DNA from: a virus
Virus record (IMG/VR): IMGVR_UViG_3300047094_001722
Coordinates: 1-44,484 of that record
Direction: 5' to 3' (one strand)
Length of the DNA: 44,484 nt
In this document: positions 1 to 44,484 of the stretch, piece after piece
Layout: every line of letters begins with the position of its first letter
Numbering within the stretch: position 1 is the first letter of the stretch
Program-made: the position numbers and the translations under genes
Notes under the pieces: model-generated
What the model saw: the letters and a program-made list of their open reading frames with translations, nothing else
Database searches by the model: none
What the model was told of the DNA's origin: nothing

Positions 1-127
1 ACGCCCCGGTGCCGACGACCGGCAGCCAGTTCTTTTCGTGCCGACCGCTGACCGGCTCGTCGAGCAGCGTGGCGTCGATCATGCTGCCCGTGTGCGGCAG
101 CAGTGTGGCCGTGGCGATCCTGCACGT
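1..127. repeat. Terminal direct repeat, left copy (circular-assembly overlap)
   Basis: These 127 bases are identical, base for base, to 44358-44484. An exact overlap of this odd length is typical of a de Bruijn assembler closing a circle with a k-mer of 127 (inference). A reading frame passes through the join without interruption, which supports a circular or circularly permuted molecule rather than a biological terminal repeat. Confidence 0.95.
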
Positions 128-652
128 ACCGTCCCGGCCAGCCCAGTTTCGTACTGTCGCACTCACCCGGATCTCGCCGTCGATTACGTTGAGCCGGCAA
201 TCCTCAAAGCCCTGAACGGGATAGTCGGATTTCGTGTAGATCGGATCCGGCATGACAGAGGGCGACGACGCGACCGCCAGACCGGCATCCAACTGCACAA
301 GAATGTTGGACGTGCGGATGCGGTCACCGTCCTCTGGCGGGATTACATACTGCCCGTCGACGATGCGGTAGTTGCTCGAACGCACGATCGCCAGATAGCC
401 GTCGTCGTGCGAAATGATTGTCGGGTTGAAAGTCGACCAGCCGTCTGCTGCTGGCTCAACGTCAAACCGGCGGAACCGGCACGCGACGAGCTCGTCGATC
501 GTCTGCGTGTACCAAGTGCGGTTTCGTCGCACGAGCCGCTCCTTCTCCGGAGTCAGTTCCATGCCGAGCATCCGCTCGCACGCCCGCCGGCCAGCGTCGA
601 GCTCGCCCGCGTAGTACGCGTGCACGGCCAGCTGGTGGAGGTGCTCGAGCAT
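1..652 (-). CDS. Glycosidase-like beta-propeller protein, N-terminal part (continues at 44357)
   Basis: This is the first part of a 355-residue protein that starts at ATG 652, runs left to base 1, and continues at 44357 down to the TGA at 43942. The start is preceded by GAGGA, and the upstream stop (660-662) lies inside that site. Residues 1-55 look helical, possibly TPR-like. From about residue 70 the sequence resembles GH130/GH43-type five-bladed propellers: FNPTII (75-80), GFEDCRL (148-154) and, after the join, HEKNW (205-209). From memory such proteins sit beside glycosyltransferases in phages and giant viruses; whether they hydrolyse, phosphorylate or only bind glycans is unknown. The methyltransferase and GT2 genes follow directly downstream, which suggests a shared role in glycan handling. 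Confidence 0.75.
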   Translation of the reverse strand, partial: MLEHLHQLAVHAYYAGELDAGRRACERMLGMELTPEKERLVRRNRTWYTQTIDELVACRFRRFDVEPAADGWSTFNPTIISHDDGYLAIVRSSNYRIVDGQYVIPPEDGDRIRTSNILVQLDAGLAVASSPSVMPDPIYTKSDYPVQGFEDCRLNVIDGEIRVSATVRNWAGRDGTCRIATATLLPHTGSMIDATLLDEPVSGRHEKNWLPVVGTGA

Positions 653-659
653 CGGTTCC

Positions 660-1307
660 TCACGAATTGGCGGCAGACTTGATCGCAGCCCTGAGCGTGG
701 CGTTGCTGCCTACGGCCGCGATCACGTCGTTGATCGTGAGCGAGCCGGTAGGGCCGGTCGGGCCGGCAATCGACACAGCTGACGGCCACTGATCGTTTGT
801 TTTTGGGCCGAAAAACTGTTTTCCTGTGATGTCGAACGCCAAGTCACCATTCTGGCCCACATTGGTGTTTGGTGGGCCGGCAACTGCGACGATCGTCGAA
901 CCTGCGACGCCGCTCGGCCCCGTCGCGCCACCGCTACCGGTCGGCCCCGTGTAGCTCTGCCCGGCCGGGCCGGTTGCTCCGGTGGATCCAGGCGGCCCCT
1001 GAGAACCGGTCTGCAGTTGCAGCGGCGAGCCCCATAAGCCGTCGGTTTTTGGGCCGTACAGCCTGCCGTTGGTCGTGTCGAGCCAGAAGTCGCGGCTGTT
1101 GCCGAACCCGTCAGACGGGGCACCGGACCCTCCGTAGAACTGCGAGCCGTCCGCGCCGCGCGGGCCAGTCACGCCGGTGGCCGGAAGCCACGCGGATCCG
1201 CTCCACGCGAGCACTTGATTGGCAGCCGGCGCCGTCGCCGATACGGCTCGGCCCTGCAACTGCGTCGCGTTGCCGCTCAGGGTGGCTGGGATAGAAAAAT
1301 ACGGCAT
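660..1307 (-). CDS. Collagen-like fibre protein with LYGPK module
   Basis: This 215-residue protein has a start at ATG 1307 with GGAG upstream. Residues 1-50 contain a module ([17 protein letters not shown]) that recurs nearly unchanged at the N-terminus of the 666-residue protein at 4490-6490. Next come a domain ending in GRLYGPK, a short collagen-like stretch of G-X-Y triplets (about residues 104-140), a second FFGPK-type domain, and a short helical C-terminus. Collagen-like triplets form trimeric rods in phage fibres, so a tail or head fibre is likely. It ends just before the glycosidase-like gene, whose start follows at 652. The receptor is unknown. Confidence 0.8.
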   Translation of the reverse strand: MPYFSIPATLSGNATQLQGRAVSATAPAANQVLAWSGSAWLPATGVTGPRGADGSQFYGGSGAPSDGFGNSRDFWLDTTNGRLYGPKTDGLWGSPLQLQTGSQGPPGSTGATGPAGQSYTGPTGSGGATGPSGVAGSTIVAVAGPPNTNVGQNGDLAFDITGKQFFGPKTNDQWPSAVSIAGPTGPTGSLTINDVIAAVGSNATLRAAIKSAANS

Positions 1308-1369
1308 AACGTCTTACTCCCGGGATTGTTCTGCCACACCGAGCCGCAGACTGAAATAGAGGATATGCC

Positions 1370-1687
1370 CTACAGCGCCGCCGCCTCGAGGAACGCTTGA
1401 TCGACCCAAAGGCCCGTAGCCTCGTTCAGCACAAAACCTTCGCCCGGGCACGGCGGAATGAAGCCATCGAGCCGCTCGTCGTACGTGTATCCAATCCCCG
1501 CGTAGTTCAACCGGAACGGCACGCCGCCGTTGAGATGCTGCCCGCCGAGAGTGTGGTAGCTGGTGCGCAGGCAGCGAAGACCGACCGCCGCAGCGTAGTG
1601 CGACTCCCAATCGCCAGTTGTCTCGTCGTTGCCGACAATCACATCTGTAACTACGTTGTTTTCGTCGATAAATGCGTAGTGTGCCAT
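1370..1687 (-). CDS. Conserved small phage structural protein (IDENNVVTDVIV family)
   Basis: This 105-residue protein starts at ATG 1687 behind AGGTGAG. The opening AHYAFIDENNVVTDVIV and the later FRLNYAGIGYTYDERLDGFIPP pattern match a small family that I recall as widespread in marine and freshwater phages, usually among fibre genes. No catalytic motif is visible. It lies between the polyglycine protein and the 215-residue collagen-like protein, which supports a virion or fibre-assembly role. Family recognition is from memory; the molecular role is not known. Confidence 0.8.
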   Translation of the reverse strand: MAHYAFIDENNVVTDVIVGNDETTGDWESHYAAAVGLRCLRTSYHTLGGQHLNGGVPFRLNYAGIGYTYDERLDGFIPPCPGEGFVLNEATGLWVDQAFLEAAAL

Positions 1688-1694
1688 TGCGGTC

Positions 1695-2546
1695 TCACCT
1701 AAACGTGACGGTGCCAGTGCCAGCGGTGATCGTGGTTATCTTGTCAGATCCGCTTGTGGTCGTGGTGGCTGTCAGACCAACGCCAACAGTCAGGTTCAAC
1801 CCAGCCGCATAACGAAGGACGACCACGCCAGAGCCGCCAGCCGCTCCGGCTGCGTTTGCGGGCGATGCTCCGCCGCCGCCACCGCCGCCAGTGGAGGCCG
1901 AGCCTGCCGAACCGGCCCCGGTAGTTCCTCCGTTGCCGCCGCCGCCCGTGCCGCCACTCCCTGCTGTCGTTACGTTGTTCGCGTTGTTGTTCCCGCCAGC
2001 ACCACCACCGCCGCCAAAGGCGGCGCTACTCACAGGAGTCGTGCTCTGCCTGCCAGCGCCTCCGCTTCCGCCTGCCGAGGTCGTTGCATCACCGCCCTGC
2101 GCGCCAGCACCGCCACCGCCACCGCCGTGAAGGAAATTCGTATTTGTTGTTGCTCCCAGACCCCCGCTAAACCCTTGGTGCGGAAACAGGGACACTTGGC
2201 GAGGCGATGAACCAATGACTCCCGGCCCCGTCCCCATTTGAAAATAAGTCGTGCCCGCAGAGCCGCCGCCGCCGGTGGCAGTGAAGTCGTGAAAACGCGA
2301 CCAGTTCCCAATCGCGCCAGCCGCACCGCCGCCACCAATTCGCACCGTGTACAGCACGCCCAGGATGACCTCCGTGCTGGAATCCACGACGCCGCCTCCA
2401 CCACCGCCACCACCTACACGGGTCGAGGCCGAACCGCTAGCGCCACCTCCTCCACCACCGACGACCAGCGCTCTTATAGTGCGGCTGATCGACGCCCGTA
2501 GACGAGAGGCACTCGCCAGCGACCTGGATGCGTTGCGGATCGTCAT
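1695..2546 (-). CDS. Polyglycine-rich fibre/adhesin-like protein
   Basis: This 283-residue protein starts at ATG 2546, giving an ATGA overlap with the upstream gene. From residue 29 on it is dominated by glycine tracts (GGGGGG blocks) separated by short sequences, with small ordered segments such as VLYTVRIGGGGAAG and GGSGVVVLRY near residue 245. Glycine-rich proteins of this kind can fold as polyglycine type II helix sandwiches, as in the T4-like adhesin gp38 (known for that family; inference here). A role as fibre tip or adhesin is plausible from composition and position. The repetitive sequence is also prone to recombination or assembly error. Confidence 0.75.
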   Translation of the reverse strand: MTIRNASRSLASASRLRASISRTIRALVVGGGGGGASGSASTRVGGGGGGGGVVDSSTEVILGVLYTVRIGGGGAAGAIGNWSRFHDFTATGGGGSAGTTYFQMGTGPGVIGSSPRQVSLFPHQGFSGGLGATTNTNFLHGGGGGGAGAQGGDATTSAGGSGGAGRQSTTPVSSAAFGGGGGAGGNNNANNVTTAGSGGTGGGGNGGTTGAGSAGSASTGGGGGGGASPANAAGAAGGSGVVVLRYAAGLNLTVGVGLTATTTTSGSDKITTITAGTGTVTFR

Positions 2547-2869
2547 GTGATCTCCACGCCGTAGGCGTGAAACGCCACGTCTGTAGCACCGGCAAATACA
2601 CTCACAACGTCAGTCGCCGCCAGCGTCACGCCGAGCGTGAGCGTCACCGTGTCGTTTGCAGGCAGTGCAGCGTCGTAAACCAGATACTGCGATGTTGCGA
2701 TGGAAGCACCAGCGGGTCGCACGGCGATCCGATAGGTGGTCGCCGTCGCTGCTATGTTGCACACCGTGATTGTTGAGACAATCGCCTGGGCAGACGGCAC
2801 AGTGTAGAGCGAGGCCAGCGTGTTAGCCGCTGGGCTGGTTTGCCCGAGAACTTTGTGCGTCTGTGGCAT
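2543..2869 (-). CDS. Small predicted structural protein
   Basis: This 108-residue protein starts at ATG 2869 and ends inside the start of the next gene (ATGA). The sequence is rich in Thr, Ala and Val, with alternating hydrophobic residues that suggest an all-beta fold (for example STITVCNIAATATTYRIAVRP and DTVTLTLGVTL). Similar small beta proteins occur beside collagen-like fibres in environmental phages, by recollection. No enzyme motif is seen. It is probably a virion component or a domain that joins the fibre genes on either side. Confidence 0.65.
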   Translation of the reverse strand: MPQTHKVLGQTSPAANTLASLYTVPSAQAIVSTITVCNIAATATTYRIAVRPAGASIATSQYLVYDAALPANDTVTLTLGVTLAATDVVSVFAGATDVAFHAYGVEIT

Positions 2870-2870
2870 G

Positions 2871-3998
2871 TCAGCCTCCCATCAAGAGAAACGGGTGTAT
2901 GAAGTCAGGCGAAGCCGCAGACGAAGCCGCCGCGACCGCCGAAGAAAAGTCGCTCACCTGCGCCGCCGTGATCGTCAGCGGATCGCTGCCTACTGCGGCG
3001 TGACTGCTGGCGTGGCTGGTGGGAGTTCTGCTGTTCGTCAATCGTGCGTCGCCAGTCAGCACGACGTTGGTGCTAAGGCGAGAATCAGACAACGTGCCCG
3101 ACACCAGATCACTTGCGTCTGTTGTTGCCGTCGCCGAGGAACCGGTCGCGCCCGTCGGCCCAGTAACGGTAGACGCGGCGCCAACCGCACCAGTCGCACC
3201 CGTCGGACCGGCAACGGTGGACGCCTGCCCTTGGCTTCCCGTTGCGCCCGTTGGACCCGTCACTGTTGACGCTGCACCGGCAGGGCCTGTGCTTCCCGTT
3301 GGACCCGTCACTGTTGACGCCTCTCCAGTCGCGCCCGTCGGCCCTGTCACCGTTGACGCGGCGCCAGTGCTCCCGGTCGGCCCTGTCACGGTAGAGGCAG
3401 CCCCCGCAGGACCTGCCGCGCCCGTCGGGCCGGTGACGGTAGATGCAGCGCCAGCGATTCCGGCAGGCCCGGTCGCTCCGTCGTTACCTTGGGCACCCGT
3501 GCTGCCGGTAGCTCCGACGGCGCCGTCGCTTCCACGCGCGCCCGTCGGCCCTGTGATGCTTTGGCCCGGCACTCCAGTCGGCCCCGTGCCGCCGACGCTT
3601 CCAGACGAACCAGTCGGACCACGCTCGCCAGCTGCTCCAGTCGGTCCCGTGATCGATTGACCGGCTGCGCCGGCTGGGCCTGTGATTGATTGGCCAGGTG
3701 CTCCGGTCGGACCGGAGGCGCCGGTCGGGCCGACGATCGACTCGCCCGCCACGCCCGACGGCCCGGTGGGTCCTGTTACGTTCGATGCAGCGCCGGTAGG
3801 TCCGACCGCGCCGACTTCGCCCTGCACGCCGCGTGGCCCGGTGACGCCGACGTCACCTCGAGGCCCAGTCGGCCCGACGCCAGCCAGCTGCACGGCGAAC
3901 GTCTGCCCGTTCGTGATCGTCGGGGCAATGCCTGTTGCCCCGGTGATGTTCACGGCGAACGGGGCTGGCCCTGTGACGGTGACGCGAATGTCGCTCAC
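2871..3998 (-). CDS. Long collagen-like fibre protein
   Basis: This 375-residue protein starts at GTG 3998, which overlaps the upstream TGA (GTGA). A short beta N-terminus (residues 1-40) is followed by about 230 residues of G-X-Y triplets, mostly GPT and GAT, in a loose block pattern [12 protein letters not shown]. The C-terminal 100 residues form a non-collagen domain ([12 protein letters not shown]..) of the type that ends phage tail fibres and may nucleate the trimer. Thr in the Y position of GPT is the glycan site in some bacterial collagens such as BclA. That parallel, together with the GT2 and methyltransferase genes nearby, makes glycosylation worth testing. Confidence 0.85.
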
Positions 3999-4348
3999 GG
4001 TGCCCTCAACGTGAACGTGCCAGAAATCGCTGCCCGATCAAGAGCAGATGACCGCAAGAACCAACGGTAGCTCTTGGCGAGCGAAAGCCCCTTGATGGTC
4101 GACGCTGCAAGCGAAAGCGTGATGGCGCCGACCGAATCGTTGACGCGAGCGATTGACCAAGTCGCCGCCGGTGCTGGCGTTGCAGCGATTGCGGCCGCGT
4201 AGCCGGCGGTCGTGTCTTCGTAAATCATCGCCGTCAGTGTGTCGCCCACAGTCGAAAAGCCGAGGGACCCAGTGATCGAAATGCCGTCGACGTGGGCGAC
4301 GACAACGTCCAGGGTGCCGGGCAGTTGCGTGTATTTAGCGGTGCTCAT
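3995..4348 (-). CDS. Small predicted structural protein
   Basis: This 117-residue protein starts at ATG 4348 and overlaps the next gene by GTGA. The sequence looks all-beta with many small residues ([20 protein letters not shown]). Its general style resembles the 167-residue protein at 29868-30371, but I cannot demonstrate homology by eye. It lies between the two largest collagen-like genes and so probably belongs to the fibre complex. No catalytic or metal-binding motif is visible. Confidence 0.65.
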
Positions 4349-4352
4349 AGTC

Positions 4353-4484
4353 TCACCCGAGAGTGTTGCTGGTCGTCTTGCCGATCGCCCACCGCATCGC
4401 AGCCGCCGAGGTGCGCGCCGCGATCACGCCACACGCTGCGGCGGCTGTCAGGATCGCGGCGAGGTAGATAGGCTGTCGGACCAT
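4353..4484 (-). CDS. Very small putative membrane protein
   Basis: An ATG at 4484 opens a 43-residue frame (MVRQPIYLAAILTAAAACGV... ending ..SNTLG) that stops at 4353. It fits exactly between the stop of the 666-residue fibre gene and the start of the next gene. One hydrophobic stretch (about residues 6-22) could cross a membrane. The ribosome site is weak. The tight packing of this genome favours a real gene, but length alone gives little support. Confidence 0.45.
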   Translation of the reverse strand: MVRQPIYLAAILTAAAACGVIAARTSAAAMRWAIGKTTSNTLG

Positions 4485-4489
4485 AGTGC

Positions 4490-6490
4490 CTACTGAACGA
4501 GTTGCAGAGCGGCGAAGTTGCGACTACCGCAGTCGTTGCTGTTGTCGCCGGTGAACTTCCAGCGATAAGCACGGTAGTTTGCTGGCAACGGCAAGCTAAA
4601 GTTTTGCGTCTGCCAATAGCTGCCCCAAGTCTGGCCCGCGACGGTGTGCAGCACCGTCCACGAAGACAGGTCATCGGAACCTTCAAACGTCCAATTATTG
4701 ACACCAGCCCAAAACGCATTTCCACCAATCCCAACCGTATAGCCGCTGATGAGCGACTTTTGACCCTCTGGAAACGCATACTGCGGCGCGTCGAATACGC
4801 TGCTGCCACCGCACAGGTTTACGCTGACCGCTGCCCAAGAGACATTTCCGCCCTGTGCGAACACTGTCCACTTCTCAACAAAATCAACGGCGCGCACCGA
4901 TGATGTCAGACCGGCAGTGCCAGACGGAGAAGTGTCGCCGGTCATCGCAGGGATCGGTCGAAAGATGCCGCTGCTGGGTGTCACAGCAGCACTTGCCGCC
5001 GACCACGCGCCCTGCCCGATTCCGTTGATGGCAGCCGCACGAAATCGGACCGGGGTGCCGTTTGTCAGTCCGGTGACAGAGGTGCCGAGATGCGTAGCAC
5101 CGCTCGCCGCGTAGGTTGTCCAAGTCGAGCCGTCGTTGGTCGAAAACTGCAACGCTTGATCTGTGATCGGAGTCTGGGCCAGCACGCCAGTTGGCAGCGT
5201 CCACGCCACCACTGCTGACTGATTTCCAGCGGTTGCTACCACGTTTGTCGGTGCGCCCGGCTTGAAGAAATTCCAGCGTGCATCGTCGCTGCCAGAGCCG
5301 CCGCCGCCACCCCCCGTTGCTGACAACACGCCGTCCGTAATCGTCAGATTAGCGCCAACCTTGATGCCGCCGAGGACTGTGTCTGAGGCTGTCGGCAACG
5401 TGTAGGAGCCGCCAGCGCCTGTCGGCCCGGTCACCGTTGACGCTGCACCAGTCGGGCCTGTTGCCCCAACACCAGTCGGACCAGTTGGCCCCTGGGCTGT
5501 TGACGCCGCGCCAGTAGGCCCCGTCGCTCCAACACCCGTAGGGCCAGTTGGCCCCTGCTCTGTTGACGCCGCGCCAGTGGGTCCGGTTGCCCCAATACCA
5601 GTCGGACCTGCAACCCCAGTCGGGCCTGTCACGCTGCTCGAGGCACCTGTCGGTCCTGTAACAGAAGGTCCGGTCGCACCAGCCGGTCCGGTGACGTTGC
5701 TCGCAGCGCCGGTCGGCCCAGGTGGGATTGAGAAGTTAACGAGATAGCTGCCAGGCGAGACATTAACGAGCCCTGCCGCGGCCGGCGACGCGTTGTCCAC
5801 GTTGCCGATCGCCAGCACCGGCGTGACGCCCGTCGGACCAGTGACGTTGCTTGCGGCTCCAGTCGGGCCGGCTGGCAACACAAGCGACAACACCTGAGCT
5901 CCCGGCGCGCCCGAGAGCGACGCCGAAGCGATCGCTCCAACGCTCACGCTTCCAACCGACAGGAAATTTGGTGAGCCAGTCGGGCCGGTAGCGCCGATCC
6001 CAGTAGGCCCAGTGACGCTAGGGCCTGTCGCCCCCGTCGGGCCAGTGACATTGCTCGCAGCCCCAGTCGGGCCAGTAACGCTCGCCCCGGTGGCGCCGAC
6101 GCTTCCTGTCGCTCCGGTCGAACCGGCCCCGGTCGGACCAGTGGCCCCGGCACCCGTGGCTCCCGTCGGCCCCTGCGGGCCGCTCTGAAGCTGCAGGCCG
6201 CTGCCCCACGAGTTGCTTGCCTTCGGGCCGTAGAGCACGCCCGCATTGAAGTCGATGTAGTAGTCGCCACTGCGGCCGAGGCCAGACGATGGGCCTGTTG
6301 ATCCGCTGAAGATGAACCGTCCATCAACGCCAGCAGCGCCAGTCGGCCCCGTGGTGCCAGCCAGCGGCGCCCACGACGAGCCGTCCCACGTCAGCACCTG
6401 GCCGCCGGTCGGGCCGGTGGCCGCCACTGCGCGGCCCTGCAGCTGCGTCGCGTTGCCGCTTGTCGGTGATTGAATGCTGAAGTACGGCAC
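4490..6490 (-). CDS. Large collagen-like fibre with FN3-like and discoidin-like C-terminal domains
   Basis: This 666-residue protein begins at GTG 6490, sharing one base with the upstream TAG. That start matches the N-terminal module ([17 protein letters not shown]) shared with the 215-residue fibre protein. Order: the module, a VLYGPK domain, collagen triplets broken by two short ordered inserts (about residues 110-375), a polyglycine hinge, an FN3-like domain ([21 protein letters not shown]), and a C-terminal discoidin or F5/8-type domain ([22 protein letters not shown]). Domains of that last type often bind carbohydrate. This is the best candidate for the receptor-binding fibre in the region. 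Confidence 0.85.
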
Positions 6491-6843
6491 TATGGCACCA
6501 GCTGCGTGTGAATCTTGCGGATCTTCTGCTGTCTGTCTGCCCACACCCACGCGTTGCCGCTGAACGGCGCGAACACCTCGTAGACGGTGCCGTCAGCGTC
6601 GATCACACGGTCGCCCTTCTTCGGCACGGCCGACAGGTAGTCGGTCGAGATGAAGAAGTCGCGGCTCTCAATTCGCGTGATCGAGCCGCCTTGGTCCATC
6701 GACTCGTGACGCGTCATCCCCACCATTGCCGGCACAGACAATGGCACGAGCGAGCCCAGGCCCTTGTATTCCACCTGCACCGACAGATGCCTGTCGGCTT
6801 GCTGCCGGAACCACGCTGCGCCCTGCGAGATGAGATCCTGCAT
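6490..6843 (-). CDS. Head-tail joining / neck-like protein
   Basis: This 117-residue protein starts at ATG 6843. It has an N-terminal helix ([15 protein letters not shown]) followed by a beta-rich part with [16 protein letters not shown]. This resembles small lambda FII-like or phage head-tail attachment proteins, which open with a helix and carry such a barrel. It sits after the capsid and decoration genes, where a joining protein is expected. The assignment rests on position and general form rather than on a diagnostic motif. Confidence 0.55.
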
Positions 6844-6950
6844 GACTGCGTGTTACCCAGAGAAAGCCGAACTCCAAATAGAGCCACCGAGGCCGTGCGG
6901 CCGGCACGATTGCCAAGCCGCACGGCCCCAAGCCGCCCGAGGGCGAAACG

Positions 6951-7265
6951 TCAGGCGCCGGGAACCAGCAGCACGTTCACGAATGCGTCGCCGCTGGCCT
7001 TGGCCGAAGCAGCGAAGCCCATCGCGGTGCCCGTGACGCCGGTCACGGCCTGCCCCTGGTAGAGGTAGACCTTCGCACCTTGCGCGATCACGCCGGCCGG
7101 AGCCGTGATGCTGAAGATGCCTTCGACATTCAGGTTACCGAGCTCGTTCGCAGCGATCGGCCGCGAGGCCACGCCGACGATCGAGCCAACAACCACCGCT
7201 TCACCCGCGGCCACGCCCGTGGTGGGCGTGAACCGGATCTTGTCACCTTCGTACTCGTAAGACAC
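6951..7265 (-). CDS. DUF2190-type capsid decoration protein
   Basis: This 104-residue protein has a start at GTG 7265 with GAGGTGATCA upstream. The pattern (EGDKIRFTPTTGVAAGEAVVVGSIVGVASRPIAA.., then FSITAPAGVIAQGAKVYLY and a C-terminal GDAFVNVLLVP) is typical of DUF2190 proteins. These are small beta proteins found directly after the major capsid gene; some were named RecA/RadA-like by mistake, and they probably stabilise capsids. The position directly behind the protease-capsid fusion agrees. Confidence 0.8.
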   Translation of the reverse strand: MSYEYEGDKIRFTPTTGVAAGEAVVVGSIVGVASRPIAANELGNLNVEGIFSITAPAGVIAQGAKVYLYQGQAVTGVTGTAMGFAASAKASGDAFVNVLLVPGA

Positions 7266-7361
7266 TGATCACCTCGTTTCTGGAGAATGGAAAACTGTTT
7301 CGGTCGTCATGCCGGCCGGCGGCGCTTGGGCACGCCGCCGACCGGCTACGGTTTGTCACGC

Positions 7362-9206
7362 TCAGGCCGTCGCCATCCGGTAGCAGCCGTTCTTCTCGGC
7401 CTTCGCCACGCCCCACGACCAGTGGCCGCGGACCATGATGCCGAGCGTGTTGAAATCGGCGTCGGCCGACTCCACCATCGGCTGCCGCTGCCCGTTGAGG
7501 AAAGCGACCTCCATTGCAGGGATCGCCCGGGGATCCGCCGCGAGCCACCAGGTGGTGGCGCTCGACAGGTAGGACGAGCTCACTACGCGATACCGGCCGG
7601 CGAGCACGTTCGCGTTGCCGCGGACCGTGTCGGAGCCGGTGATCAGCAGGCTTGAGCTCATGACCTCGGACGCTGCGATCTCGAGCTCGGCGGGCACCAG
7701 CAGCACGCTGGGCGGAACGCCCAACGGGTTGTTGTCCGCATTCTTCAGCTTGCGGAAGCCGGTCGCTGCCGTCCGCAGGGACGTCAGCGAGAAGGCATTG
7801 CCGCCGGCCGCAGTTTCCTTCGCGAAGTACGTGGCGTTCGACGCCTCAAACTCTGCCCAGAAAGCCTTGTTCAGCCCGATCGCCGCCCCGTACCCGAGCC
7901 TGCTGCTGACTTGCGTCAGAGCACCTAGGTCGTCGTTCACGAGGTCGACCATCGAGATGCTCGAAAGCCGCCCGTACAGCTTCGCCTTGATGGTGCGGCT
8001 TTCCTCGCCGGCATCCGCACTGCGGAGCTCGCCGTCGTTGGCCACTTCCTCGAACTCGAAGCCGCCCGTCAGCCGCACGCCCGTGACAGACTTGTAGTCC
8101 GACACGTTGCGAGTGCTGGCGATCGCGTCCCAGTTCTGCTCCACGGCCGTGAAGCCGTCGAGCAAGAACTTGCCGTAGGTCGCCGAGAGGATCGTCCCGA
8201 TGTTGTGCGTCGCGAACGCGGCACGCAGCACCTGACGGCAGTTGCTCTCGGAGATCCGGTGGCCGGCCTCCGCATACCCGTTGGCACGGGCAGCTGCGAG
8301 CACCACCTGCGACAGCGAAGCCTCGCCACGACGAGCGTGGGCGGCCTCGAGGGTGCGCTCGTCATACTTCTTCTCGACGTCGGTCAGGCCGCCGGCCATG
8401 CAGAGGGCGGCCTCCACCACCTTCGCGTCGTTGGCGGGCTTCGCCACGACGTGAATCGCCGGGGCAGCCGGGCGCGAGGCCCGGATGTCGGCGAGGAGCT
8501 CGGCCTTGAGCTCGGCCATCAGAGTCTTCTTGATTTCGTCCACGGACACCTCCGGCTTTTCGGCCGTTACGGTCACGTTCTCGTTGCCCACGGCGACGCT
8601 CGCCGTGCCTTCCGCGGCGACCTGCTGGTCGACGTCGGGCGTTTCGTTGGCGTGGTCCGCCATGAGCTCATCCCCACTCGCTTCGGCAGCGATTGCCGCG
8701 GACGTATTGGCGTCCGCTCCAAACAGAACTACGGAAACTTCCCTCAGGGTGCTCGCACGCACCACTGAGATCGGGCCGGTGAACTCCCGGCCGTTTACGG
8801 TGACCATTTCGCCGGGCGCGATGTTTTCGATGCGGTTGACGTCCGCACCGATCGACGCCTGGAACTTCCAGCCCCGGCGGGCATAGCCGAGCACCTTCTC
8901 AACCAGCGGGCCGTCGCCGATCACGTCGCCGGCGACAACCAGGTCCTGCCCGGAGTTGTCCTTCCGATCGGCCTGGCCGATGGCTGCCTCGAGCGAGTAG
9001 TCGTGCCCGTACATGACGGCCACGTTGCCGCTGGTGTCCATTCCAGCGAGGTCGACCACCAGCGGGTTGCGGCTCCACGACTGCCGGATCGCCCGGCCGG
9101 TGTAGCCGACGAGCTCAAACCGCGGCATGCCGCCGGCACTGGTGCCGTCGGCCGCGACGGCCGGAGTCGAGACAGAAAACTGTGCGTCGGTTGTGATGCG
9201 CTTCAT
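7362..9206 (-). CDS. Prohead protease fused to major capsid protein
   Basis: This 614-residue protein starts at ATG 9206 (MKRITTDAQFS). Residues 30-185 match the U35/S78-type prohead protease: FELVGYTGRAI, the His in VMYGHD (H68), and the Ser in FQASIG (S118). An acidic, helical linker (about 185-260) comparable to a scaffold or delta domain follows. Residues of about 265-614 resemble Mu gpT-like or HK97-like major capsid proteins (LTDVEKKYDERTLEAAHARRGE, then the PSVLLVPAELE segment and a C-terminus with HWSWGVAKAEKNG). The chain should cleave itself during maturation. Protease, scaffold and capsid in a single frame is less usual than separate genes. Confidence 0.85.
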   Translation of the reverse strand: MKRITTDAQFSVSTPAVAADGTSAGGMPRFELVGYTGRAIRQSWSRNPLVVDLAGMDTSGNVAVMYGHDYSLEAAIGQADRKDNSGQDLVVAGDVIGDGPLVEKVLGYARRGWKFQASIGADVNRIENIAPGEMVTVNGREFTGPISVVRASTLREVSVVLFGADANTSAAIAAEASGDELMADHANETPDVDQQVAAEGTASVAVGNENVTVTAEKPEVSVDEIKKTLMAELKAELLADIRASRPAAPAIHVVAKPANDAKVVEAALCMAGGLTDVEKKYDERTLEAAHARRGEASLSQVVLAAARANGYAEAGHRISESNCRQVLRAAFATHNIGTILSATYGKFLLDGFTAVEQNWDAIASTRNVSDYKSVTGVRLTGGFEFEEVANDGELRSADAGEESRTIKAKLYGRLSSISMVDLVNDDLGALTQVSSRLGYGAAIGLNKAFWAEFEASNATYFAKETAAGGNAFSLTSLRTAATGFRKLKNADNNPLGVPPSVLLVPAELEIAASEVMSSSLLITGSDTVRGNANVLAGRYRVVSSSYLSSATTWWLAADPRAIPAMEVAFLNGQRQPMVESADADFNTLGIMVRGHWSWGVAKAEKNGCYRMATA

Positions 9207-9216
9207 AGGAATTCGA

Positions 9217-10785
9217 TCAACTCCTCGAGGTCGTCGTCCCATTCCCAATCGAAGTCCCACATTGGTCCTCCGCTGCGTCTTGGAGCTCGTTCACTTGTCG
9301 TTCAAGCTTGGCAAGCCGCGCCGCCGAAGCAGCTGCGTTGGGATCTTGGTCGCCGCCGTAGTTCACCTCTGGGGTCATGTCGACGAAGAGGCCGAGCTCC
9401 TTGCACAGGGCGACCTCCTCGGCACGCTGCGCGAGCTCCTGCCGCCAGTCGCGACCGAGCCGCTGGTATTCCGCCGCCAGTGTCGTGGTGTTCGTCCGGA
9501 GACGCGTCTCCATCGCGTCGGCCTCTTTCTTCGGGTCGACGTGCTCAAACCCATCCCACGTCCACTGCCATGTCCATTCGGCCATCGGCGGCAGGCCGTC
9601 AGGGATGAGGCCCGGCACGAGGGCGGCCTCGTCGAGCCACTTGCCGATGAGCGGGTCGAGCATCACCCGCTCGAGGTCCACCCGCTCGCACTGAAGGTGC
9701 TTGCGGTAAATGAGGTAATCGCCACGCATGCTTGAGTAATTTGCGGCGCTACTGTCCATAGCCCCAACGATATAGGGCATGTTTAAGCACCTCGAAATTT
9801 CCCCTAGCAGGCGACGCACGAACGAGTCATACGTGGCCGTCGGCTGCTCAGGCTTCATCTGCAACGCATCCCACCCGTCGGGGATGCTGGTAGCCATGCC
9901 ACGCATCAGCGGCATGGTTTCCCACGCCGGCTGTGCCGTCGCGATGCCGTCGGCCGGGAGGTTCGTCTTGATGATCGCGGCAAAGTCCGCGGCCGTCTCG
10001 GCAGCAGTCACCACGGCGAGCGTGTAACGCCGCAGCATGGCGAAGAGCTCAAGGGCAGGCACGACCTCGCCCACGCCGCGGTGCTGGCCAGGGCGGAACG
10101 CATGGAACCAGTGCAGCACGTTGTCAGCCGGATACCACTGCCCGTCGCCAACCCAGCCCGACAGCGTCGCGCCGGGGTGGTGCTTCAGCACGTAGTATTC
10201 GCTGACGTTGCCGTCTTCGTCGAACCGAAGCCCATCGACGCTCGCCGCGTAGAGTTCCGGCACCGGGCTCGTCACCTGGTCGGCCTCGATGAGCTTCACG
10301 TCCAGCTGCACGCCGCGGAGCCGGCGGTTGGTTGTCTCGACGGCGAAGACCTCGCCGTCGGTTACCTTCGCGAGCTTCGCCAGCCTGAGCTTTCGGGCCA
10401 TGTCGATCGCCAGGAACCACTCAAACACCGCATCCTCGACGCGGCGGACGCTCGCAGCATCCGCGTCGCGTCCGCAGTCAAGCTGCAGCCGAGGGCCGGT
10501 GCCGACGAGGTCGGACGCCAGCGTGCTGGCCATGCCGGCGAGATAGGCGTTGTTGTCTCTTTCGTAGCGAGCACGGGCTCGCATCTTTCGGCGAACCTCT
10601 GGGGCCAGTGCGGCATCGGCCGAGTAGTAGTCGGCCATCGACCAGTGGTTGCGGTTGTGCTCGGTGGTCTGGGCCGCGTCATACCTGGCACGCACGAGCT
10701 TGCTGATGACGGCCTTCTGCTCGGCCACCGTCTGCTTGAGGGTGGGGCGAGCCCGCGTCGGCTTGGCTGCGGCACGTTTGGCCAT
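9217..10785 (-). CDS. Portal protein (lambda-like)
   Basis: This 522-residue protein starts at ATG 10785, sharing one base with the upstream stop (TGATG). The sequence follows the lambda-type portal plan: an Arg-rich N-terminus, YDAAQTTEHNRNHW, RDNNAYLAGMASTLASDLVG, a region with DQVTSP and LHWFHAFRPGQHRGVGE, and a C-terminal half with NMPYIVGAMDSSAANYSSMRG. The length is normal for the family. It forms the dodecameric entry ring for DNA and receives the terminase. Its neighbours (gpW-like protein upstream, protease-capsid downstream) fit. Confidence 0.92.
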   Translation of the reverse strand: MAKRAAAKPTRARPTLKQTVAEQKAVISKLVRARYDAAQTTEHNRNHWSMADYYSADAALAPEVRRKMRARARYERDNNAYLAGMASTLASDLVGTGPRLQLDCGRDADAASVRRVEDAVFEWFLAIDMARKLRLAKLAKVTDGEVFAVETTNRRLRGVQLDVKLIEADQVTSPVPELYAASVDGLRFDEDGNVSEYYVLKHHPGATLSGWVGDGQWYPADNVLHWFHAFRPGQHRGVGEVVPALELFAMLRRYTLAVVTAAETAADFAAIIKTNLPADGIATAQPAWETMPLMRGMATSIPDGWDALQMKPEQPTATYDSFVRRLLGEISRCLNMPYIVGAMDSSAANYSSMRGDYLIYRKHLQCERVDLERVMLDPLIGKWLDEAALVPGLIPDGLPPMAEWTWQWTWDGFEHVDPKKEADAMETRLRTNTTTLAAEYQRLGRDWRQELAQRAEEVALCKELGLFVDMTPEVNYGGDQDPNAAASAARLAKLERQVNELQDAAEDQCGTSIGNGTTTSRS

Positions 10786-11000
10786 CAGCTGCTGGCCCCC
10801 GGGGAGGTGATGACGGCTCGTCGCATCATCGCGAAGGGACTTCCCGCTCTGGCCGCATTGCGTTGCGCGATCACCCACCTGGCAGCCTCAAGCTGATGGT
10901 CGAGATCGTGCTGCTCGACTTCGCCGGCGTCGGTGCGTGCACGCCTGGGCTGCGCGAGATTCGCGGCGAGTGCGTCGAGAACGTCGTCGGCAGCTGCCAT
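10785..11000 (-). CDS. gpW-like head-tail adaptor (small)
   Basis: ATG 11000 is preceded by GAGGTGCCA and gives a 71-residue protein; an in-frame GTG at 11054 is a possible longer start (89 residues). A helix containing AADDVLDALAANLA is followed by GEVEQHDLDHQLEAARWV, which resembles the small gpW fold (68 residues in lambda) that joins the portal to the tail. Its place between the terminase and portal genes is the usual gpW place. Moderate confidence: the family is short and diverse. Confidence 0.65.
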   Translation of the reverse strand: MAAADDVLDALAANLAQPRRARTDAGEVEQHDLDHQLEAARWVIAQRNAARAGSPFAMMRRAVITSPGASS

Positions 11001-11057
11001 TGGCACCTCTGTGGCACGGGAATTCCCGCTATCACTGAGTGTACCATTGTTCACGTG

Positions 11058-11264
11058 CTAACCTTCAAGCAACTCGCTTGGAATTAGGGCTCGGATGCGT
11101 TCCGCGAGTGCGGCCTCGGCCTTCGTTGGCTCGCCGTACTTCAGCAGCGACCGGCACGCCTGGTCGATGTCCCACAGCGTTGACTTCGCCGAGCGACCTT
11201 GGATCGCGGCATCAAACTCCGACTGCTCTTCTGGGAGTCGGAAGCGGATGAGTGCGTGCGGCAT
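11058..11264 (-). CDS. Small protein of unknown function
   Basis: This 68-residue protein starts at ATG 11264 behind AAGGTGAAAC. It is highly charged (FRLPEEQSEFDAAIQGRSAKSTLWDIDQACRSLLKYGEPTKAEAALAERIRALI) and probably all-helical. Short proteins of this style with a DQACRSLLKYG-like motif are recalled beside phage terminase genes, but I know no assigned function. No membrane segment or zinc site is visible. Confidence 0.65.
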   Translation of the reverse strand: MPHALIRFRLPEEQSEFDAAIQGRSAKSTLWDIDQACRSLLKYGEPTKAEAALAERIRALIPSELLEG

Positions 11265-11347
11265 GTTTCACCTTGAAAGAGGCTGCCCGGCGTGGGTTGG
11301 CCACACGGATTATCGGTCCGCTGCCAGCCACGCCGGGCAGCGATCGG

Positions 11348-11656
11348 TCAGTTGCCGTAGCGAATCACGGCGAACCAACCGCGACGCGTCGGAGAGTACG
11401 CGACGCCGCGTTCGACGATCTTGTAGCGCCCGTAGTAGCAGCAGTTGCGCTCGGCAGCGTCAGGGCCGGCAGTGCTGAACCCGATGCCTTCGCGGCGGCC
11501 GCCGGCACGACCGCAATGCCGCAGCACGCCGGTGCGGGCCATGACCTCGGCGTCGTCCTGCGCGGACGAGATCGTGACGTTACGAGCGTAGACGTTCGTG
11601 TCGGCCACGGCGGCCGACGACAGCGAGAGGAGCAGGAGCAGAGCGAGAAAACGCAT
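11348..11656 (-). CDS. Small secreted Cys-rich protein
   Basis: This 102-residue protein starts at ATG 11656 behind AAAGG. The first 19 residues form a clear signal peptide (basic MR, then a leucine core, ending SAAVA before DTN). The mature part carries cysteines in RHCGRAGG and ERNCCYYGRYK, with no zinc-ribbon spacing, so disulphides in the periplasm or outside are more likely. I recall similar short exported proteins in environmental phage and planctomycete sequences but cannot name a family. An exported protein between the terminase and portal genes is out of place for packaging; it may act on the host envelope. Confidence 0.65.
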   Translation of the reverse strand: MRFLALLLLLSLSSAAVADTNVYARNVTISSAQDDAEVMARTGVLRHCGRAGGRREGIGFSTAGPDAAERNCCYYGRYKIVERGVAYSPTRRGWFAVIRYGN

Positions 11657-11732
11657 GGTGAGTGCCTTTCTGGTGGGAGAAACGGAACCACCAGCAGACT
11701 GCCACGCGTTTCCTGCAGGCCAAATAGCAGAG

Positions 11733-13847
11733 CTACCTACCCATCTTCGCAAGCAGGGCGGCCCGGCGGGCCGCGAGATCCTCGCGAGTGATCACTTTCC
11801 TAGTGACGGCCGGCTTGGCCTCGGCCCCGACAGCCGAGATCCCGGAGAACGACGCCGCGACCGCTGCCCCCACGACGCAGTCGAGCAGATGGTTGTCGCG
11901 CCCCGGGATGAGCTTCCACTCGTCGCACGCTCGCATCTTGGACTCCACTCGCACCGGCACCTCGCTCGCCAAGTGGTCGGCGAGCATGTCGTGGTTGCCG
12001 TCGTGGAGCGTCAGGGCCTGCGTGTCTCCGAGGGGTAGCTTCAGCCTGGCCATGAGGAACGTCTTCCAGGCGTTCGTGTCATAGAGCACGTGCCGCTGCT
12101 TTCCGATGGTGCTCGTCCGCCAGTTGGCCCCGATACGCTCGCCGCGGTCGGGGGCCTTGTCGCTGATCGTCTGGCCGGAGGCTCCCACGAACCGGCCGTG
12201 CGTCGGCAGCACCCGAGGGCCGTAGCTCGAGCGGCGCGCGAAGTCTCTAATCACTCCCTGCGTCTGTGCCCAGTTGGCGTCGATGAACATCTGCCCGACG
12301 CGGAGCACGGCCTCGTCGTTCTCGCGGGCGAACTCCCGGTCGAGGATCTCGGCGGCCACAGCCTCGAGGCCCGCGTGGATCGCGGCCTCGACGTTGTTGC
12401 CGTGGGCACGGGACAGGGTCTTCTTGGCGTCGCGGAGCGAGAAGTACGCCCGCCCCTGGTCGGGGTAGGTGCCGTAGCTCACGACGTGGCCACGGAACTG
12501 GTGGCCCCACGCCACGACCGCCCAGTAGAGCAATTCCTTCTGCACGTCCACAAAGCAGGTGAGCGTGTCGAGCCCTCGTGGCACCAGCCACCGCGGCACG
12601 TGGATCGCCCGGCCACGCACTTCCTCCGCGGAGATGCCGGAGGCGTCGGCCTCGTTGCGGATCGGTTCCTGCTGAAACTCGCTCGCGAAAACGCTCGCCC
12701 CGTCGTCGAGATACGCGTTGTACGCGTGCTGGATCGCGGAGTTCTCCCGCTCAGGATCAAAGCACGCCTCCCACGAGACTTGGCAGCCTTCATCCATAGC
12801 GGCACGGTTCGCGAGGTAGAACTCGTTGGCCTCCCGGTGCGCGCGGGCCTGGTCGCCGACTACGTCCTTGGCGAACGTCCGCCGGAGTGTCGCGTACTGC
12901 TCGAGCCACATATCCTCGTGGCGAGTGGACCAGTGCCGCACCATCGGGATCCGCTCTCCCTGCCATGCCGGATGCTTCCCTGAGTCGAGCAGCTGGTCGA
13001 CCATGTCGCCGTGCTCGATCACCGTTGCGTTGACCACGCAAGCCATGCTCGTCGTGTGGCCGGAGAGCTTCATGACGCTCTTGAGCAGGATCTCCATGCG
13101 GGCCTGGCACTGCACGGGGCTGCGGGCACTGTCACGCGTCTGCGGGTCGTCAACGATGCAGACGTCGGGACGCAGCTGCCGGCCGTCTGGCGTTTTCCAG
13201 CGCAGGCCGAGGATCGAGCCGGTCAGGCCGCGGCTCATGATGATCGCACCGCTCGACGGCGAGCCGTCGATGGTCGGGAGCACGAGCGTGTCTTTCTTCC
13301 ACTGGATGTGCGTTCGCTTGCCGGCGTGCGTCTGCGAGTTACACCGCTGGGCCTTGCCCTCCAGGGCACGCACGGCGTGGCACACTTCGGGGAAGTCTTC
13401 GTAGAGAAGGTCGTTATCGGAGAGCTCGGTGCGGATGGAGTTGATGGCTTTGGCGGCGAGGTCGCTCTCGGCGGCGAATATCGCACCGAATGAGCGGTGA
13501 CCGTAGAGCACGGCCCACAGAAGCGCGAGCTCGGAGATCGTGCTCTTGGCGAAGCCGCGGTAGACCGCGTTGACGAACCGGCCGCCGCGAGTCGAGCAGT
13601 CTTCGATGCGGCCGATCACGCGTTTGTGGTCGTCGCTGAACGGCGAGAGGCCGGTGGAGTAGGGGAAGTAGGTGGTAAGAAAAAGTAGCAAGCTTTTCCC
13701 ACACGAATCGCGGCGTGTACGGTTGAGCACCGGCGGGATTTCGCCGATGTCGGAGCCTTTTCGGGTGCGTTCGCGGGACCGCTCGACGTCCGCCAGCCGC
13801 TTCTGTTCACGGCTGTTGGCCGGATCTGCGCTCTTGGGCCTGGCCAT
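11733..13847 (-). CDS. terL: Terminase large subunit (GpA-type)
   Basis: This 704-residue protein starts at ATG 13847 with AGGACAGGA upstream. The ATPase half contains a Walker A-like YRGFAKST (residues about 96-103) and a Walker B-like CIVDDPQ (231-236). The nuclease half has FVDVQ (D434), FIDANW (D523) and GRDNHLLDC (D651, H653, D656), typical acidic positions of the RNase H-like packaging nuclease. The style of the second half recalls the GpA terminases of lambda and Mu-type relatives. No separate small terminase gene was recognised. It is the first gene of the late block. Confidence 0.88.
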   Translation of the reverse strand: MARPKSADPANSREQKRLADVERSRERTRKGSDIGEIPPVLNRTRRDSCGKSLLLFLTTYFPYSTGLSPFSDDHKRVIGRIEDCSTRGGRFVNAVYRGFAKSTISELALLWAVLYGHRSFGAIFAAESDLAAKAINSIRTELSDNDLLYEDFPEVCHAVRALEGKAQRCNSQTHAGKRTHIQWKKDTLVLPTIDGSPSSGAIIMSRGLTGSILGLRWKTPDGRQLRPDVCIVDDPQTRDSARSPVQCQARMEILLKSVMKLSGHTTSMACVVNATVIEHGDMVDQLLDSGKHPAWQGERIPMVRHWSTRHEDMWLEQYATLRRTFAKDVVGDQARAHREANEFYLANRAAMDEGCQVSWEACFDPERENSAIQHAYNAYLDDGASVFASEFQQEPIRNEADASGISAEEVRGRAIHVPRWLVPRGLDTLTCFVDVQKELLYWAVVAWGHQFRGHVVSYGTYPDQGRAYFSLRDAKKTLSRAHGNNVEAAIHAGLEAVAAEILDREFARENDEAVLRVGQMFIDANWAQTQGVIRDFARRSSYGPRVLPTHGRFVGASGQTISDKAPDRGERIGANWRTSTIGKQRHVLYDTNAWKTFLMARLKLPLGDTQALTLHDGNHDMLADHLASEVPVRVESKMRACDEWKLIPGRDNHLLDCVVGAAVAASFSGISAVGAEAKPAVTRKVITREDLAARRAALLAKMGR

Positions 13848-13950
13848 AAGTCCTGTCCTGGGGTAGGTTTCGGGAGTGAATCGACGCAGAGGGGGAGTTC
13901 GCAGCCGGGGCAGCCTGCGGCTGGGGGGCGGGAAGGACCCACCCCCCATT

Positions 13951-13977
13951 GGTGGCATGCCATGTTGGCATGCCACC
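13951..13977. promoter_or_regulatory. Perfect 12-bp inverted repeat in the terL leader
   Basis: GGTGGCATGCCA and its exact complement flank a 3-base loop. On the minus strand this lies in the leader of the terminase gene. An outer pairing of CCCACC with GGTGGG around it would lengthen the structure. There is no U-tract, so an intrinsic terminator is unlikely; control of late mRNA or a protein site is possible. Confidence 0.6.
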
Positions 13978-13989
13978 TCGGTGGGGTAT

Positions 13990-14011
13990 GCACCCCCTGT
14001 TTTAGGGGTGC
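13990..14011. promoter_or_regulatory. Second hairpin in the terL leader
   Basis: GCACCCC and GGGGTGC form a 7-bp stem with an 8-base T-rich loop. It stands 12 bases to the right of the larger inverted repeat. Together they make a strongly structured leader ahead of the terminase gene. The function is not known. Confidence 0.45.
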
Positions 14012-14074
14012 CGGCAGACACCCCCCTTTCACGCGGGCAAGTGTTGATCCGTTCACGTGTTCACGCGTGCACGT

Positions 14075-14103
14075 GTTCTACCCTCTGACCATTTCTTGAG
14101 CAA
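14075..14103 (-). promoter_or_regulatory. Possible late promoter upstream of terL
   Basis: Read on the minus strand: TTGCTC, 17 bases, TAGAAC. It would start transcription about 220 bases before the terminase start codon, ahead of both leader hairpins. The match to a sigma-70 consensus is only moderate. Confidence 0.3.
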
Positions 14104-14117
14104 TTGCAGACGCGTTG

Positions 14118-14147
14118 ACGTTGACGCGTCAACGTGCTCGAGCACGT
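14118..14147. promoter_or_regulatory. Two overlapping perfect palindromes between the divergent blocks
   Basis: An 18-bp palindrome (ACGTTGACGCGTCAACGT, 14118-14135) overlaps a 16-bp palindrome (ACGTGCTCGAGCACGT, 14132-14147). They lie in the 590-bp gene-free stretch between the terminase gene and the rightward block. Dyads of this length are typical of dimeric repressor sites or origin elements; which applies here is unknown. Confidence 0.55.
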
Positions 14148-14171
14148 GCACGCATTCTCAAATGCTAAGTG

Positions 14172-14183
14172 TCCGATTGGATA
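14172..14183. promoter_or_regulatory. Imperfect copy of the TCCGATCGGATA operator
   Basis: TCCGATTGGATA differs by one base from the core of the palindrome at 14232-14245, 60 bases to the right. It is a possible second binding site for the same regulator. It overlaps a TATTCT that could be a weak -10. Confidence 0.4.
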
Positions 14184-14220
14184 TTCTGTAAAGAATTCCG
14201 CGGCCGATTGCCGATCCCTC

Positions 14221-14249
14221 TTGTCACGCTGTATCCGATCGGATATAGT
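14221..14249 (+). promoter_or_regulatory. Promoter of the rightward block, with operator in the spacer
   Basis: TTGTCA (14221-14226), 17 bases, TATAGT (14244-14249) is a good sigma-70-type promoter pointing at the GP88-like gene. A perfect 14-bp palindrome, TATCCGATCGGATA (14232-14245), fills the spacer and touches the -10 element, so binding there should block RNA polymerase. The leader to the first start codon would be about 180 bases, AT-rich and with no gene. Confidence 0.65.
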
Positions 14250-14437
14250 GTTGACGTCGGCCGCGATTGAGACGGCCGAAAGTTACCTTTGGAAACGAGC
14301 TTGAAATGATTATCGACCTTGCTTTTGCGGCCGCAATTACTGCTTGTTCTTACTGTTTTTTCTGCAGTGTTGCTGAAGCCTATGAAACTCTCTGAATCCT
14401 CCCACACTCACACCCACACACAAAAAAGGATCTACCC

Positions 14438-15367
14438 ATGTCGACAACGTCAACCATCGTCAAAACAGTTTCGGCCGTGATGCTGGCCTATTCCGAGGAT
14501 TGGAACGGCAAAACGAAAAGCTTGCTCGGCGAGAATGCCAAGCTCACCAAGCTACCCGGCGGCGCCCCCGTACTGGCGCAAGGCGTGAGCATGGCCCCGG
14601 GCATTCATTCGATATTCGCGAATGTCTGCGAATTTCTCACAAAAGGCTGTTTCAATAGCTGCGTGTTGCATTTCGCCGGCCGCACGACCGGCGCCGCGGT
14701 CCGTGCAGCTGCTCGAGCTCGAACCGGATTGTGGCATTTTCTGCCGGACGTGTTCTATGCACGCCTGCGGTCTGAACTCGTGGCATTCGCCCGGCGATGC
14801 GCCCGGCTGGGCGTGGTCGGCTATATCCGCCTCAATACCGCTTCGGATATCGACCACGGTAGCGAATTGCCGAATATGTTTCCGAATATCGTGTTTTACC
14901 ACTACACAAAATCGATCGCCCGGTGCATTCAATATGCACGCGGCATGCGGCCGGCAAATGAGCATTACAGTTTTTCGATATCTGAGCGCACGACGTTTAG
15001 CCAGGTGCAACAGCTTGCGGGCCTGCGCTGCAATATGATCCTGGTCGTCGATGCGTGGTATCACGCTCAATACCGCGACCGAACGACCGGCGCCAAAGGC
15101 CGATACGCTCCACTGCCGGCCGTTGTGACGTTCAAGAATGCCGCCGGCGAAACTGTGACACTGCCGGCCGTCGACGGCGACGTCCACGACCTGCGTGTTC
15201 CGGAATTCGACGGCCGTGGTGTGGTTGTTTGCTTGCGGCTCAAGGGTAGCAAAAAGGCAAAGCAAAACGCCCGCGACACTGGTTTCGCCAAGCCGTGGCA
15301 GCATGGGCTTGAAAAGATTACGGGCGAGCTCGTGCAAAAGGGGGAAATTGTCGTCGACATGAAATAA
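14438..15367 (+). CDS. GP88-like phage protein
   Basis: This 309-residue protein starts at ATG 14438 with AAGGA upstream and is the first gene of the rightward block. The layout (GVSMAPGIHSIFANVCEF, CFNSCVLHFAGRTT, then FLPDVFYARLRSEL, VVGYIRLNTASDID, FPNIVFYHYTKS, EHYSFSISERT) recalls the Gene product 88 domain (PF17338) of mycobacteriophages and others, which has paired cysteines near the N-terminus and a YTKS signature. No biochemical role is known to me for that family. The gene uses noticeably more AT-ending codons (AAT, ATT, TAT) than the late genes and is full of 6-bp palindromes, which suggests a different history. Confidence 0.6.
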   Translation: MSTTSTIVKTVSAVMLAYSEDWNGKTKSLLGENAKLTKLPGGAPVLAQGVSMAPGIHSIFANVCEFLTKGCFNSCVLHFAGRTTGAAVRAAARARTGLWHFLPDVFYARLRSELVAFARRCARLGVVGYIRLNTASDIDHGSELPNMFPNIVFYHYTKSIARCIQYARGMRPANEHYSFSISERTTFSQVQQLAGLRCNMILVVDAWYHAQYRDRTTGAKGRYAPLPAVVTFKNAAGETVTLPAVDGDVHDLRVPEFDGRGVVVCLRLKGSKKAKQNARDTGFAKPWQHGLEKITGELVQKGEIVVDMK

Positions 15368-15385
15368 CCGACGGCCGGCCGTTGA

Positions 15386-15409
15386 CCCCCCGGGCGCATG
15401 CCCGGGGGG
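15386..15409. terminator. Strong GC hairpin after the GP88-like gene
   Basis: CCCCCCGGGC pairs perfectly with GCCCGGGGGG around a GCAT loop, 19 bases after the stop codon. There is no T-tract, so it may stabilise the mRNA 3' end or attenuate rather than terminate fully. Confidence 0.5.
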
Positions 15410-15457
15410 CATACGGCATGCCGACGGCATGCATCCACACCCCCTAGGAGTTTTGCC

Positions 15458-15625
15458 ATGCACGATGAATTCGACGATATGCCAACCGAGCTCGAGATCC
15501 TAGAAACCTATGCCGACATGGGAGAGCCTACGGCCGTTGCCGAGCTCGCACGACGTCGGGCAGCTGGTGAGAAGGTACAGCCGGCCGGCCTCATCGAGGC
15601 TCTTGTCGGCCGCGGATTTCTGTAA
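15458..15625 (+). CDS. Small acidic protein of unknown function
   Basis: ATG 15458 follows TAGGAG at normal spacing and gives a 55-residue protein (MHDEFDDMPTELEILETYADMGEPT.., ending EALVGRGFL). It is helical and acidic at the N-terminus, with no Cys or membrane stretch. GC hairpins stand before and after it, so it may be expressed at its own level within the rightward block. No family recognised. Confidence 0.6.
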   Translation: MHDEFDDMPTELEILETYADMGEPTAVAELARRRAAGEKVQPAGLIEALVGRGFL

Positions 15626-15695
15626 CGGCATGCCGTTGCCCGTCGTGGTGCACGAGCACCGCGACGGCATACGGCATGCCGTTGACGTCCTGCCC

Positions 15696-15718
15696 GGCCG
15701 GCCCAGTGTGGGCCGGCC
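15696..15718. terminator. Perfect GC hairpin between two small genes
   Basis: GGCCGGCCCA and TGGGCCGGCC flank a 3-base loop, 70 bases after the 55-residue gene. It has the same kind of placement as the hairpin at 15386-15409 and again lacks a T-tract. Possible attenuator or mRNA stabiliser. Confidence 0.45.
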
Positions 15719-15751
15719 GTCAACCATTCCACACCCCCCGGGGGATTTTCA

Positions 15752-15952
15752 ATGCTACGGGAAATATGCTGCGCCGATGGCGGTGCTTGTGATTGTGTCG
15801 CATGCCGGCCGGATCCGTTGACGGCCGCGCACGTCGTGGCCATATGCGAGCGGTTTTATGGTATCGACGACAACGGCGCCGAGGAGCTCAAAGCCATGAC
15901 GGCCGAGGAGCTCGAGGCGCAACTAGAGTATCTGGCAGACTTCCAAGGGTAA
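15752..15952 (+). CDS. Small Cys-containing protein of unknown function
   Basis: ATG 15752 follows a GGGGGA ribosome site and gives a 66-residue protein. The N-terminus holds four cysteines in CCADGGACDCVAC, which could bind a metal. The rest is helical and acidic (AEELKAMTAEELEAQLEYLADFQ). The stretch around the start resembles that of the preceding small gene (C-tract, then the ribosome site). No family recognised. Confidence 0.6.
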   Translation: MLREICCADGGACDCVACRPDPLTAAHVVAICERFYGIDDNGAEELKAMTAEELEAQLEYLADFQG

Positions 15953-16153
15953 GACGTCGGCGACGTGCACGCATGCGACGTCGGCCCAACTGGGCCGGCC
16001 CGCGGCCGTGCACGAGCTCACGTGGCGACGTCCGCGGCCGTTGACGGCCGCGGGCAGGCGCCGGCATGCCCATAGACTTACAAGCCGATAGCGGCCGCAT
16101 GCGGCCACGTGGCGACGCAGAATAGGATCCTGCAGGCGCCCGGGCGTGCACGG

Positions 16154-16192
16154 CCGCACAACACCGCACAACACCGCACAACACCGCACAAC
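16154..16192. repeat. 10-bp tandem repeat (3.9 copies), iteron-like
   Basis: The unit CCGCACAACA is repeated exactly, and the fourth copy lacks its last base. CGGCCG stands at both ends of the array. Short direct repeats in a non-coding region are the usual look of replication iterons or repressor arrays. No AT-rich unwinding region directly adjoins; the nearest is at about 16560-16700. Confidence 0.7.
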
Positions 16193-16407
16193 GGCCGACG
16201 TCGGCCGGCCGGGCTCGTGCACGATCGACCACGGCCCAGCCGACCAGCTGGGCCGGCCGGTCGTGCACGCAGAAAATCCGGCCGGCAGACTTGACCAGCT
16301 GCGCGCGCACAACTCGAGACACGATCGACCACACAAAAACAGAAACGGGCATGCATGCATGAAAAACACGCAGACGCAAACGGCCGCGGGCGGCCGCGGC
16401 ACCACTA

Positions 16408-16510
16408 CCCCCACACATAGGGGCCGCCCCCCACGAAGTGGGGTGCCTCGGCTACCCCCTCCCTGTGGGGGCTACCCCCACGACGGGGGCCTACCCCCAC
16501 GGAGAGGGGG
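16408..16510. repeat. Five tandem C-tract/G-tract hairpins
   Basis: Runs of 5-6 C and 4-5 G alternate five times: stems at 16408-16423, 16427-16443, 16455-16471, 16475-16489 and 16494-16510, with loops of 5-7 bases. Several copies begin CTACCCCC. The fifth loop reads ACGGAGA and contains ANGGA, the core that CsrA binds in RNA loops; a csrA gene is present at 22616-22837. A role as a CsrA sponge is speculative. Confidence 0.6.
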
Positions 16511-16592
16511 CCTGGCGGTTTGGAAGACCGAGTTTCCAAAGCTTCCTGCTACGGGGTTCCTCTGACATTTTTTTTTGAAATTCAGCAGGGGC

Positions 16593-16614
16593 TTTGATGG
16601 CTGCGGCCATCAAA
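16593..16614. terminator. 9-bp perfect stem followed by an AT-rich run
   Basis: TTTGATGGC and GCCATCAAA flank a TGCG loop, and ATATTT follows on the plus strand. It has the form of a weak intrinsic terminator and stands about 140 bases ahead of the next start codon. It could also be an operator for the downstream pair of genes. Confidence 0.45.
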
Positions 16615-16753
16615 ATATTTAATCGGCAAATGTCACGAAAAATCGCAAAAAAACTTCCGCCACCACGCCAGTATTTCCGACTGGATAATTGCTGGCCGTC
16701 GCGTAATAATCTCCCGTATCTCCACACCACAACCACGCAGAAAGGTGAAATTT

Positions 16754-16981
16754 ATGCCCAGCCCGCCTTCGGATGAATTGCTCGTGCAGTTCCAGGGGAG
16801 AATGAGTTTCCTAGAAACCATGTGGGGTTGCCAAACCTCCTACGATGTCGACCTTGAAACTGGCCGCGGCTGGCTCGAGGTGCGGATGCCGGGCACCGGC
16901 GCCGTCCTGCGGCTGAACCGGTTCAACGTGAAAGACGTGATGGTGCCAGGGGAGGGCGGCGTTCAGCCGTCGGTGAAATGA
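16754..16981 (+). CDS. Small protein of unknown function
   Basis: ATG 16754 follows AGGTGAAA and gives a 75-residue protein. It contains SYDVDLETGRGWLEVRMPGTGAVLRL, which suggests a small beta sheet, and ends on a basic lysine. It overlaps the next gene by ATGA, so the two are translated together. No family recognised; coupling to an HTH gene suggests a regulatory partner. Confidence 0.6.
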   Translation: MPSPPSDELLVQFQGRMSFLETMWGCQTSYDVDLETGRGWLEVRMPGTGAVLRLNRFNVKDVMVPGEGGVQPSVK

Positions 16982-17190
16982 GCAAACCCAAGATGATCGA
17001 TCCCACGAAATACATTCGCGTCGGCACAGCTGCAGAACTTGCTGGCGTTACCCGAGCGTATCTGAATCGAATGATCGTGGCCGGCACGTTTCCTGGCATA
17101 GAAATCGATGGCCAGCATTTCGTGCTTCGTGCCGACGCCGAGAACTTCATGCGTCAACCAGGACGCGGTCGGCCACGGCTTACGAAGTAG
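16978..17190 (+). CDS. Excisionase/MerR-like HTH protein
   Basis: This 70-residue protein starts at ATG 16978 in an ATGA overlap. YIRVGTAAELAGVTRAYLNR is a winged-helix or MerR-type helix-turn-helix of the excisionase kind (residues 12-32), followed by a wing with HFVLRADAENF and a basic tail GRGRPRLTK. It may regulate the palindrome-overlapped promoter at 14221-14249 or act as a recombination directionality factor, though the integrase is 8 kb away. Its 3' end overlaps the convergent nuclease gene by 11 bases. Confidence 0.65.
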   Translation: MSKPKMIDPTKYIRVGTAAELAGVTRAYLNRMIVAGTFPGIEIDGQHFVLRADAENFMRQPGRGRPRLTK

Positions 17191-17524
17191 CTCGCACGAT
17201 CTCGCGGGCCAGGTCCACGAGCATCGCCGTCTCCACGATCACCACGCTCTGCCTCCGGTTAGCCTTGTGCCACACCACAGGAGTCTTGCCGGGGGGGGAA
17301 TCTTTTTTCGCCTGCTCGATCGCGGCCCACAACTGCAGCCGCTCGACGCGTTTCGCCTCGACATGTATCGCCACGCCGTCGAGCACCACGTCGGGAGAAT
17401 CTGGACCGCCCGCAAACTGAACGCCACGTCTTGCGGCACCTTCAGCCAGTCCGAGCAAATGCCCGAGCTCGGCGGCGCATTCGCGTTCGCCGCGTTTCCC
17501 CTTCTGGCGTGACATGCGTCCCAT
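17180..17524 (-). CDS. PD-(D/E)XK nuclease, Holliday-junction-resolvase-like
   Basis: This 114-residue protein starts at ATG 17524. KGKRGERECAAELG (about residues 8-21), RRGVQFAGGPDSPDVV (catalytic D), then HVEAKRVERLQ (E and K) and DSPPGKTPVVWHKANRR follow the plan of small phage and archaeal Hjc-type resolvases and VRR-NUC-like nucleases. It should cut branched DNA left by recombination before packaging, which suits the Sak4-type ATPase and DUF669 protein of the same block. It is the last gene of the leftward early block. Confidence 0.8.
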   Translation of the reverse strand: MGRMSRQKGKRGERECAAELGHLLGLAEGAARRGVQFAGGPDSPDVVLDGVAIHVEAKRVERLQLWAAIEQAKKDSPPGKTPVVWHKANRRQSVVIVETAMLVDLAREIVRATS

Positions 17525-17534
17525 AGCCCAACCC

Positions 17535-17807
17535 TTATCGCAATGTGTCGTTTTTTCGTCGGTTTTGAAATATGACCGGGGGGGGTGTTTCTTGCGGCGA
17601 CACGACATTCGCCGACGGTTCGTGCGATATCGCCCACGCCACCGGCTCTGTACCCTCGCCCTGCACACTACCCTCGCTGGGTGTAGCTTGCTCGGCGAAT
17701 GTACGCAGCCGCTCGATCTCCGTGGCGGCTTCGTGCATGAGTCCTGCGGCTGGATCATAGGTCAACCAGTGCGACCACCCACGCAGTCGCTGAACGATGT
17801 CTTCCAT
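17535..17807 (-). CDS. Small protein of unknown function
   Basis: This 90-residue protein starts at ATG 17807 behind GAGGTGACGC. The N-terminal half is helical (MEDIVQRLRGWSHWLTYDPAAGLMHEAATEIERLR), a pattern I recall in small phage proteins of replication regions. The second half is Pro/Ser/Glu-rich and probably unstructured. Its stop is 11 bases before the nuclease start. No function can be assigned. Confidence 0.65.
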   Translation of the reverse strand: MEDIVQRLRGWSHWLTYDPAAGLMHEAATEIERLRTFAEQATPSEGSVQGEGTEPVAWAISHEPSANVVSPQETPPPVIFQNRRKNDTLR

Positions 17808-17810
17808 GCG

Positions 17811-17954
17811 TCACCTCGCCGCCATATACAAGCCCACGTTGCTGAACGCGTAGCCCGCATACGCGATCGCCAGCCCAGTTTTCCCGTGCACCGCCAGGTC
17901 GACGGCCACCACCAAATAAATCACGCCGCACAACGCAATGAGGTGGGGGGACAT
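17811..17954 (-). CDS. Tiny membrane protein (two segments)
   Basis: ATG 17954 gives a 47-residue protein that fits exactly between its neighbours (upstream stop at 17956). Two hydrophobic stretches (LIALCGVIYLVVAVDLAV and GLAIAYAGYAFSNVGLYM) are joined by HGKT, which suggests a membrane hairpin. Its place among replication genes is unexpected. It may be a host-takeover or exclusion peptide; no family known. Confidence 0.6.
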   Translation of the reverse strand: MSPHLIALCGVIYLVVAVDLAVHGKTGLAIAYAGYAFSNVGLYMAAR

Positions 17955-17955
17955 T

Positions 17956-18204
17956 TCAGCCTCCGATGACTCGCAGTGTACGTGCCTTCCCTTGCCGCCA
18001 AATAACAACGCCGTCGCGGCGAAGCCGCTCGAGCTTCTGCTGGACGTCGGCCACGTGAGTGCCCGTCTCGGTGCACAGTTCACGCACCGTTGGCGGCAGG
18101 CCGTCGCCAGCGGCCGTCAGTCGCCGGATCGCGTCGACGAGCTCAAGCTGCTTGGCCGTTGTGCCGGCCGACTTGGCCGCCGGGATCTGCTGCAGGGTGT
18201 TCAT
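17956..18204 (-). CDS. LexA-like winged-helix DNA-binding protein
   Basis: This 82-residue protein starts at ATG 18204 in an ATGA overlap. TAKQLELVDAIRRLTAAGDGLPPTVRELCTETG is the pattern of the LexA N-terminal winged helix (ending around residue 50), followed by VQQKLERLRRDGVVIWRQGKARTLRV, the recognition helix and wing. There is no peptidase half, so it is not a self-cleaving LexA. A role as a small regulator or replication accessory is likely. Confidence 0.7.
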   Translation of the reverse strand: MNTLQQIPAAKSAGTTAKQLELVDAIRRLTAAGDGLPPTVRELCTETGTHVADVQQKLERLRRDGVVIWRQGKARTLRVIGG

Positions 18205-19067
18205 GCTGTTGCCTCATCGGTAATTTTCAGTGATGCAGCCACGGACGATGCCAGGCCGCCATTCCTGCGATCCCGCCGCCAAGCAGCGTGCTCGGCGTCG
18301 GTCATGGATCGCTGCGCGTCGGAGCGGAAGAACCGCTTCTTTGCAGCGTCAACCGGCGGCGATGCCGCCGGCCGTGCAGCCTCTCGATGGGTGCCACCAC
18401 GATCCTGGCATCTGGTCAACCACGTCGTGGTGAGCCATTTCCGCCAGTTCGATTTCCGTGCCTTCTTGGGATTCGCCTTGAGCCACTGGTGGGCCTTGGC
18501 GAGTTCGACGGGAAGGTCAGCCGCCGGGTAAGCCTGTGACCATTCCGCATGGTCAGCGTCGGTGATGCCCTCCCAGCCTGAATCCGACCACCGAAGCGGA
18601 TCAGCTGGCTTCGAGCGAGCCCGCGGAGCGGCGCTGCTCGGAGCAGTAGAGGGAAGAGGATTAGAGGAAAGAGGAAAGAGGAAAGAGGCGCAATTCGCCG
18701 GGAGATTTCCCGGCTCGCCGGGAAAAAACACGGCTTGCCCATCTTCACAGGGGGGGAGGCCTTCAGAACGCTCCTCCGGATGGCACCGCTGGTGCTCACC
18801 AAACTTCGGTATCTCGAGGATTTTCTTGCCGCCGGCCTCATAGGCCACGACGAAACCGCGGGCCTGCAGCTGCCCCAGCATGGCGACGATGTCGCAGTTG
18901 TCATACGGAAATAGTTCCGCCTTGATCCGCAGCGGGCGGCATTCCAGCCGGCCGTCGCGGTCGGCGAGCGTCCACAGGCCGACGAACAACAGCCTGGCCA
19001 GCGGGTCGCACTCGGCCAGGAACTCGTTCTTGAAGAAAGACGGTTTGATGTTACGAGCTCGAGCCAT
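18201..19067 (-). CDS. DnaD-like phage replication protein
   Basis: This 288-residue protein has a start at ATG 19067 after AAGGAGG. The N-terminus (MARARNIKPSFFKNE, then LLFVGLWTLADRDGRLE and RIKAELFPYD) is the typical opening of phage replisome-organiser or DnaD-type proteins, a winged helix that binds the origin. The middle (about 130-165) is Ser/Pro-rich and unstructured. The C-terminus is helical and basic and includes KARKSNWRKWLTTTWL. It probably recruits the host helicase; no helicase gene was seen in the phage. Confidence 0.78.
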   Translation of the reverse strand: MARARNIKPSFFKNEFLAECDPLARLLFVGLWTLADRDGRLECRPLRIKAELFPYDNCDIVAMLGQLQARGFVVAYEAGGKKILEIPKFGEHQRCHPEERSEGLPPCEDGQAVFFPGEPGNLPANCASFLFPLSSNPLPSTAPSSAAPRARSKPADPLRWSDSGWEGITDADHAEWSQAYPAADLPVELAKAHQWLKANPKKARKSNWRKWLTTTWLTRCQDRGGTHREAARPAASPPVDAAKKRFFRSDAQRSMTDAEHAAWRRDRRNGGLASSVAASLKITDEATA

Positions 19068-19078
19068 CCGTGGCCTCC

Positions 19079-19504
19079 TTAGAAATCAAATGTCTTTTGC
19101 TCGGCATAACAGACGCGGTCGCCATCCAAAACGTCCCACCTGTCGCGCCACTCAGCGACGCCAGGCATGTAGATTCCGTTCATGATCGTCCCATCGATTC
19201 TTGTGATCGCATGCGATGGAATGTGGTACCAAGCATCGAACCAGCGAACGACTAAGACGTCAAAATCTGTTGCAAGATAAGCCACAGTCCCAGAGCCGAA
19301 GGCCGTCTTCAATCGCACTCTGTTTGGTTGCTCTGTTGGCGATGCGCGGTACTTAACTTGAAGCCTCAGGCCGTTGCACTTCATGTCATACGGCAGGTGG
19401 GTTTCTTTCTCTGGAACGAACACCGAATACCCAAGCGACTCGCAGATATCCGCGAGCCATTCAACGCACTGCCGGCCGGTTTCGACGCTCACACGCACCT
19501 CCAT
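19079..19504 (-). CDS. PD-(D/E)XK-like endonuclease (group I/HJR-like)
   Basis: This 141-residue protein starts at ATG 19504, inside the end of the upstream gene (16-base overlap). GRQCVEWLADICESLGYSVFVP, then YDMKCNGLRLQVKYR (D and QVK of the nuclease core) and DFDVLVVRWFDAWYHIP match the plan of the PDDEXK_5-type family found in intron endonucleases and phage resolvases. A second nuclease in the same early block (17180-17524) suggests separate jobs. The target is unknown. Confidence 0.65.
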   Translation of the reverse strand: MEVRVSVETGRQCVEWLADICESLGYSVFVPEKETHLPYDMKCNGLRLQVKYRASPTEQPNRVRLKTAFGSGTVAYLATDFDVLVVRWFDAWYHIPSHAITRIDGTIMNGIYMPGVAEWRDRWDVLDGDRVCYAEQKTFDF

Positions 19505-19788
19505 TCGTTCTCCAGCAGCCCGCCCGCATTCCGCACCTCACGGCCGGTGTGCATCGCGAGCCCGTCATTCCGCAGATCGTTCAGCCTCTTGTTGACCTCG
19601 TGCGGCACCAGCCCGCACCTGGCCGCGATCTCTGTCTGCCCGGCCGGCCCGAGCCGCAGGGCCTCGAGCACCTTCCACTTCTTGCCGATGCGATTGATCT
19701 TCGCCGCGGCGTGCGATGTGGGGGGGTCTGTTTTTCTCGCCGCAAACAGCGGCCCGAAGTCGACGGTCGCTGGGTAGTAGTCGCTCAT
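19489..19788 (-). CDS. Winged-helix DNA-binding protein
   Basis: This 99-residue protein starts at ATG 19788 with AGGAG upstream. The N-terminus FAARKTDPPTSHAAA is a signature I recall from small phage proteins. It is followed by a MarR-like or ArsR-like helix-turn-helix (VLEALRLGPAGQTEIAARCG, then HEVNKRLNDLRNDGLAMHTG). It has no ligand domain. Likely a regulator or replication accessory of the early block. Confidence 0.7.
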   Translation of the reverse strand: MSDYYPATVDFGPLFAARKTDPPTSHAAAKINRIGKKWKVLEALRLGPAGQTEIAARCGLVPHEVNKRLNDLRNDGLAMHTGREVRNAGGLLENEWRCV

Positions 19789-19831
19789 CCGTGATAACTC
19801 CTTTCGTCCTTGTATCAGCCGCTCGTCGCTG

Positions 19832-20056
19832 TCAGTCGCCGGTCCACACCGGCCCGATCCGTCCCGAACGGTCGTACTCCTGTTGGCAAACTCGCTGGTG
19901 AGACTCCAAGAGTTTTTCGAGCCAAGCGACGAAGTCCTGACCCGTCAGGTGTTGGTGCACCTTTCCCGGCGGCTCGACCGCTGCGGCAATCCGCTCGGCG
20001 TTGTGTTTCAGCCATCTCCGCGCCAACCAGACGTGCCCCGGGTCTGCGAGCGTCAT
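19832..20056 (-). CDS. Small protein of unknown function
   Basis: This 74-residue protein starts at ATG 20056 in an ATGA overlap. It is amphipathic and helical with several Trp and His residues (VWLARRWLKHNAERIAAAV, FVAWLEKLLESHQRV). There is no zinc or membrane motif. It is part of the coupled early operon from 23315 to 17180. No family recognised. Confidence 0.6.
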   Translation of the reverse strand: MTLADPGHVWLARRWLKHNAERIAAAVEPPGKVHQHLTGQDFVAWLEKLLESHQRVCQQEYDRSGRIGPVWTGD

Positions 20057-20328
20057 GCCTGCACCTCCTCGCTCTTCTCAGCCTCTTCTGTCAGCCTGTC
20101 AGCTTGGGCGAGCAGCCGGTGGCCGAGTTCAACAACACGCTGCGCAGCTTCTAGCAACGCACCTCGCTTGTCTGCGTGCCATCCGGCAGCGGGAACGAGC
20201 ACGCCATGCGGCATCAAAACCATCGGCGTGCCGTCAACCGTCCGTGGCTCGCCGTACTGGGTAAAAAAGCCAAGCCCGGCGGCTTGAATGTTGGAGTCGT
20301 TGACTGTGGTCTTGTAGAGCTTCGTCAT
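20053..20328 (-). CDS. Small protein of unknown function
   Basis: ATG 20328 overlaps the upstream stop (ATGA) and gives a 91-residue protein. The first half looks beta-rich (FFTQYGEPRTVDGTPMVLMPHGVLVPA), the second half is a charged helix with EAAQRVVELGHRLLAQADRLTEEAEKSEE, a probable coiled coil. No catalytic motif. It sits directly after the DUF669-type protein, so a partner of the ssDNA-binding complex is possible. Confidence 0.6.
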   Translation of the reverse strand: MTKLYKTTVNDSNIQAAGLGFFTQYGEPRTVDGTPMVLMPHGVLVPAAGWHADKRGALLEAAQRVVELGHRLLAQADRLTEEAEKSEEVQA

Positions 20329-20867
20329 GCCGCACCTCCGATCAGCGCCACCAGCAACGGCACCAGCCACAGGAACGGGACGTCGTCGGCACCACCACCG
20401 CCGGCCACGAACTCCGCCTTCGCCTTCTGCGGCAGCGTCTTCCTCACCGGCGCCTCGCGGATCTCCTTCGGCAGCGGCTCCGGGCCGGGCTTCCACGACA
20501 CGACCTTCACGAACTCGTTGCCGGCCTTCGACAGGGCCAGCACCGTCTCGACGGTCGCCATCTGGCCTTTGAGCTCACGCTCGTCCCATTCGCCCCGTGG
20601 GGGGTCGATTCGTGCCGCCCGGCACAGCTGCTCCACGCGGCCGCGCTGGTGGCACGGGATGCTCTCCCAGAACGGCTTGTACTTGGCCGACACCTCGAGC
20701 TTCACGGTGAGCACCTTGCCATCCGGGTTGCGATCGTTTTTCGCCCACTCTTTGTTCTGGATGCCAACCCACTTGATCTCTGCCACGTGCGTGCCGTCGG
20801 GCACGAAGCCCTGCTCGCCCGTACCGCCAGCCTCGAAATCGTCTTCGCCGAATTCGTCCCAGTTCAT
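20325..20867 (-). CDS. DUF669-type ssDNA-binding protein with unusual hydrophobic tail
   Basis: This 180-residue protein starts at ATG 20867 in an ATGA overlap. MNWDEFGEDDFEA, then GTHVAEIKWVGIQNKEW and KVLTVKLEVSAKYKPFWESI match DUF669 proteins, which accompany Sak4-type recombinases and are thought to be ssDNA-binding. The sequence then has ADDVPF, which looks like the acidic SSB tip (DDDIPF in E. coli SSB). Instead of stopping there it continues with about 15 hydrophobic residues (LWLVPLLVALIGGAA). Either the tail is a real membrane-like extension or a base error has moved the stop. Confidence 0.72.
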   Translation of the reverse strand: MNWDEFGEDDFEAGGTGEQGFVPDGTHVAEIKWVGIQNKEWAKNDRNPDGKVLTVKLEVSAKYKPFWESIPCHQRGRVEQLCRAARIDPPRGEWDERELKGQMATVETVLALSKAGNEFVKVVSWKPGPEPLPKEIREAPVRKTLPQKAKAEFVAGGGGADDVPFLWLVPLLVALIGGAA

Positions 20868-21073
20868 GATTGGATCTCCGGTTCGTGTGTCCTGTTGCCG
20901 ACGCGGACGATCCGCGACGCATCTCCACTGAGCAATTCCTCGATCTGATCCTTCGCTTTGTCGAACGCCAGATCCTGCGACTCATACGCCCGCGTCACCG
21001 CGGCGATCTTTCGCATGAGCTCGGCCCGTTGGTCTTGGCGGACCTTCCAGGGGGGGCTGTCAGACCACGCCAT
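20864..21073 (-). CDS. Small helical protein of unknown function
   Basis: ATG 21073 gives a 69-residue protein, overlapping the upstream ATPase gene by 14 bases and the next gene by ATGA. It is mostly helical and charged (ELMRKIAAVTRAYESQDLAFDKAKDQIEELL). It lies between the Sak4-like ATPase and the DUF669-type protein, so it may be a small recombination accessory. No family recognised. Confidence 0.6.
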   Translation of the reverse strand: MAWSDSPPWKVRQDQRAELMRKIAAVTRAYESQDLAFDKAKDQIEELLSGDASRIVRVGNRTHEPEIQS

Positions 21074-21989
21074 TGGCCACCTCCCTCGGTTCGATGACGT
21101 CGTGCCTCTTCGAGATTTCCGCGTCGAGCTTCTGCCGCCGCTCCGGCGACAAATCGCCACGCGACTCAGCCTCGTCGGCGTCGGTTCCGATCGCGTCGAG
21201 ATCCGCCACCGTCTTCGCAAGCTTCACGCGGTCCAGCCAGCCCAGCGGCTTAGGCTGCGACTGGACGGCAGCGTTGAAGATCCGGTTGAGGTGCACGATC
21301 TCCATCGGCATCTCGGCCGGCAGGTCGAACCTGTTCTTCGCGTCCCACGCAGCCGAGTGCTCGGCGTACATGATCCGCTCCTTGCCGCCCTGGGCCTTCA
21401 GCCTGCCGTCGCTGCCCTCGACCAGCTTGGTCTTGTAGTTACAGAACAGCAGCAGGTCGCACCACTCACGCAGCAGCGGCGCCGACTGCTTCGTGAGCTT
21501 GAGCTCATAGCGGTCGAAGCCGTCGGTCTGGTCCGGCGGGCTGGTCCGCTTCACCATCGAATGGGCAACGAACACGACGTTGATGCCCTGGCCGACCAAC
21601 ACGTCGCACGACGCGAGAAAACGGGTCCAGTGCTCGGCCACCATAGTGTAGCCCTTGCCGAAGCCGAACTCCTCGATGCTCTTTTTTCCGCTCGTCTTCA
21701 GAAGCCATTCGATCAGCAGCCGCTCGGCCCAGTCGGCCGAGTCGATCACGATCGTCTTAAAACCCTGAGCGTTCACGGCGAGCTCAGTGAGCGCAAGCGT
21801 GAGGCTCTTCCAGTCGTGGATGGAGGCCCGGGCCACGTCGAGGTGGTTCGTGCCGTCCTCCGTGTCGAGCACCAGGGGGGCAGGGAACTGCGTCGCGAGC
21901 GTCGTTTTGCCGATGCCCTCGATGCCGTAAATCGTCCCGCGAACCGCCGCCTGGCGGCGGCCGCGTGTGATGTTCAATACGCCGCTCAT
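21060..21989 (-). CDS. Sak4-like RecA-fold ATPase (AAA_24 type)
   Basis: ATG 21989 overlaps the previous stop (ATGA) and gives a 309-residue protein. Walker A is GIEGIGKTT (about residues 22-30) and Walker B is KTIVIDSAD, with NVVFVAHSM as sensor. The C-terminal third (PMEIVHLNRIFNAAVQ onward) is helical and charged. Phage proteins of this type, named Sak4 in lactococcal phages, are single-strand annealing recombinases that act with a DUF669-like ssDNA-binding protein. That gene lies two genes downstream. Confidence 0.82.
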   Translation of the reverse strand: MSGVLNITRGRRQAAVRGTIYGIEGIGKTTLATQFPAPLVLDTEDGTNHLDVARASIHDWKSLTLALTELAVNAQGFKTIVIDSADWAERLLIEWLLKTSGKKSIEEFGFGKGYTMVAEHWTRFLASCDVLVGQGINVVFVAHSMVKRTSPPDQTDGFDRYELKLTKQSAPLLREWCDLLLFCNYKTKLVEGSDGRLKAQGGKERIMYAEHSAAWDAKNRFDLPAEMPMEIVHLNRIFNAAVQSQPKPLGWLDRVKLAKTVADLDAIGTDADEAESRGDLSPERRQKLDAEISKRHDVIEPREVANGVV

Positions 21990-22411
21990 GTCGAGCTCCC
22001 TTCTTCGTAAATGGTGAGGTCGTTCACGCACATTCCCTGCAACACGCCAGCCTTCGACACGCTCTCAATCGCAGCGGCGAGTCGGTCGACAGCTACGGTC
22101 AGCCTCGCAAGATCGACGGCCACTGACTCCGGCGCCTCGACCGCAGCGTCGGCGGCAGCCGCCTCGCGGTCAGCCTGGGCGGCTCGCTTCGCATCCTCGT
22201 CGAACCGCTTGGCCAACAAGGCCACTGCCGACTCTTGATGCACAAACCACCTGCCGCTGCCGCCAAGCTTCATGCCAGGGATTTCACCTGTCTTGGCAGC
22301 ATCCCCGAGCAGCTTCCACTCAACCGAATGTCCATCGTTTGAGCCGCGGTGCTTGTAGTCCCAATCCGACAGAGGAACGAAGCCAGCGGGTATGAATTCT
22401 TTCATGCTCAT
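21986..22411 (-). CDS. Protein with coiled-coil C-terminus, unknown function
   Basis: This 141-residue protein starts at ATG 22411 in an ATGA overlap. The N-terminal half (FVPLSDWDYKHRGSNDGHSVEWKLLGDAAKTGEIPGMKLGG) might be a small DNA-binding or SH3-like unit, since HTH proteins often have RWFV after such a turn. Residues 60-120 form an Ala/Glu-rich coiled coil. It lies immediately upstream of the recombinase. Function unknown. Confidence 0.6.
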   Translation of the reverse strand: MSMKEFIPAGFVPLSDWDYKHRGSNDGHSVEWKLLGDAAKTGEIPGMKLGGSGRWFVHQESAVALLAKRFDEDAKRAAQADREAAAADAAVEAPESVAVDLARLTVAVDRLAAAIESVSKAGVLQGMCVNDLTIYEEGSST

Positions 22412-22638
22412 GTCGAGCTCCTTTCGTCATTGCGAACAATTCGTGCAGCCTCGGCCAGCGCCGTCCTGAGCGCCAGAAGGTCTCCGGACTCCACGCGATA
22501 CAGCCCACGATCCAACTGCTCCATGCCGGCTACCAGCACGCGAGCACAACGAAACACACGGCCCATCGCAGCACCGCGGTCGCAGTTCAGCTGTGACCTC
22601 GACCGGGCCGCCCGGTCAGGCATGAAATTCGTCGCCAT
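22408..22638 (-). CDS. Small basic protein of unknown function
   Basis: ATG 22638 has GGAG upstream and gives a 76-residue protein overlapping the csrA end by 23 bases. It is Arg-rich in the first half (FMPDRAARSRSQLNCDRGAAMGRVFRCARVL) and helical in the second (SGDLLALRTALAEAARIV). Its reading frame is well supported by the downstream ATGA overlap. No family recognised. Confidence 0.55.
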   Translation of the reverse strand: MATNFMPDRAARSRSQLNCDRGAAMGRVFRCARVLVAGMEQLDRGLYRVESGDLLALRTALAEAARIVRNDERSST

Positions 22639-22837
22639 TGCTTTCAACTCCTTCTGGTTTCTTCTGAATCACCCACGGATCCATCCGCTCGAGCAACTCG
22701 TGCCTGAGCACCTTCACCCCCTGGGGGGCTTTGATTCCCAGCTTCACGCGTCCTCGCTCGATCGACGTCACCATGACCTCGATGTCGAGCCCTTGAAACA
22801 CAATCGACTCGTCAACTTTTCTGGACAGAATCAGCAT
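22616..22837 (-). CDS. csrA: CsrA/RsmA-type RNA-binding regulator
   Basis: This 73-residue protein starts at ATG 22837 within the end of the upstream gene. MLILSRKVDESIVF, then VMVTSIERGRVKLGIKAPQGVKVLRHEL, is unmistakably CsrA: five short beta strands and a C-terminal helix, with the RNA-binding residues in strand 1 (LSRK) and at LRHE. Usual CsrA is 60-65 residues; this one has a slightly longer tail. CsrA binds ANGGA in mRNA leaders, so a phage copy could switch host metabolism or time its own messages. Confidence 0.92.
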   Translation of the reverse strand: MLILSRKVDESIVFQGLDIEVMVTSIERGRVKLGIKAPQGVKVLRHELLERMDPWVIQKKPEGVESNGDEFHA

Positions 22838-23073
22838 CCGCGTCGCCCTTTCTTGGCCGCGAGCGCGGCGATTCGTGCGAGCGTGTCAGCACCGGCGAGC
22901 ACCTCGCCGAGCCCGTCACGCCACGCGGTCAGTTCGTCAATGGCGGCGCCGATCACGTCATACGGCACCATGCGGTCGCCGGCCTTGATGCGGTCGTCGA
23001 GGTCCATGTCCTCGGCCTCGCCGACAGTGCCGTCGCCGGTAAGGTTCACGCAGAGCGAGAGCCTGTCGGCCAT
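22831..23073 (-). CDS. Small protein of unknown function (start uncertain)
   Basis: From ATG 23073 this gives 80 residues (MADRLSLCVNLTGDGTVGEAEDMDLDDRIKAG..). No ribosome site precedes that ATG; a CTG at 23106 would make a CTGA overlap with the upstream stop, like other overlaps here, and add 11 residues. The C-terminus is helical and basic, ending KKGRRGC. It overlaps csrA by 7 bases and probably sets its translation. The frame stays open upstream to 23445, but only this part has the genome's codon bias. Confidence 0.55.
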   Translation of the reverse strand: MADRLSLCVNLTGDGTVGEAEDMDLDDRIKAGDRMVPYDVIGAAIDELTAWRDGLGEVLAGADTLARIAALAAKKGRRGC

Positions 23074-23102
23074 CAGCAGGGCCGCACCGCTGGCCCCGCG
23101 GA

Positions 23103-23315
23103 TCAGTGCGTCCCGAGGATCGCTTCTGCCAGCCGCGCGTAGTGCTCCTGCACCACGTACTCCTGCCGCCCTTGGTTCAGCCGCCACTCCGGCCATTCCT
23201 GCCGTATTCGCTCGCACAGTCGAGCGATCTCCGCGGGGCAGGGGTCGTCTGTTCGCGTTGTCCCGCCGCCCCTTCGACCGCGATTTTGCGGCAGGCCGTT
23301 GTCGTCCGTGATCAC
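23103..23315 (-). CDS. Small protein of unknown function
   Basis: GTG 23315 has a strong GGAGG six bases upstream and gives a 70-residue protein (MITDDNGLPQNRGRRGGG.., then PEWRLNQGRQEYVVQEHYARLAEAILGTH). Third positions are GC-rich in this frame, while the overlapping longer frame is not, so this is the real coding frame of the stretch. The helical C-terminus has a QEYVVQEHY pattern. It is the first clear gene behind the 23.5-23.7 kb promoters. Confidence 0.65.
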   Translation of the reverse strand: MITDDNGLPQNRGRRGGGTTRTDDPCPAEIARLCERIRQEWPEWRLNQGRQEYVVQEHYARLAEAILGTH

Positions 23316-23377
23316 GTGTGCCTCCTCGAGTTGCGGAGGTTGTCGGTTTGCGTCGCTTCGTCGGCATCCGTTGCCTC

Positions 23378-23434
23378 CTAGTAAAAATGACCCGCTCGGC
23401 GTCGTGCTCTGCGGGATCCGTGCTTCCGTGCCAT
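23378..23434 (-). CDS. Possible 18-residue Arg-rich leader peptide
   Basis: ATG 23434 opens a short frame (MARKHGSRRARRRAGHFY) whose TAG stop is part of the TAGGAGG ribosome site for a second ATG at 23367. The peptide is basic, like arginine-rich RNA-binding tracts, and would be the first product of the operon. It is too short to trust on sequence alone. Confidence 0.25.
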   Translation of the reverse strand: MARKHGSRRARRRAGHFY

Positions 23435-23524
23435 GCCGGTTCCACCGGCTTCCTTCCGCTCGCCGTCTCCGACGTCGAGCGGTCCTGTTCGTTTGCGGGG
23501 GGCAGTCCTGTCCGTGTGGGGCGC

Positions 23525-23552
23525 AGTGTACGAGTGTTCAGTTATTCGTCAA
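23525..23552 (-). promoter_or_regulatory. Second early leftward promoter (no operator)
   Basis: On the minus strand: TTGACG, 16 bases, TACACT. The geometry matches the three operator promoters, but the spacer lacks TACCG-N4-CGGTA, so it may be constitutive. It would give a leader of about 150-200 bases to the first genes. The 23446-23682 stretch otherwise holds no clear gene. Confidence 0.45.
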
Positions 23553-23631
23553 GCGGTTTTGTGCGTGCGCAAAGTGCTCGAAAACAAGGGCAAAACGGCC
23601 TCGGTCGATTTCAATTTGTTTTCCTGTTGAT

Positions 23632-23645
23632 TGCCGGTAGCGGTA
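23632..23645. promoter_or_regulatory. Secondary operator (one mismatch)
   Basis: TGCCGGTAGCGGTA differs by one base from TACCG-N4-CGGTA. It lies 31 bases, about three helical turns, from the operator at 23663-23676 and downstream of that promoter's start. Spacing of this kind suits cooperative binding of two repressor dimers. Confidence 0.55.
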
Positions 23646-23658
23646 GTCATGAGTGCGA

Positions 23659-23686
23659 AGCGTACCGATAGCGGTAAACCTGTCAA
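23659..23686 (-). promoter_or_regulatory. Operator-controlled promoter of the main early operon
   Basis: On the minus strand: TTGACA (23686-23681), 16 bases, TACGCT (23664-23659). The 14-bp palindrome TACCGATAGCGGTA (plus strand, 23663-23676) fills the spacer and touches the -10. The same layout recurs at 24336-24363 and 24681-24708. Transcription would run into the operon containing csrA and the recombination genes. Confidence 0.75.
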
Positions 23687-23820
23687 CCACAGAACCTCCC
23701 GATCACGGCGATCGCCGCATCAATCACGCCCGCGATCGACTGCGCGAGCTCGCTCGAGGTGCCGAGCTCTTGACCGAGCTTCACCATCACCAAGCTGTCA
23801 ATCAACCTGGACCAGGTCAT
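23683..23820 (-). CDS. Very small protein after the PrimPol gene
   Basis: ATG 23820 overlaps the PrimPol stop (ATGA) and gives a 45-residue protein (MTWSRLIDSLVMVKLGQELG.. ending VIGRFCG). It is amphipathic with a hydrophobic C-terminal stretch (SIAGVIDAAIAVIG). Two upstream ATGs in frame exist, but the ATGA overlap is the genome's habit. Its end touches the operator promoter for the next operon. No family recognised. Confidence 0.5.
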   Translation of the reverse strand: MTWSRLIDSLVMVKLGQELGTSSELAQSIAGVIDAAIAVIGRFCG

Positions 23821-24311
23821 GCGTTGCATGGCACACCTCGAAGCAGTTGGGCAGGGAAGGGGGCGATCGTCACGAGCGACGGCGGGATGATCCACTCATA
23901 CTGGCCACCGCATGGGTGCACTGACGGCGGCAGCACCGACTGGGCCGCACGGCCTCCGAGGCGGATCTCCAGTGATTCGGCTTTGACCACGGCTGTCAAA
24001 GGCATCCAAGGCTCCCAGCGAAAGAGCCGGTGCTCGCCGCGTGCCGACCGCCACGTGGGCGTGTGCAGGTCGGTGATACCGAACGCGGCCAGCTGCTCTA
24101 GGCCGGCCGGCTCGTCGAACTCAACGTCGACCACGCCCGACTCAGGGCCGAGGAGCAGGCCGACGTTGCTGCCGGCCGCCATCCACTTCTTGACATACGT
24201 CAAGTCGCCGGTCGACTTAGTCTGCCAGGCCGCGCCGATCGGCCGCTTCTCTCGACGGGCCAGCCGCACGAAGCGGCATCCAGCGGCGGCGAGGTGTTCG
24301 ATTTCTTTCAT
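23817..24311 (-). CDS. Stand-alone PrimPol domain (primase/polymerase)
   Basis: ATG 24311 follows GGAG and gives a 164-residue protein. It has the plan of the bifunctional primase/polymerase N-terminal domain (PF09250): LLLGPESGVVDVEFDEPAG (the acidic metal site), then WRSARGEHRLFRW (the conserved His) and LPPSVHPCGGQYEW. Most relatives are fused to a helicase; here only the PrimPol part is present. It could prime phage DNA synthesis on a template opened by the DnaD-like protein and a host helicase. It is transcribed from the operator promoter at 24336-24363. Confidence 0.82.
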   Translation of the reverse strand: MKEIEHLAAAGCRFVRLARREKRPIGAAWQTKSTGDLTYVKKWMAAGSNVGLLLGPESGVVDVEFDEPAGLEQLAAFGITDLHTPTWRSARGEHRLFRWEPWMPLTAVVKAESLEIRLGGRAAQSVLPPSVHPCGGQYEWIIPPSLVTIAPFPAQLLRGVPCNA

Positions 24312-24335
24312 TGGTTTCTCCTGCGTGCGTGCCAA

Positions 24336-24363
24336 TGATTACCGCTATCGGTAAAGATGTCAA
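24336..24363 (-). promoter_or_regulatory. Operator-controlled promoter of the PrimPol gene
   Basis: On the minus strand: TTGACA (24363-24358), 16 bases, TAATCA (24341-24336). The operator TACCGCTATCGGTA (plus strand, 24340-24353) is the exact reverse complement of the one at 23663-23676 and sits in the spacer. This is the best -35/-10 pair of the three. The start codon is 25 bases past the -10, with a GGAG in between. Confidence 0.78.
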
Positions 24364-24407
24364 CGCGAGTTGAGCGGATTTCCGCAGGACGCGACAACGG
24401 CCGGTGA

Positions 24408-24674
24408 TCAGCGGCTTTTTCGCCGCTTGGCCTTCTGCCGCTTGGCAGAACCTTCGGCCTTGGCTTCGGCCTTTCGGACATTCGAGTGCGGGGCGAGCTC
24501 TTGCCGCAGGGCCTGGCAGCCCTCGACGCTCACCATCCAGGCTCGCTGATTGGCCTTGTAGCCCGCCAGCCTGCCCTCTCGGAGACGCAGCCGAATCAGA
24601 CCGTCGGTGCAGCCGGCAATGCCGACGGCTTCCTCGACAGAGCAATATTTCCCGTCTGGCGTCATCGTTACCAT
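24408..24674 (-). CDS. HTH DNA-binding protein, candidate early repressor
   Basis: This 88-residue protein starts at ATG 24674 (a second ATG is three codons on). KYCSVEEAVGIAGCTDGLIRLRLREGRLAGYKANQRAWMVSVEGCQ is a MerR/excisionase-type winged helix (about residues 9-50), followed by a very basic tail (KAEGSAKRQKAKRRKSR). Its own promoter (24681-24708) carries the TACCG-N4-CGGTA operator and ends so close to the ATG that the mRNA would be leaderless, as for lambda cI from PRM. It is the natural candidate for the protein that binds the three operators; an excisionase is the alternative, since the integrase gene is next. Confidence 0.65.
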   Translation of the reverse strand: MVTMTPDGKYCSVEEAVGIAGCTDGLIRLRLREGRLAGYKANQRAWMVSVEGCQALRQELAPHSNVRKAEAKAEGSAKRQKAKRRKSR

Positions 24675-24680
24675 GCTCCA

Positions 24681-24708
24681 ACTCTACCGACAACGGTAGT
24701 CGAGTCAA
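24681..24708 (-). promoter_or_regulatory. Operator-controlled promoter of the HTH gene
   Basis: On the minus strand: TTGACT (24708-24703), 16 bases, TAGAGT (24686-24681). The operator TACCGACAACGGTA (plus strand, 24685-24698) lies in the spacer just as in the other two promoters. Only six bases separate the -10 from the ATG, so transcription should begin at or next to the start codon. Confidence 0.72.
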
Positions 24709-24841
24709 ACCGATTACTTGCCCAGCCCCCCACGCCGGCCGTATGGTGGGTGTAGCCGGGAATTGTCGAGCGGAGGGCATGCAGGTGTACACTTGAACAC
24801 ATGTATGGTATTCTCAGCGTTCTGCGGCATGGAGGCCGGTC

Positions 24842-24860
24842 TGATCGCAGTCTGCGATCA
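24842..24860. promoter_or_regulatory. 19-bp perfect inverted repeat upstream of the integrase
   Basis: TGATCGCA and TGCGATCA flank a 3-base centre, 47 bases before the integrase start. It could be an operator for int or part of the attachment site. The rest of 24709-24907 holds no gene; a weak plus-strand promoter (TTGCCC, 18 bases, TATGGT at 24718-24747) is possible. Confidence 0.5.
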
Positions 24861-24907
24861 GCGGTCGTTGGCAAGGATGTGTGCCGCAGCTTCTGCTGAG
24901 GTGCGCC

Positions 24908-25864
24908 ATGACGGTTCGCGAATTGCTTCTGGAACGATATGCCCCCCTTCACATGCTCTCGGATCGAACCGTCGTGCTGTACATGCAGACGCTCGACCGC
25001 TTCCGCGACTATCTGGCCACCGTGCCAGGCCGCGCCGATCCAGAGCCCACGCTCGACGACCTCGACGACCTGGTCGTGAGCAAATTCTTGCGGTGGCGTG
25101 AGATCACGCCCCACCGGGGGAAGATTGCGGCACGGAACTCTGTTTTGAAAGATCGCACGCAGTGCGTCGCCATCTGGACCTATGCAAGTAAGAAAAAGCT
25201 GAAGAACAGCCGCGGCGAACACGTCGAGTGGCCATCACTGCCGCCGTACCGAGCCGTTGAGCGTGTCCCGCGGGCCTACACTTCTGACGACGTCGCGAAG
25301 CTGATCCGTTCCGCGATGACACGCAGCGACAAGTACAAAGGCACGATCGCTGGCGTGCCGAACGCGTGGTGGTGGTCGACACAAATTTACGTGTCGTGGC
25401 TCACGGCCGAACGGCTGGGGGCAATGCTCGCCCTCCGCTGGGAGCACGTCGACCTTGAGGCCCGAGAGATCACGTTCCTTGGCCAGACGAGGAAGGGGAA
25501 AACGCGTGACATTGTGCGGGGGCTGAACCAGCAGGCCACCGACATGCTGCGAGCCGGCCAGCGTAGGCCGGAGGATATCGTCTGGCCGTGGGACCGCCGG
25601 CCGACGTCGATCTGGTCCAGCCTGCGGCACCTCTGCACGCGTGCCGGCGTCACCTATCGGGGCTTTCACGGCTTTAGAAAAGCTTCCCTGAGCTACTACC
25701 ACGCGGCTGGGGGCGACGCCACGCGGCTGGCTGATCACGACCGTCCTTCCACGACGCGTAAATCCTATTTCGATCCGAACATCGTGCGAGACGGGCCGAC
25801 GGCCCCGGATCTGCTGCCACCGCTCGACCTCGGCGAGGAGCCGCCGGAGCGGCCGGCGGCGTGA
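24908..25864 (+). CDS. int: Tyrosine integrase
   Basis: ATG 24908 follows GAGG and gives a 318-residue protein (MTVRELLLERY). An N-terminal SAM-like core-binding domain covers about residues 10-110. The catalytic residues are Arg in WLTAERLGAML (R169), Lys in the QTRKGK turn (about 196-198), H254-x-x-R257 in FHGFRKA, H277 in LADHDRP and the nucleophile Tyr in RKSYFDP (Y287). All catalytic positions are present, so it should be active. It inserts the circular genome into the host chromosome; the attachment site was not identified. Its 3' end is 3 bases from the convergent late block. Confidence 0.9.
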   Translation: MTVRELLLERYAPLHMLSDRTVVLYMQTLDRFRDYLATVPGRADPEPTLDDLDDLVVSKFLRWREITPHRGKIAARNSVLKDRTQCVAIWTYASKKKLKNSRGEHVEWPSLPPYRAVERVPRAYTSDDVAKLIRSAMTRSDKYKGTIAGVPNAWWWSTQIYVSWLTAERLGAMLALRWEHVDLEAREITFLGQTRKGKTRDIVRGLNQQATDMLRAGQRRPEDIVWPWDRRPTSIWSSLRHLCTRAGVTYRGFHGFRKASLSYYHAAGGDATRLADHDRPSTTRKSYFDPNIVRDGPTAPDLLPPLDLGEEPPERPAA

Positions 25865-25867
25865 TGG

Positions 25868-26338
25868 CTACTCTGCCGACCACATTAGCTTGCGCTGCAG
25901 AGGATGCTTGTCGACCCTTGGCCTACTTTGACAAGACCAACTACCCCCCCCCCGTTCCCCAAGGCATCGCCATCCGCTTGCCTTGAGCGACGTGCCGGGC
26001 TCAGAGTCGAGTATGTAAGTGATGAGCCGAGCGTAACCGAGAGCCTTTGCGGCACGCCAAGCAGCGCCGTAAAGACAACTGCACGCATTCTCGCAACCGT
26101 CGCTGGCCAGCCGCGTGAGCTCAAGCGTCATGCCGTTATCGTTGCCCCTTGCGACCGGCCTGCCGACCATGCACACGGCTCGCACGACGCCAGATTCATC
26201 AGCAACTGCGAGCGAAAACTTGTGCCCGACCGGCGGTTTGTGGTGCCGGTGGTGTTGACCAACAAACGCACATGCCTCGTCAAAGTCGCACGGCACTACG
26301 CGAAGCTTTTGTTGGCCCACGCCGGCAATCCTTGTCAC
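25868..26338 (-). CDS. XF1762-type conserved phage protein
   Basis: This 156-residue protein starts at GTG 26338 in a GTGA overlap. CDFDEACAFVGQHHRHHKPPVGHKFSLAV, then GRPVARGNDNGMTLELTRLASDGCENACSCLYGAAWRAAKALGY and ITYILDSEPGTSLKASGW follow the family I recall as XF1762, thought to have a GNAT-like fold. It is frequent in phages and plasmids but has no proven reaction. It is the last gene of the late block and converges with int. Confidence 0.8.
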   Translation of the reverse strand: MTRIAGVGQQKLRVVPCDFDEACAFVGQHHRHHKPPVGHKFSLAVADESGVVRAVCMVGRPVARGNDNGMTLELTRLASDGCENACSCLYGAAWRAAKALGYARLITYILDSEPGTSLKASGWRCLGERGGGSWSCQSRPRVDKHPLQRKLMWSAE

Positions 26339-26703
26339 GACGGCTCCGCAATCTTCCGCGTGAGCACCTTTAGCGTCACGCGGAACTCCGTGTCCCGGAA
26401 CCAGAGCTCGAGCAGCACCAGCCAGCAGGCGTTCGCCGCCTTAGAGAGCACGAGATCCCAGTCGGGCGAGATCCCGTTCCTGGCTTCCCACTGCTCGCGG
26501 ACCTGGGCGTGCAGCAGCTTCCCGACGTGCACCAGGTCGGCGTGGTTGCGGCCGCCGGAGCGGGCGATGACGCGGAGGTGCTCGTGCGGCCAGTGCCGGA
26601 TGACCAGCCGCACGATCGCGCCCATGCGTTCCCGGCCGACGTCTTCTGCCAGCCGGCCGGCCATGCCGGCCACCTGCTCGGTGAGTCGCTTTAGGGGCTC
26701 CAC
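26335..26703 (-). CDS. Small helical protein of unknown function
   Basis: This 122-residue protein begins at GTG 26703. It is predominantly helical (RLTEQVAGMAGRLAEDVGRERMGAIVRLVIRHWP, then DWDLVLSKAANACWLVLLELWFRDTEF). The second half has a long hydrophobic face but also charges, so a soluble helical bundle is more likely than a membrane protein. It overlaps the next gene by GTGA. No family recognised. Confidence 0.6.
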   Translation of the reverse strand: MEPLKRLTEQVAGMAGRLAEDVGRERMGAIVRLVIRHWPHEHLRVIARSGGRNHADLVHVGKLLHAQVREQWEARNGISPDWDLVLSKAANACWLVLLELWFRDTEFRVTLKVLTRKIAEPS

Positions 26704-26705
26704 GC

Positions 26706-26975
26706 TTACCTCTTAGGGCAGGTTCCGGTCGGGCATGCTTTGCATCGGCACGCCCACCGACTGCCGTCAGATCGCAGCGTATAGCCCTTGCCGCTGCAGT
26801 CGGGGCATACGGCCGGCTTGGCCGGCTCGCGGGCGGGAGCCGGGGGCTCCGTTGCGAGCGACGCATACGCCACGTTGACGCTGCCAGCTGCCCGGGCACG
26901 CTCGTGCTCGAGCAGCTGCGGGTCGGCGCTGGTAGCCGTCAGCACGTAGAGGATCCAGTGCCAGAGAGCGTGCAT
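26706..26975 (-). CDS. Small protein with N-terminal membrane segment and zinc ribbon
   Basis: ATG 26975 shares a base with the upstream stop (TGATG) and has GAGG seven bases before; two GTGs just upstream are weaker. The 89-residue protein has a hydrophobic start (MHALWHWILYVLTAT) and a C-terminal CPDCSGKGY...CRCKAC..C with paired cysteines for a zinc ribbon like that of DnaJ. It belongs to the membrane-protein run at the end of the late block. Function unknown. Confidence 0.6.
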   Translation of the reverse strand: MHALWHWILYVLTATSADPQLLEHERARAAGSVNVAYASLATEPPAPAREPAKPAVCPDCSGKGYTLRSDGSRWACRCKACPTGTCPKR

Positions 26976-27256
26976 CACCACACCTCGTTTCGCAGCTGCT
27001 GGTGGCCGTCAGGGCCAAGCACCGCATGGGACAGGTGCACCTCGTCGGCGTCCTGGGGTGCCGGCTCGGCGAACAGCAGGGCCGTCAGGCCGAACCGTGC
27101 CGCCACGCCCGCCACCTTCGCCAAGAACCGCAGGACCGGCCTTTCGGGCCGCGCGGGTGTCGGCCGCACGGGCGACTCCGGAGCAGTAGCCAGCCACCAG
27201 GTCAGGGCCACGACGATCAAGCCTGCGACGGCGAGTTTCTTCTGCTTGTCAGACAT
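26975..27256 (-). CDS. Small membrane-anchored protein
   Basis: ATG 27256 overlaps the upstream stop by 8 bases and gives a 93-residue protein. MSDKQKKLAVAGLIVVALTWWLAT is a type II-like membrane anchor (positive N-terminus, segment about residues 8-23). A Pro/Arg-rich linker and an amphipathic helix follow. It lies in the putative lysis region, where small anchored proteins may serve as spanins or holin partners. No lipobox was seen. Confidence 0.55.
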   Translation of the reverse strand: MSDKQKKLAVAGLIVVALTWWLATAPESPVRPTPARPERPVLRFLAKVAGVAARFGLTALLFAEPAPQDADEVHLSHAVLGPDGHQQLRNEVW

Positions 27257-27479
27257 TCGAGTCGCTCCACATGCGATGCAGATACAGAACCACGACGGCC
27301 CCGATGATCGAGCCAACAAGCCCGGCCGGGCCGGTGCCGAAGGGCAGTCCGCCGGCCACGCTTCCGAGGCAGCCGATCGCGATCGTGGGCAGCCAGCCGG
27401 CAGGGATCTTCGACGGCAAGAGCGACCTGGCGATGCCGCCAACGATCGCACCGAACACGGCCCACATGACGAGATTCAT
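27249..27479 (-). CDS. Gly-rich integral membrane protein (GlsB/YeaQ-like)
   Basis: ATG 27479 overlaps the upstream stop (ATGA) and gives a 76-residue protein. Three hydrophobic, glycine-rich segments (VMWAVFGAIVGGIARSLL, LPTIAIGCLGSVAGGLPFG, LVGSIIGAVVVLYL) resemble the GlsB/YeaQ/YmgE transglycosylase-associated family. In a lysis region such a three-helix protein may act as a holin. Holin function is inference. Confidence 0.65.
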   Translation of the reverse strand: MNLVMWAVFGAIVGGIARSLLPSKIPAGWLPTIAIGCLGSVAGGLPFGTGPAGLVGSIIGAVVVLYLHRMWSDSNV

Positions 27480-28543
27480 AGTGCCAGCCCCCATTCCGCG
27501 TTTTGCAGATCACGCCACTCGTAGCTGGTGCCGATGGCCCACGAGTCGCCCTGCTGCAGAGCGGCCTCGATGTCTCGCCGCCGAGCCCAGAAGGAGCCGT
27601 CCGGTTGATCGTCCGGCCACCGCGGACCCGACACCCATTTCACGTACCACGAATTTTGGATGAGCCCCATGTCGTCGGGCGAGCCGTTGTGTTTGTGCCT
27701 CACGGCCCATATCAGCATCGCGTGCGACCAGGGCGAGCCCCTGGAAAGTGCGCCGTCGGCGTCACGCACTCGCGGCGTCGGGCCGTAGCCAACCTGCGAG
27801 CAGATTGCCACCGGCGTGCCCCGCTCAATCGCCGCGCAGAGCTCCTGCCAAGTCTGCACTTGCACGCACTTTGCCCGCCGCTTCGCGGCCTCACGCCCGA
27901 GCTCGAGCGGCACACCGTCGCGGCCCCATGTCTTTGAGAGCGGGATTGAGTAGGTGCTCAGATCGAACGCGCCGTACTGCGTGCGGTACAGCACGCCGCC
28001 GATCGTCTTGTCTTTGCAGTTGCCGGTGAGCCAGCGGGCCGCGGCGCCTCCATAGCTTCCATCCCCTCCGTAATTTCGCTCCATCGGCGGGAGTCTCGCG
28101 CTCGTGCGGCTTCCGCCATAAACCGGTTCAGTCGCGCATTCAAGCGGCGCCTGTTTCGTCTTACCGGCTACGTGGTCGACCGCTTCTGCGGTGTATTCTC
28201 CCAACGCAAACGCGAAACTGACACAGCTTCCGTGGTCGCCCTGGTTCCAGCACTGCCACGGCTTCCCGTAGCGGCGCTGGTGCGAGACGTTGACGGCTCG
28301 GTAGAGAAACGTGTCACGCCCCGTGGCGTGCTTCATCGCGTCTGCACCGGCCTCGGCGAATGTCGGCTCGTTGAGCTCGCGGAGAAACTGGCGAACACCT
28401 TCGGGGTTTGGTGTATAGCCGTAGGCCGCGTCGACTCGTCGGAGCAGCCGGTGCGTGTAGTGGTCGACGACCGCACCGATGATGGCGGCCGCGATCACGA
28501 AAGCGATCGCTGAGAACGTCCAGGCTCGTTGTCGGTGGCTCAA
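27476..28543 (-). CDS. Membrane-anchored papain-like cysteine peptidase
   Basis: TTG 28543 overlaps the upstream stop (TTGA) with GAGG before it; the product has 355 residues. A membrane anchor (TFSAIAFVIAAAIIGAVV, about 9-26) precedes a C1A fold: oxyanion Gln and Cys in NQGDHGSCVSFAF (C107), His in PWSHAMLIWAV (H274), and Asn-Ser-Trp in IQNSWYVKW (N297). The triad is complete. No lysozyme, amidase or other peptidoglycan hydrolase was recognised, and small membrane proteins surround this gene. It may therefore be the lytic enzyme or may attack envelope proteins. An NlpC/P60 or CHAP enzyme is less likely given the NSW motif. Confidence 0.78.
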   Translation of the reverse strand: MSHRQRAWTFSAIAFVIAAAIIGAVVDHYTHRLLRRVDAAYGYTPNPEGVRQFLRELNEPTFAEAGADAMKHATGRDTFLYRAVNVSHQRRYGKPWQCWNQGDHGSCVSFAFALGEYTAEAVDHVAGKTKQAPLECATEPVYGGSRTSARLPPMERNYGGDGSYGGAAARWLTGNCKDKTIGGVLYRTQYGAFDLSTYSIPLSKTWGRDGVPLELGREAAKRRAKCVQVQTWQELCAAIERGTPVAICSQVGYGPTPRVRDADGALSRGSPWSHAMLIWAVRHKHNGSPDDMGLIQNSWYVKWVSGPRWPDDQPDGSFWARRRDIEAALQQGDSWAIGTSYEWRDLQNAEWGLAL

Positions 28544-28788
28544 TCCTCGACCTCCTCGCCGATCCGCCGCAGCCGCGGGAGCACGCGCGGCAGGACCGGC
28601 CCCGGGCCGTCGTCGTGCCGGCACTCACATGGTTTGATCTGATCGCGGATCTTTGCGAGCTCGGCGTGGATCATGCCCAGCCAGAGCGGGCAGGCGACCG
28701 CGGACAACGACACAAGCACCACCGCGGCGAGGTTCGCCACGTAGAACGAATTGTCGATCAGTTCCCACAGGAAGTCGGATAGTTTCAT
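28540..28788 (-). CDS. Small membrane protein
   Basis: ATG 28788 (ATGA overlap) gives an 82-residue protein. MKLSDFLWELIDNSFYVANLAAVVLVSLSAVACPLWLG contains one long hydrophobic segment (about 16-36), followed by a charged helix and a Cys/His motif (CECRHDD) before a basic tail. One-segment proteins of this size beside a lytic enzyme are often holins or antiholins; that is not proven here. Confidence 0.55.
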   Translation of the reverse strand: MKLSDFLWELIDNSFYVANLAAVVLVSLSAVACPLWLGMIHAELAKIRDQIKPCECRHDDGPGPVLPRVLPRLRRIGEEVED

Positions 28789-29237
28789 CGCACGGATTCC
28801 TCGGCCGCTTCGGCCAGTGCACGGTACGCTGCCACCCACTTCGCCCGCGAAACGGCGTCCAGAGGCCCGCCGGAGGTGCCGCCAACGTCGTCCAGGTATT
28901 TGCCGGCGGCGGCCGTCGCATGCGGCTGCTCGCGAGTCAGGCGGCGAGGCAGGAACCGGCCCTCGGCCGCGGCCACCCGCACGTCCTCGATCTGCACGCC
29001 CGTCGTGATCCGGGGCTGCGACACGCTGCCATCTGCCTCAAGGGCCTCGGCAATGCCGTGGCAGAGGCCGGCGAACGCGGCTGCGTCCTCGGCCGCGTGC
29101 GGCCCGATCCACTTGCCACGCAGAGAGAACTCGCCGCCTGGTGCTGGTGTTGAGTTACGAGGCCCGTACTCAACATAGGCCGCGACCAGGGCCAAGGTGA
29201 GCAGGACACAGGCTCCGATCAGCTTGTCTCGGCTCAT
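28785..29237 (-). CDS. Membrane-anchored protein of unknown function
   Basis: ATG 29237 (ATGA overlap) gives a 150-residue protein. MSRDKLIGACVLLTLALVAAYVEYG is an uncleaved signal anchor; the rest should lie outside the cytoplasm and is helical, with ENTR-poor, Ala-rich sequence (AEDAAAFAGLCHGIAEALEADG). It is the largest of the anchored proteins around the peptidase and is a possible inner spanin or partner. No known domain recognised. Confidence 0.6.
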   Translation of the reverse strand: MSRDKLIGACVLLTLALVAAYVEYGPRNSTPAPGGEFSLRGKWIGPHAAEDAAAFAGLCHGIAEALEADGSVSQPRITTGVQIEDVRVAAAEGRFLPRRLTREQPHATAAAGKYLDDVGGTSGGPLDAVSRAKWVAAYRALAEAAEESVR

Positions 29238-29512
29238 TTCTTGCTCCCATGCAGGAGGTCGAGCCAAAGGATGTCCACGGCCTTGGCCGAGTCCTCGTCG
29301 AGGGCCTCAGTGGCGGCCAGCCGGTCGCGGACCTCGAGCAGCGAGTCGATGGCCTCGCGGGCATCAGGAGCCGCGGGCGGCTTTGGTGCAGCCGGTGGCG
29401 GCACGAGGAACAAATCCTCTGCAGAAAAGGATTTTGGCAGAGGATTTGTAACGCCGGCCTTGGGCCAGAAGAGAAACGCGATAGCAACAGCGACCAGTAG
29501 TAGCGTGATCAT
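29234..29512 (-). CDS. Small membrane-anchored protein
   Basis: ATG 29512 (ATGA overlap) gives a 92-residue protein. The first 15 residues (MITLLLVAVAIAFLF) form an anchor, a Pro-rich linker follows (LVPPPAAPKPPAAPD), and then comes a charged helix (AREAIDSLLEVRDRLAATEALDEDSAKAVDIL). Anchor, proline linker and coiled helix is a common layout for spanins and tail-linked membrane proteins. A role in lysis is inferred only from position. Confidence 0.6.
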   Translation of the reverse strand: MITLLLVAVAIAFLFWPKAGVTNPLPKSFSAEDLFLVPPPAAPKPPAAPDAREAIDSLLEVRDRLAATEALDEDSAKAVDILWLDLLHGSKK

Positions 29513-29868
29513 GCAGACCTCGTGATCGGAAGGAGAGACTCAATCGCACCGGAAGCGATCGCCAGTACGAGCGTGCGAGTGGCCGGGCGGATGATGGACC
29601 AAAATGGGTACAGTGTGAGCGGCACGCAGCGGTCGGCCACCGAGTCAAAAAGCGACGCGACGGCCGTCAGCACCAGCGTTTTCTTCTCAGGCCCAGTAAG
29701 GCCGGAGACGGCGTCGAGGGCCGTCACGGCTTGGTGCAACAGGTCGAGCAGCAGTTGTCCGAACTTCTGCCACGTCATCCCCGACGCGGCCTGTGTACGT
29801 GCGGCCGTCAGGAACGCACTTACCTGCGTCACGATCGCGTACAGATTGTCGCCCGATGCTGCGACCAT
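29509..29868 (-). CDS. Putative holin-like or membrane-active protein
   Basis: ATG 29868 (TGATG with the upstream stop) gives a 119-residue protein. WQKFGQLLLDLLHQAVTALDAVSGLTGPEKKTLVLTAVASLFDSVAD followed by PLTLYPFWSIIRPATRTLVLAIASGAIESLLP fits a pattern I recall from phage and giant-virus membrane-associated proteins. The hydrophobic faces are amphipathic rather than fully transmembrane. It opens the putative lysis region. Family and function not proven. Confidence 0.55.
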   Translation of the reverse strand: MVAASGDNLYAIVTQVSAFLTAARTQAASGMTWQKFGQLLLDLLHQAVTALDAVSGLTGPEKKTLVLTAVASLFDSVADRCVPLTLYPFWSIIRPATRTLVLAIASGAIESLLPITRSA

Positions 29869-30371
29869 CAGTTGTCCGAGAAGGTGCCGACGCCAGCGAG
29901 CGCGATGTCGAACGTCACGCTGCCGCCGGATGGGTTTGCGATATAGAGCGTCTTGTTGCCAGCAGTCACGGCGATGCCGTCCTCGTAGTCAGTCCACCGG
30001 TAGCTGCCGCCGCGATTAATGCGTGCCGCATAGCCGGTCGTGTCCTGCGGGGAAATCACTCCGTAAAGCAGATAGCGCCCTGCCGCTGTTGCGGTGTTGA
30101 CGACGATGACGTCCTTCAGCCTTGTCACGGAGATGATGCCCTGGTAGCCGAACGCCGACGCCGCGAGGCTGGTCAGGTCAATCGAATACGCCTGGCCTGT
30201 CGGCAGGGTGACGCGAGTCGCCCACGCGACATTCGCCTGGCCGGTACCGCTGCCGTCTGCCACGGTCTGCTGCGTTCGCACCTCGACGTCGCCCGTAACG
30301 CTGCCGACCAGCTGCGTGTCGGCAAGCGAGAAGGTGAGACGGTTATTGCCGGTGAGCGTGAGCGTGGGCAT
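29868..30371 (-). CDS. Predicted beta-rich virion protein
   Basis: This 167-residue protein starts at ATG 30371. It consists of beta-type sequence throughout (LTLTGNNRLTFSLAD, VEVRTQQTVADGSG, KDVIVVNTATAAGRYLLYGV, KTLYIANPSGGSVTFDIALAGVG) with no catalytic motif. Such proteins usually coat or decorate tails. It marks the border between the tail genes and the membrane-protein run. The style resembles the 117-residue protein at 3995-4348. Confidence 0.65.
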   Translation of the reverse strand: MPTLTLTGNNRLTFSLADTQLVGSVTGDVEVRTQQTVADGSGTGQANVAWATRVTLPTGQAYSIDLTSLAASAFGYQGIISVTRLKDVIVVNTATAAGRYLLYGVISPQDTTGYAARINRGGSYRWTDYEDGIAVTAGNKTLYIANPSGGSVTFDIALAGVGTFSDN

Positions 30372-30374
30372 CGG

Positions 30375-30596
30375 CTACCTCTGAATCTTGCTATGGTCGA
30401 CGCTGAAACCGATACGGCAGGCCCAGCAGCGGCAGGTGTTCGCGGCGGTCGGCAGTCGCGAGGTGATCACGCCAATCCCCGCCCTGCGGAGCGGCTGGTA
30501 GTGCACGTGATCCCCGCTGGGAGGTGCCAGGGGCTCACGGCCATTTGGGCCGTGCCGGAACAGCGTGTCTGCCAGTCGTGTGTGTTCAGGCTTCAC
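30375..30596 (-). CDS. Small protein of unknown function
   Basis: GTG 30596 has GGAG seven bases upstream and gives a 73-residue protein. The C-terminus (NTCRCWACRIGFSVDHSKIQR) has three cysteines in a short span that could bind metal. The N-terminus is basic and polar (KPEHTRLADTLFRHGPNGREPL). It lies 3 bases ahead of the next gene's start. No family recognised. Confidence 0.5.
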   Translation of the reverse strand: MKPEHTRLADTLFRHGPNGREPLAPPSGDHVHYQPLRRAGIGVITSRLPTAANTCRCWACRIGFSVDHSKIQR

Positions 30597-30626
30597 AAGC
30601 TGCTCCTACTGTCATTGTACCTTTGT

Positions 30627-31442
30627 TCAGTTCGGCGGCTTGCAGCCCGGGCCGCGAAGCGTACCGTCATTCAGGTGCGGCCAGAGCTCGTGGGAATGGC
30701 ACGCCGCCAGCAGGTTCCAGGCAGCATGCCCGAGGTGCGGCTCGCTGCGGTCGCCGGAGAGAAACTGGTAGACGTGGGCGATCGCGTGATTGAGCAGGTC
30801 GTGAACCGGCATGCCCTTTTCCCAATTGAAGTCTGAGTATTTCTGAGCCCCCTCGGCACACGCTCGAGCGACTTCACGAATCCCGATCGGCGAGACGAGG
30901 TCATAGCGGAACTCCTCGAACGTGCTCGACCGCACGGCACCAGTGCCGAACTTCTCCGTGGTGCCTGGCTGCGCCGCTGTGTCAGGCAGTGCCGTATCGC
31001 CGACCACTCTCCGATCAAGCGGCTCACTGGAATGGGGGCCGCGAATCCGCTCCTGGAGATCCTGCTGCCGCTGCTTTACGCCGGCCCACGCGGCCTCCAG
31101 CTGTTCCGGAGGCATGCCGCTGGTCATGATCGGCTCGTCGAACTTGGCCTCCGGCACCGGCGTTGCCGGTGTCAGCGTGTAATCCGCGTAGCCCTCCGGC
31201 AGGTTGAGGGCAGGGGGGGCGTGACACTTGCCGCCGTCGCAGCATCCGCCGCGCGACTCAATTGCAGCCCGCATGGCCGCGTTGCTCTGCTCCAACTCTG
31301 TGATCGTTCCCATAAGTAGCTCCCTCTCCCGGATCAATCGTGCCGTGTCTGCCGCCAACGAGCCACTGGTGCCGCACCACTGGCCCTGAAATCGATACGC
31401 CCGCCGCCGGGCTTCCGCGATGTATTCGTCCGTGAGTCTCAC
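30627..31442 (-). CDS. dATP/dGTP diphosphohydrolase-like protein (MazZ/DUF5664 type)
   Basis: This 271-residue protein starts at ATG 31442 in an ATGA overlap. Residues of about 170-265 (RYDLVSPIGIREVARACAEGAQKY, then NWEKGMPVHDLLNHAIAHVYQFL and HLGHAAWNLLAACH) match the phage domain PF18909, named for dATP/dGTP diphosphohydrolase. Related MazZ enzymes serve phages that replace adenine by 2-aminoadenine. No purZ or datZ was seen, so nucleotide-pool control is the simpler reading. The N-terminal half holds a helix and a short Cys cluster (GGCCDGGKCH) not usual for the family. Confidence 0.72.
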   Translation of the reverse strand: MRLTDEYIAEARRRAYRFQGQWCGTSGSLAADTARLIRERELLMGTITELEQSNAAMRAAIESRGGCCDGGKCHAPPALNLPEGYADYTLTPATPVPEAKFDEPIMTSGMPPEQLEAAWAGVKQRQQDLQERIRGPHSSEPLDRRVVGDTALPDTAAQPGTTEKFGTGAVRSSTFEEFRYDLVSPIGIREVARACAEGAQKYSDFNWEKGMPVHDLLNHAIAHVYQFLSGDRSEPHLGHAAWNLLAACHSHELWPHLNDGTLRGPGCKPPN

Positions 31443-32443
31443 GACGTCCGCACCACGCCGTCTTTTGTGATTCGCATGTTCTGCACGTCGAAGCTGCCAT
31501 CCGCGTGCACGTCGACCGTCGCGAAGCCCCAGTTGTATTTGTTGAGCCTCGCGTATTCCGGACGCAGGTCCGCGAGGCAGCCGGTGCTCCAGCAGAACGT
31601 CTCATTGCCGAACATGTCGGGCTCGCAGTGCCCGGACGTGCGATGGCCGTGGCCCTCGAGCACGGTGTGGTGCAGCCTCATGAATGCACCGCGGGCTTGG
31701 TTCACCGGCGCCGTCATGCCGCCGCCTTTTTCATGGCCGTGCAGAACGGGAAGCCGCCCCAGCATCACGGGAAGCTGATCGCCCACCATCGCGATGTCAT
31801 AGAGGTTGCAATGCAGCCAGACCTCCAGATTCATCTCAGGCTGGAGCGAGAGCTCAGCGGCATGCTGCCACAGCCAGTGCTGATACCGCTCTTCGTGGTT
31901 GCCCTGCTTGTAGACCATCTTCACGCCCGGGAACTCGCTCCGCAGCCACTTGAGCAGCTGCCGCACCTGGGCGAGCTCGGCCCCGAAGTCGCGGTTCGCC
32001 GGGTTCTTCACGTACCTGCTGATCGAGTAGAAGTCAGCGATATCGCCGTTGAGCAGGAGGCCCACGACCTTCCGCTGCTTCAAGTGCTCGACCGCGGCCC
32101 GCAGCGCAACATCAGAGTGGTAGGGCACGTGGATGTCGGAAAGCACGCCCCACAGGCCTGCCAGCTTTGGATCGTACGGCTCCCATTTCGCGGCCCGACT
32201 CGCCGGCATGGCGACGCCTTCGCCCGGCGAGCGTGCCGGCCGTTCGAGGCCGGTCTTGCGTTTTCGCTTCTTATCACCGGCCTGTCCAAGCTGCGAGCGG
32301 ATTCTCATGCGTGCCGTTTCTAGCGTGATCGCACCGTTAGTGGCCTCGACGAGCCGCCTGGCCAGCGATCGCGCAGGGTGCTGCGGATATTCCACAACGA
32401 TCTGGCGAGCCATGCGCGCGATGTCGTCGGGCTGTTTCGGCAT
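31439..32443 (-). CDS. Metallophosphoesterase with N-terminal helical domain
   Basis: This 334-residue protein starts at ATG 32443 behind AGGAGG. Calcineurin-like motifs occur in order: SDIHVPYH, LNGDIADFYS, YKQGNHEERY, LHGHEKGG and LEGHGHRTSG, which together supply the two-metal site. The first 60 residues form a helical domain rich in Arg and Lys, perhaps a DNA- or RNA-binding helix-turn-helix. Relatives cleave phosphodiesters or nucleotides, and the exact substrate is unknown. It is followed by the nucleotide hydrolase, so both may adjust nucleotide pools. Confidence 0.85.
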   Translation of the reverse strand: MPKQPDDIARMARQIVVEYPQHPARSLARRLVEATNGAITLETARMRIRSQLGQAGDKKRKRKTGLERPARSPGEGVAMPASRAAKWEPYDPKLAGLWGVLSDIHVPYHSDVALRAAVEHLKQRKVVGLLLNGDIADFYSISRYVKNPANRDFGAELAQVRQLLKWLRSEFPGVKMVYKQGNHEERYQHWLWQHAAELSLQPEMNLEVWLHCNLYDIAMVGDQLPVMLGRLPVLHGHEKGGGMTAPVNQARGAFMRLHHTVLEGHGHRTSGHCEPDMFGNETFCWSTGCLADLRPEYARLNKYNWGFATVDVHADGSFDVQNMRITKDGVVRTS

Positions 32444-32517
32444 CGTTCCTCCTAAAAGGGGCTAGCTGGCAGAGTGCCAGAACCGGAATGGGGTGCAATA
32501 GCAGCGTGGCAGCACTG

Positions 32518-32949
32518 TCAAGCGGACGGAGCCTTGCCCCACTTCCCCGCCGGGCACTCTTGATCCGCCCAACTCAACTTTGACACATACCCCGCCGCCC
32601 TCGCCACCGGGCACCCGCACAACTGGCAGGCGTTGTCCCGCAGATGCTCGCACGTCAGGCAGATGTCGTGCCGCCGGATGATCTCCTCGTCGCTCGCCAT
32701 CGGCATCCCGGCGGCGACGTGCGAGACGGCGGCAGAGGCGAAGTTCTTGATCTTGGTCAAGAACGAGGGAGCGTCTTGACGGGCGAGGTCGGGTGGTGGT
32801 GGTAACGGTTCATGCGGCACCAATGCCGAAGGCACGCCAGAAAGGCCAAGCCGTTTCCTGCAAATTCGAGGTGCTTCGTGCTGTGGTGCCGCCCTCATGC
32901 AATACTTGCATGTCGAATCTGCGTTGTACTCACAGCAAGTGTCACACAT
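32518..32949 (-). CDS. Cys-rich protein with C-terminal zinc-ribbon motif
   Basis: This 143-residue protein starts at ATG 32949 (8-base overlap). The N-terminus is dense in Cys (MCDTCCEYNADSTCKYCM). The C-terminus has CLTCEHLRDNACQLCGCPV followed by ECPAGKW, a pattern I recall from small phage proteins downstream of tail genes. It probably binds zinc or iron. The gene lies between the Cys-rich tail protein and the phosphoesterase. Function unknown. Confidence 0.7.
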   Translation of the reverse strand: MCDTCCEYNADSTCKYCMRAAPQHEAPRICRKRLGLSGVPSALVPHEPLPPPPDLARQDAPSFLTKIKNFASAAVSHVAAGMPMASDEEIIRRHDICLTCEHLRDNACQLCGCPVARAAGYVSKLSWADQECPAGKWGKAPSA

Positions 32950-33859
32950 TTTGCAACGACACCGTTCCTACTGTCTGCGCAGTATTGCTAGCGAACCGAA
33001 CCGGAGGATTTCCATAAATCCAAGAGTTGTTTATGTCGCTTGTTAGATTAAGCGAGCGAGTGAAGCAATTAGGCGACGACACAACAGACCGTAGCTCTGT
33101 CCCAACTGCCACACCGAATGCAATTGATGTGAATAAGACGGTGTGCGGCACATTATCCGCATTGGTGAATCCGCTGCCGACCTTGATCCCGTCGGGCGGA
33201 ATACCCCACCGGCGTGATTCTTCGGAGTTAAAGACAGAAGGTATCGCGTATACAAGTTCAAAGGTGACGAAAAGCCCAAGAGTACATATTGAGCCTGCGC
33301 TATCCGAGCACACTGCTGCTTGAACTGACGCAGCGTGCACGCTTGCCCCGTAATCACCGTAAACCGTGTTTGCCTGGCCTGCTGGAGGAGTGGATGCAAA
33401 CCTGCTGTTCACAAACACTGCCGACACACCACCGGCAATTTGCTGGGCGCATCCAAGCTGTGCCACCATGTGGCTTGAAACGGAGCCTGTGGGTCCAATC
33501 GGTGAAATAAGGCTACCGGTAAACGATAGACTCGGGTTTGTGTAAGTACCGTAGAGCAAAGGTTTCCTGAAAGAATCCTGCGGGAACGCAAGCGATAGGT
33601 TTATTAGAACGTCGCCACCAACAGGGTATCGGTCGCCTGCACAGCAAGCCGTGCACGGATTCGGTGTGCACACCGTCCCCACACCATTGAACACCTTCCC
33701 CGGCCCCTGGCACTGGCACTGCGGTTTGACCGTGCACGTCGTGCCCTCGCAGCACGCGCCTTCCCGGCAGGCGTTGAGGCAGTCGGCTTCTGTCTTGTAA
33801 CCAGTGCGACCTGTGGTGGTCACGCCGCCGGGGAGGGTGGTGGATTGGTAGCAGGGCAC
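32942..33859 (-). CDS. Tail protein with N-terminal Cys-rich module
   Basis: This 305-residue protein begins at GTG 33859. Residues 1-80 contain about 14 cysteines (CLNACREGACCEGTTCTVKPQCQCQG..CTPNPCTACC), which look like a small disulphide- or metal-stabilised knot. The remaining 220 residues are beta-rich (LINLSLAFPQD, LLYGTYTNPSLSF, FVTFELVYAIPSVF) and read like a tail-tip or fibre domain. It contains a single GPTG. The codons are more AT-rich than in the head genes, which suggests recent exchange of this fibre region. Confidence 0.65.
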   Translation of the reverse strand: MPCYQSTTLPGGVTTTGRTGYKTEADCLNACREGACCEGTTCTVKPQCQCQGPGKVFNGVGTVCTPNPCTACCAGDRYPVGGDVLINLSLAFPQDSFRKPLLYGTYTNPSLSFTGSLISPIGPTGSVSSHMVAQLGCAQQIAGGVSAVFVNSRFASTPPAGQANTVYGDYGASVHAASVQAAVCSDSAGSICTLGLFVTFELVYAIPSVFNSEESRRWGIPPDGIKVGSGFTNADNVPHTVLFTSIAFGVAVGTELRSVVSSPNCFTRSLNLTSDINNSWIYGNPPVRFASNTAQTVGTVSLQNV

Positions 33860-33866
33860 GGTAAAC

Positions 33867-34622
33867 CTACGAAGTAACGCTTATGGTTGCTGGGATCGCC
33901 ACCAGTTGGCCGCTCGGCGACGATCCCATCGCAAGCGTAAAGGAAAACCCCGCCTGAATGGGGTTATCAAATGATTCCGCGCATGCTTGGTTTGTTGATA
34001 TCGACGAAGCGTCTATGTAAGCATTGTTAATCGACGCCGCAGGGAGCGTCACGACTTGAGGATTAAACGGCTGCAAGGACGGTGATCCATACGAGTCGTT
34101 TTCTGGGGCGACAAATAAGGCATGTCCGGGCGGCACGTTCTGGTTTAACGGCGACAGCTGTGCACCAGTCGCAACGACAGCGATCTCCATCATTCGTACC
34201 ATATAGCGAAAGCCGCTAGCGCACGCAGACGAAGACAGCCAAAACCAAGGTCCACCAAGTGACACGCGAAACATGGGCTTTGATGCGTCAACCGGAAGCA
34301 GCCCGCCGCCTTGGTTATAAATGTAGTTGCATGGAGATGAAACGCTTTCCTTTGTCAATGTCACGGACGCAGAAAAAGAAGGTGACGAAAACTTCACGTT
34401 CCGGTAAGTAGTCCCAAAGGTTGTGTTTACGCTAAATGTCTGAAAAAAAACGCCAGAGTGTGAAGCGGACAGCGAGAGCGACAATGTGTTAGGCAGCACG
34501 CAGCGAAACGCATTGCAGTAAATGGGTGGGCTGTAGCAAAACCAATCACCGCAGCACCCGCAGTTCTCTGCGAGCTTGCCCTCCTTGACGATCAGCGATC
34601 CGTTTTTGGTGGCGAGTGTCAT
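33867..34622 (-). CDS. Beta-rich tail protein with CGCC motif
   Basis: ATG 34622 overlaps the upstream stop (ATGA) and gives a 251-residue protein. Residues 18-36 have ENCGCCGDWFCYSPPIYC, with cysteines placed as in the neighbouring Cys-rich tail protein. The rest is beta-type and resembles the 305-residue neighbour in style (LSLSLSASHSGVFFQ, KFSSPSFSASVTLTK). The two may be distant relatives or partners in a tail tip. Base use is noticeably AT-rich relative to the head genes. Confidence 0.65.
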   Translation of the reverse strand: MTLATKNGSLIVKEGKLAENCGCCGDWFCYSPPIYCNAFRCVLPNTLSLSLSASHSGVFFQTFSVNTTFGTTYRNVKFSSPSFSASVTLTKESVSSPCNYIYNQGGGLLPVDASKPMFRVSLGGPWFWLSSSACASGFRYMVRMMEIAVVATGAQLSPLNQNVPPGHALFVAPENDSYGSPSLQPFNPQVVTLPAASINNAYIDASSISTNQACAESFDNPIQAGFSFTLAMGSSPSGQLVAIPATISVTS

Positions 34623-35416
34623 GTGCAAGCCGTGGTATCAATCCACGCCAAACCGCCATTCGCGGCGTGCGTGAGGACTTGTTGCTTGGACGCCGAGTAG
34701 CCCGTCATGCTGTGCCAATCCCAGCCGACGAGCACCCACTCATCAGCAACATAAGCAATGAAGCAAACGGAACCCGATAGCGTGGCTATGTAGTTCCTCG
34801 CCGTGTATGTCGTGCCGGAGACGACGGCATCCGTGACGGTCGTCGTGCTGCCTTTCGTCCACGTGCCAGTGAACGTGCCACGCTTGATGCCTTGAGCACC
34901 GCCCGCAGCAAGCCGCACCAGCGCCCACTTGCCGCTGCCCGTGCCGCTTTCCTTCCACAAAATCAGCCCCTCGCCGGTCGTGCCCGTGATAAGCCCACCG
35001 CTGGAACACGCCACGAACTTGTCATCAGCCTTATCTACCGTCACCTTGCACTGCACCACGCCGCCCACAGCCACCTTGCCGATCTTCCCGCTCTCGATCG
35101 GCTCCACGGCTACGCACCACGCCGTCGTGGTCGCTGACGGCGTGGTGCCCGCCAGTACGGGCAACTCCTCGAATTGGCTTGTGGCCCCGCTACTGCCGGG
35201 CGTGACGTGCATTCCTGTTATGGCGAGCACGCCCCACCTAGCGACGGTCGAGCCGGCATTGTTCTTGGCCATCACCCACGTGTACGGGGTCGGCTGCTCG
35301 CCGGCGGACCCCCCCGCGAAACCGCTGCCAAGAGTCAGCAAACGATTCAATCCGTTGATCTGGCTTGCGGCCAAACGGATCGGATCGCCCGGGTTTACGT
35401 GCTGACGCGCGTCCAT
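34619..35416 (-). CDS. Tail protein, predicted fibre or baseplate component
   Basis: ATG 35416 (just after the upstream TGA) gives a 265-residue protein that opens MDARQHVNPGDPIRLAASQINGLNRLL, a helix I recall from phage fibre-attachment proteins. A middle domain (PYTWVMAKNNAGSTVARWGVLAITG.., VVQCKVTVDKADDKF) looks like capsid- or tail-decoration folds. The C-terminus has WDWHSMTGYSASKQQVLTH. It sits between the distal tail protein and the Cys-rich proteins. Role inferred from order. Confidence 0.65.
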   Translation of the reverse strand: MDARQHVNPGDPIRLAASQINGLNRLLTLGSGFAGGSAGEQPTPYTWVMAKNNAGSTVARWGVLAITGMHVTPGSSGATSQFEELPVLAGTTPSATTTAWCVAVEPIESGKIGKVAVGGVVQCKVTVDKADDKFVACSSGGLITGTTGEGLILWKESGTGSGKWALVRLAAGGAQGIKRGTFTGTWTKGSTTTVTDAVVSGTTYTARNYIATLSGSVCFIAYVADEWVLVGWDWHSMTGYSASKQQVLTHAANGGLAWIDTTACT

Positions 35417-35417
35417 G

Positions 35418-36362
35418 TCAATTAAAAAATGCCGCCACTGCAGCCGCAGTCGCTGCGTCTGGCTTTGAGCCCGTGCGTCGAGCGCCGGGGCTGTTGGCAA
35501 TCATTAAGCCAGACCAGTCTTTCTTTTTGTAGACGGTGTCGATCACCAAACACCGCGGGCGCTGCACCAGCAGCCCGCTTGCAGAGGTGTCCGGACGGTA
35601 GACGACCCACGGGTATTCCCATCCTTCCTTGAGCGTCGTCGGTAGTCCCTTCACGTAGAACTCCGGATCGTTTGCCCTGACCTGAAAGTCGAAAGTCACC
35701 GTAGCGTAAGGCTGGTCGCCACTCCACTGAGAGCGGCCGCCCATAAACAGGGCCTCGCCGGCCGCAAACGCCCGAAACTGCGAAGCGTTGACCGTACCCG
35801 TGAGCGAGTACACCGATTTCGCGAAAGCTGGCGAGAGCCCAAGCTGGGCCGGCATGATCCACGTTTCGCTGTACTTCATCGCCGGCACGACAATGTCAAT
35901 TCCCTGGACGCTCGTGCCCTGCAGGTTGATCGCTCCCTCGAAAAAGTCGTTGTCGTTTCCGCCAACGACGCGTTCCTCGCGAGCGCTGGTGATGTGCTCG
36001 GTTGATCCTGTCGTGTCCCAGGCGATCGAGCCGGCGGCCAGCGTGTTATTTCCGCCGTCGCCTCCGTCTCCACCTCCACCGCCATCAACCACAGGCACGA
36101 GCGTCGTGTATTCGCCGGTGACTTCAAAGCACTGCTTTCCGACTCCCTTGATCGAGAGCCCCTTGCGTCGCCAGTAACCTGACGGGGCCGCCCAGTACCG
36201 CGGCAGATAGTCTGCGACAGCGTCCTTAACCTCACCCATGCCGCCAGGGCATTGGCCGATAAGATATTTCTTCGTGACATTCCAAACCTCGCCCGACTCG
36301 AGCTCGTTTTCGACGCTGCCGCTTTCCGAGTCGCGAAGCTCATACACGGTGTAGTAGCTCAT
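35418..36362 (-). CDS. Minor tail / distal tail protein
   Basis: ATG 36362 overlaps the tape-measure stop (ATGA) and gives a 314-residue protein. A small N-terminal domain (MSYYTVYELRDSESGS, to about residue 90) is followed by a Gly/Asp-rich linker (GGGGGDGGDGGNN), then a larger beta domain with SVQGIDIVVPAMKYSETWIMP and ATVTFDFQVRANDPEFYVKG. It directly follows the tape-measure gene, where distal tail proteins lie in siphophages. The C-terminus is Ala-rich. Confidence 0.7.
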   Translation of the reverse strand: MSYYTVYELRDSESGSVENELESGEVWNVTKKYLIGQCPGGMGEVKDAVADYLPRYWAAPSGYWRRKGLSIKGVGKQCFEVTGEYTTLVPVVDGGGGGDGGDGGNNTLAAGSIAWDTTGSTEHITSAREERVVGGNDNDFFEGAINLQGTSVQGIDIVVPAMKYSETWIMPAQLGLSPAFAKSVYSLTGTVNASQFRAFAAGEALFMGGRSQWSGDQPYATVTFDFQVRANDPEFYVKGLPTTLKEGWEYPWVVYRPDTSASGLLVQRPRCLVIDTVYKKKDWSGLMIANSPGARRTGSKPDAATAAAVAAFFN

Positions 36363-39241
36363 TGGAACGCAAGCTCCGGGGCCTTCTTGTCAGCGAGCTT
36401 GGTGAGGGCCGCCAGCATTGATTTTGAGACTTCAGTGCCGGCGTTGATGGCGGCAACGATCTCGCTGCCGACCTTCTGAAAGACGATGCCGGTATTTGAA
36501 ACCTCCATCGCGGCCTGCACCCCCTGCGCCGCACCTTGACGCACGGCAGGCGCCCGGGCCGCGACGGTGTCCATTGCGACATTCGGAGCGGCGGCAATCG
36601 CAGCTTGCTGCTGGCCGGCCATAGCCGTGTTGCCGCCGAGGGCGAGCAGGTCGCCTGCCGTCGCGTTAGGATCGGCGGCCATCATCGCGATCGCGTCCAA
36701 CTGAGCCTGGAAATCGCCAGGCTGTTGAGCGACCATAGCATTCGCCGCGCTCGTTGCTGCCGACTGCAGTGCGTCACGCGACTGCTCTAAAGAGAAATTT
36801 CTATTTTCCTCTTCTACTCGCATCCTCTCTTGTTTTGCCTCCTTGTAGCGGCTGACCTCTTTCGAGAGATCATCATCCCCCTGCATGAAAGGGTACTGCT
36901 CGATCTGCCGCAGGATCATGCCGATGTCGCCAGTCCCGCTGCCGGTGATGCCAAGCTCGCTCTCGGCCCTGCCTTTTAGCGTCGCCTTAGCTTCCTGAAG
37001 CGCGGCGTCAGCTTTTTCGAAGCGGGCAACCCTCTCGCGTGCAGCATCGGCCGCTTCGTTTAGGCCAGCAGCTGCTGGCTGCTGCGCAGCAACAGGCATC
37101 GCGGCGCGATCGGCCATCAGCTTCGCTGCTGCTGCGGTTGCCTCTGTTGCAATGGCCGTTCTGTGCGCAGGACCCTCGAGCCTGTTAATCTCAGGACCGA
37201 TATCCAGGCCCACCCCACTCCAGTTCCCAGCGCCGGCGATCCCATCGTCTTTGCCAGTCTTGGTTTCCGGCGGCGCCATGAACGCTCCCGGAGGTGCCGC
37301 AGGAAGTTTCTGCTTGGCCGGCTTATCAATGGCCACACTGGTCTCTGCCGGAGCCTTGTCTGTCTTACCGAGAGCACGCTCTCTCGCCCTGGCGGCGTCC
37401 TTCCGGAGCTCTTTGATCGTGTCCTCAAATCCGGCGTCGCGTCGCTTGATCTCCTCGTTTCGGCCCTCTGCCTGCTTCTCCCTTTCCTGCTTTCTCTGCT
37501 CGGCGCGGGCGTCGGCGGTCGGCGCACGCTGGCGGGCCTCCTCGACGCGTGCCTCGACCTTCTTGAGCGCGTCCGACATGCCGTTCACAGCGAAGTCCCA
37601 GTCGAACGCCGCCCGGAAATACACGCCCAGCTTCTCAAAGCCAGCCTGCAGCGTGAGGATGTCCGCGCCGAACAGCCCCATGAACCGGTCGAGGCCCTGG
37701 ATCAGCATGTCGCCGACGAATTGCGATGTCGCGACGACGGTGTTTTTGACAAGGTCGAACGCTTGAGCGAACGCTTGGTGCATCTGCACTAGGGCGATCG
37801 CGAGATTGACGTTCATCACCTGCCAGGCCGCCCCGAAGTCGAGCCGCATGAGTGCGGCGCCGATCGCATCGGTTTCCTCCTTGAATGCCGGCGAGAGCGT
37901 GCGGGCGATAACGACGCCGCCGGCGATCGCCGCCGACACGGCCGCGATGGACAGTCCGATTGGCGAGAACAGGGCAGGGATCAGCGGCAGCACGGCTTGG
38001 ATCACACGCAGTCCGGTCGCGAGGCCCTGGAGGGCGATGCCGGCTGCGAGCGAGGCGACGCCGATGCCGAACAGGGCCGCGGTGCCGCCGGCCACGATCG
38101 TCACGAGCGTGCCGTTGCGGCTGATGAAATTGCCGACCACGGCAAGCAGCTTGGTGAAGCCCTGCACGGCCTGCGTGGCGATCGGCCCCATCGATTCGAT
38201 CAGTTGGTTCTGCAGCACGCCAAACTGAGCGCCAAGTTGGGCAACAGCACCGCCAAACGAGCTCATTACCGACGTCGCCTTCCCAAGAGCCGTGCCTCCG
38301 GAGTTCTGGATTGTGCCCAGCACTTCAGTGAACTTGTCGCGCATGTTCGACAACGACATGGCGGCGTTTGCGCCGCGAATCTCAAAGATGTCAGTAAACA
38401 GCTTGATGCGGTCGACGTTACTCATGCCGGCAGTCTGCTTGCCGAGGTCCTCGAGCACATCCATGAACGGCCGCATGCCACCGGCTGCGTCGCGAGTACT
38501 GACGCCGAGGCCAGCCAGCTTTTCTTCTTCGTTGGCGATCGACTCAATCACTCGCGCGAGGCCAGTGCCGCCGAGCGATCCACGTAGGCCAGCGTCCGCG
38601 AGGGTGGCAATAGCTGCAGCCACGTCGTCGAATGATTGACCAGCCTCCTGTGCTTTCGGGCCAACGTAGGAAAGCGCCTCGCCGATCGAGTCGACGCTCG
38701 TGGTCGACGCGTTGGCGGTCGCTTGGAGCTTGTCTGCGATCGCTCCGAAATCGTTGGTCGTCATGCCGAACTGGGCCATAGTACTGACGGCCACTTCGAC
38801 CGCCCGCGCCAATTCCATGTTGTCTGCCGCCGCCACCGCTAGGATCGGTGAGATCGACTTCATCACGCCTTCGGCGTCGAGGCCCGCCTTCGCGAGCTCA
38901 CTCATTGCCCCGGCCACCTCTTCAGGCGCGCGTCCGAACTGAACCGCGAAATTCTTGGCCGACGCATTCAGCTGGGCGAACTGCTGATCAGTCGCACCCG
39001 TGTTCGCCCGCACCCGCGCCATCTCAAGCGAGAACGCGGCCGCCGTCCTGGCCGCCATGATGAACGGCACCCCGAGGGCCGCACCGCCCAGCGTCATGCT
39101 GGTGCCAGCCTGCCGCATCTGCGTGCCGAGCGTCATGAGTCGCGCCCGAATCCGGCTCATACCCTGCTGAAATTGCCCGTCGCGGGCAAAGATTTCCACG
39201 TAGGCCGAGCCCGCACGAATTGCGCCCGCACTAGCCGCCAT
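36359..39241 (-). CDS. Tail tape measure protein (TP901 type)
   Basis: This 960-residue protein starts at ATG 39241. Residues of about 70-330 match the TP901 core (VRANTGATDQQFAQLNASAKNFAVQFG, then AKAGLDAEGVMKSI and LADAGLRGSLGGTGLARVI). A hydrophobic part (about 375-450, LVTIVAGGTAALFGIGVASL..) could enter the host membrane. From about 560 on come coiled-coil and low-complexity charged segments. By the usual 1.5 angstrom per residue rule the tail would be about 140 nm. It overlaps the frameshifted chaperone gene by 11 bases. Confidence 0.92.
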   Translation of the reverse strand: MAASAGAIRAGSAYVEIFARDGQFQQGMSRIRARLMTLGTQMRQAGTSMTLGGAALGVPFIMAARTAAAFSLEMARVRANTGATDQQFAQLNASAKNFAVQFGRAPEEVAGAMSELAKAGLDAEGVMKSISPILAVAAADNMELARAVEVAVSTMAQFGMTTNDFGAIADKLQATANASTTSVDSIGEALSYVGPKAQEAGQSFDDVAAAIATLADAGLRGSLGGTGLARVIESIANEEEKLAGLGVSTRDAAGGMRPFMDVLEDLGKQTAGMSNVDRIKLFTDIFEIRGANAAMSLSNMRDKFTEVLGTIQNSGGTALGKATSVMSSFGGAVAQLGAQFGVLQNQLIESMGPIATQAVQGFTKLLAVVGNFISRNGTLVTIVAGGTAALFGIGVASLAAGIALQGLATGLRVIQAVLPLIPALFSPIGLSIAAVSAAIAGGVVIARTLSPAFKEETDAIGAALMRLDFGAAWQVMNVNLAIALVQMHQAFAQAFDLVKNTVVATSQFVGDMLIQGLDRFMGLFGADILTLQAGFEKLGVYFRAAFDWDFAVNGMSDALKKVEARVEEARQRAPTADARAEQRKQEREKQAEGRNEEIKRRDAGFEDTIKELRKDAARARERALGKTDKAPAETSVAIDKPAKQKLPAAPPGAFMAPPETKTGKDDGIAGAGNWSGVGLDIGPEINRLEGPAHRTAIATEATAAAAKLMADRAAMPVAAQQPAAAGLNEAADAARERVARFEKADAALQEAKATLKGRAESELGITGSGTGDIGMILRQIEQYPFMQGDDDLSKEVSRYKEAKQERMRVEEENRNFSLEQSRDALQSAATSAANAMVAQQPGDFQAQLDAIAMMAADPNATAGDLLALGGNTAMAGQQQAAIAAAPNVAMDTVAARAPAVRQGAAQGVQAAMEVSNTGIVFQKVGSEIVAAINAGTEVSKSMLAALTKLADKKAPELAFQ

Positions 39242-39545
39242 CTGGCACCTCCGGCTTTAAAGGCCGAAATCCGAATGCCATGAGCAGGTCGGGCGTGGCC
39301 TCGAGCGGCTTGGGTTTCGGCACGCGGTAGAACGGATGGTAGTGGTACATGGTCGGGGCCGGCTCGCCGCTCTCTTCGTTGTGGTGGATCTGAGCCCAGA
39401 GGCTCATCAGCGTCGCCGTGTGCGTCCAGTTTTCGTGCTGCCGGCCGTCTGCAAGCCAGACGAGCTCTCGGAGGGTGAAGCTCCAGGGCTCGACTCCGAC
39501 GATGCCGGCGAGATGGAAGCCGAGCTCCCATGCGTCTGCAGGGCC
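39231..39545 (-). CDS. Tail assembly chaperone, frameshifted C-terminal part (GT-like)
   Basis: In the -1 frame relative to the upstream chaperone gene, codon use becomes coding-like from about 39545 onward: AWELGFHLAGIVGVEPWSFTLRELVWLADGR.. ending PLKPEVPDGG, about 104 residues, with a stop at 39231. No ATG of its own stands at the front. The tail-chaperone pair G/GT of lambda makes its long product by -1 slippage, so a fused product with the preceding gene is likely. The W-S-F-T-L-REL-VWLADG pattern suits the T part of such proteins. Confidence 0.7.
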   Translation of the reverse strand, partial: GPADAWELGFHLAGIVGVEPWSFTLRELVWLADGRQHENWTHTATLMSLWAQIHHNEESGEPAPTMYHYHPFYRVPKPKPLEATPDLLMAFGFRPLKPEVPDGG

Positions 39546-39964
39546 TGCTCGAACTCGCACGACGCCAGCGCCTTGTCGATCGCTGTCGCAGCTGCCTTCT
39601 CCATCTTCTTCTCCGTTTCCCGGAGCTTCTGAATCACCTTCTTCACCAGCCCCTTTCGGGGCTCTTGGAAAAAATCGGATACCTGGTCGACAAGCCGCTC
39701 GACGGCTTCCTTGAGCACGCCCCCGTCGCACACCGCAAAGAATGCCTCGTCGGCCATGTCGGCCGCCGCCAACTGCGGCCGCACGACGGCGCAGATCACC
39801 TCGAGCACCCGGAGGTCGTCCGACACCCACCCCGACAGCGACTCCTTGTCGAGATTGCAGATGTCGAGCACGTTGAGACCGCACAGATCGCGGACGCGCT
39901 TGACAGTGAGGTAATTCACCTCGACCAGCCATTCCTTACCGTCGAGCGTCTTGAACTTTGCCAT
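39407..39964 (-). CDS. Tail assembly chaperone, N-terminal part (G-like)
   Basis: This 185-residue frame starts at ATG 39964 (TGATG). Residues 1-145 read as a real protein (MAKFKTLDGKEWLVEVNYLTVKRVRDL, then coiled-coil LVKKVIQKLRETEKKMEKAAATAID). The last 40 residues turn Ser/Pro-rich in a region where the -1 frame is better coding, so translation probably shifts before then. The usual place directly ahead of the tape measure agrees. It folds the tape-measure protein during tail assembly. Confidence 0.75.
   Translation of the reverse strand: MAKFKTLDGKEWLVEVNYLTVKRVRDLCGLNVLDICNLDKESLSGWVSDDLRVLEVICAVVRPQLAAADMADEAFFAVCDGGVLKEAVERLVDQVSDFFQEPRKGLVKKVIQKLRETEKKMEKAAATAIDKALASCEFEQALQTHGSSASISPASSESSPGASPSESSSGLQTAGSTKTGRTRRR
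39650..39656 (-). promoter_or_regulatory. Candidate slippery heptamer A AAG GGG
   Basis: In the chaperone reading frame the codons CGA AAG GGG give A-AAG-GGG, a correct X-XXY-YYZ heptamer for -1 slippage. It lies about 105 bases before the point where codon use switches frames, so it may not be the true site. No canonical heptamer was found at the switch itself. Confidence 0.35.
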
Positions 39965-40320
39965 CAGTTGTAGGGCCAGAGTTTTAGGATTACTTCGTAG
40001 GCGAGCACGCCGCCAAACTGCCCGTTTACCTTGAGCTTGTGCACCAGAAAATTGGCAGCAGAACCGTCAATCGAAATCCGCACCGGCTGCGGCGGAAACT
40101 GGTTCCACTTAGCCATCAGTCGCCGAACGTCTTCGACGTGATAAATCTGCAGCGTGACCGTGTTGGCCTCAGCGAGCGTGAGCTCGCCCCTTACGGACGA
40201 ATGCCACGGCGTGACGTCCACCGTATCGAGATCGATGTCGATGTCGAAATCACGCGTGCCGTTTAGGGCCACGCCGTCAGCGTAGATAGGAGTCTTCCTG
40301 GCGAGGCGGACCTTGGCCAC
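39964..40320 (-). CDS. Tail-tube-like protein, paralogue 3
   Basis: This 118-residue protein starts at GTG 40320 with GAGGTGACCT upstream. KVRLARKTPIYADGVALNGTRDFDIDIDLDTVDVTPWHS aligns by eye with the starts of the two genes upstream: hydrophobic-x-K, then IxxxGVxL, then Asp residues and VDVT. The C-terminal half (RRLMAKWNQFPPQPVRISIDG) differs. Three such proteins in a row suggest gene duplication. One may be the tube and the others accessory ring proteins. Confidence 0.65.
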   Translation of the reverse strand: MAKVRLARKTPIYADGVALNGTRDFDIDIDLDTVDVTPWHSSVRGELTLAEANTVTLQIYHVEDVRRLMAKWNQFPPQPVRISIDGSAANFLVHKLKVNGQFGGVLAYEVILKLWPYN

Positions 40321-40335
40321 AGGTCACCTCAGAGG

Positions 40336-40668
40336 TCAGGATGCGTCCGCTGCCGGTGCGTAGGTGATCGTGTATTCGTGGCGACCCTTCGGAGTCACCT
40401 TGTCCTTGACGTCCAGCACGACGCAGCCGACCGACGACATGCCGCCGAGAGTAATCGGTCCGGTGAGGCCGACGGTCGCTGAGTGGCTGGTGGCGACCAC
40501 CTCGACGGTGACGTCGAGCAGGCCGCAGCCGACTTGTTTTTCGGTGTCGCCGAACACCGTGATATCCACCTCGTCGCCGCTGGCGTTGAGGTCGGTGTCG
40601 ACGACGTTGTCCAGCACAACGCCAGGAGCAGTGATCAGCGCGTTTTTGCCCAGATTGTATTTGGCCAT
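40336..40668 (-). CDS. Tail-tube-like protein, paralogue 2
   Basis: This 110-residue protein starts at ATG 40668 with a G-rich ribosome site. MAKYNLGKNALITAPGVVLDNVVDTDLNASGDEVDITVFG shares the LGKN..I...GV opening and the VD-T turn with the neighbours on both sides. The rest is beta (VTVEVVATSHSATVGL, GCVVLDVKDKV). Size and form fit a minimal tail-tube fold. Which of the three is the main tube cannot be told. Confidence 0.65.
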   Translation of the reverse strand: MAKYNLGKNALITAPGVVLDNVVDTDLNASGDEVDITVFGDTEKQVGCGLLDVTVEVVATSHSATVGLTGPITLGGMSSVGCVVLDVKDKVTPKGRHEYTITYAPAADAS

Positions 40669-40689
40669 AGCCCCCCCTGGTGATGAAAA

Positions 40690-41055
40690 CTAGATGGTGA
40701 CCTGGTCGGCATTGTCGAGCGCGACGCCAGGTTTGATCGTCACGCTCACGGCTTCTGCACCACCGATCGGCTGCGTCCGCTTCGCGCTGGTGACAACGCC
40801 CGTGATCGAAAACGCAGTGCCACCGCTGGGCGTAACCACGACAGTCACTCCCTTACCGTAGGTCTGCGCCGCGTCGCCAAGCACGGTGGCCTCGAGCGTG
40901 CGGGCCGTCAGCCCTGCGACGGTACGCTTGTAAATGCCGGCCGAGCCCTTGGTGGTGGCGTCCACCTTCTCGGCCTCGGTGGTCATCGAGACGTCTTGGA
41001 CGCCCGTCAGTCCAGAAATTACCGTGTTTTTTCCGAGCAGAATTGTCGTGGCCAT
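40690..41055 (-). CDS. Tail-tube-like protein, paralogue 1
   Basis: ATG 41055 has GAGGA upstream and gives a 121-residue protein; an ATG-like start eight codons earlier (41079) is weaker. MATTILLGKNTVISGLTGVQDVSMTTEAEKVDATTKGS has the opening shared with the next two genes. The C-terminus (SVTIKPGVALDNADQVTI) is beta. It follows the neck genes directly, where a tail terminator or tube gene is expected. Confidence 0.65.
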   Translation of the reverse strand: MATTILLGKNTVISGLTGVQDVSMTTEAEKVDATTKGSAGIYKRTVAGLTARTLEATVLGDAAQTYGKGVTVVVTPSGGTAFSITGVVTSAKRTQPIGGAEAVSVTIKPGVALDNADQVTI

Positions 41056-41110
41056 GTGTTCCTCGCGTAGAGAAGGCACCTATCGTCAGTATACATGAAC
41101 GGATGGCCAC

Positions 41111-41830
41111 CTACCCGACGCGGAACCTGCCCTCGAACTCCTTAGCGATCCGGCCGCGGCGGATGCCATCCAGCATTGCCGGGAACATGAAGGCACGCTG
41201 CGGGTATACGAACGTCTTTCGGAAACTGGACGTCAATTCCCAGTTCCGCGTGTTTCTTGGCCCCTTGCCGACCCGATACCACGAGATGATGCCCTTGTAT
41301 CCACGGTCATACTTCGGGATCCACGCCCACGCCGCCATACGCTGCGTTCCGCCGTGCTCGTGCAGGCTGGCGATATAAGGTGCGCCGTCCATGAACGCAC
41401 CGACCACGACAGACTCAGTCGATGGATCGTATTGGTAGGTGATCGACCGCCTGAGCGTCCCGAAATGCGTGTGCGGAGGCGTGTCTGCCTGGCTGGGCGG
41501 ACGAAACTTGATTTCAAAGATCCGCGAGCGGATCTTTCGTTTAGTGCGCTCGTTGATGTCTGGCCTTGAGAGCAATTGCCTCAGGCTTCCTGGGGCCGCC
41601 CCCTGCATGACCTTCAGCTGAGGCCTTGCAAGGCCCATCTTCTTGATGCTACGGCGGCTGATCTGCATCAGTACAGATCCAGTGCGATACAGCCCCCAGT
41701 AGATAGCCCTGTCGAGCGCCTTCTGCACGCTCGCACGATCAAAAAAGAAGTCGAAGTTGATCCGCATCGGGATCTTCGGGCCAGCAAGCCCGGCGCCGAG
41801 CGGATTGTTTCCGGCTGGTAGAAGGCTCAT
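41111..41830 (-). CDS. Neck / minor tail protein (HK97 gp10-like)
   Basis: ATG 41830 overlaps the upstream stop (ATGA) and gives a 239-residue protein; the frame stays open 22 codons farther up, but the overlap is preferred. RASVQKALDRAIYWGLYRTGSVLMQISRRSIKK, then FGTLRRSITYQYD and SVVVGAFMDGAPYIASLHEHGGTQ fit HK97 gp10-like proteins, which have a helix and a YaxxlExG-type turn (here YIASLHEHGG). Longer than usual (about 130), with an added segment on each side. Confidence 0.7.
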   Translation of the reverse strand: MSLLPAGNNPLGAGLAGPKIPMRINFDFFFDRASVQKALDRAIYWGLYRTGSVLMQISRRSIKKMGLARPQLKVMQGAAPGSLRQLLSRPDINERTKRKIRSRIFEIKFRPPSQADTPPHTHFGTLRRSITYQYDPSTESVVVGAFMDGAPYIASLHEHGGTQRMAAWAWIPKYDRGYKGIISWYRVGKGPRNTRNWELTSSFRKTFVYPQRAFMFPAMLDGIRRGRIAKEFEGRFRVG

Positions 41831-42336
41831 ACGCCCGTCGCTCCCGTCGGGCCTGTGGGAGACGCGGGCACCCACTTGTCGACAGGCACCTCCCACTGCA
41901 CGCTGATCTGCGCCATGAACACGTTACGCGCCTCGAGCAGTTCAGGATCGTAGGGCAGGGGGTTTCCGACCTCGGTCCAGTCCGTGTTTTCAGGCAGCCC
42001 CGACGGCTGGATGAAGTCGGACCGGACTGCGTCCACAATCTCCTGGCACAGATCCTCCAGGGCGACGATTTCTGCCTCGCTCCCGACGTGCTGGGCGACG
42101 ACGATTCCGGTCGAAACGTCGGCAACCTCCATCCCTCTGGTTTCTGTCTTCATTGTGTACGGCCCGGGCACAACCGACACACGCAGCATGCCGAGGTCCT
42201 CAAGACCGTAGTCGGGTTTGCGTTGCATCACGGCGTTGATCCGGCCGCCGGGCACGCTGCCCCACGTAAAGGCTGAAAGGGCTGCCGCCAGTCGGGTGGC
42301 GACGTTACGGGATATGTGCGGTAACAGGGCTGGCAT
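41827..42336 (-). CDS. Neck / tail-completion protein with collagen-like C-terminal tag
   Basis: This 169-residue protein starts at ATG 42336, immediately after the upstream TAG. The body is helix plus beta (LAAALSAFTWGSVPGGRIN, RVSVVPGPYTMKTETRG, VFMAQISVQWEVPVDKWVP) and resembles tail-terminator or head-closure proteins. The last residues are [11 protein letters not shown], three collagen-like triplets like those of the fibre proteins. That short tag could dock fibres or could be left over from recombination with a fibre gene. The position between the GT2 and gp10-like genes supports a neck role. Confidence 0.6.
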   Translation of the reverse strand: MPALLPHISRNVATRLAAALSAFTWGSVPGGRINAVMQRKPDYGLEDLGMLRVSVVPGPYTMKTETRGMEVADVSTGIVVAQHVGSEAEIVALEDLCQEIVDAVRSDFIQPSGLPENTDWTEVGNPLPYDPELLEARNVFMAQISVQWEVPVDKWVPASPTGPTGATGV

Positions 42337-43395
42337 CTATCGCTCCTGGGGGCCGGGGATGTTCGTCGTGAGCTCGAGCTCCAAGCGGGCGACCGCTGCC
42401 GCCGTCTCCTGCGATGAGTGGCGGCGGAAAGCCTCGCGGGCGTGCTCGAGCGCCTCCTGCTTCAGGCCGAGGCTGTAGGCAGCCGTGGCGGCCATCTCCG
42501 GGGCACGGTGGCCATAGGCCACCGGGTCGCTCGTGTGTGTCTGGCGGTCCGCAGGTGCCATCGCGGCCCGCCGCGCCCAGTGGAGTGCACCAACGGCGTC
42601 GCCGGCCTCCCAGCACGCCTCGCCGAGGGCGAGATATCCCTCAGGCTCATGCGGCGACTCTTCAATTGTCCTGAGAAGCCAGTTGCCTGCCTTCTCTGGC
42701 TGCCGGCGGGCGAGCACGCGATACGCGTAGGCCCGCTCGCACGCGGCCCCGCCTGGGAGCGTCAGGTAGTGCTCAAACGCCTCCACGATCCCAAGCTGGT
42801 CGTGGTAGTCGAGTTCGCGTGCGAGATACCAGTGCATCCGCGCGTCGTGCGGAGCCTCGCGAACGGCCTGCCGCAGGAGCGTGAGGTCTGTCTTGTGCTG
42901 CTTGCCCGGCTGCCGGTGGTGGCGGATAAGCGTCTGCTCGCAGTGCGTCTGCACCTCGTCGCCGTTCCACCGCACCAGACCCTCGTGCGTCGCCCCGGTC
43001 CATCGGTAGCCGGCCCGCAGGTGAATGCGGTCGCTCTTGAACCGCAGGGCGTCGCTCCACTGGTACCAATACCGCAGCTTCGTCGTCTCCGGCTTCCAGG
43101 CGGCCTCCAAAGCATCCCGCCAGCCCGGATCGAGCACCTCGTCGAGGTCGAGCCGGATTGCCACGTCGACGTGGGCAGGCAGGTGTTGCATCGACAGGTT
43201 GTGGGCGTCATCCCAGCGCCACGGCACGACGCTCCCGCGGGCCACGGTCACCCCCTCGAACTCGAGCAGCTGCGTCGTGTCGTCGGTCGAGCCTGTGTCG
43301 GTCACGACCCGCACGTCCGCGTCGCGGCAAGACGCTTCCCAAGCCGGGACATTAGCGGCCTCGTTCTTCGCGAGAGCATAGATGCCGACGATCAT
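42337..43395 (-). CDS. GT2 glycosyltransferase with TPR-like C-terminus
   Basis: This 352-residue protein starts at ATG 43395, sharing one base with the upstream TAA. MIVGIYALAKNEAANVPAW, VVTDTGSTDDT and RLDLDEVLDPG (the D83-x-D85 metal site) are the A-fold GT2 pattern; residues 90-170 hold the acceptor part (HLRAGYRWTGATHEG). From about 170 on come TPR-like helices (LRQAVREAPHDARMHWYLAREL, LALGEACWEAGDAVGALHWARRA). Such enzymes glycosylate phage or bacterial surface proteins. Fibre proteins encoded 2-6 kb downstream, across the join, are possible targets. Confidence 0.88.
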   Translation of the reverse strand: MIVGIYALAKNEAANVPAWEASCRDADVRVVTDTGSTDDTTQLLEFEGVTVARGSVVPWRWDDAHNLSMQHLPAHVDVAIRLDLDEVLDPGWRDALEAAWKPETTKLRYWYQWSDALRFKSDRIHLRAGYRWTGATHEGLVRWNGDEVQTHCEQTLIRHHRQPGKQHKTDLTLLRQAVREAPHDARMHWYLARELDYHDQLGIVEAFEHYLTLPGGAACERAYAYRVLARRQPEKAGNWLLRTIEESPHEPEGYLALGEACWEAGDAVGALHWARRAAMAPADRQTHTSDPVAYGHRAPEMAATAAYSLGLKQEALEHAREAFRRHSSQETAAAVARLELELTTNIPGPQER

Positions 43396-43949
43396 TATGC
43401 CTCCACAAGCACAGCGGCCTTCCGCAGCCCGTCATGGAAATAAACCGGCTCGCGGCCCGACTCTGCGCAGAACTCCTCGACGGCCCGCTCCACCTCCGGG
43501 TTGCAGCAGTCATCCGCGAGGATCACCGGCACGTGGGCCACCAGCCGCAGGTCGGCGAGTGCTCCCGAATAGGAGTGGTCGCCGTCCACGTGGGCGAAAT
43601 CAGCCGACGGCAACTGCCGCACGTCGTGGCTGTTGGCCACCACCAGCTGGGCGTCGATACCGAGCGAGTCGACAACGCTTTGCCAGTGCGACAAGCACGC
43701 AGGGCTATCTGGATCGACAGCGCCGTCGATGCAGAAAAACTTGGCCTCCGGTGCAACGAGATGAAACGCCGCGAGCGAGTAGCCGCACCGCGTGCCGATC
43801 TCAATCACGCTCGACGGCTTGTACTCGCGGCACACACGCGCCTTGGCGGCATAGTGGCCCACGGCTTCCGGCGAACACGGGAACCAGTCGCCTGGCAGCC
43901 AGTGCATCCGCAATCGGTCGCCGACCTGGTCCTCGAGCTCGTCACCCAT
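43395..43949 (-). CDS. Class I SAM-dependent methyltransferase (Methyltransf_24-like)
   Basis: ATG 43949 has GGAGG upstream and gives a 184-residue protein. SVIEIGTRCGYSLAAFH (about 48-63) is motif I for AdoMet; FFCIDGA (71-77) and FAHVDGDHSYSGALADL (118-134) are the following acidic motifs; PVILADDC closes the core. This fits the Methyltransf_24/FkbM-like group, which often methylates sugars or small molecules. With the GT2 and glycosidase-like genes on either side, sugar methylation is likely. It overlaps the glycosidase-like gene by 8 bases. Confidence 0.85.
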   Translation of the reverse strand: MGDELEDQVGDRLRMHWLPGDWFPCSPEAVGHYAAKARVCREYKPSSVIEIGTRCGYSLAAFHLVAPEAKFFCIDGAVDPDSPACLSHWQSVVDSLGIDAQLVVANSHDVRQLPSADFAHVDGDHSYSGALADLRLVAHVPVILADDCCNPEVERAVEEFCAESGREPVYFHDGLRKAAVLVEA

Positions 43950-44484
43950 CGTTTCCTCCAATCAAGGTCAGAACACCGGCCAGGCTCATCTCAGCCATCC
44001 ACGCTTCGGCGTCACGCACGCCGAAGGTTGCCACCAGTTGATCGCCACGCCGGGCGAGCCCGGCCGCAAACTCGATCGCCCGCGTTTCGCGAAACGCGAA
44101 CGCCGGAGACCAGCCGAGGATCTGCCGGCCGTCATCCGCAAACAGCACGAACCGGTGCTCGTAGATACGGCCGCCGATGTCGTCAGCCACCTCGTGCACC
44201 AGCGCGAGCCGGCAGCCATCTCCAACGTCCACAAGCTGCGAGCCGCCACGCCACCCGCGTGCGATCGCCGGAGACTCCGCATACCGCTCGACCACCCACT
44301 GCCCGCCGTCGCGCTGCACGGTGGCAACGCGGCCATCGTCCCAGCACGAATACAAAAACGCCCCGGTGCCGACGACCGGCAGCCAGTTCTTTTCGTGCCG
44401 ACCGCTGACCGGCTCGTCGAGCAGCGTGGCGTCGATCATGCTGCCCGTGTGCGGCAGCAGTGTGGCCGTGGCGATCCTGCACGT
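43942..44484 (-). CDS. Glycosidase-like beta-propeller protein, C-terminal part (starts at 652)
   Basis: This is the second part of the 355-residue protein whose start is at 652 on the other side of the join; the bases 44358-44484 are also present as 1-127. It carries HEKNW (residues 205-209 of the whole chain), then the propeller blades with LYSCWDDGRVATVQRDGG and RGGSQLVDVGDGCRLALVHEV, and a C-terminus ending VLTLIGGNDG. EKNW-type motifs form part of the active-site rim in GH130/GH43-like propellers. Read alone this piece would wrongly look like a complete 165-residue gene from an internal ATG at 44439. Confidence 0.75.
   Translation of the reverse strand, partial: TCRIATATLLPHTGSMIDATLLDEPVSGRHEKNWLPVVGTGAFLYSCWDDGRVATVQRDGGQWVVERYAESPAIARGWRGGSQLVDVGDGCRLALVHEVADDIGGRIYEHRFVLFADDGRQILGWSPAFAFRETRAIEFAAGLARRGDQLVATFGVRDAEAWMAEMSLAGVLTLIGGNDG
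44358..44484. repeat. Terminal direct repeat, right copy
   Basis: This copy is identical to bases 1-127. Remove one copy to obtain the circular sequence of 44,357 bp. The glycosidase-like gene continues across it without a frameshift. Confidence 0.95.

Follow-up and report, generated by a model that had tools for sequence, protein, structure and literature searches.

The window analysed here, the whole 44,484-nucleotide stretch of IMG/VR virus record IMGVR_UViG_3300047094_001722, assembles into a circle, with 127 bp identical at its two ends, and has a G+C content of ~63%. Between its terminase large-subunit gene and a lambda-O-like initiator gene lies a module that opens with a GP88-family gene and continues through two small genes (A and B), two similar palindromic intergenic modules, a non-coding core, a run of CCCC/GGGG hairpins and two further small genes (Table 1). 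Throughout, the leader is the ~2.5 kb from one inferred physical genome end (~13.90 kb) to ~16.44 kb, and the core is 15953-16400. The predicted structure of GP88 (mean pLDDT 48) was too poor for a structure search. The operator-like dyads TATCC-N4-GGATA carry changes on both sides between relatives, and a LexA-like HTH gene (17956-18204) could be their repressor. The stem of the second hairpin module has likewise changed on both sides between relatives, and the CCCC/GGGG hairpins (16405-16513), a run that varies, are followed in all relatives by a conserved T9 tract and are a possible terminator or boundary element.

Table 1. Features of the leader module and its surroundings in the window (positions are those of the whole window).
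Feature	Position	Strand	Remarks
Terminase large subunit (GpA family)	11733..13847	-	PF20454, PHROG 38/15; synonymous z ~0
Putative cos site, 13 nt (GTTCGCAGCCGGG)	13897..13909	.	Missing from both sets of contig ends
Conserved upstream region	14028..14260	+	Palindromes, operator-like dyads, promoter-like site 14221-14249
Operator-like dyads TATCC-N4-GGATA before GP88	14170-14183, 14232-14245 (TATCCGATCGGATA)	+	Overlap promoter-like site
GP88-family gene	14438..15367	+	First gene of module; PF17338, E 5e-27
Palindrome/hairpin module 1	15368..15457	.	Intergenic, precedes gene A
Gene A, 55 aa	15458..15625	+	Gain/loss cassette; absent from L005, L006, L007, L021
Palindrome/hairpin module 2	15622..15751	.	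Intergenic, resembles module 1
Gene B, 66 aa	15752..15952	+	Conserved within clade
Non-coding core of leader	15953..16400	.	Densest palindrome stretch of genome
C/A-rich tandem repeat CCGCACAACA, x3.9	16154..16192	+	Within core; unit and copy number vary between relatives
CCCC/GGGG hairpin run, then conserved TCTGACATTTTTTTTTG	16405..16576	+	Hairpin number variable; right boundary of excess
Third operator-like dyad	16674..16687	+	Ahead of next genes
Small gene of module	16754-16981	+	No palindrome excess
Small gene of module, excisionase-like HTH	16978-17190	+	No palindrome excess
Lambda-O-like initiator gene	18201-19067		Internal AG-rich repeats

Eleven ends of related contigs fell at two places, with nine terminase-side ends starting at the homologue of 13896 (TCCCC...) and two GP88-side ends at the homologue of 13910, the latter position being given by two contigs and library effects being able to move ends by a few bases. 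The gap between these shared ends is probably a cos site that leaves 3' overhangs. Shared ends of independent metagenome contigs (L041-L058, L005, L006) can in this manner locate the physical ends (cos) of a phage family that has not been cultured, with no need for an isolate, and the 13-nt cos core is nearly preserved in L063, whose terminase is 76% identical. If the layout is that of lambda, where packaging begins on the terminase side, the GP88 end would go into the capsid last and would enter the cell first. Many GP88 homologues in Pelagibacter, Roseobacter and Mesorhizobium phages (L032-L040) are sited at a record end or close to one, often not far from the terminase end, and this location in unrelated phages suggests an early, first-entering role for the GP88 family.

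Palindrome counts revealed that 15953-16340 has the highest density of six-base palindromes in the genome. A first-pass annotation of this DNA had counted about 40 such words there, roughly seven times the even-composition expectation, and we found 46 (~7.6-fold). It had also set beforehand, as its refuting test, a comparison with dinucleotide-matched shuffles, and the observed density lies far above these (12.3±3.5 palindromes, maximum 25, in 500 dinucleotide-preserving shuffles; z ~10), as do the numbers of 8-mer (23 vs 3.5) and 10-mer (8 vs 1.2) palindromes. When the whole window was shuffled (n=20), the best 388-bp stretch per shuffle held 17-27 palindromes, as compared with 47 observed. 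Mirror words were likewise somewhat over-represented (277 vs 151), from GGCC/CCGG runs, and part of the palindrome excess is therefore GC-run composition; six-bp dyads containing A/T, taken alone, still stood at 4.5 times the expected number, and a second-order Markov model of the leader over seven lineages still gave a palindrome ratio of 2.87. The dinucleotide shuffles, the Markov model and the A/T-containing dyads rule out chance or base composition as the cause.

Profiled in 250-bp bins positioned relative to the GP88 start, the excess proved one-sided, running from the genome end, where the first bin just inside holds 13 vs 4 palindromes, to ~16.44 kb (+2000), where the background level is regained sharply as the CCCC/GGGG hairpins begin; the terminase side of the genome end has no palindrome excess. 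By part, the excess is ~1.3-2 fold in GP88, ~3 fold in genes A and B and 3-5 fold in the non-coding core. The enriched DNA had earlier been described as non-coding, which is true of the core, whereas the enriched region also takes in GP88 and two small genes. Enrichment had further been claimed at 14.03-14.15 kb and in the GP88 gene, and both are borne out by our counts, with 9 palindromes vs 2.7 at 14030-14150 (z 4) and 33 vs 21 in synonymous-codon shuffles of GP88 (z 3 in the window, 2.3-5.1 in relatives). GP88, gene A and gene B lay above synonymous-codon shuffles in every lineage (z 1.6 to 5.2), and almost all other genes put through this test were without excess. An ASCH-like gene (Pfam match below cut-off) inserted in the leader of relative L026 showed no clear palindrome excess, which indicates that the pattern is not immediate in DNA placed there. 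This gene (~1445-1800 of L026) occupies the cassette position of gene A and is flanked by the same palindromic modules.

Relatives were collected by GP88, by the T-run pattern and by the leader pattern, and seven other contigs peak at the same place, which rules out an assembly artefact. Mismatch was 0.14 at palindrome positions and 0.27 elsewhere, which makes the former the better conserved. When observed substitutions were re-placed at random on like bases, pair by pair (the pairs not being independent), palindrome losses came to about half of the random-placement expectation, with all pairs in agreement, and gains to about 2-3 times that expectation in nearly all pairs, such that the number of palindromes stays level across lineages (37-53 per 420-530 bp) while individual words turn over. 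This bias, towards gain and away from loss when compared with random substitution, suggests that the leader array is maintained by selection for palindromy as such. Concerted double changes in dyads showed no excess over an odd-centred control. The peak is not a general trait of GP88 phages, since five genomes of GP88 phages with marine hosts are without it, nor of terminase relatives, where over 50 loci of other clades gave a best z of <=3.1. Searches for similar DNA in phages or plasmids found none, and a host search via GP88 or the terminase in bacterial genomes returned nothing.

The unit of the array is a gap-free dyad of 6-8 bp that is without extension bias past ~10 bp, with observed (expected) dyad extension of 0.74 (0.30) from 4 to 6 bp, 0.49 (0.31) from 6 to 8 bp, 0.38 (0.29) from 8 to 10 bp and 0.22 (0.29) from 10 to 12 bp. 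Gap-free arms were enriched and arms with 1-, 3- or 5-nt gaps were depleted. Hairpins with compensatory changes are present between genes, and they do not explain the gap-free dyads. Predicted folding was strong on both strands, stems held 143 G-T as compared with 200 A-C pairs, and the compensatory changes seen in some stems are equally expected of DNA hairpins. An Rfam search gave no match near its gathering score, and a tRNA search found none. Strand-symmetric folding together with the lack of a G-T excess over A-C favours symmetry that acts at the level of DNA rather than via RNA folding. Across the core and its relatives, inverted repeats with 1-, 3-, 5-, 7- and 9-nt gaps were depleted to about 0.4-0.65, a depletion that a simulation with planted palindromes failed to reproduce.

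That phages normally avoid such words, as the first-pass annotation had remarked, is true of the sister clades, whose terminases are 69-79% identical to those of the window's clade. Their Markov-2 palindrome ratio is 0.58, as compared with 0.86 in the window's clade outside the leader and the far higher ratio inside it, and their terminase genes hold 0.55-0.82 of the palindromes of synonymous shuffles, as compared with about 1.0 in the window's clade. Because temperate phages avoid palindromes less than virulent phages (PMC6286503) and the window encodes an integrase, lifestyle confounds this genome-wide contrast, though not the leader. In sister loci L060 and L066 the O-like gene lies within about 0.9 kb of the terminase, and in L060 the interval holds an HTH gene and a RuvC-like ORF (read from its translation). 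None of the sister loci yielded GP88, which makes the GP88-leader module specific to this clade among those sampled.

Some words are missing even here. In the sampled clade outside the leader, GGGCCC was found 0 times with 28 expected, CCATGG 0 with 20 and CGTACG 2 with 27, and the leader likewise lacks GGGCCC and CCATGG. The absence of these two words from clade and leader suggests that some restriction pressure persists and makes wholesale modification unlikely, which weakens the earlier proposal of DNA modified so that restriction does not matter. Among the proteins scanned there was no DNA methylase. The same absence may reflect hosts whose restriction systems resemble ApaI and NcoI.

We tentatively explain the module, with a rough probability of 0.27, as the leading end of a cos phage in which diverse dyads would act as decoy sites for homodimeric Type II enzymes, and hence as an anti-restriction device. 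This end comprises the GP88 gene, small cassette genes and the non-coding core, and gap-free 6-8 bp dyads saturate its sequence. As in lambda-like phages, it would be the last part packaged and the first to reach the cell; the dyads met on entry would bind homodimeric Type II restriction or methylation enzymes, the bound enzymes would be kept off the remaining genome, and GP88 would possibly assist as an early counter-defence protein. Such a decoy would account for a clade that has the module and, unlike its sisters, no longer avoids palindromes elsewhere. The fuller claim, that a first-entering end loaded with diverse restriction sites sponges up Type II enzymes and frees the remaining genome from having to avoid palindromes, is more doubtful.

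Several observations are in line with the decoy. The excess starts at the genome end and is one-sided, 6-8 bp is the size of orthodox Type II sites, many different words are involved in genes as well as spacers, and palindromes show a deficit of losses and a surplus of gains against random placement while their number stays level. Avoidance has been lost in the terminase gene and genome of the module clade and kept in sisters without the module, and the absence of clade-avoided words from the leader too is what one expects if only tolerated words can serve. GP88 genes of unrelated phages are found at record ends or close to them, and first-entering plasmid regions are known hot spots of anti-defence genes (PMC11541004). 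Against it, a decoy that is unprotected or unmodified would be cut too, and the choice of words in the leader does not correlate with the words most avoided by sisters (rho 0.09). The lost avoidance is also a single evolutionary contrast that a temperate lifestyle could underlie, and GP88 phages of marine hosts are without the palindrome peak.

Nearly as likely as the decoy is a dyad-binding protein, in which case the leader would be a dense site array for a dimeric DNA-binding protein of phage or host (a regulator, an architectural protein or one used in entry or packaging) that needs two-fold symmetry over any particular word and has no link to restriction. The length of the dyads and their gap-free, strand-symmetric form at the DNA level would suit such a protein, a kind of target that the first-pass annotation had also proposed, as would the true operator-like dyads that flank the region and the position of the array next to the genome end, but known dimeric binders favour one consensus whereas many words occur here, the helical phasing of dyad centres is weak and not clear, and genes are affected too.

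A less probable source of the array is palindromic mobile or recombination modules (REP/MITE-like elements or template-switch products) that pile up at a hot spot of gene cassettes. The alike hairpin modules on either side of gene A, which is itself present or absent, the ASCH-like gene that takes this position in L026 and an additional hairpin block in L003 and L007 would all be products of such a process; it leaves unexplained the excess inside the old GP88 gene and the 6-8 bp unit, and does not fit gap-free dyads without concerted double changes or an inserted ASCH-like gene without excess. A self-search of the genome with 15800-16500 gave one local inverted match only, and module copies are local, as opposed to REP/MITE-like dispersed repeats.

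Unlikely is a large structured, or multimerising, RNA from an early operon, for which strong predicted folding and hairpins with compensatory changes speak, but both strands fold strongly, stems carry no G-T excess, arms separated by 1, 3 or 5 nt are under-represented, and the excess runs through genes in a region that matches no Rfam family. Phage T5, in its first-step transfer, has an injection-stop region close to its leading end, a stretch of non-coding DNA rich in repeats and palindromes, and by analogy palindromes near the first-entering end might here pause entry until early proteins are made; palindrome-rich non-coding DNA does lie shortly inside the inferred leading end, past early genes, but the dyads are short, genes are enriched too, and T5 is a phage of a different type, so that we consider such a pause quite improbable. 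At least as improbable is a replication origin or packaging signal, both of which the first-pass annotation had proposed and which might be suggested by tandem repeats within conserved non-coding DNA close to the putative cos site. The lambda-O-like initiator gene with its internal AG-rich repeats, at 18.2-19.1 kb, is the better candidate for an origin, the 10-bp repeats of the core vary in unit and number, and sister L060 has initiator and terminase without the module. As for packaging, the array starts from the putative cos end and peaks 2.0-2.5 kb away from the cut ends at 13896/13910, which means that the array is not the cos site itself. Least probable of all is an escape from CRISPR memory, in which spacers, taken up preferentially from the injected end, would suffer from self-complementarity and function badly. 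An end-proximal, one-sided, word-independent symmetry would serve this purpose, but gap-free dyads of 6-8 bp do not fold back on themselves.

Among known systems, the early left ends of T7-like phages are first-entering and bear small genes at a genome end, as the module does, and GP88 homologues of T7-like phages also sit at genome ends. The leading regions of conjugative plasmids (PMC11541004) are similarly first-entering with small genes, but both systems are noted for their proteins or single-stranded promoters and not for palindrome-saturated sequence. Restriction-site avoidance in phages (PMC6286503) concerns the same 6-bp palindromes and is seen in the sister clades, whereas its sign is reversed in the leader and it has been lost across most of this clade's genome. 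REP/BIME elements resemble the module as GC-rich hairpins between genes, with similar copies and cassette-linked gain and loss, but the leader has an excess inside genes too, many unrelated words and a place at one genome end only. GOLLD and ROOL RNAs (PMC12286853) share with the core several hundred conserved non-coding bases, strong folding and phage association, whereas the core has no Rfam match, no strand-specific pairing signature and gap-free dyads instead of loops. Open-access papers yielded no description of a palindrome-saturated phage end. By the tests applied, the pattern fits neither a known RNA family nor an origin, a cos site, dispersed repeats or fully modified DNA.

Short palindromes are the best-known class of words avoided by phages, and here they are kept at ~three to four times expectation over one defined genome end, in genes and spacers alike, something that present ideas about the composition of phage genomes would not lead one to expect, whatever the cause. 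If true, the decoy would represent a new kind of anti-restriction device, acting through DNA rather than protein, and a form of counter-defence that is the reverse of avoiding sites. A comparison of sister clades that have the module with those that lack it offers a ready test.

Elsewhere in the window, 30627-31313 encodes the N-terminal domain of a dATP/dGTP diphosphohydrolase (PF18909), with no adenylosuccinate-synthase-like gene among the proteins scanned, and in the tail region collagen-like repeats occur in the protein at 2871-3998 and a 63-bp tandem repeat lies in the tail fibre gene (5436-5608).
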